In this document: positions 1 to 46,683 of the stretch, piece after piece
Position numbering within the stretch: position 1 is the first letter of the stretch
Layout of the letters: the number at the start of each line of letters is the position of its first letter
Origin: Candidatus Methanoperedens sp.
GTDB lineage: Archaea > Halobacteriota > Methanosarcinia > Methanosarcinales > Methanoperedenaceae
Direction of reading: 5' to 3'
DNA length: 46,683 nt
Assembly (NCBI GenBank): GCA_028717345.1
Contig: JAQUNZ010000005.1
Coordinates: 1-46,683, forward strand
Translations under genes and position numbers: made by a program
The notes under the pieces: model-generated
Told to the model about the DNA's origin: nothing
Seen by the model: only the letters and a program-made list of their open reading frames with translations
The model's database searches: none

Positions 1-261
1 TATTTTCATATGAAACCATTTCTTGCAAAGGGATATGCCAAACGAAAGCTGCATACTGGAAATCAGTCTGTGCAGTTTGATGAGGAGAGAGAGGTTGAAA
101 GACCTCTCTTTTACTCTACTATCCGCGTTCATCTGCTGTTTCTTATTGACGAAGAGTTCATGATAGCCCCCCCAAAACCAAATTTAATTGCATCCTCCAT
201 TTATCCCCCGGATCGTGTTGAGTGTTGTATACCGGATTCTTCTCAGGTTTCAAATGTGTAG
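1..261. other. left edge, no convincing gene
   Basis: An open frame of 83 codons exists on the plus strand, but its translation has no recognisable domain, an odd composition and no clear ribosome-binding site. It ends in a TAG directly in front of the truncated PfpI-type frame. The stretch probably replaced the missing 5' part of that gene. I see no RNA gene here. Confidence 0.4.
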
Positions 262-603
262 AGTACGGATATCATTCCGGGCGGGGCGCCGAATGGAGCG
301 CCGGCAACCGTGCGCAAGATCAAAAAAGCGCAGGAGATAGCCAGATCATTCGTTGCCAAAAATAAACCCATCGCCTCTATCTGTCATGGTCCCTATACTC
401 TTGTATCGGCCGACCTTGTGAAAGGTAGGCACCTTACTTCTTATTGGCATGACGGAGTGCCCGAAGAGATACAAGAAGCAGGCGGAATCTGGGAGGATAA
501 AGAGGTGGTCGTTGACGGCAATCTCGTGACATCGCGATATCCGATGGACCTGCCCGCATTTATGCGAGAGGTAATGAAGATGGTTAAAGAGGTCGAAAAA
601 TAA
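262..603 (+). pseudogene. 5'-truncated PfpI/DJ-1 family gene
   Basis: The frame opens right after a stop and reads at once into the family's IIPGGAPNGAP loop. It continues through the nucleophile elbow SICHGPYTLV and the conserved C-terminal block (VVVDGNLVTSR, LPAFM). Full-length PfpI/DJ-1 proteins are about 165-190 residues; here about 113 remain. The first beta-strand and the segment that begins with the usual acidic residue are missing, and no homologous sequence precedes it in the other frames. A GTG at 310 could start translation, but the product would lack half the fold. The family includes glyoxalases, deglycases and stress hydrolases. I call it a remnant, unless the true 5' part lies elsewhere after a rearrangement. 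Confidence 0.65.
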
Positions 604-626
604 CAAATAAACAAAGAGGAAAAAAT

Positions 627-935
627 ATGGAAAAAATACCAGATGTCTTAAAAGTTGCAGCTAAGGCTTACAAGCTGCTGATGGAGAATGAGAAAGTAAG
701 GGTGTTGGATATCAGGCTTAAACCCGGCGAAAAGGCGCCGATGCATAACCATCCCAGCAGCCATGTTGTCTATGTGATGAACAATGCCACTTTCAAATTG
801 ACCTTTCCTGATGGCAAAAACGGTGAATTTGATCTCAAGGCCGGACAGACTTTGTGGTTGGAAGCAGGGTCGCATGCCACCGAAAATGTAGGAACTACAG
901 AGGGTCATAATTTGGTTGTAGAAATAAAAAAGTGA
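627..935 (+). CDS. small single-domain cupin protein
   Basis: A 102-residue protein made of one cupin barrel. The first cupin motif holds the metal-ligand pattern H40-x-H42 with a third His at 46 (PMHNHPSSH). The second motif follows as G73 to H83, with N87. This layout matches small cytosolic cupins of the BauB-like group, which bind a divalent metal; their substrates are mostly unknown. An AGAGGA ribosome site lies 8 bases before the ATG, and the upstream pseudogene ends 23 bases earlier, so the two may once have been co-transcribed. All expected ligands are present, so the gene looks intact. The substrate cannot be told from sequence. Confidence 0.85.
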   Translation: MEKIPDVLKVAAKAYKLLMENEKVRVLDIRLKPGEKAPMHNHPSSHVVYVMNNATFKLTFPDGKNGEFDLKAGQTLWLEAGSHATENVGTTEGHNLVVEIKK

Positions 936-1055
936 CAATACTAGAAAATTATCTCTTCCGAGAAATAAAAATATTGGCGCATGTCTACGAATTATCAGAA
1001 AAATGTCTTCAATATTCAACGCGGTCTGTGGTGACCATTTTATCTTATGAGCCAT
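936..1055 (-). pseudogene. broken ParE/RelE-type toxin remnant
   Basis: The frame starts at the ATG overlapping the antitoxin stop and reads MAHKIKWSPQTALNIEDIF. This resembles the first strand and helix of ParE-type toxins (IxWSPxAxxDLExI). After about 30 residues the similarity ends. The frame then runs antisense into the cupin gene and has none of the later strands or the conserved C-terminal arginine region. A normal ParE is 90-105 residues. I read this as a toxin whose 3' part was lost. The overlap with the antitoxin is the usual order and coupling for this type II family. Confidence 0.55.
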
Positions 1056-1168
1056 TTGGACAACCGTTTTTCAACTTCTTCATGAGGTATCCCCTTTCCC
1101 TCGTCAAGTTCCTTTAATCCTGCATCTACCTGCTGTCTAAAATACAGTTCTGCCATGATATCGTCCAC
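1040..1168 (-). CDS. putative antitoxin of a ParE-type module (short)
   Basis: A 42-residue frame from a GTG at 1168 (or 38 residues from the ATG at 1156). It reads through AELYFRQQVDAGLKELDEG, then KGIPHEEVEKRLSKWL. The pattern of a residue run ending in GxxxPHEEVxxRLxKWL is typical of the small antitoxins partnered with ParE/RelE toxins. The usual antitoxin is about 70-80 residues with an N-terminal DNA-binding half, so this copy may be short at its 5' end. It overlaps the toxin start by a few bases. With the toxin truncated, the pair is probably inactive. Confidence 0.6.
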   Translation of the reverse strand: MDDIMAELYFRQQVDAGLKELDEGKGIPHEEVEKRLSKWLIR

Positions 1169-1195
1169 TGTGCTTTCTTAATTATTTACTGTTTC

Positions 1196-1783
1196 TCATC
1201 GACCCCTCCGCTCATACTCAGTCCTGACAAAGACCAGCATATAATTATACGCTCCGGCATGCAGTCGTTCCTGTATCCTGAAATCCCCATCTTCGCATAT
1301 CGAAACAACCTCATCCTCTGATAATCGTTCCTCAATCGGCGGACCCATCTCCATTTCCATCTTCTTCCAGTCGATAATTATCATTCTTCCACTTCCTGAA
1401 AGGATCCGTTTTGCTTCCCTCAATATGGCGACTCTGTCATCGAGTTCATGAAACACATTAGCCATGAAGAGTACATCAACTGAATTATCTGGAAGCGGGA
1501 TTGAAGATTCATTTGACAGGAGAATCTCTATGTTGGGGAGCTTCACCACCCTTATTTTTTCACGTACGATGTCGAGCATCTCCTGCTGCACATCGATGGC
1601 ATACACCTTTTTTACAATGAGCGAAGCCGGTATCGCGAAATAGCCGCTGCCGCAGCCAAGGTCTGCAAAAACCGTATCCCTTGAAAGTCCGGCTTTCTGA
1701 AGGATACTGTCCGGGTTCAGGAACTTGCGCCTGTCTGCGCTGTCAAGTATCTCCGCTTTTTTTGCATTGAATTTATGAGCCAT
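1196..1783 (-). CDS. class I SAM-dependent methyltransferase
   Basis: A 195-residue Rossmann-fold methyltransferase. Motif I, FADLGCGSGYFA, lies at about residues 39-50 and binds S-adenosylmethionine. An acidic residue follows at the end of the second strand (YAIDVQQEM), then the post-I region (SIPLPDNSVDVLFMANVFHEL) typical of the UbiE/Methyltransf_11 group. It probably methylates a small molecule, but no substrate-specific feature is visible. The start at 1783 is an ATG; only 39 bases separate the gene from the zinc-ribbon gene upstream on the same strand, so they may share a transcript. Length is normal for the family. Confidence 0.8.
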   Translation of the reverse strand: MAHKFNAKKAEILDSADRRKFLNPDSILQKAGLSRDTVFADLGCGSGYFAIPASLIVKKVYAIDVQQEMLDIVREKIRVVKLPNIEILLSNESSIPLPDNSVDVLFMANVFHELDDRVAILREAKRILSGSGRMIIIDWKKMEMEMGPPIEERLSEDEVVSICEDGDFRIQERLHAGAYNYMLVFVRTEYERRGR

Positions 1784-1822
1784 TCATGTGATATTTGATA
1801 TGAATTTATTGCATAACAGGAG

Positions 1823-1978
1823 TTACATTTTTTTTACATTTTTTGATTGACATGACGGACAGCTTATCTTTTTTCCAAGCCCCTTGAAATTGGTCTTGCA
1901 GTCCATGCATCTGTACTGGATCGCGGTAATCTCATCTGGGTCTATGTCAACACTGACTGAAGTATCTGCGAAACACAT
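1823..1978 (-). CDS. small rubredoxin-like zinc-ribbon protein
   Basis: I choose the ATG at 1978 because a GAGGTG ribosome site sits 5 bases upstream. This gives a 51-residue protein. It has two CxxC pairs (YRCMDCKTNF and ISCPSCQSKNV), as expected for one zinc ribbon. Proteins of this kind are common in archaea and act as nucleic-acid or protein-binding modules; this one has no further domain. An A/T-rich TATA-like box (acatttaaaat in the gene's direction) lies upstream. A longer frame upstream of the chosen start has no similarity to anything and is probably not translated. Confidence 0.7.
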   Translation of the reverse strand: MCFADTSVSVDIDPDEITAIQYRCMDCKTNFKGLGKKISCPSCQSKNVKKM

Positions 1979-2085
1979 GGTTTCACCTCGATAAGAGTTG
2001 ATGATTTTAAATGTAATTAATCCTTTGGTCAGAAAAACAAACATTTAATTTCTATAAAGAACATTGCAACCGCAGGATGTGATTT

Positions 2086-2808
2086 ATGAAGCAGGTACAG
2101 ATAACATTAACACCAGGTGAATCAAAAAGAATAATCGCAATGGGAGTAAGAAAAATCCCTGTAATCCAGCAGGCTCTGGCAAAAGGAACGATCCTGATAA
2201 CTCTTGGCTCGACAAATGCATATGTGCTTGAAGAACTTACAGGAAAGAAGGTTGACCGCTCCAGATATGCAGCAGGTTACATTAATGGGAGAACGTCTGC
2301 AGTTCCTATGGATAAACGTCTTCCAGCCATAGCTTTAAAGAACGGCAAAGAGGTCAGCAGTGATGGGATACTTAATGAAATGACATCCGGCGATGTTGTC
2401 ATAAAAGGAGCAAATGCTCTCGGCAAGGACGGCATAGCAGGAGTAATGATGTCAAATCCGGTTGGAGGGACAACAGGAGGATTCATGGGACCTGTCATGG
2501 CAAAAGGTATAAACCTGATAATTCCTGTCGGCATTGAAAAATCGATTCCTTATAAGGTTCTTGATATCTCCAAAAGGATCGGCATCCAGCGCTGCACAAA
2601 AGCAACAGGTTTTGCTGTGGGGATGATGCCACTTCCAGGGACTGTCATTACCGAGGTCGAAGCACTGAAACTTCTTGGCGCACAGGATGTGTTTCCGATA
2701 GGCTCTGGCGGTGTTGAGGGCGGCGAAGGGTGTGTGACTCTTTGCGTTGAAGGCGATAAAGCGGAAGAGATATTAGAGCTTGTGGAGAAGGTAAAAGAGA
2801 AAAGGTGA
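2086..2808 (+). CDS. conserved protein of unknown function, 240 aa
   Basis: I do not recognise a named family. The protein is soluble with no membrane segment. It has several Gly-rich loops (NPVGGTTGGFMGP near the middle, IGSGGVEGGEG near the C-terminus) that look like ligand or phosphate-binding turns, and an early ILITLGSTNAYV strand-turn. The C-terminal segment ends in an amphipathic helix (AEEILELVEKVKEK). The ATG at 2086 is preceded by a weak AGGATGTG site and an archaeal TATA-like stretch (atttctataaag). It stands alone between divergent or convergent neighbours. A metabolic enzyme is plausible, but I cannot support a reaction. Confidence 0.7.
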   Translation: MKQVQITLTPGESKRIIAMGVRKIPVIQQALAKGTILITLGSTNAYVLEELTGKKVDRSRYAAGYINGRTSAVPMDKRLPAIALKNGKEVSSDGILNEMTSGDVVIKGANALGKDGIAGVMMSNPVGGTTGGFMGPVMAKGINLIIPVGIEKSIPYKVLDISKRIGIQRCTKATGFAVGMMPLPGTVITEVEALKLLGAQDVFPIGSGGVEGGEGCVTLCVEGDKAEEILELVEKVKEKR

Positions 2809-2816
2809 AAAATATC

Positions 2817-2877
2817 AACCACAGAGCATACTGAGTGCACAGAGCGTTATTGGTTTTCTCTGTGCTCTCCGTGGTTT
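2817..2877. repeat. imperfect inverted repeat between convergent genes
   Basis: The left arm begins aaccacagag and ends gcacagag. The right arm is the near reverse complement (ctctgtgctctccgtggttt). The two pair with an asymmetric bulge of about 10 bases. It lies between the end of the conserved gene and the end of hdrA, where it could serve as a bidirectional transcript end. Dispersed elements with an ACCACAGAG core are common in many genomes, so it may equally be a small interspersed repeat. Confidence 0.55.
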
Positions 2878-2902
2878 TTCAAACCATTGGATAATAAAAG
2901 CC

Positions 2903-5245
2903 TTACTCTTTTTCTTCCGGCGTCTCTTCCCCTTTCTCCTTCCTGCTCCTTTTCTCTGCCTTTGCGCCCGCCTGCGAAGCAAAAACGTTCAGCAGATCGG
3001 TCAGCTTTTCATATTGTGCCGTTTCAATGTGAGAATACCGCAGCGGCTTCTTGTGCTTTCGTGTTTCTTTCTTAAGCTTCTTATACAGGTCATCAGAGCG
3101 CGAATTGAGCTTTTCATCAGTAGTACCCTCGATAAGCATTACACCTGTTGCGCCGTATTCAAAAGCAGCATTCACCACATCTGCATCAAGAACATGGATC
3201 GAGGGCAGGCTTATGAACCTGACAAGTGAAGAATACTGCTTCCGGTTCACTCCTGCAATATCAGCAGCTGCGTATGCATAGGGATCAATAAACACCACTA
3301 CTCCAGGCGCATCTTCCAGCATGGCTTTAAGCTGCGCCTTCAACTGGCTGCGCGTGAAGTTCCTGATCTCTATGCCTTTTATCGGGCATGCTGGAACGCA
3401 GATACCGCAGCCTGTACACGCCAGCGGCGACAGCACTGCTTTTCCGCCAGAAAGTGAGAGGGCATTGTAGGGGCATGCTTTCACGCAATCTCCGCACCCG
3501 TTGCACTCAAGTATCATGGGTTTTTCCGGCGGTATGAGTATCATTCCCTTGCCGAGGAACTGCGAGACCTTATGCGCAGCGCTCATGCCTTCTGTCACAG
3601 AATCATGAATGTCTTTTGGACCAAGTACGCAGCCTGCCGCAAATACAGCCTGGTTTAGCGTGTTCACAGGATCGAGCTTGACGTGCTTTTCTTCAATAAA
3701 TCCATCATCTCCAAGGGGCACACCAAGTTTATCAGCAAGCTCTTTTGTACCTGCAGAGGGAATAAGCGCAGGGCACAGGACTACCATGTCAAATATTTCA
3801 CGCCCTTTCCTGCCAAGGTTGGTGTCCTCGTACTGCACCATGAGCGTTCCGTCCTGCTTCGGTATTATCTCAGCCACTTTTCCGCGAACATAATTTACGC
3901 CCTTTTCCTGTGTATGGTGGTAGAATTCCTCAAACCGCCTCCCTGCAGAGCGCATGTCGATATAAAATATCCAGGCTTGCGCTTCAGCTTTCATTTTTTT
4001 CACAAGCTGAGCCTGCTTTTGCGAGTAAATGCAGCATACTTTTGAGCAGTGCTTTCTCCCTTTTCCTGTGAAATCGCGGCTTCCTGCGCACAGCACGAAA
4101 GCCACCCGCTCAGGGAACGACCCGTCTGCCTTTTGCAGCCTCATTCCTGTTTTGCTCTTTGCTGAGAGCATATCCTCAAATTCAACAGCAGTGAGCAGGT
4201 TTGGTGCAGGATAATTGTATTCCTCTATAAAAGATGGGTCGATAGGTTCAAAACCAGTAGCTATCGCAACAGCACCCACAGAGATCGTGCTGGTCTCTTC
4301 CTTTGCATCAAGGTTCACCGCATCGCGGGGACATATTTTAACACATGCGCCGCACCCCGAACATTTTGACATGTCTATTATATATGCCTGCGGGACTGCC
4401 TGGGCAAATGGCAGGAATATGGCTCCAGCAGGGCATTTCCTTGTGCATGCTCCACATGAAATGCATTTTTTGATATCCACATAGCGCGGGCTGTGTTTAA
4501 GGGTAATCGAGTAATCACCAGGACTTCCTTTCACCTGTGCCACTTCGGTCTGCGTATGCATCGTTATGCCAGGATGATTATGCACAGCTACCATCTTCGG
4601 AGTCAGAATGCACTGCGAACAGTCCATTGTTGGAAATGTCTTGGAAAGCCCTATCATGTGACCGCCAATGTAAGGCTGCTTTTCGATAAGAATAACTTCA
4701 TGGCCATCTGCAATTTCAAGCGCGGTTGTGATGCCGGCTATTCCCCCACCCACTACAAGCGTCCTATTGACAAGTTTCTTCTCAAGAGGCACAAGCGGCT
4801 CTATGGAACCCATGCGGGCTACAGCGCCTTTTATCAGTCCCTTTACTTTTGAATTAACGCTTTCCTTTCCCTCTTTATCATGCACCCAGCTTGCCTGCTC
4901 CCTGATGTTTGTGATCTCAAGGAGGGTTGGATTTGCGCCAGCTTTTTTCACCATCCCCCTGAAAGTCTCAAGATGCAGCTTTGGCGAACATGAACCAATT
5001 ACAACGCGGTCTATTTTTCCCTTTTCGATATCGCTTTTTATCTTATCCTGCCCCGCACTGCTGCAAAGGTAGTCCTGGATATTCACGATGACATTTTCAC
5101 CTTTTAAGCTCTCAGCGACAGACTGCAAGTCCACCACATCGCTAATGTTTCCCCCGCATCTGCACAGGTACACGCCGATCTTTTTTGGCGCCGGTTCTGT
5201 TTTTGCGGATGTTTCGTTCACCTGAGGCTTTTCGATTTCAGCCAT
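2903..5245 (-). CDS. hdrA: heterodisulfide reductase subunit A with C-terminal MvhD-like domain
   Basis: A 780-residue iron-sulfur flavoprotein, the electron-bifurcating core of soluble HdrABC. From the N-terminus: the HdrA-specific VYLCRCGGNISD and YLCSSAGQ; an FAD dinucleotide motif (VVGGGIAGITTA, about 164-175); the MDCSQC pair (207-212); two ferredoxin motifs (CISCGACTRKCP at 261, CSGCGACVKICP at 295); and two more near residues 590-630. The last 120 residues resemble MvhD, the [2Fe-2S] electron-entry subunit, but hold none of its cysteines. I start at the ATG at 5245, one base after the hdrB stop; the frame upstream lies inside hdrB. The fused layout resembles Methanosarcina HdrA2. The electron donor is not visible here. 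Confidence 0.93.
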   Translation of the reverse strand: MAEIEKPQVNETSAKTEPAPKKIGVYLCRCGGNISDVVDLQSVAESLKGENVIVNIQDYLCSSAGQDKIKSDIEKGKIDRVVIGSCSPKLHLETFRGMVKKAGANPTLLEITNIREQASWVHDKEGKESVNSKVKGLIKGAVARMGSIEPLVPLEKKLVNRTLVVGGGIAGITTALEIADGHEVILIEKQPYIGGHMIGLSKTFPTMDCSQCILTPKMVAVHNHPGITMHTQTEVAQVKGSPGDYSITLKHSPRYVDIKKCISCGACTRKCPAGAIFLPFAQAVPQAYIIDMSKCSGCGACVKICPRDAVNLDAKEETSTISVGAVAIATGFEPIDPSFIEEYNYPAPNLLTAVEFEDMLSAKSKTGMRLQKADGSFPERVAFVLCAGSRDFTGKGRKHCSKVCCIYSQKQAQLVKKMKAEAQAWIFYIDMRSAGRRFEEFYHHTQEKGVNYVRGKVAEIIPKQDGTLMVQYEDTNLGRKGREIFDMVVLCPALIPSAGTKELADKLGVPLGDDGFIEEKHVKLDPVNTLNQAVFAAGCVLGPKDIHDSVTEGMSAAHKVSQFLGKGMILIPPEKPMILECNGCGDCVKACPYNALSLSGGKAVLSPLACTGCGICVPACPIKGIEIRNFTRSQLKAQLKAMLEDAPGVVVFIDPYAYAAADIAGVNRKQYSSLVRFISLPSIHVLDADVVNAAFEYGATGVMLIEGTTDEKLNSRSDDLYKKLKKETRKHKKPLRYSHIETAQYEKLTDLLNVFASQAGAKAEKRSRKEKGEETPEEKE

Positions 5246-5246
5246 G

Positions 5247-6092
5247 TTACTTCCCTGCCTTTGCAATGAATATATCAGTCGAAACAAGATGTTTATCCAG
5301 CCCAAGCTCTTTTGGAGCAATACCCATAGCAAGACCAATGAGCTGCGTGAAATAAATGATGGGCATGTCTATTTTAATATTGTATTTTGCCTCGACAGCT
5401 TTCTGTTTTGCATCAAGCTGGAGATGGCACATCGGGCACGTCACGACCATGCAATCCGCGCCTGAATCTTTTGCCATCAAAAGAAGGTCTCTCGCAAGTT
5501 CAAGAGCAAGGTCTTCATTGGTTATCAATATCGGTCCTCCGCAGCATTTTGTCTTGTAATAGTATTTTACCGGCTCCGCCCCCAATGCAGCGATAAGGTA
5601 ATCCAGGGATTTTGGGTTTTCCGGGCTGTCGAATTTGTTCTCAGGTCTTGTGAGCAGGCAGCCGTAATACGGAACTGCTTTTATCTTCAAAGGCTTTTTT
5701 ACCTGTTCAGCCAGTTTTACAAGCCCAAGGTCTTTTACAATCACTTCAAGAAGATGCTTTGGTTTTGTATTTCCATCGTATTTGGTCGCAAGCGCTCCAT
5801 TGATCCTGATTTTAATCTCGCTATCTTCAAGTGCGGTATTGGCGCGCATGAGGTTTGAGTAACATAGGTTGCACGGGGTTGCGATGTCAAGACCTTTTGC
5901 TGCCGCCGCAAGTGTCCTTGCTGAAAGCCCGACACGCGTTGTCCGGTCGTCAACATGGAGAGCCCCGCAGCAGTTCCAGTTTTTTATTTCCTCAAGCTCA
6001 ATGCCAAGACGCTTGAATACCGCTTCCACAGAAATTCGTTGATCTATGGCTGTTCCGTGCTGCGCGCATCCGGGATAATAAGAATACTTCAT
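5247..6092 (-). CDS. hdrB: heterodisulfide reductase subunit B
   Basis: A 281-residue protein with two complete CCG domains, which bind the paired non-cubane [4Fe-4S] clusters that reduce the CoM-S-S-CoB heterodisulfide. Domain one has PGCAQHG, NWNCCGALHV and CNLCYSN. Domain two has YYGCLLTRPEN, KCCGGPILI and CPMCHLQLD. All cysteines are present. The start overlaps the hdrC stop by 4 bases, and hdrA begins right after the hdrB stop, so the three are one translationally coupled operon in the order C-B-A. Length and motifs are those of HdrB and HdrB2. Related CCG proteins occur in other oxidoreductases, but the HdrA and HdrC neighbours settle the assignment. Confidence 0.94.
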   Translation of the reverse strand: MKYSYYPGCAQHGTAIDQRISVEAVFKRLGIELEEIKNWNCCGALHVDDRTTRVGLSARTLAAAAKGLDIATPCNLCYSNLMRANTALEDSEIKIRINGALATKYDGNTKPKHLLEVIVKDLGLVKLAEQVKKPLKIKAVPYYGCLLTRPENKFDSPENPKSLDYLIAALGAEPVKYYYKTKCCGGPILITNEDLALELARDLLLMAKDSGADCMVVTCPMCHLQLDAKQKAVEAKYNIKIDMPIIYFTQLIGLAMGIAPKELGLDKHLVSTDIFIAKAGK

Positions 6093-6721
6093 TTTTCTGC
6101 CTCCTGACTGTCACTGTCATTTTCTTTTATTTCAGGCGGCTTTTCCTTGCTTTGCGTCTTCTCCTGTATCCCGGTTTTTTCACCGAGCCCAAAAATAGAG
6201 TCCAGTTCGCGCAGATCATCCATCTTATCAATAGACAGCGGCAATTTTCCTTTTGACATAAGTTCAAGGCCAAAAGGTACCTGCTTTATCATTCCAGGCT
6301 CGGAAATACTGTATTTTGAAATAAGTAGAAATTCAGATGCTCTGCCGTTCTTTTTGACCACATCCGCGAATATTTTATCGAATTTTGTATTCCTGTTCTT
6401 TATGCCTTCTTTCATGGCTATGGGCTTTAGCGTCTCCATGAGTTCTGTCGGGTATATCCCTCTTGGACAACGGACAGAACATGAAAAACAGGTCGTGCAG
6501 ATCCATATCGTGTTGCTGTTGAGCACTTCCTTCTTAAGACCCAGTTGTATCATGCGGACGATCTGCCGGGGTGTATAGTCCATTTCGTGGCTGACCGGGC
6601 AGGAGCCGGCGCAAACGCCGCACTGCATGCATGTGGGGATATTCTTGCCGCCGGGTGTTTTTATGATGAGGTCTCTAAAAGCAATATCTTTTGACTCTGG
6701 AATTATGGTCTCTTTTTGCAT
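6089..6721 (-). CDS. hdrC: heterodisulfide reductase subunit C
   Basis: A soluble ferredoxin-type subunit of about 210 residues with two [4Fe-4S] motifs: CMQCGVCAGSCP, and CTTCFSCSVRCP followed by PRGIYP. It carries electrons from HdrA to HdrB. The start may be the ATG at 6721 or a GTG at 6730. Neither has a good ribosome site, but a TATA box lies the right distance away for a leaderless transcript. It is the first gene of hdrCBA. The C-terminal 40 residues are charged (Lys/Glu-rich) and probably disordered. Length is slightly above the 185-190 usual for HdrC because of that tail. Confidence 0.93.
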   Translation of the reverse strand: MQKETIIPESKDIAFRDLIIKTPGGKNIPTCMQCGVCAGSCPVSHEMDYTPRQIVRMIQLGLKKEVLNSNTIWICTTCFSCSVRCPRGIYPTELMETLKPIAMKEGIKNRNTKFDKIFADVVKKNGRASEFLLISKYSISEPGMIKQVPFGLELMSKGKLPLSIDKMDDLRELDSIFGLGEKTGIQEKTQSKEKPPEIKENDSDSQEAEK

Positions 6722-6753
6722 ATTTATCACGTTGGAGGAAATGACACGAAGAT

Positions 6754-6769
6754 TTTATAATATATATAC
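6754..6769 (-). promoter_or_regulatory. putative TATA promoter of hdrCBA
   Basis: Read on the minus strand, the A/T run agtatatatattataaaa lies 25-30 bases before the hdrC start region. This is the usual distance between an archaeal TATA box and the transcription start. The message would have little or no 5' leader, which fits the absence of a ribosome site. Confidence 0.5.
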
Positions 6770-6914
6770 TTACCTGCTCACGATTTTATCGGGCAAAGAA
6801 GTGGCAAAAAAACCACGCCTTTATTAATATGATTATGGTGTTTCTTATAAAAAGATGCTCCTCAAAAGCCATACGACCGAAATGTTTAATAAAAAGGAGA
6901 ATCCCGTATAGTTT

Positions 6915-7163
6915 ATGGCATATGAATTAATAATCCTGATCCTTGCAGTACTTGCTGTGATCGCTGTATATCTCGTTCTGAAAACTGCGAAGTTTCTGAT
7001 AGTGAATACCATTATGGGCCTTATCATTCTTTTTGTTGGCAATAATTTTTTTAACCTGAACATTCCTTATTCACCCACGGCGCTTCTGGTATGCGCTCTT
7101 GGGGGAATACCAGGAGCACTACTTGTAATACTGCTCCATGTTGTCGGTATTGCCTTCCTGTAA
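6915..7163 (+). CDS. BofA-family small membrane protein
   Basis: An 82-residue, very hydrophobic protein with three predicted membrane segments (about residues 4-20, 28-45 and 55-80). Its C-terminal region (NIPYSPTALLVCALGGIPGALLV, given here in part) matches the conserved IxxNxxTxLxxGxLGxPGxxLL pattern of the BofA family. BofA in Bacillus restrains an intramembrane protease; the role of archaeal members is unknown. A TATA-like tttaataaa lies about 25 bases before the ATG, so transcription is probably leaderless. It stands alone but is the first of two plus-strand genes, with pyrH next. Confidence 0.7.
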   Translation: MAYELIILILAVLAVIAVYLVLKTAKFLIVNTIMGLIILFVGNNFFNLNIPYSPTALLVCALGGIPGALLVILLHVVGIAFL

Positions 7164-7236
7164 GCGGATTGATTCGGAAAATACGGCTGGTCTGATATCA
7201 GAAAGATAATATTATCAAAGCGCATAACTGGGCAAT

Positions 7237-7923
7237 ATGAAGATCGTAATCTCGGTAGGCGGCTCTGTGCTTGCGCGCGCGTTGAGCCCTGGAAAGTTCA
7301 GGAATTATGCTGCTGCAATAAAAGAGATATCAAAAAAAAATACCGTATTCATCGTAACCGGGGGCGGGCAGGCTGCGCGCGATTATATCAGTGTTGCACG
7401 AGAGCTGGGGGCAGATGAAGCCACATGCGATCTTATCGGTATCGAGCTCACGCGCCTGAATGCCAGGCTTCTGATCACTGCGCTCGGGGATGACGCGTAT
7501 TATGAGCCACCACTTAATTATAAGGAGGCAAAGAATGCAAGCCTCTGCGGAAAAATAGTAGTAATGGGCGGTGTGACTCCGGGGCAGACCACGGATGCAG
7601 TATCAGCCGTGCTTGCAGAATACATAGGCGCAGATATCCTTATTAACGCAACATCTATTGATGGGGTGTACACGGCTGATCCGAAGAAGAACAAAGATGC
7701 GAAGAAATTCGACTCAATGACCCCTAAGCAGCTTATTGAGATAATCATGAAAACAGAGATGGTAGCAGGAGCCAATGCGCCTGTGGATATGCTTGCAGCC
7801 AAGATCATCGAGCGAAGCAATATAAAGACGATAGTGCTAAATGGAGAAGATCCGAAGAACATCGTGGATGCTGCAGGCGGGAAGCATAAGGGGACAGTGA
7901 TAGAGAAATTGGATATCCTGTAA
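7237..7923 (+). CDS. pyrH: uridylate kinase, archaeal type
   Basis: A 228-residue amino-acid-kinase-fold enzyme that phosphorylates UMP to UDP with ATP. The N-terminal VISVGGSVLA loop and VTGGGQAARDYI bind the phosphates. The middle GGVTPGQTTDAVSAVLAEYIGAD segment and the INATSIDGVYTADPKKNKDAK block are diagnostic of archaeal PyrH. Length is normal (225-230). It lies about 70 bases after the BofA-like gene and is followed by a convergent gene. All nucleotide-binding elements look intact. Confidence 0.95.
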   Translation: MKIVISVGGSVLARALSPGKFRNYAAAIKEISKKNTVFIVTGGGQAARDYISVARELGADEATCDLIGIELTRLNARLLITALGDDAYYEPPLNYKEAKNASLCGKIVVMGGVTPGQTTDAVSAVLAEYIGADILINATSIDGVYTADPKKNKDAKKFDSMTPKQLIEIIMKTEMVAGANAPVDMLAAKIIERSNIKTIVLNGEDPKNIVDAAGGKHKGTVIEKLDIL

Positions 7924-7961
7924 ATCCTGTCAAAAGGTTGAGTGATTCACTCCAAGATAGG

Positions 7962-9506
7962 TTATAAAATATGACTTAATGCGTTAGTCCCTGTTTCCAG
8001 CGCAGTCCTCAGGATATCAAGTGGATTTGCGATGTGCAGGTAAGGGACAAGTAAGAATGGGATTACCACGAATGTGCCGATCATACTCCCGACATTTGCA
8101 AGGGCTGCCACGAGAATAATACGAAATAGCTTGTTGTCCATCATATCTGATAATGTCTGAGGCTTATATACATTCAATTTGCCTTTTTCCTTTTCAACTC
8201 CGAACTCAAATGTATTTTTTTTATCGATCGAGAGGATAACTGTTCCCTTTTTCTCATCCATGCGCAAAAATATCTGTTCCCTGTCCGCACTGATGCAAAC
8301 AGCCTTACCATCTTCTATTTTCTCAATATTGGCATGATCAAGCCATTCTGCATTATGGTTCTTCTTCAGGAATTCTATCATTCTGCTGCTGTCCTTTCCA
8401 GGTATTTCATTCCAGTTGAACAGATATTCGTCATTCAATATCGTTTTGAAATCCTCGGTCGTAGGAGGGCGAAAATGCGCTTCAACCATCCCTGCGAACA
8501 TACCTACGCTCAAAACGGGGTGCAGGAAGCCAAACCAGGCAAGACCCAGAGCAGTTAGGGCTGATACCGGATGACCTCTGACCACCAGAACCCCGATCGC
8601 AGAAAGTATTCCCTGGGCAATGAAAAGGTATAAAAGCAAGGTCAATAACTTCGAAAGTGGAACGCCTCCAAAAATTACAAGGAGTGCCATCATCCCGATA
8701 ACCATTGCGAATAGAGCAAATAATATAGCCTTTGTCCAGCTAAATCTCTTCTTTGGCAGAGCCATCATTTCTTCAACAGGCGGTATAGAGCCAGGGTCAT
8801 CGATATATTTCTGGATGCCCTCACGGTGTCCTGCTCCTATGACTGCCACAACAGTCCCTTCTTTTGAGGCATCAAGCAGGTTCTTAGCCATGATGGCGTT
8901 CCTCTCATCCAGCAGGACCGAGGCTGCGCTTGGAGCCACATTCCTTAACTCCGAGACCAACTGAGTGACCACATCCTCATCAGTCACAGTATCGATATCA
9001 ATATCCTTTGTGCCAAAACCAAAAGACGCGCCAACAAGAGAGCCAAAGAGCTTCAGTTTCTCAACGAAAGACATCATATTCCAGAAACGTCCGAGTGTAA
9101 CCTGTATATCCCTGTCAATAAGCGCCACATGCGCGCCTGAACTTTCAGCCAGTTCGATAGCTGACAGCATCTCTGCTCCAGGCTTCACTCCTGTATCAGC
9201 GCCGATTTTTTTCTGGATATATGCAAGAAGCCAGTGCAGTAAGAACTGGTTGAATTTCCCGCCACTTAATATCTCCTTTATGTTGATCTCTCTGGCATCA
9301 TCTTCCCCTTTTAATGCCCTGTATCTTGCTTTGTCAAGTTCAACAGCCACTATGTCTGGTTTTTCTCTCTGGATAACTTCGTTTACTTCTGCCACGCTTT
9401 TTTCCGAGACATGGGCGGTGCCGACAAGAATGATCCTTGACTTCAGGGGAGCTACAGGGTTCCTGAAATTGATATTACAGCTTAATTCGTATTTTCCATT
9501 ATTCAT
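7962..9506 (-). CDS. TraB/PrgY-family membrane protein
   Basis: A 514-residue protein. The soluble N-terminal half carries the family signature GTAHVSEKSV (about residues 28-37), a conserved PDIVAVELDKARY strand and a VAVIGAGHREGI loop, as in the TIKI/TraB superfamily of putative metalloproteases. The C-terminal half has about five membrane segments, interrupted by a soluble insert of 90-100 residues. I start at the ATG at 9506, two bases after the stop of the upstream site-2 protease gene, so the two are coupled and may work together on membrane proteins. The substrate is unknown; in Enterococcus PrgY limits pheromone signalling. Confidence 0.83.
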   Translation of the reverse strand: MNNGKYELSCNINFRNPVAPLKSRIILVGTAHVSEKSVAEVNEVIQREKPDIVAVELDKARYRALKGEDDAREINIKEILSGGKFNQFLLHWLLAYIQKKIGADTGVKPGAEMLSAIELAESSGAHVALIDRDIQVTLGRFWNMMSFVEKLKLFGSLVGASFGFGTKDIDIDTVTDEDVVTQLVSELRNVAPSAASVLLDERNAIMAKNLLDASKEGTVVAVIGAGHREGIQKYIDDPGSIPPVEEMMALPKKRFSWTKAILFALFAMVIGMMALLVIFGGVPLSKLLTLLLYLFIAQGILSAIGVLVVRGHPVSALTALGLAWFGFLHPVLSVGMFAGMVEAHFRPPTTEDFKTILNDEYLFNWNEIPGKDSSRMIEFLKKNHNAEWLDHANIEKIEDGKAVCISADREQIFLRMDEKKGTVILSIDKKNTFEFGVEKEKGKLNVYKPQTLSDMMDNKLFRIILVAALANVGSMIGTFVVIPFLLVPYLHIANPLDILRTALETGTNALSHIL

Positions 9507-9507
9507 A

Positions 9508-10596
9508 TTATTCGAGTAATTGCACAGCACGCAAAACATCTGTTCGCGATACGATGCCTATCATTTTATCATCGTTTTTGATCAATATTCGTCCGATATC
9601 GTTCCTGGTAAGAAGTTTCAGGACTGACACTGCATCATCATCTTCACTGGCAGTTATAAGTTCTTTGCTCATTATCTGAGAAACCCTGGCATTTTTTCTA
9701 TTTTCTCTTGGAACTTTCTGCACATCAGTAAATGTCACCATTCCTGTTATTTTTGAATCATCCACGACCGGATAGCCCATATGTTTGTATTTGAACATAA
9801 TATCCACAAGTTCTTCAACAGTGGTATCAACACTTACTGTTTTGACATCTCTTGACATTATGTCCCTTACTTTAACGCCTTCAAGTATGACATTTACCTC
9901 AGTGGATTTCTCTTCTTCTGAGGCACCGATGTATATAAAGAATGCGATGAGTGTGAGCATAATATTGTAAAAAAATCCAAAAAAACCCATAAATATGGCA
10001 AACATCTTGCCAATCCCTGCCGCAGTGCGCGTCGCTTTTATATACGGCATTTTTCCTGCAAGCCATGCTCTCAACACCCTGCCGCCGTCCATGGGAAATG
10101 CAGGTATCAAGTTAAAGAAACAGAGCACTATGTTCAGGAAACCGACAAGCCAGACAAGGCGCATGTAGGGGCTGTCCAGAAACAACGACTCCTGTCTGAA
10201 AATCTCATGGATTATAATAAGGACGGAACCGATCAGAAGACTAACTGCTGGACCTGCGACCGCCATCTTTAACTCATTCTTTGGGTCTTTGGGCGTCTCT
10301 TCCATTGAAGAAACACCTCCAAAGAGAAAAAGAGTTATATTGCTTATATTGCTTCCGTGCTTTTTGGCAATATAAGAATGACCCAGTTCGTGCAGGAGCA
10401 CACACGCGAAAAGAAGGACAGATGCTGCCAATCCCAGTGAATATCGAAACATTACAGGTTCAACATCATTGAACCCGCCAAATTCAGGATCGTAGCGCGT
10501 AAACATCCATGCAAATACTGGCAAAATCAGGAGAAAAGTAATGTGCAGCTTTATCGGGATACCCATTATTTTTCCTATTTCTATCGAAGTTTTCAT
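9508..10596 (-). CDS. site-2 protease (M50) with CBS pair
   Basis: A 362-residue intramembrane zinc metalloprotease. HELGH (residues 69-73) supplies two zinc ligands and the glutamate, and NLIPAFPMDGGR about 90 residues later supplies the aspartate. Around these are about six membrane segments. The C-terminal 110 residues form two CBS motifs (VRDIMSRDVKTV and VSQIMSKELITA), which usually sense adenine nucleotides. The ATG at 10596 has an excellent GGAGG site 5 bases away; an in-frame TTG just before it is less likely. A TATA-like ttatataac lies upstream on this strand. It is the first gene of an operon with the TraB-family gene. Confidence 0.92.
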   Translation of the reverse strand: MKTSIEIGKIMGIPIKLHITFLLILPVFAWMFTRYDPEFGGFNDVEPVMFRYSLGLAASVLLFACVLLHELGHSYIAKKHGSNISNITLFLFGGVSSMEETPKDPKNELKMAVAGPAVSLLIGSVLIIIHEIFRQESLFLDSPYMRLVWLVGFLNIVLCFFNLIPAFPMDGGRVLRAWLAGKMPYIKATRTAAGIGKMFAIFMGFFGFFYNIMLTLIAFFIYIGASEEEKSTEVNVILEGVKVRDIMSRDVKTVSVDTTVEELVDIMFKYKHMGYPVVDDSKITGMVTFTDVQKVPRENRKNARVSQIMSKELITASEDDDAVSVLKLLTRNDIGRILIKNDDKMIGIVSRTDVLRAVQLLE

Positions 10597-10730
10597 CAAT
10601 TCCTCCAGAGGTTATATAAATGTCCATGTAAATAAAGATTGATTCGTATAGACTTATGGCGTAAAGAATATAAGAAGGCATTTTTATTAACATTAGAATT
10701 CACTAATTTGGCGATAATGCTATAACTGAT

Positions 10731-10745
10731 TAATAAAATATAACT
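10731..10745 (+). promoter_or_regulatory. putative TATA promoter of lonB
   Basis: The run taataaaatataac is centred about 26 bases before the lonB ATG, the usual archaeal TATA-to-start distance. No Shine-Dalgarno sequence lies between it and the ATG, so a leaderless message is likely. Confidence 0.5.
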
Positions 10746-10764
10746 TTTAATAAGTTGAGAAAAT

Positions 10765-12678
10765 ATGGATACTACTCAAAACGATTCAAATAACCAGGAC
10801 CTTCTTGGTGGGTTAGCGATATCTTCAACAAAAGATATCGAAGTACCAAAGAAGTTAATAGAACAGGTCATAGGTCAGGAGCACGCGGTCGAAGTCGTTA
10901 AAAAAGCGGCTAACCAGCGAAGGCATGTGATGATGCTTGGGATACCTGGCACCGGCAAATCCATGCTTGCAAAAGCAATGGCTGAACTGCTCCCAAAGGA
11001 AGAACTGCAGGACGTTCTTATTTACCATAATCCTGATGATTCAAATAATCCCAAGATACGCATAGTTCCTGCCGGAAAAGGTAAGGAGATAAGCGATGCG
11101 CACAAGATGGAAGCCCAGAAGAGAACTCAGGCAAGGAACATGTTCGTGATGCTCCTTGTGTTCGGTATTGTGGCATATTCCTATATCATGGGGCAGCTTC
11201 TCTGGGGTATAATAGCAGCGGTTTTGATAGCGATAATGATGCGCCAGTTCATGCCAAAAGAAACCATATTTATTCCCAAGCTCCTTGTTTCTAATGTGGG
11301 AAAAGAAATAGCACCTTATATAGATGCCACAGGAGCGCATGCAGGTGCCCTTCTTGGCGATGTGCGCCATGACCCGTTCCAGTCAGGCGGGCTTGAAACA
11401 CCGGCTCATGACAGGGTCGAGAGCGGCGCGATCCATAAAGCTCATAAAGGCGTGCTTTTCATCGACGAAATAAATACGCTGCGTATCGAATCGCAGCAGA
11501 ATCTGCTCACTGCGCTGCAGGAGAAGGAGTTCGCAATAACAGGTCAGTCCGAACGCTCAAGCGGCGCTATGGTAAAGACAGACCCTGTGCCATGCGATTT
11601 TATCATGATAGCTGCGGGCAACCTTGATGCCTTAAAAGGCATGCATCCTGCGCTTCGCTCAAGAATAAAAGGCTACGGTTACGAGGTTTATATGAGCGAC
11701 ACCATTGAAGATACCCCAGAGAACAGGCAAAAGCTCGTGCGATTCGTGGCTCAGGAAGTCGTAAGGGATGGGAAGATACCTCACTTTGACAGTGGCGCTG
11801 TGGAAGAGATAATCCGGGAGGCAAGGCGCAGAGCCGGAAGGAAAGGACATCTTACGCTAAAATTGCGAGACCTTGGCGGGCTTGTGCGCGTGGCAGGGGA
11901 TATTGCTCATGGTGAGAAAGCTGAGCTTACGACCGCACAACATGTATTAAAAGCAAAGAGCATTGCGCGCTCTGTGGAACAGCAGCTTGCGCACCAGTAT
12001 CTTGAGAGAAGGAAAGATTACAAGCTTTTTGTGAAAGATGGCGCCCAGATAGGCAGGGTCAACGGTCTTGCAGTAATGGGCGAGGATTCAGGTATTGTGC
12101 TTCCGATCATGGCTGAGGTCACGCCGACGCAGTCCAAGGAAGAGGGGCATATCATAGCAACAGGTATGCTTAAAAACATAGCAAGAGAAGCTGTGCAGAA
12201 TGTTTCAGCGCTTATAAAAAAGACCACGGGGAAAGACATATCAAGTATGGACGTGCATATCCAGTTCGTAGGAACGTATGAAGGGGTGGAAGGCGATTCA
12301 GCCAGCATTTCAATTGCAACAGCCGTTCTTTCCGCCATACAGGGAATACCTATTGACCAGAGCGTGGCAATGACAGGATCATTATCAGTACGCGGAGACG
12401 TGCTGCCTGTGGGCGGAGTAACTTATAAGATAGAAGCTGCTGCGCTTGCTGGCATAAAGACTGTCCTCATTCCAAAATCAAATATGGGCGATGTCCTGAT
12501 CGAGGATGAGTATAAGGATCGCATAAAAATAATCCCTGTTACGAACATTGAAGAGGTGCTGGAATACAGCCTTGTGGGAAGGGAAAAGGAAAGTTTTATC
12601 TCATCCCTTAAAAAGCTTGCATTAAGAACGAAATTCAATATCGTGCTGCCTGAGACAAAACCAATAACGGTGCTGTGA
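10765..12678 (+). CDS. lonB: archaeal membrane-anchored Lon protease
   Basis: A 637-residue ATP-dependent protease. The AAA+ module has Walker A GIPGTGKS (59-66) and Walker B VLFIDEIN (D234, E235). Between them, about residues 120-165 form two membrane helices (MFVMLLVFGIVAYSYIMG and the next), the hallmark of LonB. The proteolytic domain has the Ser-Lys dyad: S512 in GDSAS and K555 in VTYKIEA. It degrades misfolded and regulatory proteins at the inner face of the cell membrane. All residues are intact and length is normal. tldD starts 7 bases after its stop, suggesting a proteolysis operon. Confidence 0.96.
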   Translation: MDTTQNDSNNQDLLGGLAISSTKDIEVPKKLIEQVIGQEHAVEVVKKAANQRRHVMMLGIPGTGKSMLAKAMAELLPKEELQDVLIYHNPDDSNNPKIRIVPAGKGKEISDAHKMEAQKRTQARNMFVMLLVFGIVAYSYIMGQLLWGIIAAVLIAIMMRQFMPKETIFIPKLLVSNVGKEIAPYIDATGAHAGALLGDVRHDPFQSGGLETPAHDRVESGAIHKAHKGVLFIDEINTLRIESQQNLLTALQEKEFAITGQSERSSGAMVKTDPVPCDFIMIAAGNLDALKGMHPALRSRIKGYGYEVYMSDTIEDTPENRQKLVRFVAQEVVRDGKIPHFDSGAVEEIIREARRRAGRKGHLTLKLRDLGGLVRVAGDIAHGEKAELTTAQHVLKAKSIARSVEQQLAHQYLERRKDYKLFVKDGAQIGRVNGLAVMGEDSGIVLPIMAEVTPTQSKEEGHIIATGMLKNIAREAVQNVSALIKKTTGKDISSMDVHIQFVGTYEGVEGDSASISIATAVLSAIQGIPIDQSVAMTGSLSVRGDVLPVGGVTYKIEAAALAGIKTVLIPKSNMGDVLIEDEYKDRIKIIPVTNIEEVLEYSLVGREKESFISSLKKLALRTKFNIVLPETKPITVL

Positions 12679-12685
12679 TATTCAC

Positions 12686-14011
12686 ATGGATTTTTACGAT
12701 ATCCGTAACATACGGAGTTACAGTACTTCGATTTTGCTTGACAATGGTGAGGTACGCGAGATATCAAACAATTTCTCAAGCGGCGCGGCTGTGCGTGCCC
12801 TTGACGGCGGCTCGTGGGGATTTGTTTCTCTGGATGATAAAGATGCTATTGATGATGCTCTTATATCTGCCAGAAAGCTTGCAGGTGCGGCAAGAAGCAG
12901 GTTCCCCCGCGAGAAAATAACGCTTGCGCCAGTGGAAAAGCCGCAATTAAAGGATCTTCCAGAGGTGAAGGAGTCTCCTGATGATATTTCTATTGAGGAT
13001 AAAGTGAAATTACTTATTGAAATAGAAAAAAGCGCCCGGATCGATGGAATTTCAAGCACGAACGCAGTTTATTCCGAGTCGCGCGTGACCGTTGGCTATT
13101 CAAGCTCTGAAGGACTGGACTGTGAATATACCCTGAACAGGATAGGTTTTGCCATTAGCGCCATCGCGCAGTCTGGAGGGAACTACCAGATAGGAAGAGA
13201 AAGCAGGTTCGGAGTAATGGGTTTTGAGATATTTAAAGAACATGATGCATTTGAGCTTGCCAGGAAAGCAGGGAATACGGCGGTAGAACTGCTATCTGCA
13301 AAGACGCCCAAAGCAGGCTCATATCCTGTGATACTTGACCAGGAACTGGCTGGCGTTTTTATTCATGAAGCAGTGGGTCATGCAGTGGAGGCAGACCATG
13401 TTATAGAGGGAAATTCAATACTTGCAGGAAAAATTGGTGAGCAGATCGCAGCACCTTGTATTACAGTGTATGACGATCCGTCGCTTCATGAATTCGGGTA
13501 TTATCCATGCGATGATGAGGGCGCAGCTTCAAAAAAGACTATGCTTATCCAGGATGGCATTCTCAAATCCTTCCTGCACTCACGCGAGAGTGCAGGTAAA
13601 CTGGGTGGCAGCAGCAGGAATGCCCGTGCGCAGGGATACGCCCGCCCTGTTATAAGGATGAGCAATACATTCATATCACCAGATGGGACAAAGTTCGAAG
13701 AAATGCTTGAGGAACTAAAGGATGGGATATATCTTATAGGATCGCGCGGAGGTCAGGTGAATCCTGGTGAAGGTGTTTTCCAGTTCAATGCAGAGCGCGG
13801 CTTTATCGTGAAGGACGGGGAGTTATCGACACCGCTGCGGGATGTTTCATTATCAGGCAACACTCTTGAGATACTTAATAATGTTGATATGGTGGGTAAT
13901 GACCTGAAAATGAATTCGGGAAGGTGCGGCAAGGCTGGACAGCTTGTGCCTGTCAGCGACGGGGCGCCGCATGTGATGGTTAAAAGCGCAGTGGTGGGAG
14001 GAAGCGGGTAG
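12686..14011 (+). CDS. tldD: TldD-family metalloprotease
   Basis: A 441-residue member of the TldD/PmbA family. The zinc motif HEAVGH (H227, E228, H232) is intact and is followed by the conserved EADHVIEGNSI stretch and a Gly-rich C-terminal half (SRGGQVNPGEGVFQFNAE). In bacteria TldD pairs with the inactive homologue TldE to trim unfolded or modified peptides; archaeal members such as Sulfolobus TldD act as peptidases. No TldE/PmbA partner is in the window. The gene follows lonB by 7 bases and ends 87 bases before the left end of the integrated element, so the insertion did not damage it. Confidence 0.92.
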   Translation: MDFYDIRNIRSYSTSILLDNGEVREISNNFSSGAAVRALDGGSWGFVSLDDKDAIDDALISARKLAGAARSRFPREKITLAPVEKPQLKDLPEVKESPDDISIEDKVKLLIEIEKSARIDGISSTNAVYSESRVTVGYSSSEGLDCEYTLNRIGFAISAIAQSGGNYQIGRESRFGVMGFEIFKEHDAFELARKAGNTAVELLSAKTPKAGSYPVILDQELAGVFIHEAVGHAVEADHVIEGNSILAGKIGEQIAAPCITVYDDPSLHEFGYYPCDDEGAASKKTMLIQDGILKSFLHSRESAGKLGGSSRNARAQGYARPVIRMSNTFISPDGTKFEEMLEELKDGIYLIGSRGGQVNPGEGVFQFNAERGFIVKDGELSTPLRDVSLSGNTLEILNNVDMVGNDLKMNSGRCGKAGQLVPVSDGAPHVMVKSAVVGGSG

Positions 14012-14098
14012 AATCCAATCCATAAACTGCGGTTTTCTAATATCTATACATCTGCAAGCGAGGTTGAGGAGAAAAGCAAACCTGCATGATTAGAATTT

Positions 14099-14116
14099 AA
14101 TGCTCCGATGGGGATT
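14099..14116. repeat. attL: 18-bp copy of the tRNA-Glu 3' end
   Basis: The sequence aatgctccgatggggatt is repeated exactly at 34321-34338, where it forms the 3' end of tRNA-Glu(CTC). At this copy the similarity stops after 18 bases and no tRNA follows. This is the standard signature of site-specific integration into a tRNA gene, with the intact gene kept at the other end. Confidence 0.9.
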
Positions 14117-14172
14117 GGAGCACCGGATCGCTCTCAGTCCTCCAAGCCCAATCTTGAGCATTTGGTCTCTGG

Positions 14173-14234
14173 AAATCCCCGGCCGGAGTATAGAAAATCT
14201 GAGAGCCAGGGATTGAAGCGGTAGAAACGCCCCA
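14173..14234. repeat. 60-bp repeat, copy 1 (left end)
   Basis: This block is about 85% identical to 30361-30420. Both share aatccc-gg, ggag, the core aaaatctgagagccagg, then attg, aagcg and cgccccag. Within each copy an aatccctgg-like arm and a ccagggatt-like arm are inverted about 22 bases apart, the layout of a recombinase or regulator site. This copy is about 60 bases inside attL. Confidence 0.65.
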
Positions 14235-14367
14235 GGAGACTAATCTATATTCTGCTTCCATTGGATATAAGGGTTGTCGGTAAATATATATAGATTCGGG
14301 AATATTCTTTAGATTAGCAGTTTTTTCCAGGTAGAAACTGGGAAACTGAGAAAAGGAGTATTAGAAT

Positions 14368-14601
14368 ATGACTGAAACTAAAACAGATAGCGGAGCAGAT
14401 TTTCAAGATCTGCAAGAAGTCGAATTCCACAAGATCATGGATATGAGCATCGAGGAGCTCATGGAAAAGGCCTGGGCCGAACAGTGGAAGGTCAAGCATA
14501 TTGTTTTTTGGCTTGATATCAAGAAGGCACAGAATTTTGAAAAGATGTTGATCCTTGTCAGAGATCGCCTGGAAGCCCTGTATCAGCCGGTGATTATATG
14601 A
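14368..14601 (+). CDS. element protein, 77 aa, unknown
   Basis: First gene of a six-gene operon at the left end. The product is acidic and helical (FHKIMDMSIEELMEKAWAEQ) with no Cys pattern and no membrane segment. I do not recognise it. An AAGGAG ribosome site 8 bases upstream and a TATA-like box about 85 bases before the ATG support expression. Its TGA overlaps the ATG of the next gene (ATGA), so translation is coupled. Confidence 0.7.
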   Translation: MTETKTDSGADFQDLQEVEFHKIMDMSIEELMEKAWAEQWKVKHIVFWLDIKKAQNFEKMLILVRDRLEALYQPVII

Positions 14602-14747
14602 CTTGCGGAAAACATCCGGATTCCGGACATAAGACGCATCTTTGCGCAAGCTGTGGAAGGCTTAGCATTGAATGTGAATCTAATTGCAGACAGGCCGGGG
14701 CATGTCATTTCATTGATTGCGGGGCTGCAGTCGAGGCGATGGCATGA
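14598..14747 (+). CDS. tiny Cys-rich protein, 49 aa
   Basis: This frame starts inside the stop of the previous gene. It encodes seven cysteines and several histidines (HLCASCGRLSIECE, then ACHFIDC), so it probably binds one or two zinc ions. No family is recognisable. ATGA overlaps join it to both neighbours, which makes a real gene likely despite its size. It may be a regulator or adaptor that controls host or viral transcription. Confidence 0.6.
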   Translation: MTCGKHPDSGHKTHLCASCGRLSIECESNCRQAGACHFIDCGAAVEAMA

Positions 14748-14842
14748 AGATTTGGAGATCTCTGTTCTGGCTCATATCCCTGGCGTTTGCTGCTGGGCTG
14801 GTTGTCGGGATCCTGATCACGCTCGCGATGGTGAGAACATGA
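14744..14842 (+). CDS. tiny single-pass membrane protein, 32 aa
   Basis: It reads MKIWRSLFWLISLAFAAGLV followed by VGILITLAMVRT: a basic start, then one continuous hydrophobic helix of about 22 residues. ATGA overlaps join it on both sides to Cys-rich neighbours. It could be a virion-membrane or holin-like peptide, but nothing beyond topology supports this. Confidence 0.55.
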   Translation: MKIWRSLFWLISLAFAAGLVVGILITLAMVRT

Positions 14843-15000
14843 CCAACAAATGCTTGCGCTGCGGTCGTCCTCTCAAGGATCCTCTCGCGGATTACGGGCC
14901 GGTGTGTGGTAAGAGGGTGGCAGCGAATGCCAGGCTTGATCACCACTATCCTACTGTGGTCAAGAACAAAAAAGGCGAGATCTCGGCGGTGATCGTATGA
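14839..15000 (+). CDS. small zinc-finger protein, 53 aa
   Basis: The N-terminus reads CLRCGRPLKDPLADYGPVCG, a single zinc finger of the CGRxLxDPxSxxxGPxC type found in many small phage and plasmid proteins. A basic C-terminal half follows (GKRVAANARLDHHYP). I start at the ATG that overlaps the previous stop; a longer frame upstream has no support. The role is unknown, and nucleic-acid or protein binding is plausible. Confidence 0.7.
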   Translation: MTNKCLRCGRPLKDPLADYGPVCGKRVAANARLDHHYPTVVKNKKGEISAVIV

Positions 15001-15182
15001 GCGCTCAGCGCTGGCAGCCGGGATATGAGGACTGTACTGTGGATCGTAGTCCCTGTGGACATCGCGAGAACGCATACGGCGAATGCACGATCTGTTGGAT
15101 GTGCGAAGCTCCTCCGGGTCAGGTCGGGATCGGCTGCCTGCAATGCGAGATGTGCATCGAAGGTGCGGAGAGTGAAATATGA
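14997..15182 (+). CDS. Cys-rich protein, 61 aa
   Basis: Eight cysteines are arranged as CxxxxxxC, CTICWMC and CLQCEMC, enough for two zinc sites. The protein is acidic and has no membrane segment. ATGA overlaps join it to both neighbours. I do not recognise the family. Its position among other tiny zinc-binding genes suggests a set of related adaptors. Confidence 0.62.
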   Translation: MSAQRWQPGYEDCTVDRSPCGHRENAYGECTICWMCEAPPGQVGIGCLQCEMCIEGAESEI

Positions 15183-15517
15183 CCGAGTGCGCCGGCTGTG
15201 GGACCCTGCTCTCTCCGAAATATCCCTGGCATCTGTGCCCGGACTGCTGGAAGGAAAAATACGGGGCTGCTCCAGGATGGAATAAGAAGGATAATGAATT
15301 CTGGCTGAACACAATCGTCAGGTTCGAGCTCAACGTGCTTTCTCTCATGGCTCTCCATGGCAACCTTTGCCTGGCGCTGCGCCATCCTGACAACAAGGGA
15401 GAGAGCCGGGGAATCATGATCCATTTTGTCCAGCTGGTAGGTAGGAAACTTGTTGAGCTGAACGCCATTACACCTGATCAGCGAAAAGAGGCTGAATCTG
15501 GCCTGGTTGTTCCTTGA
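15179..15517 (+). CDS. zinc-ribbon protein with helical C-terminus, 112 aa
   Basis: The N-terminal 30 residues form a ribbon (CAGCGTLLSPKYPWHLCPDCW). The remaining 80 are largely helical, with NTIVRFELNVLSLMALHGNL and HFVQLVGRKLVELNAI, which may dimerise. It is the last gene of the ATGA-linked operon. The helical half resembles no family I can name. The chain of overlaps and intact length support a real product. Confidence 0.68.
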   Translation: MTECAGCGTLLSPKYPWHLCPDCWKEKYGAAPGWNKKDNEFWLNTIVRFELNVLSLMALHGNLCLALRHPDNKGESRGIMIHFVQLVGRKLVELNAITPDQRKEAESGLVVP

Positions 15518-15571
15518 ACCTACCCCTTTTTTCTTATGGATTTTTGGAGGGCAACTATTGACATCTTTTTT

Positions 15572-15592
15572 AGGTGAGCAATTTGCTCACCT
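15572..15592. promoter_or_regulatory. 21-bp palindrome, copy 1
   Basis: A perfect odd palindrome with core ggtgagcaatttgctcacc, extended by one complementary base at each end. It lies 55 bases after the last gene of the left operon. The identical second copy is at 15800-15820. Dyads of this size are typical binding sites for a dimeric regulator. Confidence 0.7.
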
Positions 15593-15799
15593 TTTCGGGC
15601 CGTCCTTGTGTCATGAAGGGGTTTTTTCACGTTTTTCGGGCTTTTTCCGGAAATTTCAGGAGGAAATAACTTGAAAATCTAATTAACTTTTTTCAAAAAT
15701 TGTAATAAGTGACGTTGAATTATTTGACGGTGTGTACGCGGAATCAATCAAAAATCAATCAAAAATCAAATTATCTGCATGAGACAAAATAAAAAAAAG

Positions 15800-15820
15800 A
15801 GGTGAGCAATTTGCTCACCT
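15800..15820. promoter_or_regulatory. 21-bp palindrome, copy 2
   Basis: Identical to copy 1. It lies 46 bases before the GTG of the next gene and just after a run of adenines, a position where a bound protein would control that gene's promoter. That next gene encodes a DNA-binding candidate, so autoregulation is a natural guess. Confidence 0.7.
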
Positions 15821-15865
15821 GGAGAGAATTAAGAAAGTGAGGCGCAGTATAGCGGTATTTCAGTA

Positions 15866-16216
15866 GTGAGAATAACCGATATGGGTAAAGGGAAAAAACA
15901 AAAAAAACATATAATTTTCTACGATCCTGAGATTGGAAGAAAACTCAACGAGATCAAAAAAGCAGAGGGGATCACGTATGATGAGCTTCTCAAAAAGTAT
16001 CTCAAGCTTCCGGAGGACGTTCTCGACCTGGCACAGCGCCAGCATCAGGATATCGCGCATCAGCTCGCAGAGAAATACAAAAACGAACATCTCATTGAAC
16101 TGATGGGTTTTTTGTGGGTTTTGATATCAAAATGTGCACTCGGTGAATATGATATCAAGAAAATTCTCTCCGTAATTGAAGCTGACATCACATATAAAAA
16201 ATACCTAAAAAAATGA
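15866..16216 (+). CDS. small DNA-binding candidate, 116 aa
   Basis: A basic N-terminus (MGKGKKQKKH) precedes a strand-helix pattern, HIIFYDPEIGRKLNEIKKAE, then GITYDELLKKYL. This resembles the strand-helix-helix of ribbon-helix-helix or Arc-type regulators. The C-terminal half is helical. The start could be the GTG at 15866 or the ATG at 15881; neither has a strong ribosome site. Two 21-bp palindromes upstream are candidate operators for it. It sits directly in front of the integrase gene and may control integration. The family assignment is weak. Confidence 0.55.
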   Translation: MRITDMGKGKKQKKHIIFYDPEIGRKLNEIKKAEGITYDELLKKYLKLPEDVLDLAQRQHQDIAHQLAEKYKNEHLIELMGFLWVLISKCALGEYDIKKILSVIEADITYKKYLKK

Positions 16217-16272
16217 TGTACATGACAGATTTAAAGAGTGAGTTGAAATAGAGTTGAAAAAGGGGTGATATC

Positions 16273-17193
16273 ATGGATTATATTCGCGATTTCGTGGCAG
16301 ACTGCCAGGCTCGAGGCCTGACAGCCCATACAATAGAGACCTACCGGAGCTGCCTCAAGGACTTCCTGGAATATCATCCTGATGCTGCTGCAGTAGGACT
16401 TGAGGAGCTGCGGGCTTACCTTGGTGAGCTCCGGATCCGGAACCTTGCAGGTAGCAGCCTGAAGGGATATTTCGCTTCCCTCTCAGCCTTCTATGAGTTC
16501 CAGGTCTTTTCTGGCTGCATGGCAGTCAATCCTGTAATTTCGTTCCGGAGGCGATATCTCCGGATCAAGGAACAACAGAACGGAGAGAATACCAGGCAGC
16601 TCCTGAGCGTGCAGCAGGTTCAGCTCCTCCTGGGTGCAGCTGCAGGCCTGCGGGAGAAGGCATTGATCCTTACGCTTGCGAAAACCGGAATGAGAAGGGG
16701 AGAACTTCTTTCCTTGCGTGTTCAGGACATCATCATCAAGGATGGGATTGTTCGTATAGCGCCGAAAGCAAAAAGGTCAAATAGACTCACTTTCATGGAC
16801 GAGGAGCTGAGGGATATCCTGGTTGCTTATCTCTCCTGGAGGGAAAGGCGAGCAAAAACGTCCTGGCTGTGGATCTCTGATCACGGAGGCAGGATCCACA
16901 AGGACGTACCTAACAGGATCCTTGCAGGCCTGGGGATATCCCTGGGACTGCATCAAAAAGAAGGACCCATATCTGAACGGCTGACCTGTCACTGCATGCG
17001 TCATTGGTTCACTACGCATCTTTTCCGGGCAGGAATGAACGTGGAGTATCTGAAATGGCTGAGAGGGGATGCTTTGAAAAAAGAGGCGTGGCAGATATAC
17101 AATCACATTGACATTGAGGAAGTGCGCCAGGAATATCTAAGGAGGATTCCGAAATTGATATCGTTTGATGAAAAATTAGCGAGGTACTTATAA
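16273..17193 (+). CDS. tyrosine recombinase (integrase), 306 aa
   Basis: A complete phage-type integrase. Residues 1-95 form the SAM-like core-binding domain (HTIETYRSCLKDFL). The catalytic domain has R141 (TGMRRGEL), H240-x-x-R243 in HCMRHWF, and nucleophile Y276 (QIYNHID). It cuts and rejoins DNA at att sites. An AAGGGGTGAT ribosome site precedes the ATG. It is clearly paralogous to the recombinase at 30434: both hold RIKEQxNGENTRQL, PKAKRxNRL and RHWFTTHL. It lacks that protein's winged-helix tail. It is the copy nearest attL. Confidence 0.93.
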   Translation: MDYIRDFVADCQARGLTAHTIETYRSCLKDFLEYHPDAAAVGLEELRAYLGELRIRNLAGSSLKGYFASLSAFYEFQVFSGCMAVNPVISFRRRYLRIKEQQNGENTRQLLSVQQVQLLLGAAAGLREKALILTLAKTGMRRGELLSLRVQDIIIKDGIVRIAPKAKRSNRLTFMDEELRDILVAYLSWRERRAKTSWLWISDHGGRIHKDVPNRILAGLGISLGLHQKEGPISERLTCHCMRHWFTTHLFRAGMNVEYLKWLRGDALKKEAWQIYNHIDIEEVRQEYLRRIPKLISFDEKLARYL

Positions 17194-17262
17194 ATCGAGA
17201 TGGGAATATGAACCTCAAGTAGATTTTTTTCCACTCAACTTTTTTACCATCATTTCCACTGT

Positions 17263-17290
17263 CGGGGTTCAAACGTGTATTTGAACCCCG
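17263..17290. terminator. hairpin after the integrase gene
   Basis: Perfect 11-bp arms (cggggttcaaa and tttgaaccccg) with a 6-base loop, 70 bases after the integrase stop. Thymine-rich DNA lies on both sides. It could end the integrase transcript. The arm ggttcaaa also matches a tRNA T-loop, probably by chance. Confidence 0.45.
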
Positions 17291-17393
17291 CAAAAAACAT
17301 ACCTTTTTCACACCTTTTTTTCCCAGTGGAAATCTATCAATATTCATTAAGGAAAAACGTGTCCTTATTTTGTCCTCCTCCGTGTCCTCTTGC

Positions 17394-17717
17394 ATGGAGT
17401 ACGATTGTCCTTGCGGAAAAAAACATCGATCGCGCAATACAGTACATCGACATAAGAAAGCGCTGGCTGAAAAAGATGTCCTCAAAGATGTCCCAAAGGA
17501 CGTCCTAAAGGACAGGACAGAGGACAAAAAAGGACGTCCTCCGGGACAATCGTTCATCAAAGAAATCGACCTACAAGAGGAGTACAGAAATATGACTGAA
17601 AAAGTGGATCCGAAAAAGCCCGCTGAGGGCGAACCGAAATATGAATGTTCTGCATGCGGTGAAAAGTTCAATGAGAAAAAGAAACATTGCCCTGGCTGCG
17701 GCGTGGAATTCCAATGA
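17394..17717 (+). CDS. two-zinc-finger protein with charged repeat linker, 107 aa
   Basis: An N-terminal finger (YDCPCGKKHRSRNTVHRH) is followed by a Lys/Asp-rich linker of short repeats (KDVPKDVLKD) and an AT-hook-like KKGRPPG. A C-terminal ribbon follows (CSACGEKFNEKKKHCPGC). The C-terminal ribbon is nearly the same as the ribbons of the minus-strand protein at 24528. I start at the ATG at 17394, before the first finger; an upstream ATG at 17370 and a short form from 17592 are possible. The linker DNA is dense in gtcc and ggac words like those in the 25-kb repeat zone. Confidence 0.6.
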   Translation: MEYDCPCGKKHRSRNTVHRHKKALAEKDVLKDVPKDVLKDRTEDKKGRPPGQSFIKEIDLQEEYRNMTEKVDPKKPAEGEPKYECSACGEKFNEKKKHCPGCGVEFQ

Positions 17718-17908
17718 GGTACAGGAAAAGACCTCTGGAAGTTGAAGCCTTCCCGGTGAAAGGAGCCTCCGTCACGATAATCACTCCGGAGGGGACGAAT
17801 ACAGCAGAGGAAGGAGACTGGATCGTGAAAGGGATAGAGGGAGAGATCTACCCTGTGAAAAACAAGATCTTCGTGAAAACCTACGAGGCGATACCGGATG
17901 TTGTCTGA
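17714..17908 (+). CDS. phage-type conserved small protein, 64 aa
   Basis: The start overlaps the previous stop (ATGA). It opens with YRKRPLEVEAFPV and closes with DWIVKGIEGEIYPVKNKI plus FVKTYE. This combination is a well-known conserved pattern in many tailed-phage genomes (YRKKPVxVEA through GDWxxxGxxGExYPxKxDIFxxTYE), with unknown function. Its presence supports the viral nature of this region. The next gene starts 11 bases before its end. Confidence 0.75.
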   Translation: MRYRKRPLEVEAFPVKGASVTIITPEGTNTAEEGDWIVKGIEGEIYPVKNKIFVKTYEAIPDVV

Positions 17909-18263
17909 AGAAGTTTCACTTGACAAGCTCCTGGCAGTTGCAGGAGATAAGAACGTAGGAGAGAACGCAAATAACATCCTGGAGATGCTCAAGGAGACAA
18001 ACAAGGTCCTCGGTGAATTTCAGAAAACAGTGAATTTTTTACGATCCACCGGCATCCTCCCGGGGATCGTAAGGGCCGTAGGAAAAAAGTATGACATCGA
18101 CATGGAAACCCCGCTCAAACAGGATATGGCCGTTCCAGCACCGTCGCATAACCATAAATCGGTGATGGAGAATATCAGCAAGATGACAGAGGAACAGCTG
18201 CTCGCGTGGATCAAGGGAATGCAAGAGAATGGATCAAAAGACACTACACTTGGGAAACCTTGA
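17898..18263 (+). CDS. element protein upstream of packaging ATPase, 121 aa
   Basis: Not recognised. The product is helical and soluble. A central helix pair (ANNILEMLKETNKVLGEFQK) leads to a Pro/His-rich hinge and a C-terminal helix (NISKMTEEQLLAWIKGM). Both ends overlap neighbours, by 11 and 35 bases, so it belongs to the ATPase operon and may act in assembly or packaging. Confidence 0.6.
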   Translation: MLSEEVSLDKLLAVAGDKNVGENANNILEMLKETNKVLGEFQKTVNFLRSTGILPGIVRAVGKKYDIDMETPLKQDMAVPAPSHNHKSVMENISKMTEEQLLAWIKGMQENGSKDTTLGKP

Positions 18264-18909
18264 CATACAGAACCTGACCCAGAGAACAGTTAGCATCCTG
18301 GGAGGGAAAGGATCCGGAAAGACAACCACGATGAAAATGATGGCTGCCGTGAGTCCCGTACCTGTGGTCCTTTTCGATCCCCTGAACGTGATGAAAGTCA
18401 AGGGATTCAAGCGCTTGATAGTGAATAAGTCCACGATCACGAAGGGCAAGGATACTGCTCAGCTCCTCAACAAGCTCAAGAAGGAAAATATCATCATCGC
18501 GTTTCACGAGCTCCTGCAGAAGGAACAGGCAACTTTCCTGAACGATCTTTTCGCGCACTGGAAGCCTGAAAACATACTTATCGGGATTGACGAAGTCCAT
18601 GAAGTCACTCCGGAGAGCGGAGTTTCAGGCCAGTACGCTCCGGAAGTAGACCGCGCGATCCGGCACTGGAGAAACCGGAACGTGGGATTTGTGCTCAGTT
18701 CCCAAAGGCCTGCGTCAGTTGATAAGAACGTGCTTGCACTCACTGATTTTCTTATCCTGTACAGGATGACCTGGCCGCACGATATCGAGGCAACCAAGAA
18801 GATCCTGGGAAACAAGCTCTCTCCCGAGGAAGTCAAGAGCACGATAGCAGCTCTGCAGACAAAACAGTTCCTCCAGGGTTTTGCTGTGGATTTCATCCAG
18901 AAAACTTGA
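18229..18909 (+). CDS. HerA/FtsK-type DNA packaging ATPase, 226 aa
   Basis: A compact P-loop ATPase. Walker A is GGKGSGKTTT (25-34), Walker B is ILIGIDEVHE (D121, E122), and the sensor SSQRP is at 157-161. The short length, the SSQRP motif and the absence of extra domains match the genome-packaging ATPases of internal-membrane viruses (the PRD1/adenovirus and halopanivirus lineages) rather than cellular HerA (500 residues) or FtsK. It would drive DNA into a preformed capsid. It lies directly before the putative virion cassette, the usual gene order in those viruses. The ATG lies inside the previous gene. Confidence 0.82.
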   Translation: MDQKTLHLGNLDIQNLTQRTVSILGGKGSGKTTTMKMMAAVSPVPVVLFDPLNVMKVKGFKRLIVNKSTITKGKDTAQLLNKLKKENIIIAFHELLQKEQATFLNDLFAHWKPENILIGIDEVHEVTPESGVSGQYAPEVDRAIRHWRNRNVGFVLSSQRPASVDKNVLALTDFLILYRMTWPHDIEATKKILGNKLSPEEVKSTIAALQTKQFLQGFAVDFIQKT

Positions 18910-18940
18910 GGTCACAGACCGGTTACCTTATTGTTTTTAT

Positions 18941-18976
18941 TCATATATATTAATATTTTAATTCTTCTTATATATC
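18941..18976 (+). promoter_or_regulatory. putative promoter of the virion cassette
   Basis: Two A/T-rich boxes, tcatatatattaatatt at 18941 and cttatatatc at 18967, lie in the 118-base gap between the ATPase and the first structural candidate. The second would place the transcript start near 19000, leaving a short leader with a GGAGG ribosome site before the TTG start at 19028. This fits strong late expression. Confidence 0.5.
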
Positions 18977-19027
18977 AAAAGATCGAAGTCTTAGTTTACA
19001 ACTGGCATTAGCCAGGAGGAATACAAA

Positions 19028-19324
19028 TTGACTGAAGTTTTGAATGCTAAAGTAGAAAATACAGGCGTTCTTGATCTTGCAGGCATGGTACTTGTTGCAA
19101 CAGTTGCAAATAATGTCCCTCTGCCTGTAATCGGTTCAAAGAACGTCATTTCAGGTGTGGTAAAGCTCATTGCGGGCGGTATGCTGCATGGGAAAGGTGG
19201 AAAATTGGGAAAGATTGGTACCGGCGGATTGATCCTTGGTGGAACAACCGATATCGTCAATGTAGTCATGGCCATGACCGGCCTCAAGGGCATAAACCAG
19301 GCCCAGGGTCAGGATAACTGGTAA
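19028..19324 (+). CDS. small Gly-rich membrane protein, 98 aa (virion candidate)
   Basis: It starts at TTG with a good GGAGGA site 7 bases upstream. The product is rich in Gly, Val and Ile. It has hydrophobic stretches at about residues 15-35 and 38-50, a Gly/Lys hinge (HGKGGKLGKIGTGG), and another at 68-88. Such proteins are common in the internal membrane of tailless archaeal viruses. No family is recognisable. It is the first gene of the structural cassette. Confidence 0.62.
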   Translation: MTEVLNAKVENTGVLDLAGMVLVATVANNVPLPVIGSKNVISGVVKLIAGGMLHGKGGKLGKIGTGGLILGGTTDIVNVVMAMTGLKGINQAQGQDNW

Positions 19325-19334
19325 AGGAGAAATT

Positions 19335-19793
19335 ATGGGAAATACAGCAGAAGGAACAGTAAGGATCGTAATGCAGGATGCTTCCGGAACATCCCGTTCG
19401 GTTGTTTTCGGTGAAGTAAGAACAGAACCACTGAGAGCAGCGGCAGCCGGAACTGTGGCAACAGATCCACGGACAATGCTCCAGGTACCTGCAGGTGCAG
19501 CAACACTCGGCCAGGATGATAAGCTCGTGGTTGAGATGAAAGCAGATTCAGCGACGAACATCAACAATACCTCGACAATCAGGATACCCGTAAGGATCCA
19601 GAACGTCAAGACCGGTGTCGTCCGGGAAACGTATCTGACAGGTGCAGATCTCGGTCTCACAAGCTCAAACGTGGCTATAGCTACCACTTTCACGACTGTG
19701 GGATCATACACAGTCAATGCCCAGGAACGCGTAAGACTCGGCCATACAACCCAGGTGAACAGCCAGGCCCTCGCTTGCTTACTGTACACATAA
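19335..19793 (+). CDS. beta-rich virion protein candidate (possible capsid protein), 152 aa
   Basis: The protein alternates short polar and Val/Ile/Thr-rich stretches throughout (TVRIVMQDASG, DKLVVEMKADS, STIRIPVRIQNVK). It has almost no helix-forming runs, as expected for a single beta-sandwich. An AAGGAG site and the position just after the ATPase make it a candidate for a single-jelly-roll major capsid protein. Known archaeal and Thermus examples are somewhat longer (about 170-290). No family match is visible, so this is inference from composition and order. Confidence 0.55.
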   Translation: MGNTAEGTVRIVMQDASGTSRSVVFGEVRTEPLRAAAAGTVATDPRTMLQVPAGAATLGQDDKLVVEMKADSATNINNTSTIRIPVRIQNVKTGVVRETYLTGADLGLTSSNVAIATTFTTVGSYTVNAQERVRLGHTTQVNSQALACLLYT

Positions 19794-19801
19794 GGTGACT
19801 T

Positions 19802-19981
19802 ATGGCAGTACCAAGATACGGAGAAGTGATTTCGGTCACTTCCCGTAATTACTTAGGGGATTTAACCGGCAAAATAGGACTCATCACGACACAGGAAGTC
19901 AACACAAAACCGTATGATGGGTCCCGTCTTGCCAGTCCACTGAGATCAGGAAGATGGAATCCTAACAGGAGGGATTGGTAA
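19802..19981 (+). CDS. small basic element protein, 59 aa
   Basis: This frame fills the gap between the two beta-rich genes and starts at an ATG with a GGTGA site close by. The product opens MAVPRYGEVISVTSRNYLGD and ends in an Arg/Trp/Asn-rich tail (RSGRWNPNRRDW). No domain is recognisable. The tight spacing (8 bases before it, 1 base after it) supports a real gene. It may be a minor capsid or scaffold peptide. Confidence 0.62.
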   Translation: MAVPRYGEVISVTSRNYLGDLTGKIGLITTQEVNTKPYDGSRLASPLRSGRWNPNRRDW

Positions 19982-19982
19982 T

Positions 19983-20453
19983 ATGGTAAAACAGCAATTA
20001 GCAGACGACCTCGGAATAAGTATTGATGGACTACAGTATAACGCCGGGATGTTCATCATTCAGAAACAGTTCGTTGGGGCAGTGGCAGCTACAGCAACCG
20101 GAGATTTCGGGACAGCTATGACGGCATCCACCACCACATATCATGTGCTTGGAAGAATGCCGAAAGCGGGACAGCTCGTTGAAGGAAAGATCAGAGCACA
20201 TGCAGCAGGAGTCGGTGCGACAACAACTCTCGACATTCTGAAAGTAGCGTCTGGAACTGCAGTGTCTTCGGGTACTGCAATGGTTACTCAGGTAGCGACT
20301 AACGGCCTGACAGCAGATACGGATTATTCTCTCGCACCAAAGACAGACGGCAGCCAAAACACAGGAGCAGGTGACCTGATTGTTGCGAAAATCGTAACAC
20401 AAGGAACAGAAACACTGACACCCCCAATAATTGATCTGAAATTCAGACTGTGA
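19983..20453 (+). CDS. beta-rich virion protein candidate (second possible capsid protein), 156 aa
   Basis: A GGAGG site lies about 10 bases before the ATG. After an N-terminal helix (QQLADDLGISIDGLQY) the protein is rich in Ala, Thr, Val and Gly, with strand-like segments (TTYHVLGRMPKAGQLVEGKI, then TTLDILKVASGTAVS) and a C-terminal PPIIDLKFRL strand. The inward-facing small-residue pattern resembles jelly-roll capsid or decoration proteins. With the protein at 19335 it could form the pair of capsid proteins seen in halopaniviruses. This remains unproven. Confidence 0.55.
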   Translation: MVKQQLADDLGISIDGLQYNAGMFIIQKQFVGAVAATATGDFGTAMTASTTTYHVLGRMPKAGQLVEGKIRAHAAGVGATTTLDILKVASGTAVSSGTAMVTQVATNGLTADTDYSLAPKTDGSQNTGAGDLIVAKIVTQGTETLTPPIIDLKFRL

Positions 20454-20460
20454 GGTTAAA

Positions 20461-20745
20461 ATGAAAGCGTTAGCAGCAAACACAGCGACCTTGATAATTT
20501 CAAAGGTGAACGTGGACAGGATAGTAACGATCACTTCAGATCAGACTACAGCCTGTCGCTTATCGCTTTCTAAGGTCGATCTGCAAACTGATCAGACATT
20601 CGGGTTCAGCTTTTCAAGTGTAAGCCCGTTGAATATATTCCTTCCAGCAGGGCAGGAATTGTTCGCAATATCAACAGGTACCCCGAACATAAGCTGGGCC
20701 CCGATCAAAAAAGGCACAGGTTCAAACGTGGTGGAATTGGTATGA
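20461..20745 (+). CDS. small beta-rich element protein, 94 aa
   Basis: Preceded by a GAGGT site. It is mostly strand-like (TATLIISKVNVDRIVTIT, then TFGFSFSSVSPLNIFLPAG). It lacks Cys and charged clusters. The layout suggests one small beta-sandwich, such as a decoration, penton or spike-base protein. Its stop overlaps the next start (ATGA). Confidence 0.55.
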   Translation: MKALAANTATLIISKVNVDRIVTITSDQTTACRLSLSKVDLQTDQTFGFSFSSVSPLNIFLPAGQELFAISTGTPNISWAPIKKGTGSNVVELV

Positions 20746-20969
20746 GCTACATCTCAGATAGGATCACGGCTCTTGAAGCACATGATAAGGTGATATTGAA
20801 CGCGTTGATAATTGCGGGAATCGTCTTTGTCAGCACATTACCTACATCGTATCCTCCATCATTCCAGTCCATCTACAGTTCGACGATAGGGTTTACGCTC
20901 TCGCTCTTAACGCAACTCAAAACAATTACGAGCGACTCAGAGCCTCCAAAAATAGGAATGTTGTTATAG
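20742..20969 (+). CDS. small membrane protein, 75 aa
   Basis: One clear hydrophobic segment (VILNALIIAGIVFVSTL, about residues 17-33) follows an amphipathic N-terminal helix. A second, weaker one lies near residue 50. It is coupled to the previous gene by ATGA. It is probably a virion-membrane protein. I recognise no family. Confidence 0.55.
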   Translation: MSYISDRITALEAHDKVILNALIIAGIVFVSTLPTSYPPSFQSIYSSTIGFTLSLLTQLKTITSDSEPPKIGMLL

Positions 20970-20979
20970 AGGTAAAATC

Positions 20980-21693
20980 ATGGGATTTTTTGATTCGGTT
21001 GGAGAACTCCTGAGACCGGTCTCTAATGCAGGGGCCGGATTCAGGACATCTATGGGATACGGAGACAAGTACGCACAACCTCCAAGCACCTACGGAAAGG
21101 CACTTGTAGCCGGCGGAATAGGACTTGCAGTTGCTGGAGGGGCAGCAGTAGTCAGTGCAGCTCCTGCGGGTGCGATGTTCGGGACGGGTGCCGCAGTGGC
21201 CAGAGCAGGGGTGGGTGCAGCAGGTGCAGGATTATCTTTGCCATCCTGGATGATCCCAGCTAGCGCAGGTTTGGGTTTGGGTGCGCTCATATTCGGAAAA
21301 TCTGCACCAGTTACCGGGGGTGCTGGAGGAGCTGGAGGCAATGACTACTCTAATCGATCAGTCAATAGTCCAACAAATACCAATATCGACAATAGAGTAT
21401 TCACCAACACCTTCAATAATCAATATGATAATTCTAAGACTTTCAACATTATCTCGAACAGTCCTAACTCTTCTATCTCAAATAAAAAAACCATGGGATT
21501 ATCATCCCAGGTAACCCCCTCTCTAACTTCGCCGGTTTCAGTATCGCCAAAGGTAGATACATCCGGTGGGGGTGGAGGAGCTGGGGGAGCTGGAGGAGCT
21601 GCATCTTCTGGAATAGACTGGATTACGATCACCGCGATCCTGACGGTCGGACTTATCGCTTATGGTTATACATCAGGAGGGAAGAAAAAATGA
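20980..21693 (+). CDS. Gly/Ala-rich membrane protein with Asn-rich middle, 237 aa
   Basis: A GAGGT ribosome site precedes the ATG. Residues 41-105 form Gly/Ala-rich hydrophobic helices (ALVAGGIGLAVAGGAAVVSA and the next). Residues 119-175 are Asn/Ser-rich and polar, likely disordered. A Gly-rich linker (GGGGGAGGAGGAA) leads to one C-terminal membrane helix (ITAILTVGLIAYGY) and a Lys tail. This plan recalls membrane-penetrating or DNA-delivery proteins of internal-membrane phages, but there is no sequence match. Its stop overlaps the next start (ATGA). Confidence 0.62.
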   Translation: MGFFDSVGELLRPVSNAGAGFRTSMGYGDKYAQPPSTYGKALVAGGIGLAVAGGAAVVSAAPAGAMFGTGAAVARAGVGAAGAGLSLPSWMIPASAGLGLGALIFGKSAPVTGGAGGAGGNDYSNRSVNSPTNTNIDNRVFTNTFNNQYDNSKTFNIISNSPNSSISNKKTMGLSSQVTPSLTSPVSVSPKVDTSGGGGGAGGAGGAASSGIDWITITAILTVGLIAYGYTSGGKKK

Positions 21694-22349
21694 ACAATAA
21701 AAGCGGCCTTGTAGTAATTGCTGCCGGAATAGCAGCGTTCCTTTTAATAAAAGGAAGCAGGGATTCAGGCAGCTTGTTCGGATCCGGAGGTGGAGATTCA
21801 GGCCAGCCATCAGGAACAATCCTTGCAGGCCTGGGGACATCGTCGTCGCCGTCAAGTCCAATGAACACTTCGCCGGCGCCATCTTCCTTATGGGACCCAT
21901 CGCCGACTAATTATAGCCCGCAGCCATTTCAGATTTCAGATAAGATCGTTGCAGACATGGCGGCAGCACAACAGAGTACAACTTCTAAGGTTACAAGTAG
22001 TCAATATGCACCAACTTCGGCATTGGCTGCAGCAGGAATTAAGAACGTATATCAAAATAACATTACGGGCAGTATTCCAGTATTGGCAAAATTACAGCCA
22101 AACACATTCCAGCAAATGATGAGTGCGGTTGGAAACAATGGAATAGTCACTCAAACCGCTTATGTTCCAACTCCTAAGCTTCAAGACGCTGGAATTAAAA
22201 ATGTAATATTAACAACATTCCAGGCAACGAAAACAGCATCGGTATTCACTCCAGCACCATCAACAAAGTCTGCCCCAACTGGATGGACTGCTGTATCTGG
22301 TGGCTATATTTCAAAATCCGGGACATTTACCAGGGGTTTCATAAAATGA
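21690..22349 (+). CDS. membrane-anchored protein with internal repeat, 219 aa
   Basis: An N-terminal anchor (LVVIAAGIAAFLLIKG, residues 7-22) is followed by a long Ser/Pro/Thr-rich stalk. Then come two copies of a roughly 55-residue repeat whose shared core is YxPTxxLxxAGIKNV (ALAAAGIKNVYQN and KLQDAGIKNVILT). The C-terminus reads GWTAVSGGYISKSGTFTRGF. A stalk with repeats on a membrane anchor suggests a spike or DNA-delivery protein. It is coupled to the previous gene by ATGA. Confidence 0.6.
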   Translation: MNNKSGLVVIAAGIAAFLLIKGSRDSGSLFGSGGGDSGQPSGTILAGLGTSSSPSSPMNTSPAPSSLWDPSPTNYSPQPFQISDKIVADMAAAQQSTTSKVTSSQYAPTSALAAAGIKNVYQNNITGSIPVLAKLQPNTFQQMMSAVGNNGIVTQTAYVPTPKLQDAGIKNVILTTFQATKTASVFTPAPSTKSAPTGWTAVSGGYISKSGTFTRGFIK

Positions 22350-22356
22350 GGTATCA

Positions 22357-22695
22357 ATGGATTTATTAAATTTATTAAGGAAGCCTCCTCCTCCTCCTTT
22401 TTTTCAGATCTTCTATGTGCCTGCTCTGGCAGCAGGAGCAACAAAGGACTATGATGCAGAGAATACCCTGAGGGCATATCGAAAGTTTGCACCGTTCGTA
22501 AATGCCCAGGTCATCAACACATCTTCAGTGAATATCGAAGTAAGTTTCGATTATAATGCCAACAGAAAAATATTCAGTGCAGCTGGAGGCGCGCCAGGGA
22601 CACATAATCAACCGTTCTGGAGCTTCCAGGTCAAAAATATCGGCAGCAATCCCACTCAGGATAACCAGGTAATAATTTGGATTGAGAAACTATGA
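22357..22695 (+). CDS. beta-sandwich-like element protein, 112 aa
   Basis: After a short start with a Pro run (KPPPPPFF), the protein is strand-rich (FFQIFYVPALAAG, NAQVINTSSVNIEVSFDYN, FWSFQVKNIGS, DNQVIIWIEKL). It ends in a strand pattern typical of small virion beta-barrels. There is no family match. It is coupled to the next gene through ATGA. It probably belongs to a spike or vertex complex with its downstream neighbours. Confidence 0.55.
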   Translation: MDLLNLLRKPPPPPFFQIFYVPALAAGATKDYDAENTLRAYRKFAPFVNAQVINTSSVNIEVSFDYNANRKIFSAAGGAPGTHNQPFWSFQVKNIGSNPTQDNQVIIWIEKL

Positions 22696-22958
22696 GTGTG
22701 GATATCGGTGTAGCTCAAATTTTGCCTGCAGCCCTTAGCTCAAATAACCCGACACTCGAGGGTCCTGTAAATGCCGGCAGTGGTATTGTAGGCAGCAGGG
22801 ATGATCATGTTCATCCTTTGCTTCTTCCGATTGGTGTATATGTCGGAGCAGATGGATACCCGCAACTGGAAACCACAAGCACGTTGTGTTTTATCTGGAT
22901 TCCATCCGGGCATTTTCTTGAATGGGATAGCACGCAGCAATTATTTTTATACGGGTGA
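22692..22958 (+). CDS. tail-fibre-like small protein, 88 aa
   Basis: It contains GSRDDHVHPL (residues about 34-43), a close match to the xREDHVHPx motif repeated in phage tail fibres and receptor-binding proteins, where the histidines can bind a metal within trimers. The rest is strand-like (PIGVYVGADGYPQLE, TLCFIWIPSGHFLEW). The protein is too short to be a whole fibre, so it may be one part of a host-attachment complex with the next two genes. Confidence 0.65.
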   Translation: MSVDIGVAQILPAALSSNNPTLEGPVNAGSGIVGSRDDHVHPLLLPIGVYVGADGYPQLETTSTLCFIWIPSGHFLEWDSTQQLFLYG

Positions 22959-22964
22959 TTTAAA

Positions 22965-23438
22965 ATGGCAGTATCAAGAGTGGCAATTCAAGCATCATTG
23001 GCACAATTAGTACAGAATCAAGGAATAATCGCTGATGCCAATGGGTTATTATTGAGCAGTGCAAATTTTAGTTTCTATTCAGATAACAGATTAAAAATAT
23101 TGAATGCAACACATGACATATCACTTACTGGCAATCAATCAATAACTGGCTTTGGATTTAAGCCTACAATAGTAATATTTATCGTCTCTGCATCAGGAAA
23201 AACAGCTTCTTGGGGAATGTATGATGGTGCCTTAAGCCAGTGCTTATGGAGATCATCTAACGATTCAGCGGATACTTTCTCTATAAATACCTCTCTGGCC
23301 TGTGTTTTAAATACTGCGCTCGGAGTATATTCACAATTCAGTGCTATAAGTTTAGATGGTGATGGCGTTACGATATCCTGGTCTAAAACTGGATCACCAA
23401 CCGGAACAGCCACTATATTAATCGCAGGATTTCGGTGA
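22965..23438 (+). CDS. phage-type structural protein, likely attachment module, 157 aa
   Basis: An N-terminal helix is followed by a beta-rich domain with TGNQSITGFGFKPTIVIFIV, SWGMYDGAL and DGDGVTISWSKTG. This TGxQxItGxGFkPkxvif pattern followed by an SxGxxDG loop recurs in phage tail and head-fibre proteins. It supports a role in host attachment. A GGTGAT site lies 7 bases before the ATG, and the next gene follows after 4 bases. Confidence 0.62.
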   Translation: MAVSRVAIQASLAQLVQNQGIIADANGLLLSSANFSFYSDNRLKILNATHDISLTGNQSITGFGFKPTIVIFIVSASGKTASWGMYDGALSQCLWRSSNDSADTFSINTSLACVLNTALGVYSQFSAISLDGDGVTISWSKTGSPTGTATILIAGFR

Positions 23439-23442
23439 GACC

Positions 23443-23709
23443 ATGTTCGGGAGAGCATCAATCCAAATTTCAACGGGTAAACTAATAGAATTTCAGAGTG
23501 GAGATGCAGTAATAGGAACACTTACGCAGAATGCAATTAATGCCGGGATCCCTCAAAACGATATTATTGAAAAGCATATCACAGAGGCAGAATTTAAAGC
23601 TCTGATGCCAAAGCCTCCGGCGCCGAAAGATTATAAGGCATTGTTCGGTGCAGCAGCCACTGCAGAGGGGAAGATCTCTGTCCTTGCAGATGCCCTGGGC
23701 CTGCTCTGA
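23443..23709 (+). CDS. last gene of the structural cassette, 88 aa
   Basis: A short protein with strand-like FGRASIQISTGKLIEFQSGD, a helix with acidic residues (HITEAEFKALMPKPPAPKDY) and a C-terminal helix (AEGKISVLADALGL). Similar short proteins sit after fibre genes in phages as assembly or cap proteins, but I cannot name a family. A transcript-end hairpin follows immediately. Confidence 0.52.
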   Translation: MFGRASIQISTGKLIEFQSGDAVIGTLTQNAINAGIPQNDIIEKHITEAEFKALMPKPPAPKDYKALFGAAATAEGKISVLADALGLL

Positions 23710-23725
23710 AAAGGTAGACCTTTTT
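23709..23725. terminator. hairpin AAAAGGT-ag-ACCTTTT plus T run, copy 1
   Basis: A 7-bp dyad with a 2-base centre (aaaaggtagacctttt) overlaps the stop of the last structural gene and is followed by thymines. The same 16 bases recur at 33291-33306 after the recombinase operon. The shared position suggests a transcript end, or the operator of a common regulator. Confidence 0.55.
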
Positions 23726-23834
23726 AAAATATAAGAATAGTGATGATTTCAACCATGTTTAGTGATGTTTTCATCATTGGTAGCATCATTGTTTTCCACC
23801 ATGTAAATTAGAATTTGATGAAAGGGTTTTGGAT

Positions 23835-23963
23835 ATGACAGAAATTCCTGGTCAAAAGTTAACAGAAATTCCAGAAAAGTTAATAGAAATTCGCAATAAG
23901 AAGAGCAGACCAAATTTTAGAGGTTTACAATTAGATCAGATATCTGATCTGCAGGTGGGCTAA
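23835..23963 (+). CDS. possible 42-aa peptide related to recombinase linker
   Basis: The frame reads TEIPGQKLTEIPEKLIEI followed by a basic stretch (NKKSRPNFRG). Both DNA and protein resemble the region between the catalytic and winged-helix parts of the recombinase at 31941 (ELTEFPFQKLT, then GRPPKIIQGF). It may be a decayed fragment left by a duplication. There is no clear ribosome site, so translation is doubtful. Confidence 0.3.
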   Translation: MTEIPGQKLTEIPEKLIEIRNKKSRPNFRGLQLDQISDLQVG

Positions 23964-23972
23964 TTGTAAACC
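23922..23972. repeat. 51-bp hairpin with nested palindrome
   Basis: Outer arms ggtttacaattag and ctaattgtaaacc (13 bp, perfect) enclose an inner 18-bp palindrome (agatcagatatctgatct). The whole could form a long stem or a cruciform. It lies in the gene-poor gap after the structural cassette and may be a regulator site, a replication feature or a structured RNA. Confidence 0.65.
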
Positions 23973-24527
23973 TGATATTCTAATCTCAATTCCTGGTCCA
24001 CGAATCCAGGTATTTAAAATTCAGTATCGGTAGACCATGACAAATTTAATCTGGCAGGTAATAACACAAGGACAGCATAGAAAAAATCGCTTAAATCGCA
24101 TCCTGATGGCTCGACTTTCTAAAAAATACCTCTCAATCCCTGGTCATCCCTCGATCTTAAAGAATGATACAAATATGATTCAATTATGATACTATTTCTC
24201 TCAACCTCTGTCCAGTGATCACCGGAGCGATCCCCTGGCATGGTGCACAAAACTGCGCTTGTGATCACTGAAATACATATTATACCATGAATATAAATTA
24301 CTTCCACTCTCTCGATCCTTGTTATCCATGATTCAGAGCTATTCCTGGCTATCCTCTCACCGGTATCCCTCAAATCCCTTAATCCTTCTTATCCCTTCAA
24401 ATTTTGAGCGAACTCTGGGTTACCTCTGGTATTTGGCTATTCCCCGGGATCTCCTAACTCCTGGTTAATTTTCAAACATTAGCCTCTCGAAAGCCCCTGT
24501 TACAATTTCATCTTCTGACATCATTTT

Positions 24528-25016
24528 TTAAGCAAACTCAGCCCCGCAGTATGGACAGTACCTGGATTTCTCATCGAACTTTCCCCCACATTTACCGCAT
24601 TCATATTTCGGCTCTTTAGGTTTTTCAGGTTCTTTAACCTTTGATCCTGATTTATCAAAATCTAATTCCACCCCACAATGCGGACAGCGTTTTGATTTGT
24701 CATTGAATTTCCCGCCGCATTCAGAGCATTCATATTTTGGTTTTTCAGGTTCTTCAAGCTCTGGTTTTTTAGGCTCTTTAATCTCTGGCTCTTCAGGTTC
24801 TTCATGCTGCGGTTCTTTAGGCTCTTTAATCTCTGGCTTTTCAGGTTCTTCAAGCTCTGGTTTTTTGGGTTCTTTCCCCTTTGATATCCCTTTGCCCCTT
24901 TTCAAATTTTTAACCGTACTTACAGAGATACCATATTCCTCTGCCAGTTCGCTATTCGACATTGTGTTTGCATCCTCAAGGAATTGCTCATGTTGTTCTG
25001 AACTGAATTTAGTCAT
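24528..25016 (-). CDS. HTH protein with Pro/Glu repeat linker and two zinc ribbons, 162 aa
   Basis: Residues 1-40 carry a helix-turn-helix of the resolvase/CENP-B type (NSELAEEYGISVSTVKNLKR). About residues 47-95 are short repeats of KEPKKPELEEPEKP type. Two ribbons follow, CSECGGKFNDKSKRCPHC and CGKCGGKFDEKSRYCPYC, close relatives of the ribbon at 17650. This looks like a sequence-specific regulator or recruiter. The ATG at 25016 is next to a long repeat zone that it might bind. The repeats differ by whole 8-13-residue units, so their number may vary between strains. Confidence 0.68.
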   Translation of the reverse strand: MTKFSSEQHEQFLEDANTMSNSELAEEYGISVSTVKNLKRGKGISKGKEPKKPELEEPEKPEIKEPKEPQHEEPEEPEIKEPKKPELEEPEKPKYECSECGGKFNDKSKRCPHCGVELDFDKSGSKVKEPEKPKEPKYECGKCGGKFDEKSRYCPYCGAEFA

Positions 25017-25069
25017 AGTGTTATAACTGACTCTATGAGAACTAATATATTTTGTCTTTAATAATGTTC

Positions 25070-25450
25070 AATTGACCAGGGTAAAAGGACGTTCAAAACC
25101 TGTCCTCTAAGTATGTCCGATTGGACAAAATTGACCAGGGCAAAAAGGACATTTTTGACCAGGGCAAAAGGACAAATTGACCAGGGCAAAAGCCATTTTG
25201 ACCAGGTCAAATAAAATCGTACAAAAAAAGGACAGGAAAAAGGACAGGACAGAGGACATTCTTTTAAGCCTTAGCATCTTTATTTTTCTGTCCTCAGTGA
25301 ACAGGACAGAGGACAAAAATTGACCAGGGCAAAAGGACAAAATTGACCTGGGCAAAAGGACAAATTGACCAGGGCAAAAGGACATTTGACCAGGTCAAAT
25401 AAAATCGTAAAAAAAAAGGACGTCCTCAGAGGACAGGGACAGAGAACGTT
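25070..25450. repeat. repeat zone of ttgaccagggcaaaaggac units
   Basis: About eight copies of ttgaccagggcaaaaggac, some degenerate, lie in two larger related blocks (about 25129-25262 and 25318-25445). Each block ends with tttgaccaggtcaaataaaatcgta, written here only to show its dyad tgaccaggtca, followed by ggacaggacagagg words. Open frames on the minus strand exist only because the repeat lacks stops. This iteron-like array lies about 850 bases before parA and is a candidate centromere or origin. Confidence 0.7.
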
Positions 25451-25507
25451 TTTCAACCTCTGGATATTCTTGATCCTGAACGATAGAAAAATACATATTT
25501 TGAGAAA

Positions 25508-25518
25508 TTTATATATTA
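25508..25518 (+). promoter_or_regulatory. putative TATA box of the AbrB-like gene
   Basis: The run tttatatatta is centred about 23 bases before the ATG at 25535. There is no ribosome site, so a leaderless transcript is likely. Confidence 0.45.
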
Positions 25519-25534
25519 TCACGAATCATTAAAT

Positions 25535-25732
25535 ATGCTTATGGTTCGATTAAAGAAAGCCTCAGATGGATCATACTCTGTGACTGTCAGGAAAGCTCTG
25601 GTAGAATCAAGGGGATGGAATAAGGGCGATGAAATGACCCTTTTCACCGTAGGCGGGGATATCATGGCATACCCAGGAGATCTCGTACTCCGCAGGACTG
25701 GATATAGTAAAGAAAAGCCAGGCAAGAATTGA
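25535..25732 (+). CDS. AbrB/SpoVT-type small regulator, 65 aa
   Basis: The product has the swapped-hairpin AbrB pattern: MVRLKKASDGSYSVTVRKAL, then WNKGDEMTLFTVGGDIM and a final strand with LVLRR. Such proteins dimerise and bind DNA, often as antitoxins or transition-state regulators. A second in-frame ATG is at 25541. It is related in plan to the protein at 33404 (FNVTIPKDIV, then WKKGDELGF), so the element carries two. No toxin gene is adjacent. Confidence 0.65.
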   Translation: MLMVRLKKASDGSYSVTVRKALVESRGWNKGDEMTLFTVGGDIMAYPGDLVLRRTGYSKEKPGKN

Positions 25733-25984
25733 GAGATCACCTTTTTGTTATAGCAGCTCTCCCCTAAAATATTCTCTGGCATTCCCTCAAAACTATCAGC
25801 TCCACAGATGCTTAATTTCACAATCTTTTTATAGATGCCTCTTCTATTTCATCTCAGGGCGGGTTTTGCTTTTTTTAAAACCACCCCAAACCCTCATGCC
25901 CGCCCACCCATGCTATTAAGAGTTCAAGAGCGATATCCGAGAGATCCCTGTGGCTACCCTCTCGATCCCTGGCAACCAGAAAAT

Positions 25985-26053
25985 CGTTATTTCTTGTCCG
26001 TTATTTCTCCGTTGTTTCTCCGTTACTTGTCCGTTGGGTGTCCGTTGGCTATT
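25985..26053. repeat. tandem 11-bp iterons (cgttatttctc type)
   Basis: One 14-bp and five consecutive 11-bp units: cgttatttctc, cgttgtttctc, cgttacttgtc, cgttgggtgtc and cgttggctatt. The spacing of one helical turn per unit is typical of binding sites for a replication initiator or a ParB-like centromere-binding protein. It lies 245 bases upstream of parA. Confidence 0.75.
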
Positions 26054-26159
26054 CCAACGGGGAGCAGGAATGAATTCGTTTTATGAGAAAAGCTTTGTTA
26101 ACATGAATAATCCATATTAACGAATAATGGTATAATAAGAATGGCATCGACTGCAATGA

Positions 26160-26264
26160 ATTGTACTCGTCATACTTTTCTTTTGGTCGATGCTCTCTAA
26201 CTTCGCTCTAATTTCGTTAAACTTTAAATAGTATGTGGTTATAGTTTGAAAGGACGAGTACAAT
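26160..26264. promoter_or_regulatory. inverted repeat attnnnctcgtc flanking the parA promoter region
   Basis: Perfect 12-bp arms attgtactcgtc (26160-26171) and gacgagtacaat (26253-26264) are 81 bases apart. The right arm abuts a TATA-like tctatattatag that lies about 25 bases before the parA ATG. A regulator bound there would block TFB/TBP entry, as in autoregulated partition operons. Confidence 0.6.
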
Positions 26265-26297
26265 CTATATTATAGTTACTTGTTAGGAACATAAAAT

Positions 26298-27407
26298 ATG
26301 GCAAACCAAACAAGACTTTTGCTTCAAAAACAAGAGGCAAGAACAGAAACAGAAACAAATAAGATAAAAAGAGTATTCCTTGAGCCACTCCCAGAGCAGC
26401 GACGCCAAGCATCGGCAGTCATAGCATTGATGAATAATAAAGGCGGTGTCGGGAAAACATCCCTTTCCCTTGCGTTTGGACTCACGATGGCGCGAAAGAA
26501 TAAGAATGTATTATTCTGGGATAACGACGGGCAGTCAAACCTTACACAACGCCTGGGTGTTACTGACAACATGCTGCAAGAAAGGCGTGTTAACGTGGCG
26601 TTCACGTTGGCTCCTATTGCAGGCTCTAAAGAGAATATTCGCAACCTGCCATTCATATTAGATTATCCTTATTTCATGAGATATAGGGGTTCTACTGGAA
26701 AAGCTGGTCATATTGCTCTAATGGCAGGCAGTCATGATGCGGAACTAGATGCTAATGCGGCGTTCGGAAAGATGAATAGGGACCCTAGGGATTACAAAAA
26801 TATATTTGATTTCTTCAAACAAACCATGGATTTTTACCGCAATTACTTCGACTACATTATAATCGATACCGCGCCTGCTCTGGAAGGCAATATACTTAAT
26901 CAGATGAGTGTTCGCGCAGCAGATAATATAATCGTCCCTATCGATGCCCTGGAGGCTGCCTTGGGCATAGAGCAGCTTATTAAATGGATAGCCGGAGAGG
27001 CAAGCCCTGCAATAACAGGGCGGTTAATGCCACCTGATTTGCTATTCGCTATAGTCAAATACACTAAAGACACTGGAAATAAAAATGAGGTGAAGAACAC
27101 CATAGATATAGATGATAGACTTCGTAATAATGTCTATCGTGCTATAGAGAGTGTATTTGGGGAGTACGTGTGTAAAGAGGGTGTTAAAGCAAAACCAAGT
27201 CTAAAGTCAAAAGTCACCTTCAGAAAGACAGATTACGATGCTGTTGTCAACGAGCTTGAACAAAAGCTTGAGAATAAAGCCCGCCCGAATTTCTATACCA
27301 CCTGGAATATTGAAAAGGCAGATGAGCTTCGCAAATCGCTTGAAGTAATAGCAGAGAAAAACATAGCTAAGAAGCCTGTATTTAAGAATCCAAAATACAC
27401 GCTTTGA
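26298..27407 (+). CDS. parA: ParA-family partition ATPase, 369 aa
   Basis: The deviant Walker A KGGVGKTS (48-55) carries the signature lysine. It is followed by the Walker A' region (NVLFWDNDGQSNLTQRLG) and Walker B YIIIDTAPALEGN. Length and the roughly 40-residue N-terminal extension are common in plasmid ParA and Soj-like proteins. It would move or position the episome by ATP-dependent DNA binding. The gene has its own TATA-like box and probably no leader. Its partner gene follows after 6 bases. ParA on an integrated virus suggests a maintained extrachromosomal state. Confidence 0.92.
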   Translation: MANQTRLLLQKQEARTETETNKIKRVFLEPLPEQRRQASAVIALMNNKGGVGKTSLSLAFGLTMARKNKNVLFWDNDGQSNLTQRLGVTDNMLQERRVNVAFTLAPIAGSKENIRNLPFILDYPYFMRYRGSTGKAGHIALMAGSHDAELDANAAFGKMNRDPRDYKNIFDFFKQTMDFYRNYFDYIIIDTAPALEGNILNQMSVRAADNIIVPIDALEAALGIEQLIKWIAGEASPAITGRLMPPDLLFAIVKYTKDTGNKNEVKNTIDIDDRLRNNVYRAIESVFGEYVCKEGVKAKPSLKSKVTFRKTDYDAVVNELEQKLENKARPNFYTTWNIEKADELRKSLEVIAEKNIAKKPVFKNPKYTL

Positions 27408-27413
27408 GGTACT

Positions 27414-28157
27414 ATGCCGTCAGAATATATCCGCGATCCAGATAAGGTGTTTTTTGAGATATGCAGAAGAGCATATCCTTATTTTTTGCATGCTGACTCT
27501 GATTTCCTTAATAATTTTATACCTCTTATGAGGGCCATTGACATTGCACATAACGATATGAATAAGGCAGATTTGTATGAGTTAGTGCAAAGAGCTACCG
27601 ATTTGCTTGATGACTGGGATGAGGGGCATAAAGGCGTCATGACCGATCTTATTAGACGCCACTATTTCAGGGTAACCTCATTTGAAGAGAGGTTCGCAGA
27701 ACTATATGATTTAGCAAAAGGAAAGCGCGGAAAGAAGGCAGATAAAGAACTATCGGAACTCAAGGAAAGGGTTGAGCAATTATCTATCGAAGTTTCAAAT
27801 TTGAAAACTCTAATGGAAAAGAAAAAAGAAGTGCCATTAGATATTCCCGAAGTTGTTCCCGAAGCTATTCCTGAGGTTGTTCCAGAGATTGTTCCAGAGG
27901 CTGTTCCATTAGAAGTTCCCAAAGAAGTCGAACAAATGAATATGCGAAAAAAGAGATCTTCCCGGCATGAAATAGAACAAAAACTTGAATTGATAAAAAA
28001 TTATCTTAAAACCAATAGGGAAATTGACAATCCAAAATGCAGGGAAATCTGCAATATTAATACAATACAAGCAAGTCATATGCTTCATAAACTTGTGGAA
28101 GAAAATTTTGTTGAAAAAGGAAAGGGTCCTCGACCAAACTATGTGATCAAGGAGTAA
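27414..28157 (+). CDS. putative ParA partner with coiled coil and winged helix, 247 aa
   Basis: It follows parA in an operon. Residues 1-100 are helical. About residues 105-140 form a Lys/Glu coiled coil (ELKERVEQLSIEVSNLKTLM). A Pro-Glu-Val repeat linker (VVPEAIPEVVPEIV) precedes a C-terminal winged-helix (KLELIKNYLKTNREIDNPKC, then ASHMLHKLVEENFVEKG). It has no ParB nuclease motif. Position and DNA-binding tail suggest a centromere-binding partner that replaces ParB. Tandem repeats lie on both sides of the pair. Confidence 0.7.
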   Translation: MPSEYIRDPDKVFFEICRRAYPYFLHADSDFLNNFIPLMRAIDIAHNDMNKADLYELVQRATDLLDDWDEGHKGVMTDLIRRHYFRVTSFEERFAELYDLAKGKRGKKADKELSELKERVEQLSIEVSNLKTLMEKKKEVPLDIPEVVPEAIPEVVPEIVPEAVPLEVPKEVEQMNMRKKRSSRHEIEQKLELIKNYLKTNREIDNPKCREICNINTIQASHMLHKLVEENFVEKGKGPRPNYVIKE

Positions 28158-28164
28158 AGACTAT

Positions 28165-28295
28165 TTTATAGGAAGGAATTAACGAAAGGTAATGAAAGGA
28201 GTTAACGAAAGGAGCTTATCGAAAGGCTTATCGCAGAAGGTTAATGGAAGGAGAGTTATGAGGGAAGGTTATGGGAAAGGTTATGTCATGAAAGA
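28165..28295. repeat. degenerate tandem repeats (aaaggagttaacg type)
   Basis: About ten purine-rich units of 12-15 bases, such as aggaattaacga, aggagttaacga, aaggcttatcgc and aaggttatggga, follow directly after the parA operon. They begin 8 bases after the partner gene's stop. Iterons at both ends of a par operon are typical of centromere sites. No open frame of interest spans them. Confidence 0.65.
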
Positions 28296-28329
28296 GTTTT
28301 CCTGAAATATTAAGGGAATTATCAGAGAA

Positions 28330-28521
28330 TTATTTTTCTGCAAGTTTTTCCAGGATTTTTTCAAGACGCTTATTATGCTCCCGCATTTCTTGATTAAAAC
28401 CTTTTTGTTCCTTGTTATGCTCTCTGATTTCTATAACAAGTGCCGAAGTATCCCCTTTGATGCTTTTTAACACTTCAATTCCCACATCCAGTTTTCTTCC
28501 GATATCAGCAAGCTCATCCAT
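28330..28521 (-). CDS. small coiled-coil protein, 63 aa
   Basis: Almost entirely helical, with heptad-like spacing (GRKLDVGIEVLKSIKG, then EIREHNKEQKGFNQEMREHN with an imperfect repeat of REHNK). It has no DNA-binding or membrane element. Its ATG lies 3 bases after the stop of the upstream gene on the same strand, so it is the last gene of a minus-strand operon. The function is unknown. Confidence 0.6.
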   Translation of the reverse strand: MDELADIGRKLDVGIEVLKSIKGDTSALVIEIREHNKEQKGFNQEMREHNKRLEKILEKLAEK

Positions 28522-28524
28522 AAA

Positions 28525-28941
28525 TCAAAGTGTAAGCATGCCTTTCTCTCTGAGATAATTTCCAGGTCCTTGAGTGCTGAAAGCAGTAGTTGAAATAATT
28601 TTCAGAGGCTCTAAAATAGATTCATTCTTTTCAAAAGCATCTGCCAATAGCCTTAATCCCTCTTCTATTTTTTTGAAATGGATATCCTCAAGTTTCACCG
28701 TTGTATCGCCATTCTTTATTCGCTGAAAACGATCCACAAGTGATTGATAACCAGCCATTAAAACAAGGTCAGCCAGTAAAACGTCATCAGAGAAGCTATA
28801 TCTATAGGTGCGGCTTGTAATTCCATAAGCTCCTGAAAATAAATAAATCTTCTTCTCGATATTTTCCTCTTTTTTCATTAGGGCTTCAACAAGCCTAAGT
28901 TCTTTGACTAATTCTTTTTTGAAGAACTCTTCTTGAGACAT
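28525..28941 (-). CDS. element protein, 138 aa, unknown
   Basis: I start at the ATG at 28941, which overlaps the stop of the upstream regulator by one base (TAATG); a longer frame upstream is not needed. The protein is helical with a basic N-terminal half (FFKKELVKELRLVEALMKKE) and a middle hydrophobic segment (LLADLVLMAGYQSLVDRF). It may be a partner of the winged-helix regulator with which it is translationally coupled. I recognise no family. Confidence 0.58.
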   Translation of the reverse strand: MSQEEFFKKELVKELRLVEALMKKEENIEKKIYLFSGAYGITSRTYRYSFSDDVLLADLVLMAGYQSLVDRFQRIKNGDTTVKLEDIHFKKIEEGLRLLADAFEKNESILEPLKIISTTAFSTQGPGNYLREKGMLTL

Positions 28942-29492
28942 TATGTTGCTCCTCCTGAAATGAGAGACTGTGATCCAGTCAAACATACATTATTCACAGT
29001 AGAAGTGACACTGGTGGGAGTTTTTGCCGGTGTTTCTTTCGCATGCCAGGGAATTGTCAAGCCTTCACCGAAACCATACGCGCCTATCTGTTGTACAAAT
29101 CCATGATTAAAGAGTGTTTCCGCTGCAGCAGGTTGACCTATTAAAGTATGAGGTCTTTGAGTCTCCCAATATTCATGAATTTCATACAGTGTTTCATTGC
29201 CCAGAATGTTTTCAATGAGAGCATTGTTGAGTTGTTCGACAGATTTCACGATAGGTGATTCGTGATTTATGCTATAATATGTGGTAGCTCCTGCCGTTCT
29301 CGTTAAATTCAATAATCCCCATTCAACAAATTTCTTTACGTTTTGGGTAGCAGTAACCCTTGAAACCCCTACCTCTTCAGCCAGTTCAGTGATATTGAAT
29401 TCTATTCCCTCTAATGGCAATAGATATTCAAGCATCCTCAACTCGCTGTTATTTCCCAATAAACCTTCAAAAGGTCTGCTCATGTCTTTCAT
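28941..29492 (-). CDS. winged-helix transcription regulator, 183 aa
   Basis: The N-terminal 80 residues form a winged helix typical of archaeal MarR/ArsR-like proteins: NSELRMLEYLLPLEG, ITELAEEVGVSRVTATQNVK, then a wing with AGATTYYSIN. The rest is helical and then polar (Thr/Val-rich). A TATA-like agtatataac lies about 30 bases upstream in its direction, so it probably has its own promoter and leads the short operon of three. It may govern the choice between integration and virus production. Confidence 0.72.
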   Translation of the reverse strand: MKDMSRPFEGLLGNNSELRMLEYLLPLEGIEFNITELAEEVGVSRVTATQNVKKFVEWGLLNLTRTAGATTYYSINHESPIVKSVEQLNNALIENILGNETLYEIHEYWETQRPHTLIGQPAAAETLFNHGFVQQIGAYGFGEGLTIPWHAKETPAKTPTSVTSTVNNVCLTGSQSLISGGAT

Positions 29493-29588
29493 GCTCCTGT
29501 AGTTGTTATATACTGTAGTATAATAGTAGTAGTAATTCTTAATATAAAAGGTTTTGCAAATTTACTTTACAACGGTGCTAAATAAACT

Positions 29589-29873
29589 TTACAACGGTCT
29601 GATTCTGCCTTTTGTTACTGAATATCCATGTGATCCTAACGCAAAGCTCATTTTTTTGATGTCTGAAATGTAGTATTTGAGTTCTTTTTTCTTAATTGGC
29701 GCAATATACCCTTTCAATAGGTTTTTGATGGCTCTTTCAAAATTTGATGAGAATTTTTTTATGTATAGATGTTCCAGTTTTTTAGAGTGAAAACCCCTAT
29801 CCTTCGCCAGACATCTATTCCTGTACAATAGATTCAAAATAAACAGTTCATCCTCTGAAAGACCGCATGACAT
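29589..29873 (-). CDS. small winged-helix-like protein, 94 aa
   Basis: The sequence has the order helix-helix-recognition helix-wing (SEDELFILNLLYRNRC, then NFERAIKNLLKGYIAPIKK and ELKYYIS). The C-terminus is basic. It starts 9 bases after the stop of the ribbon-helix-helix gene upstream, so the pair is one operon. It could be an accessory regulator. I do not know the family. Confidence 0.55.
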   Translation of the reverse strand: MSCGLSEDELFILNLLYRNRCLAKDRGFHSKKLEHLYIKKFSSNFERAIKNLLKGYIAPIKKKELKYYISDIKKMSFALGSHGYSVTKGRIRPL

Positions 29874-29882
29874 GGGGTTTAC

Positions 29883-30122
29883 TCACTTTTTCCTTCGGAA
29901 ATTCTCTCCCTTTTCAGCAACGACATAGCCTAAGTCCTGCGATTGCTGAAAACCCGTTTTTACAGTAATGGGCTTTTCAATCTCTTCCTGTTTTTCTAAC
30001 CAGAGACGAATTGCTTGGTTAATAGCGTCTCCCGTCTTGATGTTCTTTTCAACAATTTTTGCTCTGAATTTACGATACAGTGGCTCATCAATGTCTTTAA
30101 TAGTTGTAGATATTGTACCCAT
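29883..30122 (-). CDS. ribbon-helix-helix regulator, 79 aa
   Basis: The N-terminus ISTTIKDIDEPLYRKFRAKI leads into VEKNIKTGDAINQAIRLWLE, a clear strand-helix-helix of CopG/Arc type (antitoxin-like). The C-terminal tail is polar and basic. Upstream on the same strand is a cluster of gttac words (agttacaatagttacccg, tagttactgtagttac) that look like operator repeats for this regulator. With its neighbour at 29589 it could be a toxin-antitoxin pair or simply a repressor operon. Confidence 0.65.
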   Translation of the reverse strand: MGTISTTIKDIDEPLYRKFRAKIVEKNIKTGDAINQAIRLWLEKQEEIEKPITVKTGFQQSQDLGYVVAEKGENFRRKK

Positions 30123-30230
30123 ATTACCTCAGTTACAATAGTTACCCGTAACCTATTTATATTTAGGTGTTTCTTTAGTTACTGTAGTTACTTATAACTA
30201 CGGAAACACTGCGTAAGGAAAGTGAACGAC

Positions 30231-30350
30231 ATGGCAATACTTGAATCCAGAAATGAGAGGGTAAAACTACTCAAAGCAGGGTTCACAGGGAAGCAAATAG
30301 AGACGCTATATGTGATTCTCAATTCCCTCTGTGTCGTGAACGTGGACTAG
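30231..30350 (+). CDS. possible 39-aa helical peptide
   Basis: The frame starts at an ATG with an aaggaaagtg stretch upstream and reads MAILESRNERVKLLKAGFTG, then KQIETLYVILNS. The central part resembles a helix-turn-helix half (VKLLKAGFTGKQIETLYV). It may be the N-terminal start of a regulator cut short at a stop, or a real micro-protein. Evidence is limited to composition and start context. Confidence 0.35.
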   Translation: MAILESRNERVKLLKAGFTGKQIETLYVILNSLCVVNVD

Positions 30351-30360
30351 CAGGAAAAAA

Positions 30361-30420
30361 GCAATCCCTGGTTGGAGTTATAAAATCTGAGAGCCAGGAA
30401 TTGTAAGCGTAGCGCCCCAG
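30361..30420. repeat. 60-bp repeat, copy 2 (before recombinase operon)
   Basis: Matches 14173-14234 near the left end over its whole length with small gaps, including aaaatctgagagccagg and cgccccag. Here it ends 13 bases before the recombinase ATG, so it may be an operator or a site the recombinase itself binds. The inverted aatccctgg and ccaggaatt arms are kept with one mismatch. Confidence 0.65.
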
Positions 30421-30433
30421 AACGGAGAAAAAA

Positions 30434-31813
30434 ATGAGTATCGACATTAAGGATTTCCTGGAAGATTGCAGGTCAAGAAATTTGACAAATAAGACGATAG
30501 CGACCTACAAATCAAACGTTACCGAATATCTAAGGTTCGTTCAAAATCCTCTCAATGTTGATACTCTTAAACTCCGTAATTTCCTTGACTATTTGAAAAA
30601 TGATCTCGAATATAAGATCGGGAAGGTAGCCAAAAAAGGGGTATGTCCAAAGACGCTCAATGCTTATTTTTCAGCAATCCGCACCTATTACGATTACCTT
30701 GTTTATACCCGGCAGATCGACAATAACCCCGTCCTTCCATTCAGACAGCGTTATCTTTCAAGAATCAAGGAACAGCATAACGGAGAGAACACAAGGCAGC
30801 TTATCAGCATAGAGGACATGATCCAGCTCGTCACTCTGGATATGGCGATCCTGGATAGGGCTATCCTGATGATCCTGGCAAAGACCGGGGTAAGAAGGGG
30901 AGAACTCATAGCGATAGATCGGGAAAATCTCGACCTTGAGAAAAAAGAAATAATCCTGAAACCCAAAGCCAAAAGGACTAACAGGTTAGTGTTTTTTGAT
31001 GATGAAACAGTTTTAGTATTGAGGGCATACCTTGAATGGAGAAACAAAAGGACTAAGATGAAAGCTCTTTTCATCTCGCCAAAGGGTTTTAGAATCAATA
31101 GGGATGACATCAATCAGATAGTAGCCAGGCATGGCAGCCGGTTAGGTCTGCATGATCCAGAGGGCAGCCTTAACAAGAAGCTAACTCCACATTGCTTTAG
31201 ACACTGGTTTACCACTCATTTAAGAAGAAATGAGATGCCCAGGGAATTTATCCAGGAATTGCGCGGGGATCGGCGCACGGATGCCATAGACATCTATGAC
31301 CACATTGATCTATTAGAGTTAAAGGAACGCTATTCTGAGTGCATACCGAAGCTTTTAGAGGTTGACCAGAGGGTAACGGTTAGTCCTGGTTCTCAAGGGG
31401 TAACAGTTAGACCTGACAAGGGGGTAACAGTTAGACCTGACGAGGGGGTAACAGTTAGACCTGACGAGGGGGTAACAGTTAGACCTGATGAGAGGGTAAC
31501 AGTTAGACCTGATGAGAGGGTGACAGTTAAACAAGACCAGAGAGGCAAACATAAGCACGATATCTATGGATTCAGTTTAACACTCTATGAGTATGTCAAA
31601 AGACATGAAGGCTTATCCACAGCGTCAATAAGCAAGTATTTTTTCAAAAATAAAGACTACGTCAAGCAATATTTGTATCGGTTAAAGGATTACGGACTTA
31701 TCTTAAACGATAGGGGTAACTGGTATCCGACTTCAAAAAAGCCGATAGCAGAAACGTATTTTATCAATTCAACAGAGCGATCAAAAGCCGTTTTAACAGA
31801 AGGGATAGCATGA
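30434..31813 (+). CDS. tyrosine recombinase with winged-helix tail, 459 aa
   Basis: A full tyrosine recombinase (residues 1-315) with R154 (TGVRRGEL), H253-x-x-R256 in HCFRHWF, and nucleophile Y288 (DIYDHID). It is a paralogue of the integrase at 16273. Next comes a linker of seven tandem units, mostly VTVRPDEG, each encoded by 24 bases. A C-terminal winged-helix module follows (SLTLYEYVKRHEGLSTASIS, then LKDYGLILNDRGNWYPTSK). The tail is shared with the otherwise distant recombinase at 31941. Such a tail would add DNA-binding specificity or control. Its stop overlaps the next start. Confidence 0.9.
   Translation: MSIDIKDFLEDCRSRNLTNKTIATYKSNVTEYLRFVQNPLNVDTLKLRNFLDYLKNDLEYKIGKVAKKGVCPKTLNAYFSAIRTYYDYLVYTRQIDNNPVLPFRQRYLSRIKEQHNGENTRQLISIEDMIQLVTLDMAILDRAILMILAKTGVRRGELIAIDRENLDLEKKEIILKPKAKRTNRLVFFDDETVLVLRAYLEWRNKRTKMKALFISPKGFRINRDDINQIVARHGSRLGLHDPEGSLNKKLTPHCFRHWFTTHLRRNEMPREFIQELRGDRRTDAIDIYDHIDLLELKERYSECIPKLLEVDQRVTVSPGSQGVTVRPDKGVTVRPDEGVTVRPDEGVTVRPDERVTVRPDERVTVKQDQRGKHKHDIYGFSLTLYEYVKRHEGLSTASISKYFFKNKDYVKQYLYRLKDYGLILNDRGNWYPTSKKPIAETYFINSTERSKAVLTEGIA
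31373..31540 (+). repeat. seven 24-bp coding repeats in the recombinase linker
   Basis: In-frame direct repeats with core ggggtaacagttagacctga encode VTVRPDEG and variants. Neighbouring copies are almost identical, so copy number is probably unstable by slippage or unequal exchange, changing linker length without breaking the frame. Confidence 0.85.
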
Positions 31814-31944
31814 TCTGCATTTTGAGATCCTGTTGGGTTTTCAATGAATTTGTGCCTGGTTTTGATATCATTGTGTATAATAAACGTGACCTCATTGAAA
31901 AGGCAAGAACGTGGTGCCCTGAAAGAATAGAGAGGATAGCATGA
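31810..31944 (+). CDS. 44-aa gene linking two recombinases
   Basis: This tiny frame starts with an ATG inside the stop of the upstream recombinase and ends inside the start of the downstream one (ATGA at both junctions). The product reads MICILRSCWVFNEFVPGFDI, then NKRDLIEKARTWCPERIERI, with a helical basic C-terminus and three cysteines. The double coupling argues for real translation. It could be an excision or directionality factor, though no family supports this. Confidence 0.6.
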   Translation: MICILRSCWVFNEFVPGFDIIVYNKRDLIEKARTWCPERIERIA

Positions 31945-33260
31945 CCTCTGAAAAAGAATACTCGAAGACAATAGAAAAAACCCTCTCGGATTCCAGGATA
32001 AGCAAATCTAACCTTGAAATTCTCAAGTATTACGATTCTCAAGGTAAATTACAACAACAGATAACGTTAGGGACCCGGGTAGTTCGACTTAATATCATCA
32101 GGCAGCTTGCATTATTCTTGGGTTCCAAGAATTTCAAGGATGTAACAAAAGAGGATATAGAGGCTTTCATTTTATCACGTGGGGAATGGCAGCCTAAGAC
32201 CTGGTCAACCAATGGTGCATACATCAAATTCTTCTTTAAATGGCTCAATAACTCGGATGAATATCCATCTAATGTAAAATGGATAAAGACCTCAATGAAG
32301 AGCAAAAACCGTAAACTGCCATCGGATTTACTCACACTGGATGAAATTAAAGCGATGGCAAAAGCCGGTAATCCAATGGAGAGGGCTTTCATAAAGGTTC
32401 TTTATGAAAGTGCTTGCAGGATCGGGGAAATTCTCAATCTTAAAATCAAAGATGTTTCTGTTGATCAATACGGAAGTGCTTTAATGGTAGATGGTAAAAC
32501 AGGGATGCGGAGAATCAGGTTAATAGATTCCTCTCCCGATCTTGTTTTGTGGATTGACAAACATCCAAAAAAGCATGACAGGGATTCATGCCTTTTTATT
32601 CAAAACCACTCTAAAACCGATTGCAAAGGGCTTACTGATTCTTATGCAGATACTATACTAATCAAACTTGTCAAATCGGCAGGAATAAAAAAGCATGTTC
32701 ACCCTCATCTTTTCAGGCACAGCAGATTAACGGAATTAGCCAGGGATTTTTCAGAATCAGAGCTTAAAGTGATAGCGGGATGGTCAGGCAATAGCAATAT
32801 GGCAGCGGTTTATGTCCATCTTAGCGGTGGGGATATTGAAAAAAAGATGCTTGAGAGAAGGGGATTACTGAATAAAGAGAATGACAATTTAACGCTTGGG
32901 AGGGTATCAGTTAGTCCTGGTCGTCCTCAAGGGGTGAAAGTATCTCCAGAGCCAGGGATGAAAGTATCTCCGGATCAGAGGGTAAAAGAAATTTCAGAGG
33001 AGTTAACAGAATTTCCCTTTCAAAAGTTAACACTAATTCACCGTAAACCAGGCAGACCTCCAAAAATTATTCAGGGATTTACCTTATCACTTTATAAATT
33101 TATCAAGAAACATGAAGGAGTATCAATATCAGAAATTAGTGATATTTCCCTCAAAAAAAAGGAATCGGTAAAGCCTATTTTATCTCGATTGAAGAATTAC
33201 GGATTTATCATGAACTCTAAAGGTAATTGGTATCCTACATCAAAAGAACTAATACCGTAA
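31941..33260 (+). CDS. second tyrosine recombinase with winged-helix tail, 439 aa
   Basis: A XerC/D-like archaeal recombinase (residues 1-310) with R160 (SACRIGEIL), H256-x-x-R259 in HPHLFRHS, and nucleophile Y291 (AAVYVHLSG). It is only distantly related in its catalytic part to the two other tyrosine recombinases. After a shorter repeat linker (VSVSPGRPQG, VKVSPEPG, MKVSPDQR) it has the same winged-helix tail (SLYKFIKKHEGVSISEIS, then LKNYGFIMNSKGNWYPTSK). It is third in the coupled operon. The two might work as a heteromeric pair. Confidence 0.9.
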   Translation: MTSEKEYSKTIEKTLSDSRISKSNLEILKYYDSQGKLQQQITLGTRVVRLNIIRQLALFLGSKNFKDVTKEDIEAFILSRGEWQPKTWSTNGAYIKFFFKWLNNSDEYPSNVKWIKTSMKSKNRKLPSDLLTLDEIKAMAKAGNPMERAFIKVLYESACRIGEILNLKIKDVSVDQYGSALMVDGKTGMRRIRLIDSSPDLVLWIDKHPKKHDRDSCLFIQNHSKTDCKGLTDSYADTILIKLVKSAGIKKHVHPHLFRHSRLTELARDFSESELKVIAGWSGNSNMAAVYVHLSGGDIEKKMLERRGLLNKENDNLTLGRVSVSPGRPQGVKVSPEPGMKVSPDQRVKEISEELTEFPFQKLTLIHRKPGRPPKIIQGFTLSLYKFIKKHEGVSISEISDISLKKKESVKPILSRLKNYGFIMNSKGNWYPTSKELIP

Positions 33261-33289
33261 CGGACATCAATATGCTTAACTTTTTTCAG

Positions 33290-33307
33290 AAAAAGGTAGA
33301 CCTTTTT
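33290..33307. terminator. hairpin AAAAGGT-ag-ACCTTTT, copy 2
   Basis: The same 16-base dyad as at 23709, here 30 bases after the recombinase stop, followed by thymines. A transcript end is the simplest explanation. Confidence 0.55.
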
Positions 33308-33403
33308 GAAATCTCGAAATATCAATGTTTTTCATGATATATATTGATAGTATCATTATATTTTTCATGTGAAACGTCATGGATATGACCAGGTGATATA
33401 TCC

Positions 33404-33571
33404 TTGGTGAAAATTCAACTCGGAAATGATGGACGGTTTAACGTCACGATACCTAAAGATATCGTGGATGGAAAAGCATGGAAGAAAGGGGATGAACTTG
33501 GTTTTTGCATTGTGGATCATGAGATCAACCGGCCTGTGCCGGGAGATATTTTCCTTAGAAAGAACAGATGA
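33404..33571 (+). CDS. AbrB/SpoVT-type small regulator, 55 aa
   Basis: It starts at TTG (33404) or GTG (33407) with an AGGTGAT site 6-9 bases upstream. The product has the AbrB swapped-hairpin pattern: KIQLGNDGRFNVTIPKDIV, WKKGDELGFCIVD, then GDIFLRK. It is the second AbrB-like protein of the element. Its TGA overlaps the ATG of the next small gene, so the two may form a regulator pair. Confidence 0.65.
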   Translation: MVKIQLGNDGRFNVTIPKDIVDGKAWKKGDELGFCIVDHEINRPVPGDIFLRKNR

Positions 33572-33681
33572 AACACTACTGTGCTCTACGGAGAAAGCGA
33601 TTTGAAAAAGAATTGCTTCCATGTGTGAGATATTCAGGATATCATTGTAAAATGAGTAGCTCGTGTAAAGTATCGGTATGA
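33568..33681 (+). CDS. tiny Cys/His basic protein, 37 aa
   Basis: It begins inside the stop of the AbrB-like gene (ATGA). It has four cysteines and two histidines in a basic context (HYCALRRKRFEKELLPC, then YHCKMSSSC), enough for one zinc site. Together with the upstream gene it could act as a partner or toxin. There is no family match, and the size makes it tentative. Confidence 0.45.
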   Translation: MKHYCALRRKRFEKELLPCVRYSGYHCKMSSSCKVSV

Positions 33682-33693
33682 GAGGATTCTGCC

Positions 33694-34218
33694 GTGATCT
33701 TCATCTCTGGGTTGATTGCTGCTCCGAAGGATCCTGCCAGTTCGCGGATATCTGCGGCGTATATGAGGGTCTCGACAGAGGAGCAGGACCTGAGCCTGCA
33801 GGAGGACGCAATACGAGGTTCTGGAGCAAATAGGACATACAAAGACAAGGAGAGCGGGATGAACGTAAGCCGGGAGGCTTATGTGTGGCTCTGTAGAGAC
33901 ATTAGGGAGGGAAGGATATCAGAGGTCATAGTCTACAGGTTGGACCGGCTCGGACGGGATCCAGTGGAACTGGTCCGTTTTTTCATGGAACTCCTGGAAA
34001 AATACCAGGTGAAATTCAGATCCCTGACAGAGCCGTGGCTTACCCGGTGGAACGAAGGACCTATGGAGTTTCAGATGTGGTGGAACCAAGTTGGATATGC
34101 CAGGTTCGAGCTTCTCCTCCTGAAGGACAGGCAGCGCAGGGGAATAGCGGCAGCCAGGGCGAGAGGGAAGCATCTGGGGAGACCAAGAAAAAAAAGTGAC
34201 GCCCAGACAGGGAATTAA
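33694..34218 (+). CDS. serine recombinase (resolvase family), 174 aa
   Basis: The N-terminal catalytic domain carries AAYMRVSTEEQDLSLQ with nucleophile S27, the conserved ESGMNVSR region and VIVYRLDRLGRDP. The C-terminus ends in a basic tail (RQRRGIAAARARGKHLGRPR), the usual start of a resolvase DNA-binding region. The family's final helix-turn-helix is missing, so the protein may be short or use an alternative contact. It starts at GTG with a GAGG site and lies 100 bases inside attR. It could act in dimer resolution or integration. Confidence 0.87.
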   Translation: MIFISGLIAAPKDPASSRISAAYMRVSTEEQDLSLQEDAIRGSGANRTYKDKESGMNVSREAYVWLCRDIREGRISEVIVYRLDRLGRDPVELVRFFMELLEKYQVKFRSLTEPWLTRWNEGPMEFQMWWNQVGYARFELLLLKDRQRRGIAAARARGKHLGRPRKKSDAQTGN

Positions 34219-34320
34219 ACCCTGTCTGTCCGGTCCCCGTAGGCAGTTCAAGGCCTTATTTAAGGGCCACAGATCCTTGCGGTTCCGTTCCGGGCACATT
34301 TCATAATAGTAATGAGACCA

Positions 34321-34338
34321 AATGCTCCGATGGGGATT
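34321..34338. repeat. attR: 18-bp core within the tRNA-Glu gene
   Basis: Identical to attL at 14099-14116. This copy forms the acceptor end and part of the T-arm of tRNA-Glu, and the rest of the tRNA continues to the right. The integration therefore restored a complete tRNA gene. Confidence 0.9.
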
Positions 34339-34397
34339 TGAACCCCAGTCGTCAGAGTGAGAGTCTGACATGATTGGCCGTGCTACACTATCGGAGC
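34323..34397 (-). tRNA. tRNA-Glu (anticodon CTC)
   Basis: The acceptor stem pairs GCTCCGA with TCGGAGC and has an A discriminator. The D-arm holds TAGTGTAGCACGGCCAATC, the anticodon stem TCAGA/TCTGA encloses loop CTCTCAC with anticodon CTC, and the T-arm reads GGGTTCAAATCCC. No CCA is encoded. It reads codon GAG. Its 3' end is the integration site of the mobile element. Confidence 0.93.
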
Positions 34398-34566
34398 GTG
34401 GTCATCTGAAAGTCATTATGTAGTTATTAAAGTTTCGTTTACAATCATCATTTCAATCGGTCTGAATAGATTACATTATTAATTTAGATACTCTAATAAA
34501 GATTATCATGTTTAATCATGATAAACTATATGTACTATGACATTTATTTATGTGTTGGAGGCTTTT

Positions 34567-34983
34567 ATGAGCGAAATCGTAAATGTTGTCTCCCGTAACA
34601 ACGGGAAAGTGAACCGTAAAAAAGTGAAGGCATCGCCATATGAATTTACCATAGCCACTCGGGCAAAGTGGGAAATGGTGATCGCTGATGAGGACGTAAC
34701 CATAGGTGCAGGAAAGCTGGAGCGTGTCAAGGTAAAAGAAGTCAAAGTACAGAAGGACATGCTTGCAATACCCTGCGCTTTCAGCCATCATCCTCTGGTT
34801 TCGGTCATAAAAGTCGCGACCAAGAATGGTCCAGCACCTGTTGAGACAGACCGTATCATCAACGCGGCTTATGTGCTCGGTCAGGAATCAGGTGAGATCA
34901 AGAAAGGTGACCTGCTTTCAGTGCTGAACCTGTATCCGATAATGTTCACCAGAGAGGCTACTAAACCTGTTGTAGTTGGGTGA
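34567..34983 (+). CDS. archaeal DUF22-like protein, 138 aa
   Basis: I start at the ATG at 34567 because a TTGGAGG site lies 5-8 bases before it; an upstream in-frame ATG is less likely. The protein is strand-rich without membrane segments (YEFTIATRAKWEMVIADEDV, then VTIGAGKLERVKVKEV) and has a conserved-looking PCAFSHHPLVSVIKVA. It resembles archaeal DUF22 proteins, whose role is unknown. It is coupled to the next gene by a short overlap. Confidence 0.65.
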   Translation: MSEIVNVVSRNNGKVNRKKVKASPYEFTIATRAKWEMVIADEDVTIGAGKLERVKVKEVKVQKDMLAIPCAFSHHPLVSVIKVATKNGPAPVETDRIINAAYVLGQESGEIKKGDLLSVLNLYPIMFTREATKPVVVG

Positions 34984-34988
34984 GGACG

Positions 34989-35492
34989 ATGGAAACCTGC
35001 ATGATATGCAAGGGAGATCAGGACTCAAAATATTACACTGGCTACAACATCTGCACAGAATGCGCTGATCTTATGGAAGACCTGATGGGTGAATATTTCC
35101 TGAGAACGATAAAAGAAGGCTCAGGATCAACAAAAGGATATCTCAGATATCTAGAGAGCGGAAAACAGTATGTCAGCGACTACCAGAAGATCAGAAAAAA
35201 CACGAAGCGCCACATCAAGCACATGGAAGAGCATGTGCGTGAAGAGATGCAGAAAGGCGCTGAAGGCGGAAAGAAGAGATACCTTGAAAGGCTGCTCCTG
35301 ACCATTAACTGGCTTACGAACTCCCCTGAGTTCTATAACTACTATTTCAAGGAATACTATGTCTGCCCGGAATGCGGTGCATCCATATTCGACCACTACG
35401 AAAAACAGGAAGTCGGCGACTGGCTCATGATAACCTGCGGAAAGTGCGATACTGTGATAAAGAAGTATTTTTCGCCCAGGTTCGTGAGTTAG
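34989..35492 (+). CDS. two-zinc-ribbon archaeal protein, 167 aa
   Basis: It has an N-terminal ribbon (CMICKGDQD, then NICTECADL), a helical middle with many charged residues, and a C-terminal ribbon (VCPECGASIFDHY, then ITCGKCDTV). The start may be the ATG at 34989 (GAGG just upstream) or a GTG at 34980 that overlaps the previous stop. The two genes form a pair of unknown role. The arrangement suggests nucleic-acid or protein binding. I recognise no specific family. Confidence 0.65.
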   Translation: METCMICKGDQDSKYYTGYNICTECADLMEDLMGEYFLRTIKEGSGSTKGYLRYLESGKQYVSDYQKIRKNTKRHIKHMEEHVREEMQKGAEGGKKRYLERLLLTINWLTNSPEFYNYYFKEYYVCPECGASIFDHYEKQEVGDWLMITCGKCDTVIKKYFSPRFVS

Positions 35493-35508
35493 TTGTTTTA
35501 TTTTTTTA

Positions 35509-35594
35509 CGCCGAGGTAGGGATTTGAACCCTAGCTTACCAGAAGGTAAAACAGGTCTCGAGCCTGCCGCGTTAGTCCGCTCTGCCACCTCGGC
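35509..35594 (-). tRNA. tRNA-Ser (anticodon CGA)
   Basis: The acceptor stem pairs GCCGAGG with CCTCGGC and has a G discriminator. The anticodon loop CTCGAGA gives anticodon CGA. A long variable arm (TTTTACCTTCTGGTAAGC) and T-arm GGGTTCAAATCCC complete the type II tRNA. It reads codon UCG. Confidence 0.92.
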
Positions 35595-35776
35595 ACACGA
35601 ATGCTTTTAATATAGTTTATTTGCTATTAACTTGACGCTTCCAAATCCAAAATAGTATATAATTTATTTCAAGAAAGTTCCATTGGAAACAAAAGGGTTG
35701 TATTTATCCGATAGTTATTTCTTATAACATTTTCTTTTAAATTTATAATGTGTATTATAATCAATATTCGTTATAA

Positions 35777-36037
35777 TTGATATATAGCTTTATATTGGAG
35801 GTTAGCGAAAAGATCGGGAACATTGGCTTCTGGCTCCTTAGTTCAGGTATCGCTATCATATTCATATTGATGCTTATTGCAGGGTATATCGGTTCATCCC
35901 TTGCCATAGCAGGAAAAAGAGCTATGATCGAAGCAGAGACTGCACCTTACATGATCCTTATAATGGTTTTTGCTACCGTAATAGCAATCGGGTCATATCT
36001 TACGGTGTACAATTTATTCAAGACAATGAGTAATTGA
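35777..36037 (+). CDS. small two-helix membrane protein, 86 aa
   Basis: Two clear membrane segments (FWLLSSGIAIIFILMLIAGY and APYMILIMVFATVIAIGSYL, given within their limits) flank a polar loop. No ATG exists: the frame can begin at the TTG at 35777, next to TATA-like DNA that would give a leaderless transcript, or at the TTG at 35795. The family is unknown. It sits alone between tRNA-Ser and the S4/methyltransferase gene. Confidence 0.6.
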   Translation: MIYSFILEVSEKIGNIGFWLLSSGIAIIFILMLIAGYIGSSLAIAGKRAMIEAETAPYMILIMVFATVIAIGSYLTVYNLFKTMSN

Positions 36038-36148
36038 ATTTTTTCGAATCCAACCTGATGCAGACACGTATGCCATAACATGGTTAAATTATTGTAGTTT
36101 CATGCCATTCTGGCATTAACAATTGCAATCCAATTTATCTGGTGTTCT

Positions 36149-36796
36149 ATGAGACTTGACTCTTTCCTTGTTGATATGGGCGACCTTGGTTCCCGCGCTC
36201 GTGCAAAAAAAGCCATTACAGAGGGGCAGGTAAAGGTCAATGGAAAAGTGATAGCAAAACCATCGTATGATGTTGCGTATTCAGATATCATTGAAGTTAC
36301 GCAGGGTATGGATATGCCTGCTGGATACTGGAAACTCAAAGAGATCCAGGAAAAGACAGGAATTATAAAAAACGGTGACAGTGTGCTGGATATAGGCTCA
36401 AGCGCAGGCGGTTTCCTGTTATTTGCCTCTGAACTTGCCTCACAGGTCCATGGTATCGAGTTCAGTAAAGAGTTCCGTACCGAGCTTGGAAAGATCGCGC
36501 ATGAACACCCTAATATCACAGTCGAGTTCGACGACGTGTTCACAATGACTTTTGAGAAGGAAAAATACGATGTATTGCTCATGGATATCACAGTCAGCCC
36601 TTTTTCGTCTATAAAGGCGCTTGAGAACGCGCTGCCTGCATTGAAACGAGGTGGAATGCTCATGCAGGTGCTGAAGCTGCCGAAAAAAAATGAGAGAGAG
36701 CCGACCCTCCTGATACTCTCTTCTATGGGTCTTGAGATCATTGATGTGCTTGAACCTGAGAAAAAAGAAGCCTATGTCATAGCGAGGAAATTGTGA
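36149..36796 (+). CDS. TlyA/FtsJ-type RNA methyltransferase with S4 domain, 215 aa
   Basis: Residues 1-55 form an S4 RNA-binding domain ([20 protein letters not shown], then [15 protein letters not shown]). The rest is an FtsJ-like Rossmann methyltransferase with [15 protein letters not shown] as SAM motif I. It resembles bacterial TlyA, which 2'-O-methylates rRNA, and archaeal proteins of the same plan. The catalytic Lys-Asp-Lys-Glu tetrad is only partly evident. Its stop overlaps the dph2 start by 4 bases, coupling a ribosome-modifying and an elongation-factor-modifying enzyme. Confidence 0.82.
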
Positions 36797-37773
36797 TAGA
36801 ACAATTCGATCTGGATATTGAACGCATAATTGCGATCATAAAAGAGAGGAACTGCAAAAAAGTTGGTCTCCAGTTCCCTGAAGGACTGAAAAGGCGGGCG
36901 ACCGGTCTTGCAGAAGAGATAGAAAAAAAGACCGTGGCGAGTGTTATTATTTCAGGCAACCCCTGTTTTGGGGCATGCGATATCGATACCGTACTTGCAG
37001 GCAGGGTCGATGTACTGTTCCATTTCGGGCATGCAGGTATGGGGAAATACGACAACGTGGTCTTTATTGAAGCGCGCTCGAATATAGATGTGGTTCCAGC
37101 GGTCAGGAAAGCCCTCCCTATGTTGAAAACCGATACCATAGGCTTGATAACCACAGTCCAGCATGTTCATAAGCTGGATGAAGTTTGTACGGTCTTAAAA
37201 GAAAATGGGAAAGAATGTGTTGTTGGGAGGGGAGACGAGAGAGTCGCATACCCCGGTCAGGTTCTCGGATGCAATTTTACGGCGGCGCGGGTCGATTGCG
37301 AGGAAATCCTCTATATCGGAAGCGGGGTTTTCCACCCGCTTGGAGTTGCTATCGCCACGGGGAAAAGAGTGGTTGCAGCAGACCCGTATCTGAACAAGGC
37401 GGTGGAAGTTGCTCCAGAAAAATTCCAGCGAAAGCGCGGCGGATATATCGCAAAAGCCATGGACGCAGATGTTTTTGGGATCATTGTTTCCACAAAGAGC
37501 GGGCAGAACAGGATGGAACTTGCCATGCGGCTAAAAGCGCTGGCTGAAAAGCATGGTAAGAAGGGTTTCATCATCGAGATGGAACTTGTAACGCCAGAGC
37601 AGTTGCTGGCATTCCAGGCTGATGCTTATGTGAACACAGCCTGTCCGAGGATAACGATCGACGATGCTGAAGGGTTCCATGTGCCAGTCATTACGCCGCA
37701 GGAGTTTGAAATTGCGCTTGGAGAGAGGGGGATCGAGGATATAGAGATGGATGAGATATTTCAGGATACTTGA
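36793..37773 (+). CDS. dph2: diphthamide synthase subunit Dph2
   Basis: A 326-residue radical enzyme that transfers the aminocarboxypropyl group from S-adenosylmethionine to a histidine of elongation factor 2, the first step of diphthamide synthesis. The three cysteines that hold its [4Fe-4S] cluster are present: C62 (GACDIDT), C160 (VLGCNFTAA) and C284 ([11 protein letters not shown]), at the same spacing as in Pyrococcus Dph2. It starts at GTG overlapping the previous gene. Length is typical for archaeal Dph2, which works as a homodimer. Confidence 0.94.
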
Positions 37774-37791
37774 ATTGAACTTGTTATCGTA

Positions 37792-38067
37792 TGGGGCTGG
37801 TGAGATTTGAACTCACGATCGACGGGTCTCTCCGAAAACGCCAGGTTTTAGGCGCACTTGACCCAGACCCCGGATTTAAATCCGGGGTCTACGGGGACTT
37901 TGAGCAGCACGTTCAGTGCTCCAACGGTTCCTCACTGCTTACCGCGTCCGGTTCGCTCGGTTGACCCGTTGCTCATCATAACAAACCGGTAAAACTCCGG
38001 AATAAATTCCGGTGTCTCCGGATTTTCCGCTGGAGCCCGTCGCCATGCCGGACTAGGCCACAGCCCC
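37792..38067 (-). tRNA. tRNA-Trp (anticodon CCA) with about 200-nt intron
   Basis: The 5' exon (38067 down to about 38030) gives acceptor GGGGCTG, the D-arm and GACGGGCTCCAG, ending after the anticodon CCA. The 3' exon (about 37827 down to 37792) gives ACCCGTC, the T-arm with GAGTTCAAATCTC, CAGCCCC and an A discriminator. Joined, the anticodon stem is ACGGG/CCCGT around loop CTCCAGA. The intron position after base 37 is the standard archaeal one. In euryarchaea this intron usually carries box C/D guide RNA functions. Confidence 0.88.
37828..38029 (-). ncRNA. tRNA-Trp intron with box C/D-like motifs
   Basis: On the tRNA strand the intron contains ATGATGA, a perfect box C, followed by a possible guide (gcaacgggtc) resembling part of the anticodon stem. 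CTGA (box D-like, in gcactgaacgtgct) and a CAGTGAGG stretch are further on. It also contains two hairpins absent from short introns: a 24-bp palindrome (37866-37889, centre cggatttaaatccg) and ccggaataaattccgg. In haloarchaea this intron guides 2'-O-methylation of the tRNA itself. The same role is inferred here. Confidence 0.6.
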
Positions 38068-38116
38068 TGATGACCCGCTATACTCGATTCAATGGCTATT
38101 AAAACTATCTAATATT

Positions 38117-39061
38117 TCAATGGAGCATCAACCTGAGTTCATTCTCAAACTGAACTCTCATCCCATCGCTGAAACCGTGACCTCCGGTCTCGACCTTATA
38201 GAACATTTTTGGCTCCTTCGCTTTCCTGAAGGTGTTTTCAGCCAGATCAACAGGGATGACGCTGTCATTGACAGAATGCATCATCACTAACTTTCTCGGA
38301 GGTATGAACTTCAGATAAGTTTCAGGGTCAATGGAACTATAGAACCTGCGCGCTGTCTCATCTTTTACGCCAGTAAGCTGTGCTTCCGTATCATAACCAC
38401 TTGTGCTGATCCCGATGACACCTTTAATATTGGGATCGATCGCCGTCGCAATGATGGCAAAGCGTCCTCCGTTACTTTCTCCGACCACAGCTATCCGTTC
38501 AGGGTCAATGCGCTTATCCTGTCTGAGGACATCCACTGACCTGAGAGCATCAAAAACCATCATGTGTTCAACAGGTTCCTTGTTATCCTTGAACAGTGAA
38601 AAATCGTACTGGGGATCCACCCCGCCGCGGTTTCTCTGCTCAATTCCAAGACTTGCATATCCCATGCCTGATAATATCTGCGCAAGCCCCTGAGTTCCTT
38701 CTTTAGGCACGGTAGCTCCTGGAAGGAGAACAACAGCAGGCACTTTTTTCTCTGAGGACGGGATTCGAAGGAGACCCTCTACGGTATAGTCCTTGCTCGG
38801 AAATGATATCGTTTCAAGAGTGTAGTTGCTTCCTGATTCGGTTTTGATCACAGTGACATCGACTTTGCCTCTGTTCTCAGGATATGAAAGAATACCTTCG
38901 CTGTTCACGATCCATTTATCACTATCCCTTGGGATGAGAAGGTAAGCAATAACAAGAATAAATAAAATAACAAGGACAGCAGTTATTGCCTTTGATCTTC
39001 CGGCTGGCTGCTTTGCTGTTTTTTGTGTCCTGTTATTCTTCTGGCTTTTTTTTGCTTTCAT
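38117..39061 (-). CDS. membrane-anchored alpha/beta hydrolase, 314 aa
   Basis: A Lys-rich start is followed by one N-terminal membrane segment (AITAVLVILFILVIAYLLI, about residues 24-42). The alpha/beta hydrolase domain then has nucleophile S196 (VVGESNGGR), a likely acid D266 (VNDSVIPVD) and H295 (TGGHGFSDG). The layout matches dienelactone-hydrolase or prolyl-oligopeptidase-like enzymes facing outward from the membrane. The substrate is unknown. It begins 4 bases after the stop of the YIP1-type gene, so they form one operon. Confidence 0.83.
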   Translation of the reverse strand: MKAKKSQKNNRTQKTAKQPAGRSKAITAVLVILFILVIAYLLIPRDSDKWIVNSEGILSYPENRGKVDVTVIKTESGSNYTLETISFPSKDYTVEGLLRIPSSEKKVPAVVLLPGATVPKEGTQGLAQILSGMGYASLGIEQRNRGGVDPQYDFSLFKDNKEPVEHMMVFDALRSVDVLRQDKRIDPERIAVVGESNGGRFAIIATAIDPNIKGVIGISTSGYDTEAQLTGVKDETARRFYSSIDPETYLKFIPPRKLVMMHSVNDSVIPVDLAENTFRKAKEPKMFYKVETGGHGFSDGMRVQFENELRLMLH

Positions 39062-39065
39062 TTAT

Positions 39066-39659
39066 CTATAATCCGCTAATAGCCATCGGGATTATCGTTG
39101 AAATGAGAATTATCACTATTGCCAGAACTGCAAGCAGCAAAAGGATAATGGGCGCAATTACAGCAGCGATGGCTTTGCCCTCCGGGAGATCCTGATACTG
39201 ATGGAGCCCGACAACGTTAAGGGCACCTACCCATATCCATCCGAATATGCCAAGCACTGGTATCCAGCCCAGAAGCATAAGGGGTGTGGAGCTGTACAGT
39301 GCAACTTTTATTGACCTTGAGATATGCCATCTTCCGCCCAGGAGATATGCGAAAACGTGAAGAATCGCACCCCATATGAACACGCATATCAGCATCAGAA
39401 TAAAAAGCATAAAAAAGTCCCCGAAGGTTTCTGTAAAGCCATTGGGCGCTTTCAATACGTAGTATTTACTTACCAATGGATTTACAACAGAATAAATAAC
39501 AGAATAAATGATCCCGGTTATTATCGCTGAAAGAAGGGAATAAACAGCAGCGACCAATAGATAATACTTTAATGCCTCTTCAAGAGGTTCTTCTTTATAT
39601 GTCTCGAAGGCTCGAGTCGGTTCCAATAAAAATCCTTTCACTTTTTCAATTAGATCCAT
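39066..39659 (-). CDS. YIP1-family membrane protein, 197 aa
   Basis: It opens with the family's LIEKVKGFLLEPTRAFETYK, then has about five membrane segments, including YYLLVAAVYSLLSAIITGII and FFMLFILMLICVFIWGAILH. The order of a cytosolic start followed by repeated hydrophobic blocks matches archaeal and bacterial YIP1-domain proteins of unknown role. A TATA-like aaaaatatatataaac (39689-39704 on this strand) lies 30 bases before its ATG. It is the first gene of a two-gene operon with the hydrolase. Confidence 0.78.
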   Translation of the reverse strand: MDLIEKVKGFLLEPTRAFETYKEEPLEEALKYYLLVAAVYSLLSAIITGIIYSVIYSVVNPLVSKYYVLKAPNGFTETFGDFFMLFILMLICVFIWGAILHVFAYLLGGRWHISRSIKVALYSSTPLMLLGWIPVLGIFGWIWVGALNVVGLHQYQDLPEGKAIAAVIAPIILLLLAVLAIVIILISTIIPMAISGL

Positions 39660-39999
39660 TTAGTACCACTGCTGAATAGAGAAATGTTTGTTTATATATA
39701 TTTTTGCATGCTCCGATACATCGGGTTATTCAAAATATTCATCAGGTTTGTTGTCAAAAGTTGGGGTAAAATTTGGGTCAATAATAGTCTCACATAAACA
39801 CGAAATTCTTGATTGCTTCAAAAAGTATATGTTCTATGTGATATATTATGCATGATAATTATAATATATATAATGTGTTGTGTGATAACCAATTTTGAAA
39901 AGATATGTAACATACTGAAAAATTAAACGTATCGAATGAGGGCTTGACATAATAATGTGTCCTGAAAAAAAAGGTCATATGGCGTAAAAAAATTTGGGC
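39660..39999. other. A/T-rich intergenic region with divergent promoters
   Basis: The left side carries the TATA-like box of the minus-strand YIP1-hydrolase operon. The right side carries ataatatatataatg at 39861-39875, a TATA candidate for the cytochrome gene that would leave a leader of about 100 bases. Two in-frame stops (at 39985) rule out a longer cytochrome start. I see no small gene. Confidence 0.55.
39861..39875 (+). promoter_or_regulatory. putative TATA box of the giant cytochrome gene
   Basis: The run ataatatatataatg would start transcription near 39895-39900, about 100 bases before the ATG. The leader contains no clear ribosome site near the start codon. Confidence 0.4.
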
Positions 40000-42900
40000 A
40001 TGACAATTAATTATCGATATACACAAATTAATTGGGTCAGAACAGCAGGAGCTTTCGCCTTTGTGCCAATCATCATAGTGGGGCTGCTATTTCTTGGTAT
40101 TGGTATTGAGAATGCCAGCCAATCTGAATTAATCCCTGATGCAGGATTAAATATCTCAAACGCCACGACAAATATCACAGCCGGGGAAACTCAAGTCTTA
40201 GTTCATTCAAATTCAGAGGTGCAAGGAGAAGACCATGTCACAGTATCCGATAAAATAGTAGTTCGTGACACTAGAAAAATGCAGGTTAAAAGCAACATCA
40301 TAGCAATAAACTTGAAAAAAGAGATCAGTACTGGCATGCTGGCAACTGCAGATTTCCCCGATGGCGGAGAGCTTGTGGTTGATGCTCTTGAAAACAAGAA
40401 CGTGTCTGTGAGGTTGAAGATTAAAGGAGTGGATAAGGGAGAGTTTGTCCTTGATGATTTCGGGAAGAATAATCCTGAATCTGTTCTACTTCCAGGCAGG
40501 GTTGTGAAATATGTGGAAATTGGCGCAAGGGGTATCTTGTTTTCTTCTGCTGAAATAACAATACGCTACACAGGTGCTGATTTAAACGGCGGGAGTGAAA
40601 ATGACCTTACCATTTACCACTGGAACGGCACTTCATGGGATGCATTACCTACGACCGTAGATGCGACGAACAATGTGCTTACGGCAACCACAACCTCGCT
40701 CTCGTCATTCGGGGTTGCAACGCGCTTAATTAATTATCTGGAAAACAATGAGGCTGGAGCAAATATCACGAACACCACCACGACATATCTTTCCCAGGAT
40801 GAATTGAAAACAAAAGGTGTGGCTGTAAAACTTAAATTAAATAAACGGGGCAATGGTCAGATAATAATCGAAGATCATGGAAAAAAGAATCCTGTAGCAT
40901 CTGCACCGCCTGGAAATAGCATCAAGTTCGTTGACATAAGCGCAACAGATAATAGTTTTGAATCAGCAGAGGTCAGGATAAAATATACTGATGAAGAGCT
41001 TGGGGGAGCGGATGAAAATACGCTTGTCATTTACCACTGGAACGGGGCGGCATGGGATGCGCTGCCGACAATGGTGGATGCAGGGAATAATGTGCTGACT
41101 GCGACAACGAACTCACTGTCGCCATTTGCAGTATCCGGGGGAGATGCAGGTGATACGACATTAATAGTATCCGTAAACAGGTTTGTAGTATTGGATGATC
41201 CGCTAACTACCGGGAAAACTGCGCAGACGGGTTTTGCTCTACCAGCTTTTACTGGCTGGAGCACTAATCAATGGAGTGGTAATCAAACACAAATTAAAGG
41301 GTACGCTTTGTTACTGGATAAAAATGGTTCTTCCATCAGTAACACAAATGTCACATTCAATATAAGTAACTGGAATGCTTCTTTCACAAATATATCAAAT
41401 GTTAGCACAAACTCGAATGGAATTGCAATTTATACTTTTGATATGAATGCAAGGAATTATTATGGCAACTGGACTGTTAAAGCCACAGCACTTGGTAAGA
41501 CTGATTCAACTGGATTTATCTATAACTGGTGGGGATGTCAGGCAGGAGGCTGTGAGGATCATGGAATTAGGTCTGTAGGTACCGCGACCCCTTCAATCCA
41601 AAATTCACCATATACATTAGGGCGAGAGACAATTACGGCCGATACCAACCATAACAGTATTACTGATAATGATTGTGTAGGATGCCATCGTGGATATGGG
41701 GGTGTAGGTGGCGGAAGTACATTCACAGGACAATCAACAAAGACCGCTGATGTCCATATAACGAATACATGTGCAACTTGCCATGCTACCATTGCCACTC
41801 ATGATACAAATGAACCGATCAAATCCTGCAGTGATTGTCATTCATGGGCAAACCTGACGAAAGAATATACTATGAGTAGCGGGACTACTCCTATGAGCAA
41901 TTATTCAGGTATGGTCGCTGCCACAGGTCATGATCCCAATAATACTATTCCATGCATAATTTGCCATGGCCCAATGCACAACATAACCAAACCAGATGAG
42001 TCCTTGCGACCTAATAACAACAATATCACAGAGGATTCACACTGCACGACATGCCACACAAGCTATAATAAACATAATTCAAGTAATATCACATCAGGCG
42101 GCGTTAACTGCACTCTTTGCCACAGTCAGGATATACATTACATACAGGTATTCGCACAAAATAGCACAGGCGCCACATATGTAAACACGACCAGCAATTC
42201 AAGGGGCAACTGCACCCTGTGCCACCAGAATGGAACATTTTTCGCATCATTAAAAAATGCTTCCAAAGCAGGCAATTATATTGGTCGTCCTCCTCCTCAA
42301 GTCCAGACCCCGGTAAGACACAGCAACAACGCAAGCAACGGCAGCAGATGGAACTCAACAGAAAATTACTGGAACCGCAGCAGTCAGGTCACTTTATGCA
42401 GATACTGCCACGGCGAGACGAATCACAAATCTGTCGCCCTGGGCAGACCATCCACATGGGACGGGAACAACGTCGTAAATTCAACTATCGGCAACACAAC
42501 CTGGTGCACAGGATGCCACTGGCAGGGATACAGCAATGGCAGCAGCAGATACCTGGACATGATCAATAATGTTACTGATGACCACAGGAATATCTCATCG
42601 TCTGCTGGTTATAATCTCTCCATACCGCCTGAGATCACAGGCAATAACACATACGGCGCCAGCACCTCGAACTACGAATACACGAACCATTCTCTTTATA
42701 CTCCATTTTCATCCAACCTGAACGATTCAGCATGCAACCGGTGTCACGGCTATCAGTATGGCTTCACCAGAATTACCCAGCTTATGCACAACCAGAGTAG
42801 TGTTGGAGGACCTGATTGTGTGGGCTGCCATGATATTGGAGGTATTGTTCTTTTATCAAAGATTGATGTGACAGCAACAAATGATACAAATGCCATACAC

Positions 42901-45900
42901 AAGAACCTGAACAGCAATGCCACTGCCACCGTGGATTCCAACAATAGAAGATGCTGGGCATGTCATGGGAACGGGAGTGCGCCGTCACCAAACACTCATC
43001 CCACAAATTATAAGACCCCATACAATTGCACAGATTGCCATGTACAGGGCGCAGGTCAGAATTTCAATTATACTCCAAACAACACGTTACTGAATGTATC
43101 GCAGCATTACTGGAATGGCGCATCTATTAAAACCACAGCTGTCAGCACATGTTACACCTGCCATATTAAATCCGAGATGATGATCGCTGCAAATGATCCG
43201 GATGCGGGAACCGGTGCGGTATATTCAGGTGCAAACGGTGGCAACAACAGCACAAGCCATTATGGTAAAAAGAGAACAGATCTTCATACATGGAACGGAA
43301 GTCAGGCAGTCAACTGCAGTTACTGCCACCAGAACATAAGCACAGTCTTCAATACTGCAATGCTTGATCAAGCATATAACAAATCGATCCAGAACCACAG
43401 TGCTTTAGCATCATCTCCATCATGTCTCAATTCAAGCTGTCACAACTCAGGATGGATACACAACAGCACACTTACAAAACCGTCATTGGTATTACCCAAT
43501 TCTACATACTGCACATCTTCATGTCACGGCACCGGGGGAAGTGCTTTCTTAACAAATAATAAATCACAGCATAACGGTACCGTGTCTTGCACGCAATGCC
43601 ACATGAACTCAAGCAGGAGCATCCACCCTGTCCGATACCTCCAGAACATCAATAACACATGGAACACTTCAAATACAAATGCCGTCAACTGTACTAACTG
43701 TCACCAGAATATAACATTCTGGACAGGTTCCCCCGCTGCTCCGCTCATCCCTGACCCGCTGAAACACAGTTCCAATCTGTCAAACGGCAGTATCTGGAAC
43801 AGCACCTCCACCCCGTTCTGGACAACCGAAGACGGTTCATGCTACTACTGCCACGGAAACACCAAACACAATTCAACAGCTTTTGGCAGAATAAATTCCC
43901 TTACGACCGATCCATCCGATGTCAGGAACGGATCACTCGTCACAACCAGATGGTGCGTGGACTGCCATTACAATGATACGGCAAATAGCTATTATAATGG
44001 CAATCAATGGACCCCGACTCCCCCGCTCATCACGGTCAACAATACGAATAATGCCATGTGGCAGAACCACAGCAGCTATCTGGGCAGTGGATACAATGAC
44101 ACTACTTGTGAATCATGCCATGCCCTCAACGGTTCAACCCTGCATACATCCCGGAATTACAGCCACAGCCTTGATGAAGGCGTTGCAGGAGGTCCGGACT
44201 GTAAAAGCTGCCATGATACAGGCGGTTCAGCCGGAGGCGGAGGAAAACTGGTAAACTTCACAGCTATGAACGATACCAATGCCCTCCACAAGACCCTCAA
44301 CAGCAATACCAGCTCAGGCATCTACTCCGCAGAAAACAAGAAATGCTGGGCATGCCACGGCAATGGCAATAACCCGGTAAGCAGTCACCCCACGAATTAC
44401 AAGAGTCCATCCAAATGCGTGGACTGCCATGTGAATAGAACGAACCTGAACTATACGCCAAATTCAACTCTCTTGAACGTCACCGAGCATTACTGGAATG
44501 GGACCGACATAGCCCCTAACATAACAACGTGCTACAATTGCCATAACAAGAGCGAAATGATGCTGGGCACGGCACTTGACCCCGATGGTGCAGGCAGCGT
44601 ATACAGTGGTTCAAACGGCGGGAACAACAGCTCAAGCCATTACGGCAGGAAGAGAACAGACCTGTCAGTCTTGAACAGCAGCATAAATAATACATACTGT
44701 ATTTACTGCCACAACAATGCATCAACAGTTTTCCCCTTCACCGACATTGCCAACAAATCAATATCCAACCATTCAGCCAATTATCCAGGGACAAATCCGC
44801 TCTGCTCCAGTTCCGCCTGTCATTCGACAGGCAGGATACACAACAGCACACTTACAAAACCGTCATTGGTATTACCCAATTCTACATACTGCACATCTTC
44901 ATGTCACGGCACCGGGGGAAGTGCTTTCTTAACAAATAATAAATCACAGCATAACGGTACCGTGTCTTGCACGCAATGCCACATGAACTCAAGCAGGAGC
45001 ATCCACCCTGTCCGATACCTCCAGAACATCAATAACACATGGAACACTTCAAATACAAATGCCGTCAACTGTACTAACTGTCACCAGAATATAACATTCT
45101 GGACAGGATCACCCCCCGCCCCCCTCATCCCCTCAGTCCTCAAACACTCTTCCAATTCAAACAACGGCAGTATCTGGAACGCAAGCACAACCCCCTACTG
45201 GACATCCAACAACGCTTCATGCTACTACTGCCACGGAAACACCAAACACAACACAACCGCACTGGGCTCGATCAATTCCCTTCTGACAGACCTCAACAAT
45301 ACCAGGAACGGCACACTCTCAAATACCAAATGGTGTTCAGACTGTCACCTCAATACCAGCTTAAACAGTAATTACAGCGGCACTATCTGGACCCCTGTTC
45401 CCCCCCTGATCACAATAGACAACACAGGAAAAAGTACCTGGGTAAACCACAGTTCCTACTTCGGGTCAGGAATAAAAGACAGTACATGCAGTGCCTGCCA
45501 TGCCCAGCCAGGCAATTACGCATCCACATCACTCAACTATTCCCACAGTCTTGATCCGGGCACATCAGGCCCTGACTGTATCTCATGCCACGATACTGGA
45601 AAACTCGCCCGGAAGAGAATCAACAATTCAGCCATGAACAGCAGCACTTCAGTTCACAGGACCCTGAACTCCAATGCATCCAACTCAACCTGGGTCTCAG
45701 CAGAAAACAAGAAATGCTGGGGCTGTCATGATTCCACAGGCACCCAGCCATCCAATGACAGTATGGGAAGCAGGTACACCAATCCCTACACATGTTACGA
45801 CTGCCACAACTCCACATCCAAACCGTACTCCAACGTCAGCACTGCCCCCAACGTAAGTGAACATTTCAAAGGCGGTGACCAGATAAGAGCCGCAGCATCC

Positions 45901-46683
45901 GCAGCAGACAACTCCTCATCCTGTCTGGTCTGCCATAACCTGAGCGAACTGAAAGTAAGTTACACAGAAGATGATCTTTCCTCCAATTCCTCCTCCCTCT
46001 CCTCCCACTACGCAAGGAACAGGACAGACCTGAGAACATGGAACGCAAATCAGGCAGTGAACTGCAGTTACTGTCACCAGAACAGCACAACATTATTCGC
46101 ATCAGCCATGTCAGATTCATCATACAACAGTTCCATCCTGAACCACAGCACAGGCACAGGCTCCCCATCCTGTTTCAATTCCACATGTCACGGTTCGGGC
46201 TGGATCCATAACAGCACACTCACACGACCCTCGTTCAGTTTACCCAACTCCACATATTGTACCTCATGCCACACCGGAAAACAAAGACACAACGGATCCA
46301 CAGGCATGAACTGTACGTCATGCCACATCAACAGTTCAGGCAGAGATACCATCCATCCCATAAAATACCTTCAGGCAAACAGTTCCTTCCAGACCACAAA
46401 CACCAGTGCAGTCAACTGTACCAACTGTCACCAGACCTCCTCATTCTGGACAGGATCACCCCCCGCCCCCCTCATCCCCTCAGTCCTCAAACACTCTTCC
46501 AATTCAAGCAACGGCAGTATCTGGAACTCAAGCACAACCCCCTACTGGACATCCAGCAACGCTTCATGCTACTACTGCCACGGAAACACCAAACACAACA
46601 CAACCGCACTGGGCTCGATCAATTCCCTTCTGACAGACCTCAACAATACCAGGAACGGCACACTCTCAAATACCAAATGGTGT
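40000..46683 (+). CDS. giant multiheme c-type cytochrome (partial, runs off the window)
   Basis: One frame is open from the ATG at 40000 to the last base (2,228 codons). An N-terminal hydrophobic segment (FAFVPIIIVGLLFLGIGI, residues 20-37) looks like a signal or anchor. Residues about 148-240 and 288-385 are two copies of a beta domain containing LTIYHWNGTSWDALPT. From residue 559 I count 44 complete haem motifs: 39 CxxCH, three CX4CH and two CX3CH. Motifs 8-19, 20-31 and 32-43 form three 12-haem repeats. The protein is rich in Asn-x-Ser/Thr, so it is probably exported and glycosylated. The likely role is long-range electron transfer out of the cell. Confidence 0.95.
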   Translation, partial: MTINYRYTQINWVRTAGAFAFVPIIIVGLLFLGIGIENASQSELIPDAGLNISNATTNITAGETQVLVHSNSEVQGEDHVTVSDKIVVRDTRKMQVKSNIIAINLKKEISTGMLATADFPDGGELVVDALENKNVSVRLKIKGVDKGEFVLDDFGKNNPESVLLPGRVVKYVEIGARGILFSSAEITIRYTGADLNGGSENDLTIYHWNGTSWDALPTTVDATNNVLTATTTSLSSFGVATRLINYLENNEAGANITNTTTTYLSQDELKTKGVAVKLKLNKRGNGQIIIEDHGKKNPVASAPPGNSIKFVDISATDNSFESAEVRIKYTDEELGGADENTLVIYHWNGAAWDALPTMVDAGNNVLTATTNSLSPFAVSGGDAGDTTLIVSVNRFVVLDDPLTTGKTAQTGFALPAFTGWSTNQWSGNQTQIKGYALLLDKNGSSISNTNVTFNISNWNASFTNISNVSTNSNGIAIYTFDMNARNYYGNWTVKATALGKTDSTGFIYNWWGCQAGGCEDHGIRSVGTATPSIQNSPYTLGRETITADTNHNSITDNDCVGCHRGYGGVGGGSTFTGQSTKTADVHITNTCATCHATIATHDTNEPIKSCSDCHSWANLTKEYTMSSGTTPMSNYSGMVAATGHDPNNTIPCIICHGPMHNITKPDESLRPNNNNITEDSHCTTCHTSYNKHNSSNITSGGVNCTLCHSQDIHYIQVFAQNSTGATYVNTTSNSRGNCTLCHQNGTFFASLKNASKAGNYIGRPPPQVQTPVRHSNNASNGSRWNSTENYWNRSSQVTLCRYCHGETNHKSVALGRPSTWDGNNVVNSTIGNTTWCTGCHWQGYSNGSSRYLDMINNVTDDHRNISSSAGYNLSIPPEITGNNTYGASTSNYEYTNHSLYTPFSSNLNDSACNRCHGYQYGFTRITQLMHNQSSVGGPDCVGCHDIGGIVLLSKIDVTATNDTNAIHKNLNSNATATVDSNNRRCWACHGNGSAPSPNTHPTNYKTPYNCTDCHVQGAGQNFNYTPNNTLLNVSQHYWNGASIKTTAVSTCYTCHIKSEMMIAANDPDAGTGAVYSGANGGNNSTSHYGKKRTDLHTWNGSQAVNCSYCHQNISTVFNTAMLDQAYNKSIQNHSALASSPSCLNSSCHNSGWIHNSTLTKPSLVLPNSTYCTSSCHGTGGSAFLTNNKSQHNGTVSCTQCHMNSSRSIHPVRYLQNINNTWNTSNTNAVNCTNCHQNITFWTGSPAAPLIPDPLKHSSNLSNGSIWNSTSTPFWTTEDGSCYYCHGNTKHNSTAFGRINSLTTDPSDVRNGSLVTTRWCVDCHYNDTANSYYNGNQWTPTPPLITVNNTNNAMWQNHSSYLGSGYNDTTCESCHALNGSTLHTSRNYSHSLDEGVAGGPDCKSCHDTGGSAGGGGKLVNFTAMNDTNALHKTLNSNTSSGIYSAENKKCWACHGNGNNPVSSHPTNYKSPSKCVDCHVNRTNLNYTPNSTLLNVTEHYWNGTDIAPNITTCYNCHNKSEMMLGTALDPDGAGSVYSGSNGGNNSSSHYGRKRTDLSVLNSSINNTYCIYCHNNASTVFPFTDIANKSISNHSANYPGTNPLCSSSACHSTGRIHNSTLTKPSLVLPNSTYCTSSCHGTGGSAFLTNNKSQHNGTVSCTQCHMNSSRSIHPVRYLQNINNTWNTSNTNAVNCTNCHQNITFWTGSPPAPLIPSVLKHSSNSNNGSIWNASTTPYWTSNNASCYYCHGNTKHNTTALGSINSLLTDLNNTRNGTLSNTKWCSDCHLNTSLNSNYSGTIWTPVPPLITIDNTGKSTWVNHSSYFGSGIKDSTCSACHAQPGNYASTSLNYSHSLDPGTSGPDCISCHDTGKLARKRINNSAMNSSTSVHRTLNSNASNSTWVSAENKKCWGCHDSTGTQPSNDSMGSRYTNPYTCYDCHNSTSKPYSNVSTAPNVSEHFKGGDQIRAAASAADNSSSCLVCHNLSELKVSYTEDDLSSNSSSLSSHYARNRTDLRTWNANQAVNCSYCHQNSTTLFASAMSDSSYNSSILNHSTGTGSPSCFNSTCHGSGWIHNSTLTRPSFSLPNSTYCTSCHTGKQRHNGSTGMNCTSCHINSSGRDTIHPIKYLQANSSFQTTNTSAVNCTNCHQTSSFWTGSPPAPLIPSVLKHSSNSSNGSIWNSSTTPYWTSSNASCYYCHGNTKHNTTALGSINSLLTDLNNTRNGTLSNTKWC
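42397..46683 (+). repeat. 12-haem tandem repeat units in the cytochrome
   Basis: Unit starts, taken at the first haem cysteine of the recurring CxYCHGxTxH block, are 42397, 43840, 45220 and 46567. The periods are 1443, 1380 and 1347 bases (481, 460 and 449 codons). The fourth unit is cut by the window end. Identity rises toward the right; units 2 and 3 share a 274-base stretch without a difference (43454-43727 and 44834-45107). Confidence 0.9.

What the first reader, a model, noticed from the sequence alone, without database searches (positions are those of the whole stretch)
40000..46683. Giant cytochrome built from 12-haem repeat units, with recent gene conversion
In the single frame from 40000 I count 44 haem motifs before the window ends. 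Motifs 8-19, 20-31 and 32-43 align one to one, so the gene grows by a unit of 12 haems and 449-481 codons. A 274-base block is identical between units 2 and 3 (43454-43727 and 44834-45107), at synonymous positions too. The end of the window (from 46448) nearly repeats 45101-45350. This points to ongoing unequal exchange or conversion that could change haem number, and thus conductive length, between strains.
Basis: partly seen in the sequence, partly recalled or inferred. Interest (0 to 1): 0.8.

Follow-up and report, generated by a model that had tools for sequence, protein, structure and literature searches.

The report
Archaeal cytochrome growing by 12-haem cassettes
A Methanoperedens archaeon (a relative of methane eaters) carries one very large electron-carrying protein with about 80 or more iron haems, built from copies of a 12-haem block that are still being duplicated and copied over one another, so that related species differ in haem number by whole blocks of 12.

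Summary
The frame from 40000 has 44 haem motifs; motifs 8-19, 20-31 and 32-43 are homologous 12-haem units; the 274-base tract is exact while its surroundings are saturated. The window ends at a 100-N scaffold gap. Both flanks of the gap repeat exactly 127 bases found elsewhere in the gene, the mark of a k=127 de Bruijn graph broken at a repeat. The simplest path adds a further unit, keeps frame, and gives 3948 codons and 68+12n haems (at least 80), ending in an S-layer domain and a C-terminal membrane helix. This is an S-layer conduit like ANME MHC type A, in Ca. Methanoperedens; its clade includes the published 113-haem record holder. What appears new is the growth rule. Clade members follow 20+12n haems (20, 32, 44, about 56, at least 80; the record holder, about 120, only roughly). 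Two sister species at one locus differ by one 1350-bp unit. Six other cytochrome genes have fresh exact repeats (155-1286 b) about one unit apart. Each unit has 12 motifs plus 12 conserved other histidines, fitting an all-bis-His wire. Variation lies only on the side of the S-layer predicted to face outwards. Within-strain variation and conductivity remain untested.

The parts
40000..46683 (+). Giant multihaem cytochrome gene, 5' part; it continues beyond the window across a 100-N gap (46684-46783) to a stop at scaffold position 50962
   Evidence: open frame with 44 motifs; minimal graph fill keeps frame, 3948 codons, 80 motifs
40000..41673 (+). Haem-free N-terminal region: hydrophobic segment near 40033-40095, PGF-pre-PGF domain, weak Ig-like match
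41674..42366 (+). 7-haem cap (motifs 1-7); its later part matches the end of the 12-haem unit
42367..43809 (+). 12-haem unit 1 (motifs 8-19, 481 codons)
43810..45189 (+). 12-haem unit 2 (motifs 20-31, 460 codons)
45190..46536 (+). 12-haem unit 3 (motifs 32-43, 449 codons); closest outside relative is unit 2 of a paralogue on contig 25
46537..46683 (+). Start of unit 4 (motif 44), cut by the scaffold gap
43454..43727 (+). Copy 1 of the 274-b identical tract (end of unit 1)
44834..45107 (+). Copy 2 of the 274-b identical tract (end of unit 2), 1380 b = 460 codons further on
45095..45336 (+). Unit 2/3 junction, repeated at 46442-46683 with 3 mismatches in 242
46442..46683 (+). Unit 3/4 junction, copy of 45095-45336 at 1347 b
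45210..46435 (+). Repeat edge R of the assembly graph (1226 b, exactly motifs 32-43): its first 127 b recur at the pre-gap end, its last 127 b at the post-gap start

Best explanation
It is an S-layer electron conduit (like ANME MHC type A) of a Ca. Methanoperedens archaeon whose outer arm is an array of a 12-haem cassette. Shown by sequence: the order along the chain is N-terminal hydrophobic segment, haem-free PGF-pre-PGF region, 7-haem cap, n cassettes of 12 haems (here at least 5, one of them inferred across the gap), 8-haem partial cassette, S-layer domain with one haem motif in its linker, 4 haems, C-terminal hydrophobic helix. Haem number in the clade follows 20+12n, with small deviations. 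Cassettes are duplicated, lost and partly overwritten in register and in frame. Inferred: this happens by homologous unequal crossing over and gene conversion between cassettes, occasionally between paralogous genes. The C-terminal helix holds the protein in the membrane, 4 haems lie under the S-layer, one in its plane, and the 8+12n+7 haems run outwards as a bis-His-ligated, heavily glycosylated wire, so that cassette number sets outward reach or charge capacity and not S-layer crossing.
For: Frame, motifs and units. Gap fill from the k=127 graph keeps frame and gives 80 motifs. S-layer domain PF07752, solved relative MA0829 at E 2.5e-4, linker haem CYLCH and hydrophobic ends, as described for type A (PMC9012536). 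Clade series of 20, 32/33, 44, 57, at least 80 and 120 motifs. Sister species L063 and L064 differ by one 1350-b unit in a conserved locus. Exchange tract with dS 0 inside saturated surroundings. Fresh one-unit repeats in six other genes. Inner units cluster by gene, first units by position. 12 conserved non-motif His per 12 motifs; 232 N-glycosylation sequons against 97 in shuffles. An expressed relative: the 113-haem protein of Ca. M. manganireducens, reported highly expressed on Mn(IV) (PMC7082337).
Against: Unit 4 rests on an assembly-graph argument, not on read-through sequence. No conserved neighbours between the window's gene and its clade relatives were found, so strict orthology is shown only for pairs such as L063/L064. 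The 113-haem protein (120 motifs by my wider pattern) and two genes with one extra motif do not fit 20+12n exactly. No structure, so a continuous haem chain and the outward orientation are inferred. Some large MHCs of the family were reported as weakly expressed on Fe(III) (PMC7327174).
Confidence: 0.74

Rival explanations
1. The identical blocks and the unit count are short-read assembly artefacts: one unit has been copied into several places by the assembler, or strains with different unit numbers were merged.
For: The window ends at a scaffold gap with 127-base overlaps on both sides, and tracts of 274 b exceed k=127.
Against: Units 1, 2, 3 and 5 differ strongly from each other (45-62% aa identity), so they are not copies made by the assembler. 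Both 274-b copies have unique flanks. Independent assemblies of other species show the same one-unit repeats and unit ladder. Only the identity of unit 4 with unit 3 depends on the graph.
Confidence: 0.1
2. The array is mainly an electron store (a capacitor) or a surface binding or adhesive protein, and the number of haems has little to do with wire length.
For: One haem per 40 residues over about 3200 residues gives a large redox capacity; the N-terminus has PGF-pre-PGF and a weak Ig-like match.
Against: All 12 sites per unit look bis-His and recur regularly, as in electron-transfer cytochromes; an S-layer domain with a linker haem implies transport across the wall. Storage and conduction are not exclusive.
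Confidence: 0.25
3. Unit number is selectively neutral: tandem homology makes unequal crossing over unavoidable, and array length drifts without functional meaning.
For: A subclade stays at 20 haems and a sister clade at 23, apparently with the same S-layer role; no correlation of unit number with an electron acceptor was tested.
Against: All 12 haem sites and 12 distal His columns are kept in most units and frames stay open over about 4000 codons, so each unit is under constraint, though this does not show that their number matters.
Confidence: 0.35

Closest known systems
ANME MHC type A, S-layer multihaem cytochromes (Chadwick et al. 2022, PMC9012536)
   Same: S-layer domain with one haem motif in the linker, C-terminal membrane helix, tens of haems
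   Different: Carries a haem-free PGF-pre-PGF N-terminal region and an expandable array of 12-haem units; the passages read describe no such unit or growth rule
113-haem S-layer cytochrome of Ca. Methanoperedens manganireducens MnB_21 (Leu et al. 2020, PMC7082337; VEPN01000036)
   Same: Same clade by the C-terminal tree, same N-terminal and S-layer parts, same 12-haem units
   Different: More units and partial units (113 CxxCH, 120 motifs in all), a duplicated N-terminal segment; no tract longer than 64 b
Dodecahaem cytochrome GSU1996 of Geobacter (lead from own knowledge; papers listed, not read)
   Same: 12 haems in a modular chain, described as a periplasmic nanowire
   Different: From own knowledge built of four trihaem c7 domains; here 12 haems are one repeat unit, and no such chain appears among PDB profile matches
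MtrC/MtrF/UndA outer-surface decahaem cytochromes
   Same: Weak profile similarity: Pfam PF22113 in several stretches, UndA E 2e-5 and MtrF E 4e-4
   Different: Single bacterial decahaem proteins, no tandem 12-haem array or S-layer domain; far below the NCBIfam family cut-off
Tandem repeats in Borg proteins (PMC9879509)
   Same: Recently formed in-frame tandem repeats in the same biological setting
   Different: Borg repeats are reported to form disordered regions and to be virtually absent from Methanoperedens genomes; here the repeat is a 450-codon haem-bearing unit in a Methanoperedens genome assembly

Membership tests
ANME MHC type A (S-layer conduit) | S-layer domain | tested here: met
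   PF07752 E 5e-9 in the post-gap part; profile match to MA0829 E 2.5e-4
ANME MHC type A (S-layer conduit) | single haem motif in the linker between the two S-layer halves | tested here: met
   CYLCH at residue 3501 stands alone, 141 residues after and 208 before the next motifs, just after the matched S-layer stretch
ANME MHC type A (S-layer conduit) | C-terminal transmembrane helix | tested here: met
   hydropathy 1.73 over residues 3918-3936 near the end of the chain; no dedicated predictor was run
ANME MHC type A (S-layer conduit) | 20-80 haem-binding sites | tested here: met
   71 motifs seen (44 before and 27 after the gap), at least 80 with the minimal fill
ANME MHC type B | N-terminal peptidase M6-like domain | tested here: not met
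   only Ig-like and PGF-pre-PGF matches in the N-terminal region
ANME MHC type C | pectin lyase-type N-terminal domain and no S-layer domain | tested here: not met
   no pectin lyase match; S-layer domain present
MtrC/OmcA decahaem family (TIGR03507) | score above the curated family cut-off | tested here: not met
   36 bits against a cut-off of 209
Polymeric cytochrome nanowires (OmcS/OmcE/OmcZ/archaeal ECN) | subunits that polymerise with haems continuous from subunit to subunit | not testable with these tools
   no PDB match with one unit, none of these among the profile matches; structure model too weak

The most novel reading that the evidence does not exclude
Cassette number is a rapidly mutable, possibly population-variable trait: cells of one species differ in the number of 12-haem blocks, so recombination tunes the reach or capacity of the outer wire in quanta of 12, a contingency-locus-like mechanism for extracellular respiration.
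Probability: 0.3. Interest if true: 0.87.

Novelty: new variant of a known kind. Interest (0 to 1): 0.64.

Why it matters
How cytochromes with up to about 100 haems arise has, as far as I could find, lacked a demonstrated unit and mechanism. A 20+12n rule, a one-unit difference between sister species and fresh exchange tracts make the question directly testable: count cassettes in long reads, relate them to electron acceptor, and solve one cassette instead of a 430-kDa protein. It also warns that short-read genomes may under-count haems in these genes, because identical cassettes collapse or break assemblies.

Tried and rejected
AlphaFold of one unit with 59 rows: pLDDT 56, only residues about 131-210 and a few later blocks above 70; PDB fold search without hits; the second fold job was not used because coordinates are not returned. 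Single-unit phmmer against the PDB: none. Synteny of the flanking genes (diphthamide synthase, hydrolase, Yip1, SLFN-TPR) with clade members: no hit. Truncation by a stop or frameshift: not supported. The idea that the genome is HGW-1 (reported 69-haem MHC, PMC7082337) was considered and rejected, since HGW-1 is reported to have no S-layer MHC (PMC7327174). The tblastx comparisons were too noisy to use and were replaced.

Full report
What is in the window. The frame 39988-46683 has no stop, starts most plausibly at ATG 40000, and holds 44 haem motifs (39 CxxCH, 2 CxxxCH, 3 CxxxxCH). Motifs 8-19, 20-31 and 32-43 form three homologous units of 481, 460 and 449 codons.

The window ends at an assembly gap. 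The window is the first 46683 bases of a 62985-base scaffold. Bases 46684-46783 are 100 N. The 127 bases before the gap equal 45210-45336, and the 127 bases after it equal 46309-46435, both exactly and no longer. The scaffold's own 3' end shares exactly 127 bases with the end of another contig. This is the signature of a de Bruijn assembly with k=127. The graph reads A-R-B-[gap]-R-C with R = 45210-46435, which holds exactly motifs 32-43. The shortest path repeats R once more: 45337-46308 (972 b, 324 codons) fills the gap, the frame stays open, and the chain is 3948 codons with 80 haem motifs ending at a stop at 50962. The loop may be traversed more often, so haems = 68+12n with n of at least 1. 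Unit 4 is therefore inferred and, if real, nearly identical to unit 3.

Anatomy of the whole protein. N-terminal hydrophobic segment; haem-free region with a PGF-pre-PGF domain and a weak Ig-like match; 7 haems; five 12-haem units; 8 haems matching the first two thirds of a unit; an S-layer domain (PF07752; solved relative MA0829) with one haem motif in its linker; 4 haems; C-terminal hydrophobic helix. 7+60+8+1+4 = 80. These are the features given for ANME MHC type A (PMC9012536).

Every unit looks like a full set of bis-His haems. In 18 units from 8 genes there are 12 motif histidines and exactly 12 further histidine columns present in at least 60% of rows, 9 of them invariant. The protein has 232 N-glycosylation sequons against a mean of 97 in shuffles.

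Recent exchange. Between units 1 and 2, identity outside the tract is mostly 0.36-0.68 with dS mostly above 1 or saturated; inside the 274 bases it is 1.0. The longest identical run is 90 codons; 5000 column shuffles never exceed 15. The unit 2/3 and 3/4 junctions share 242 bases with 3 mismatches. Units 3/4 are nearer to a unit of a paralogous gene on contig 25 of the same genome (nt identity 0.78, dS 0.84) than to units 1, 2 or 5 of their own gene, although the S-layer ends of the two genes lie in different clades. This suggests that units also move between paralogues; differential loss of old units would be the alternative.

Haem number changes by twelves. In the C-terminal tree the window's gene lies in a supported clade of 14. 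Its intact members have 20 haems and no full unit (five genes), 32 or 33 and one, 44 and two, 57 and three, at least 80 and five or more, and 120 with at least six full units plus partial ones. The 120-motif gene is the published 113-haem record holder of Ca. M. manganireducens, reported as highly expressed during Mn(IV)-dependent methane oxidation (PMC7082337). The sharpest case is L063 (32 haems) and L064 (44): 86% and 88% identical in the N-terminal part and unit 1, 77% in the C-terminal part, shared downstream genes (inverted as a block), and a single extra segment of 1350 b, one unit, in L064, with a 32-b overlap at the junction. A sister clade without the N-terminal region has 23 haems in all 8 intact members.

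It is general in the order. The unit profile matches 52 of 150 genomes of the order at E 1e-40 or better, in 12 of 24 genera. Fresh exact repeats about one unit apart occur in other genes: 1286 b at 1350, 704 at 1380, 211 at 1341, 155 at 1293, and in a genome of another family of the order (G079) 203 at 1434 and 308+222 at 1464. Some of those contigs could also be affected by assembly. The unit tree shows the two patterns expected of unequal exchange: the first unit keeps positional orthology across species, while several inner units cluster by gene.

How it most likely works. Shown: modular array, in-frame unit gain or loss, exchange tracts, constant S-layer and C-terminal part. Inferred: unequal crossing over and conversion between homologous cassettes; C-terminal anchoring; 4 haems below, 1 within and all variable haems outside the S-layer. 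On this reading the wall crossing is fixed, and evolution alters only the outward arm. Not shown: haem-to-haem contact, conductivity, expression here, variation within a strain.

Novelty. Papers read report the family and its large haem numbers. In searches of the held library I found no description of a 12-haem growth unit, the 20+12n series, or conversion in these genes. Most subscription papers are not held, so this is a statement about that library only.

Noticed in passing
whole genome G000 (also G011 = nzgw23 and G022 = STD1_6): Methyl-CoM reductase alpha and gamma are not found in these three genomes (95-96% complete), whereas 24 of 31 genus genomes have gamma; MtrA and Mch are present. 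Either the mcr contig was lost in binning or these carriers of the expanded cytochrome are not methanotrophs.
   Followed up: partly
16273-17193, 30434-31813, 31941-33260, 33694-34218, 26298-27407: Three tyrosine recombinases, a resolvase and a ParA-like ATPase between ordinary genes: the middle of the window looks like an integrated mobile element or several.
   Followed up: no
L055 and L131 (G006:C7): One locus holds several giant cytochromes in a row (2848-2934 codons); one of them has fresh repeats at 765 b and 1530 b, a shorter unit than here.
   Followed up: no
L065, C-terminal 110 residues: The cytochrome of nzgw23 ends in a TPR-like segment after its membrane helix; in the window's scaffold a separate SLFN/TPR gene follows the cytochrome.
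   Followed up: no
scaffold C5 3' end (62859-62985, outside the window): The last 127 bases recur at 98-100% identity at seven other places, several of them contig ends: a repeated element that breaks the assembly.
   Followed up: no
2903-6730: HdrA-like iron-sulphur flavoprotein with a FlpD-like domain next to HdrB- and HdrC-like genes: a possible electron-bifurcating complex.
   Followed up: no
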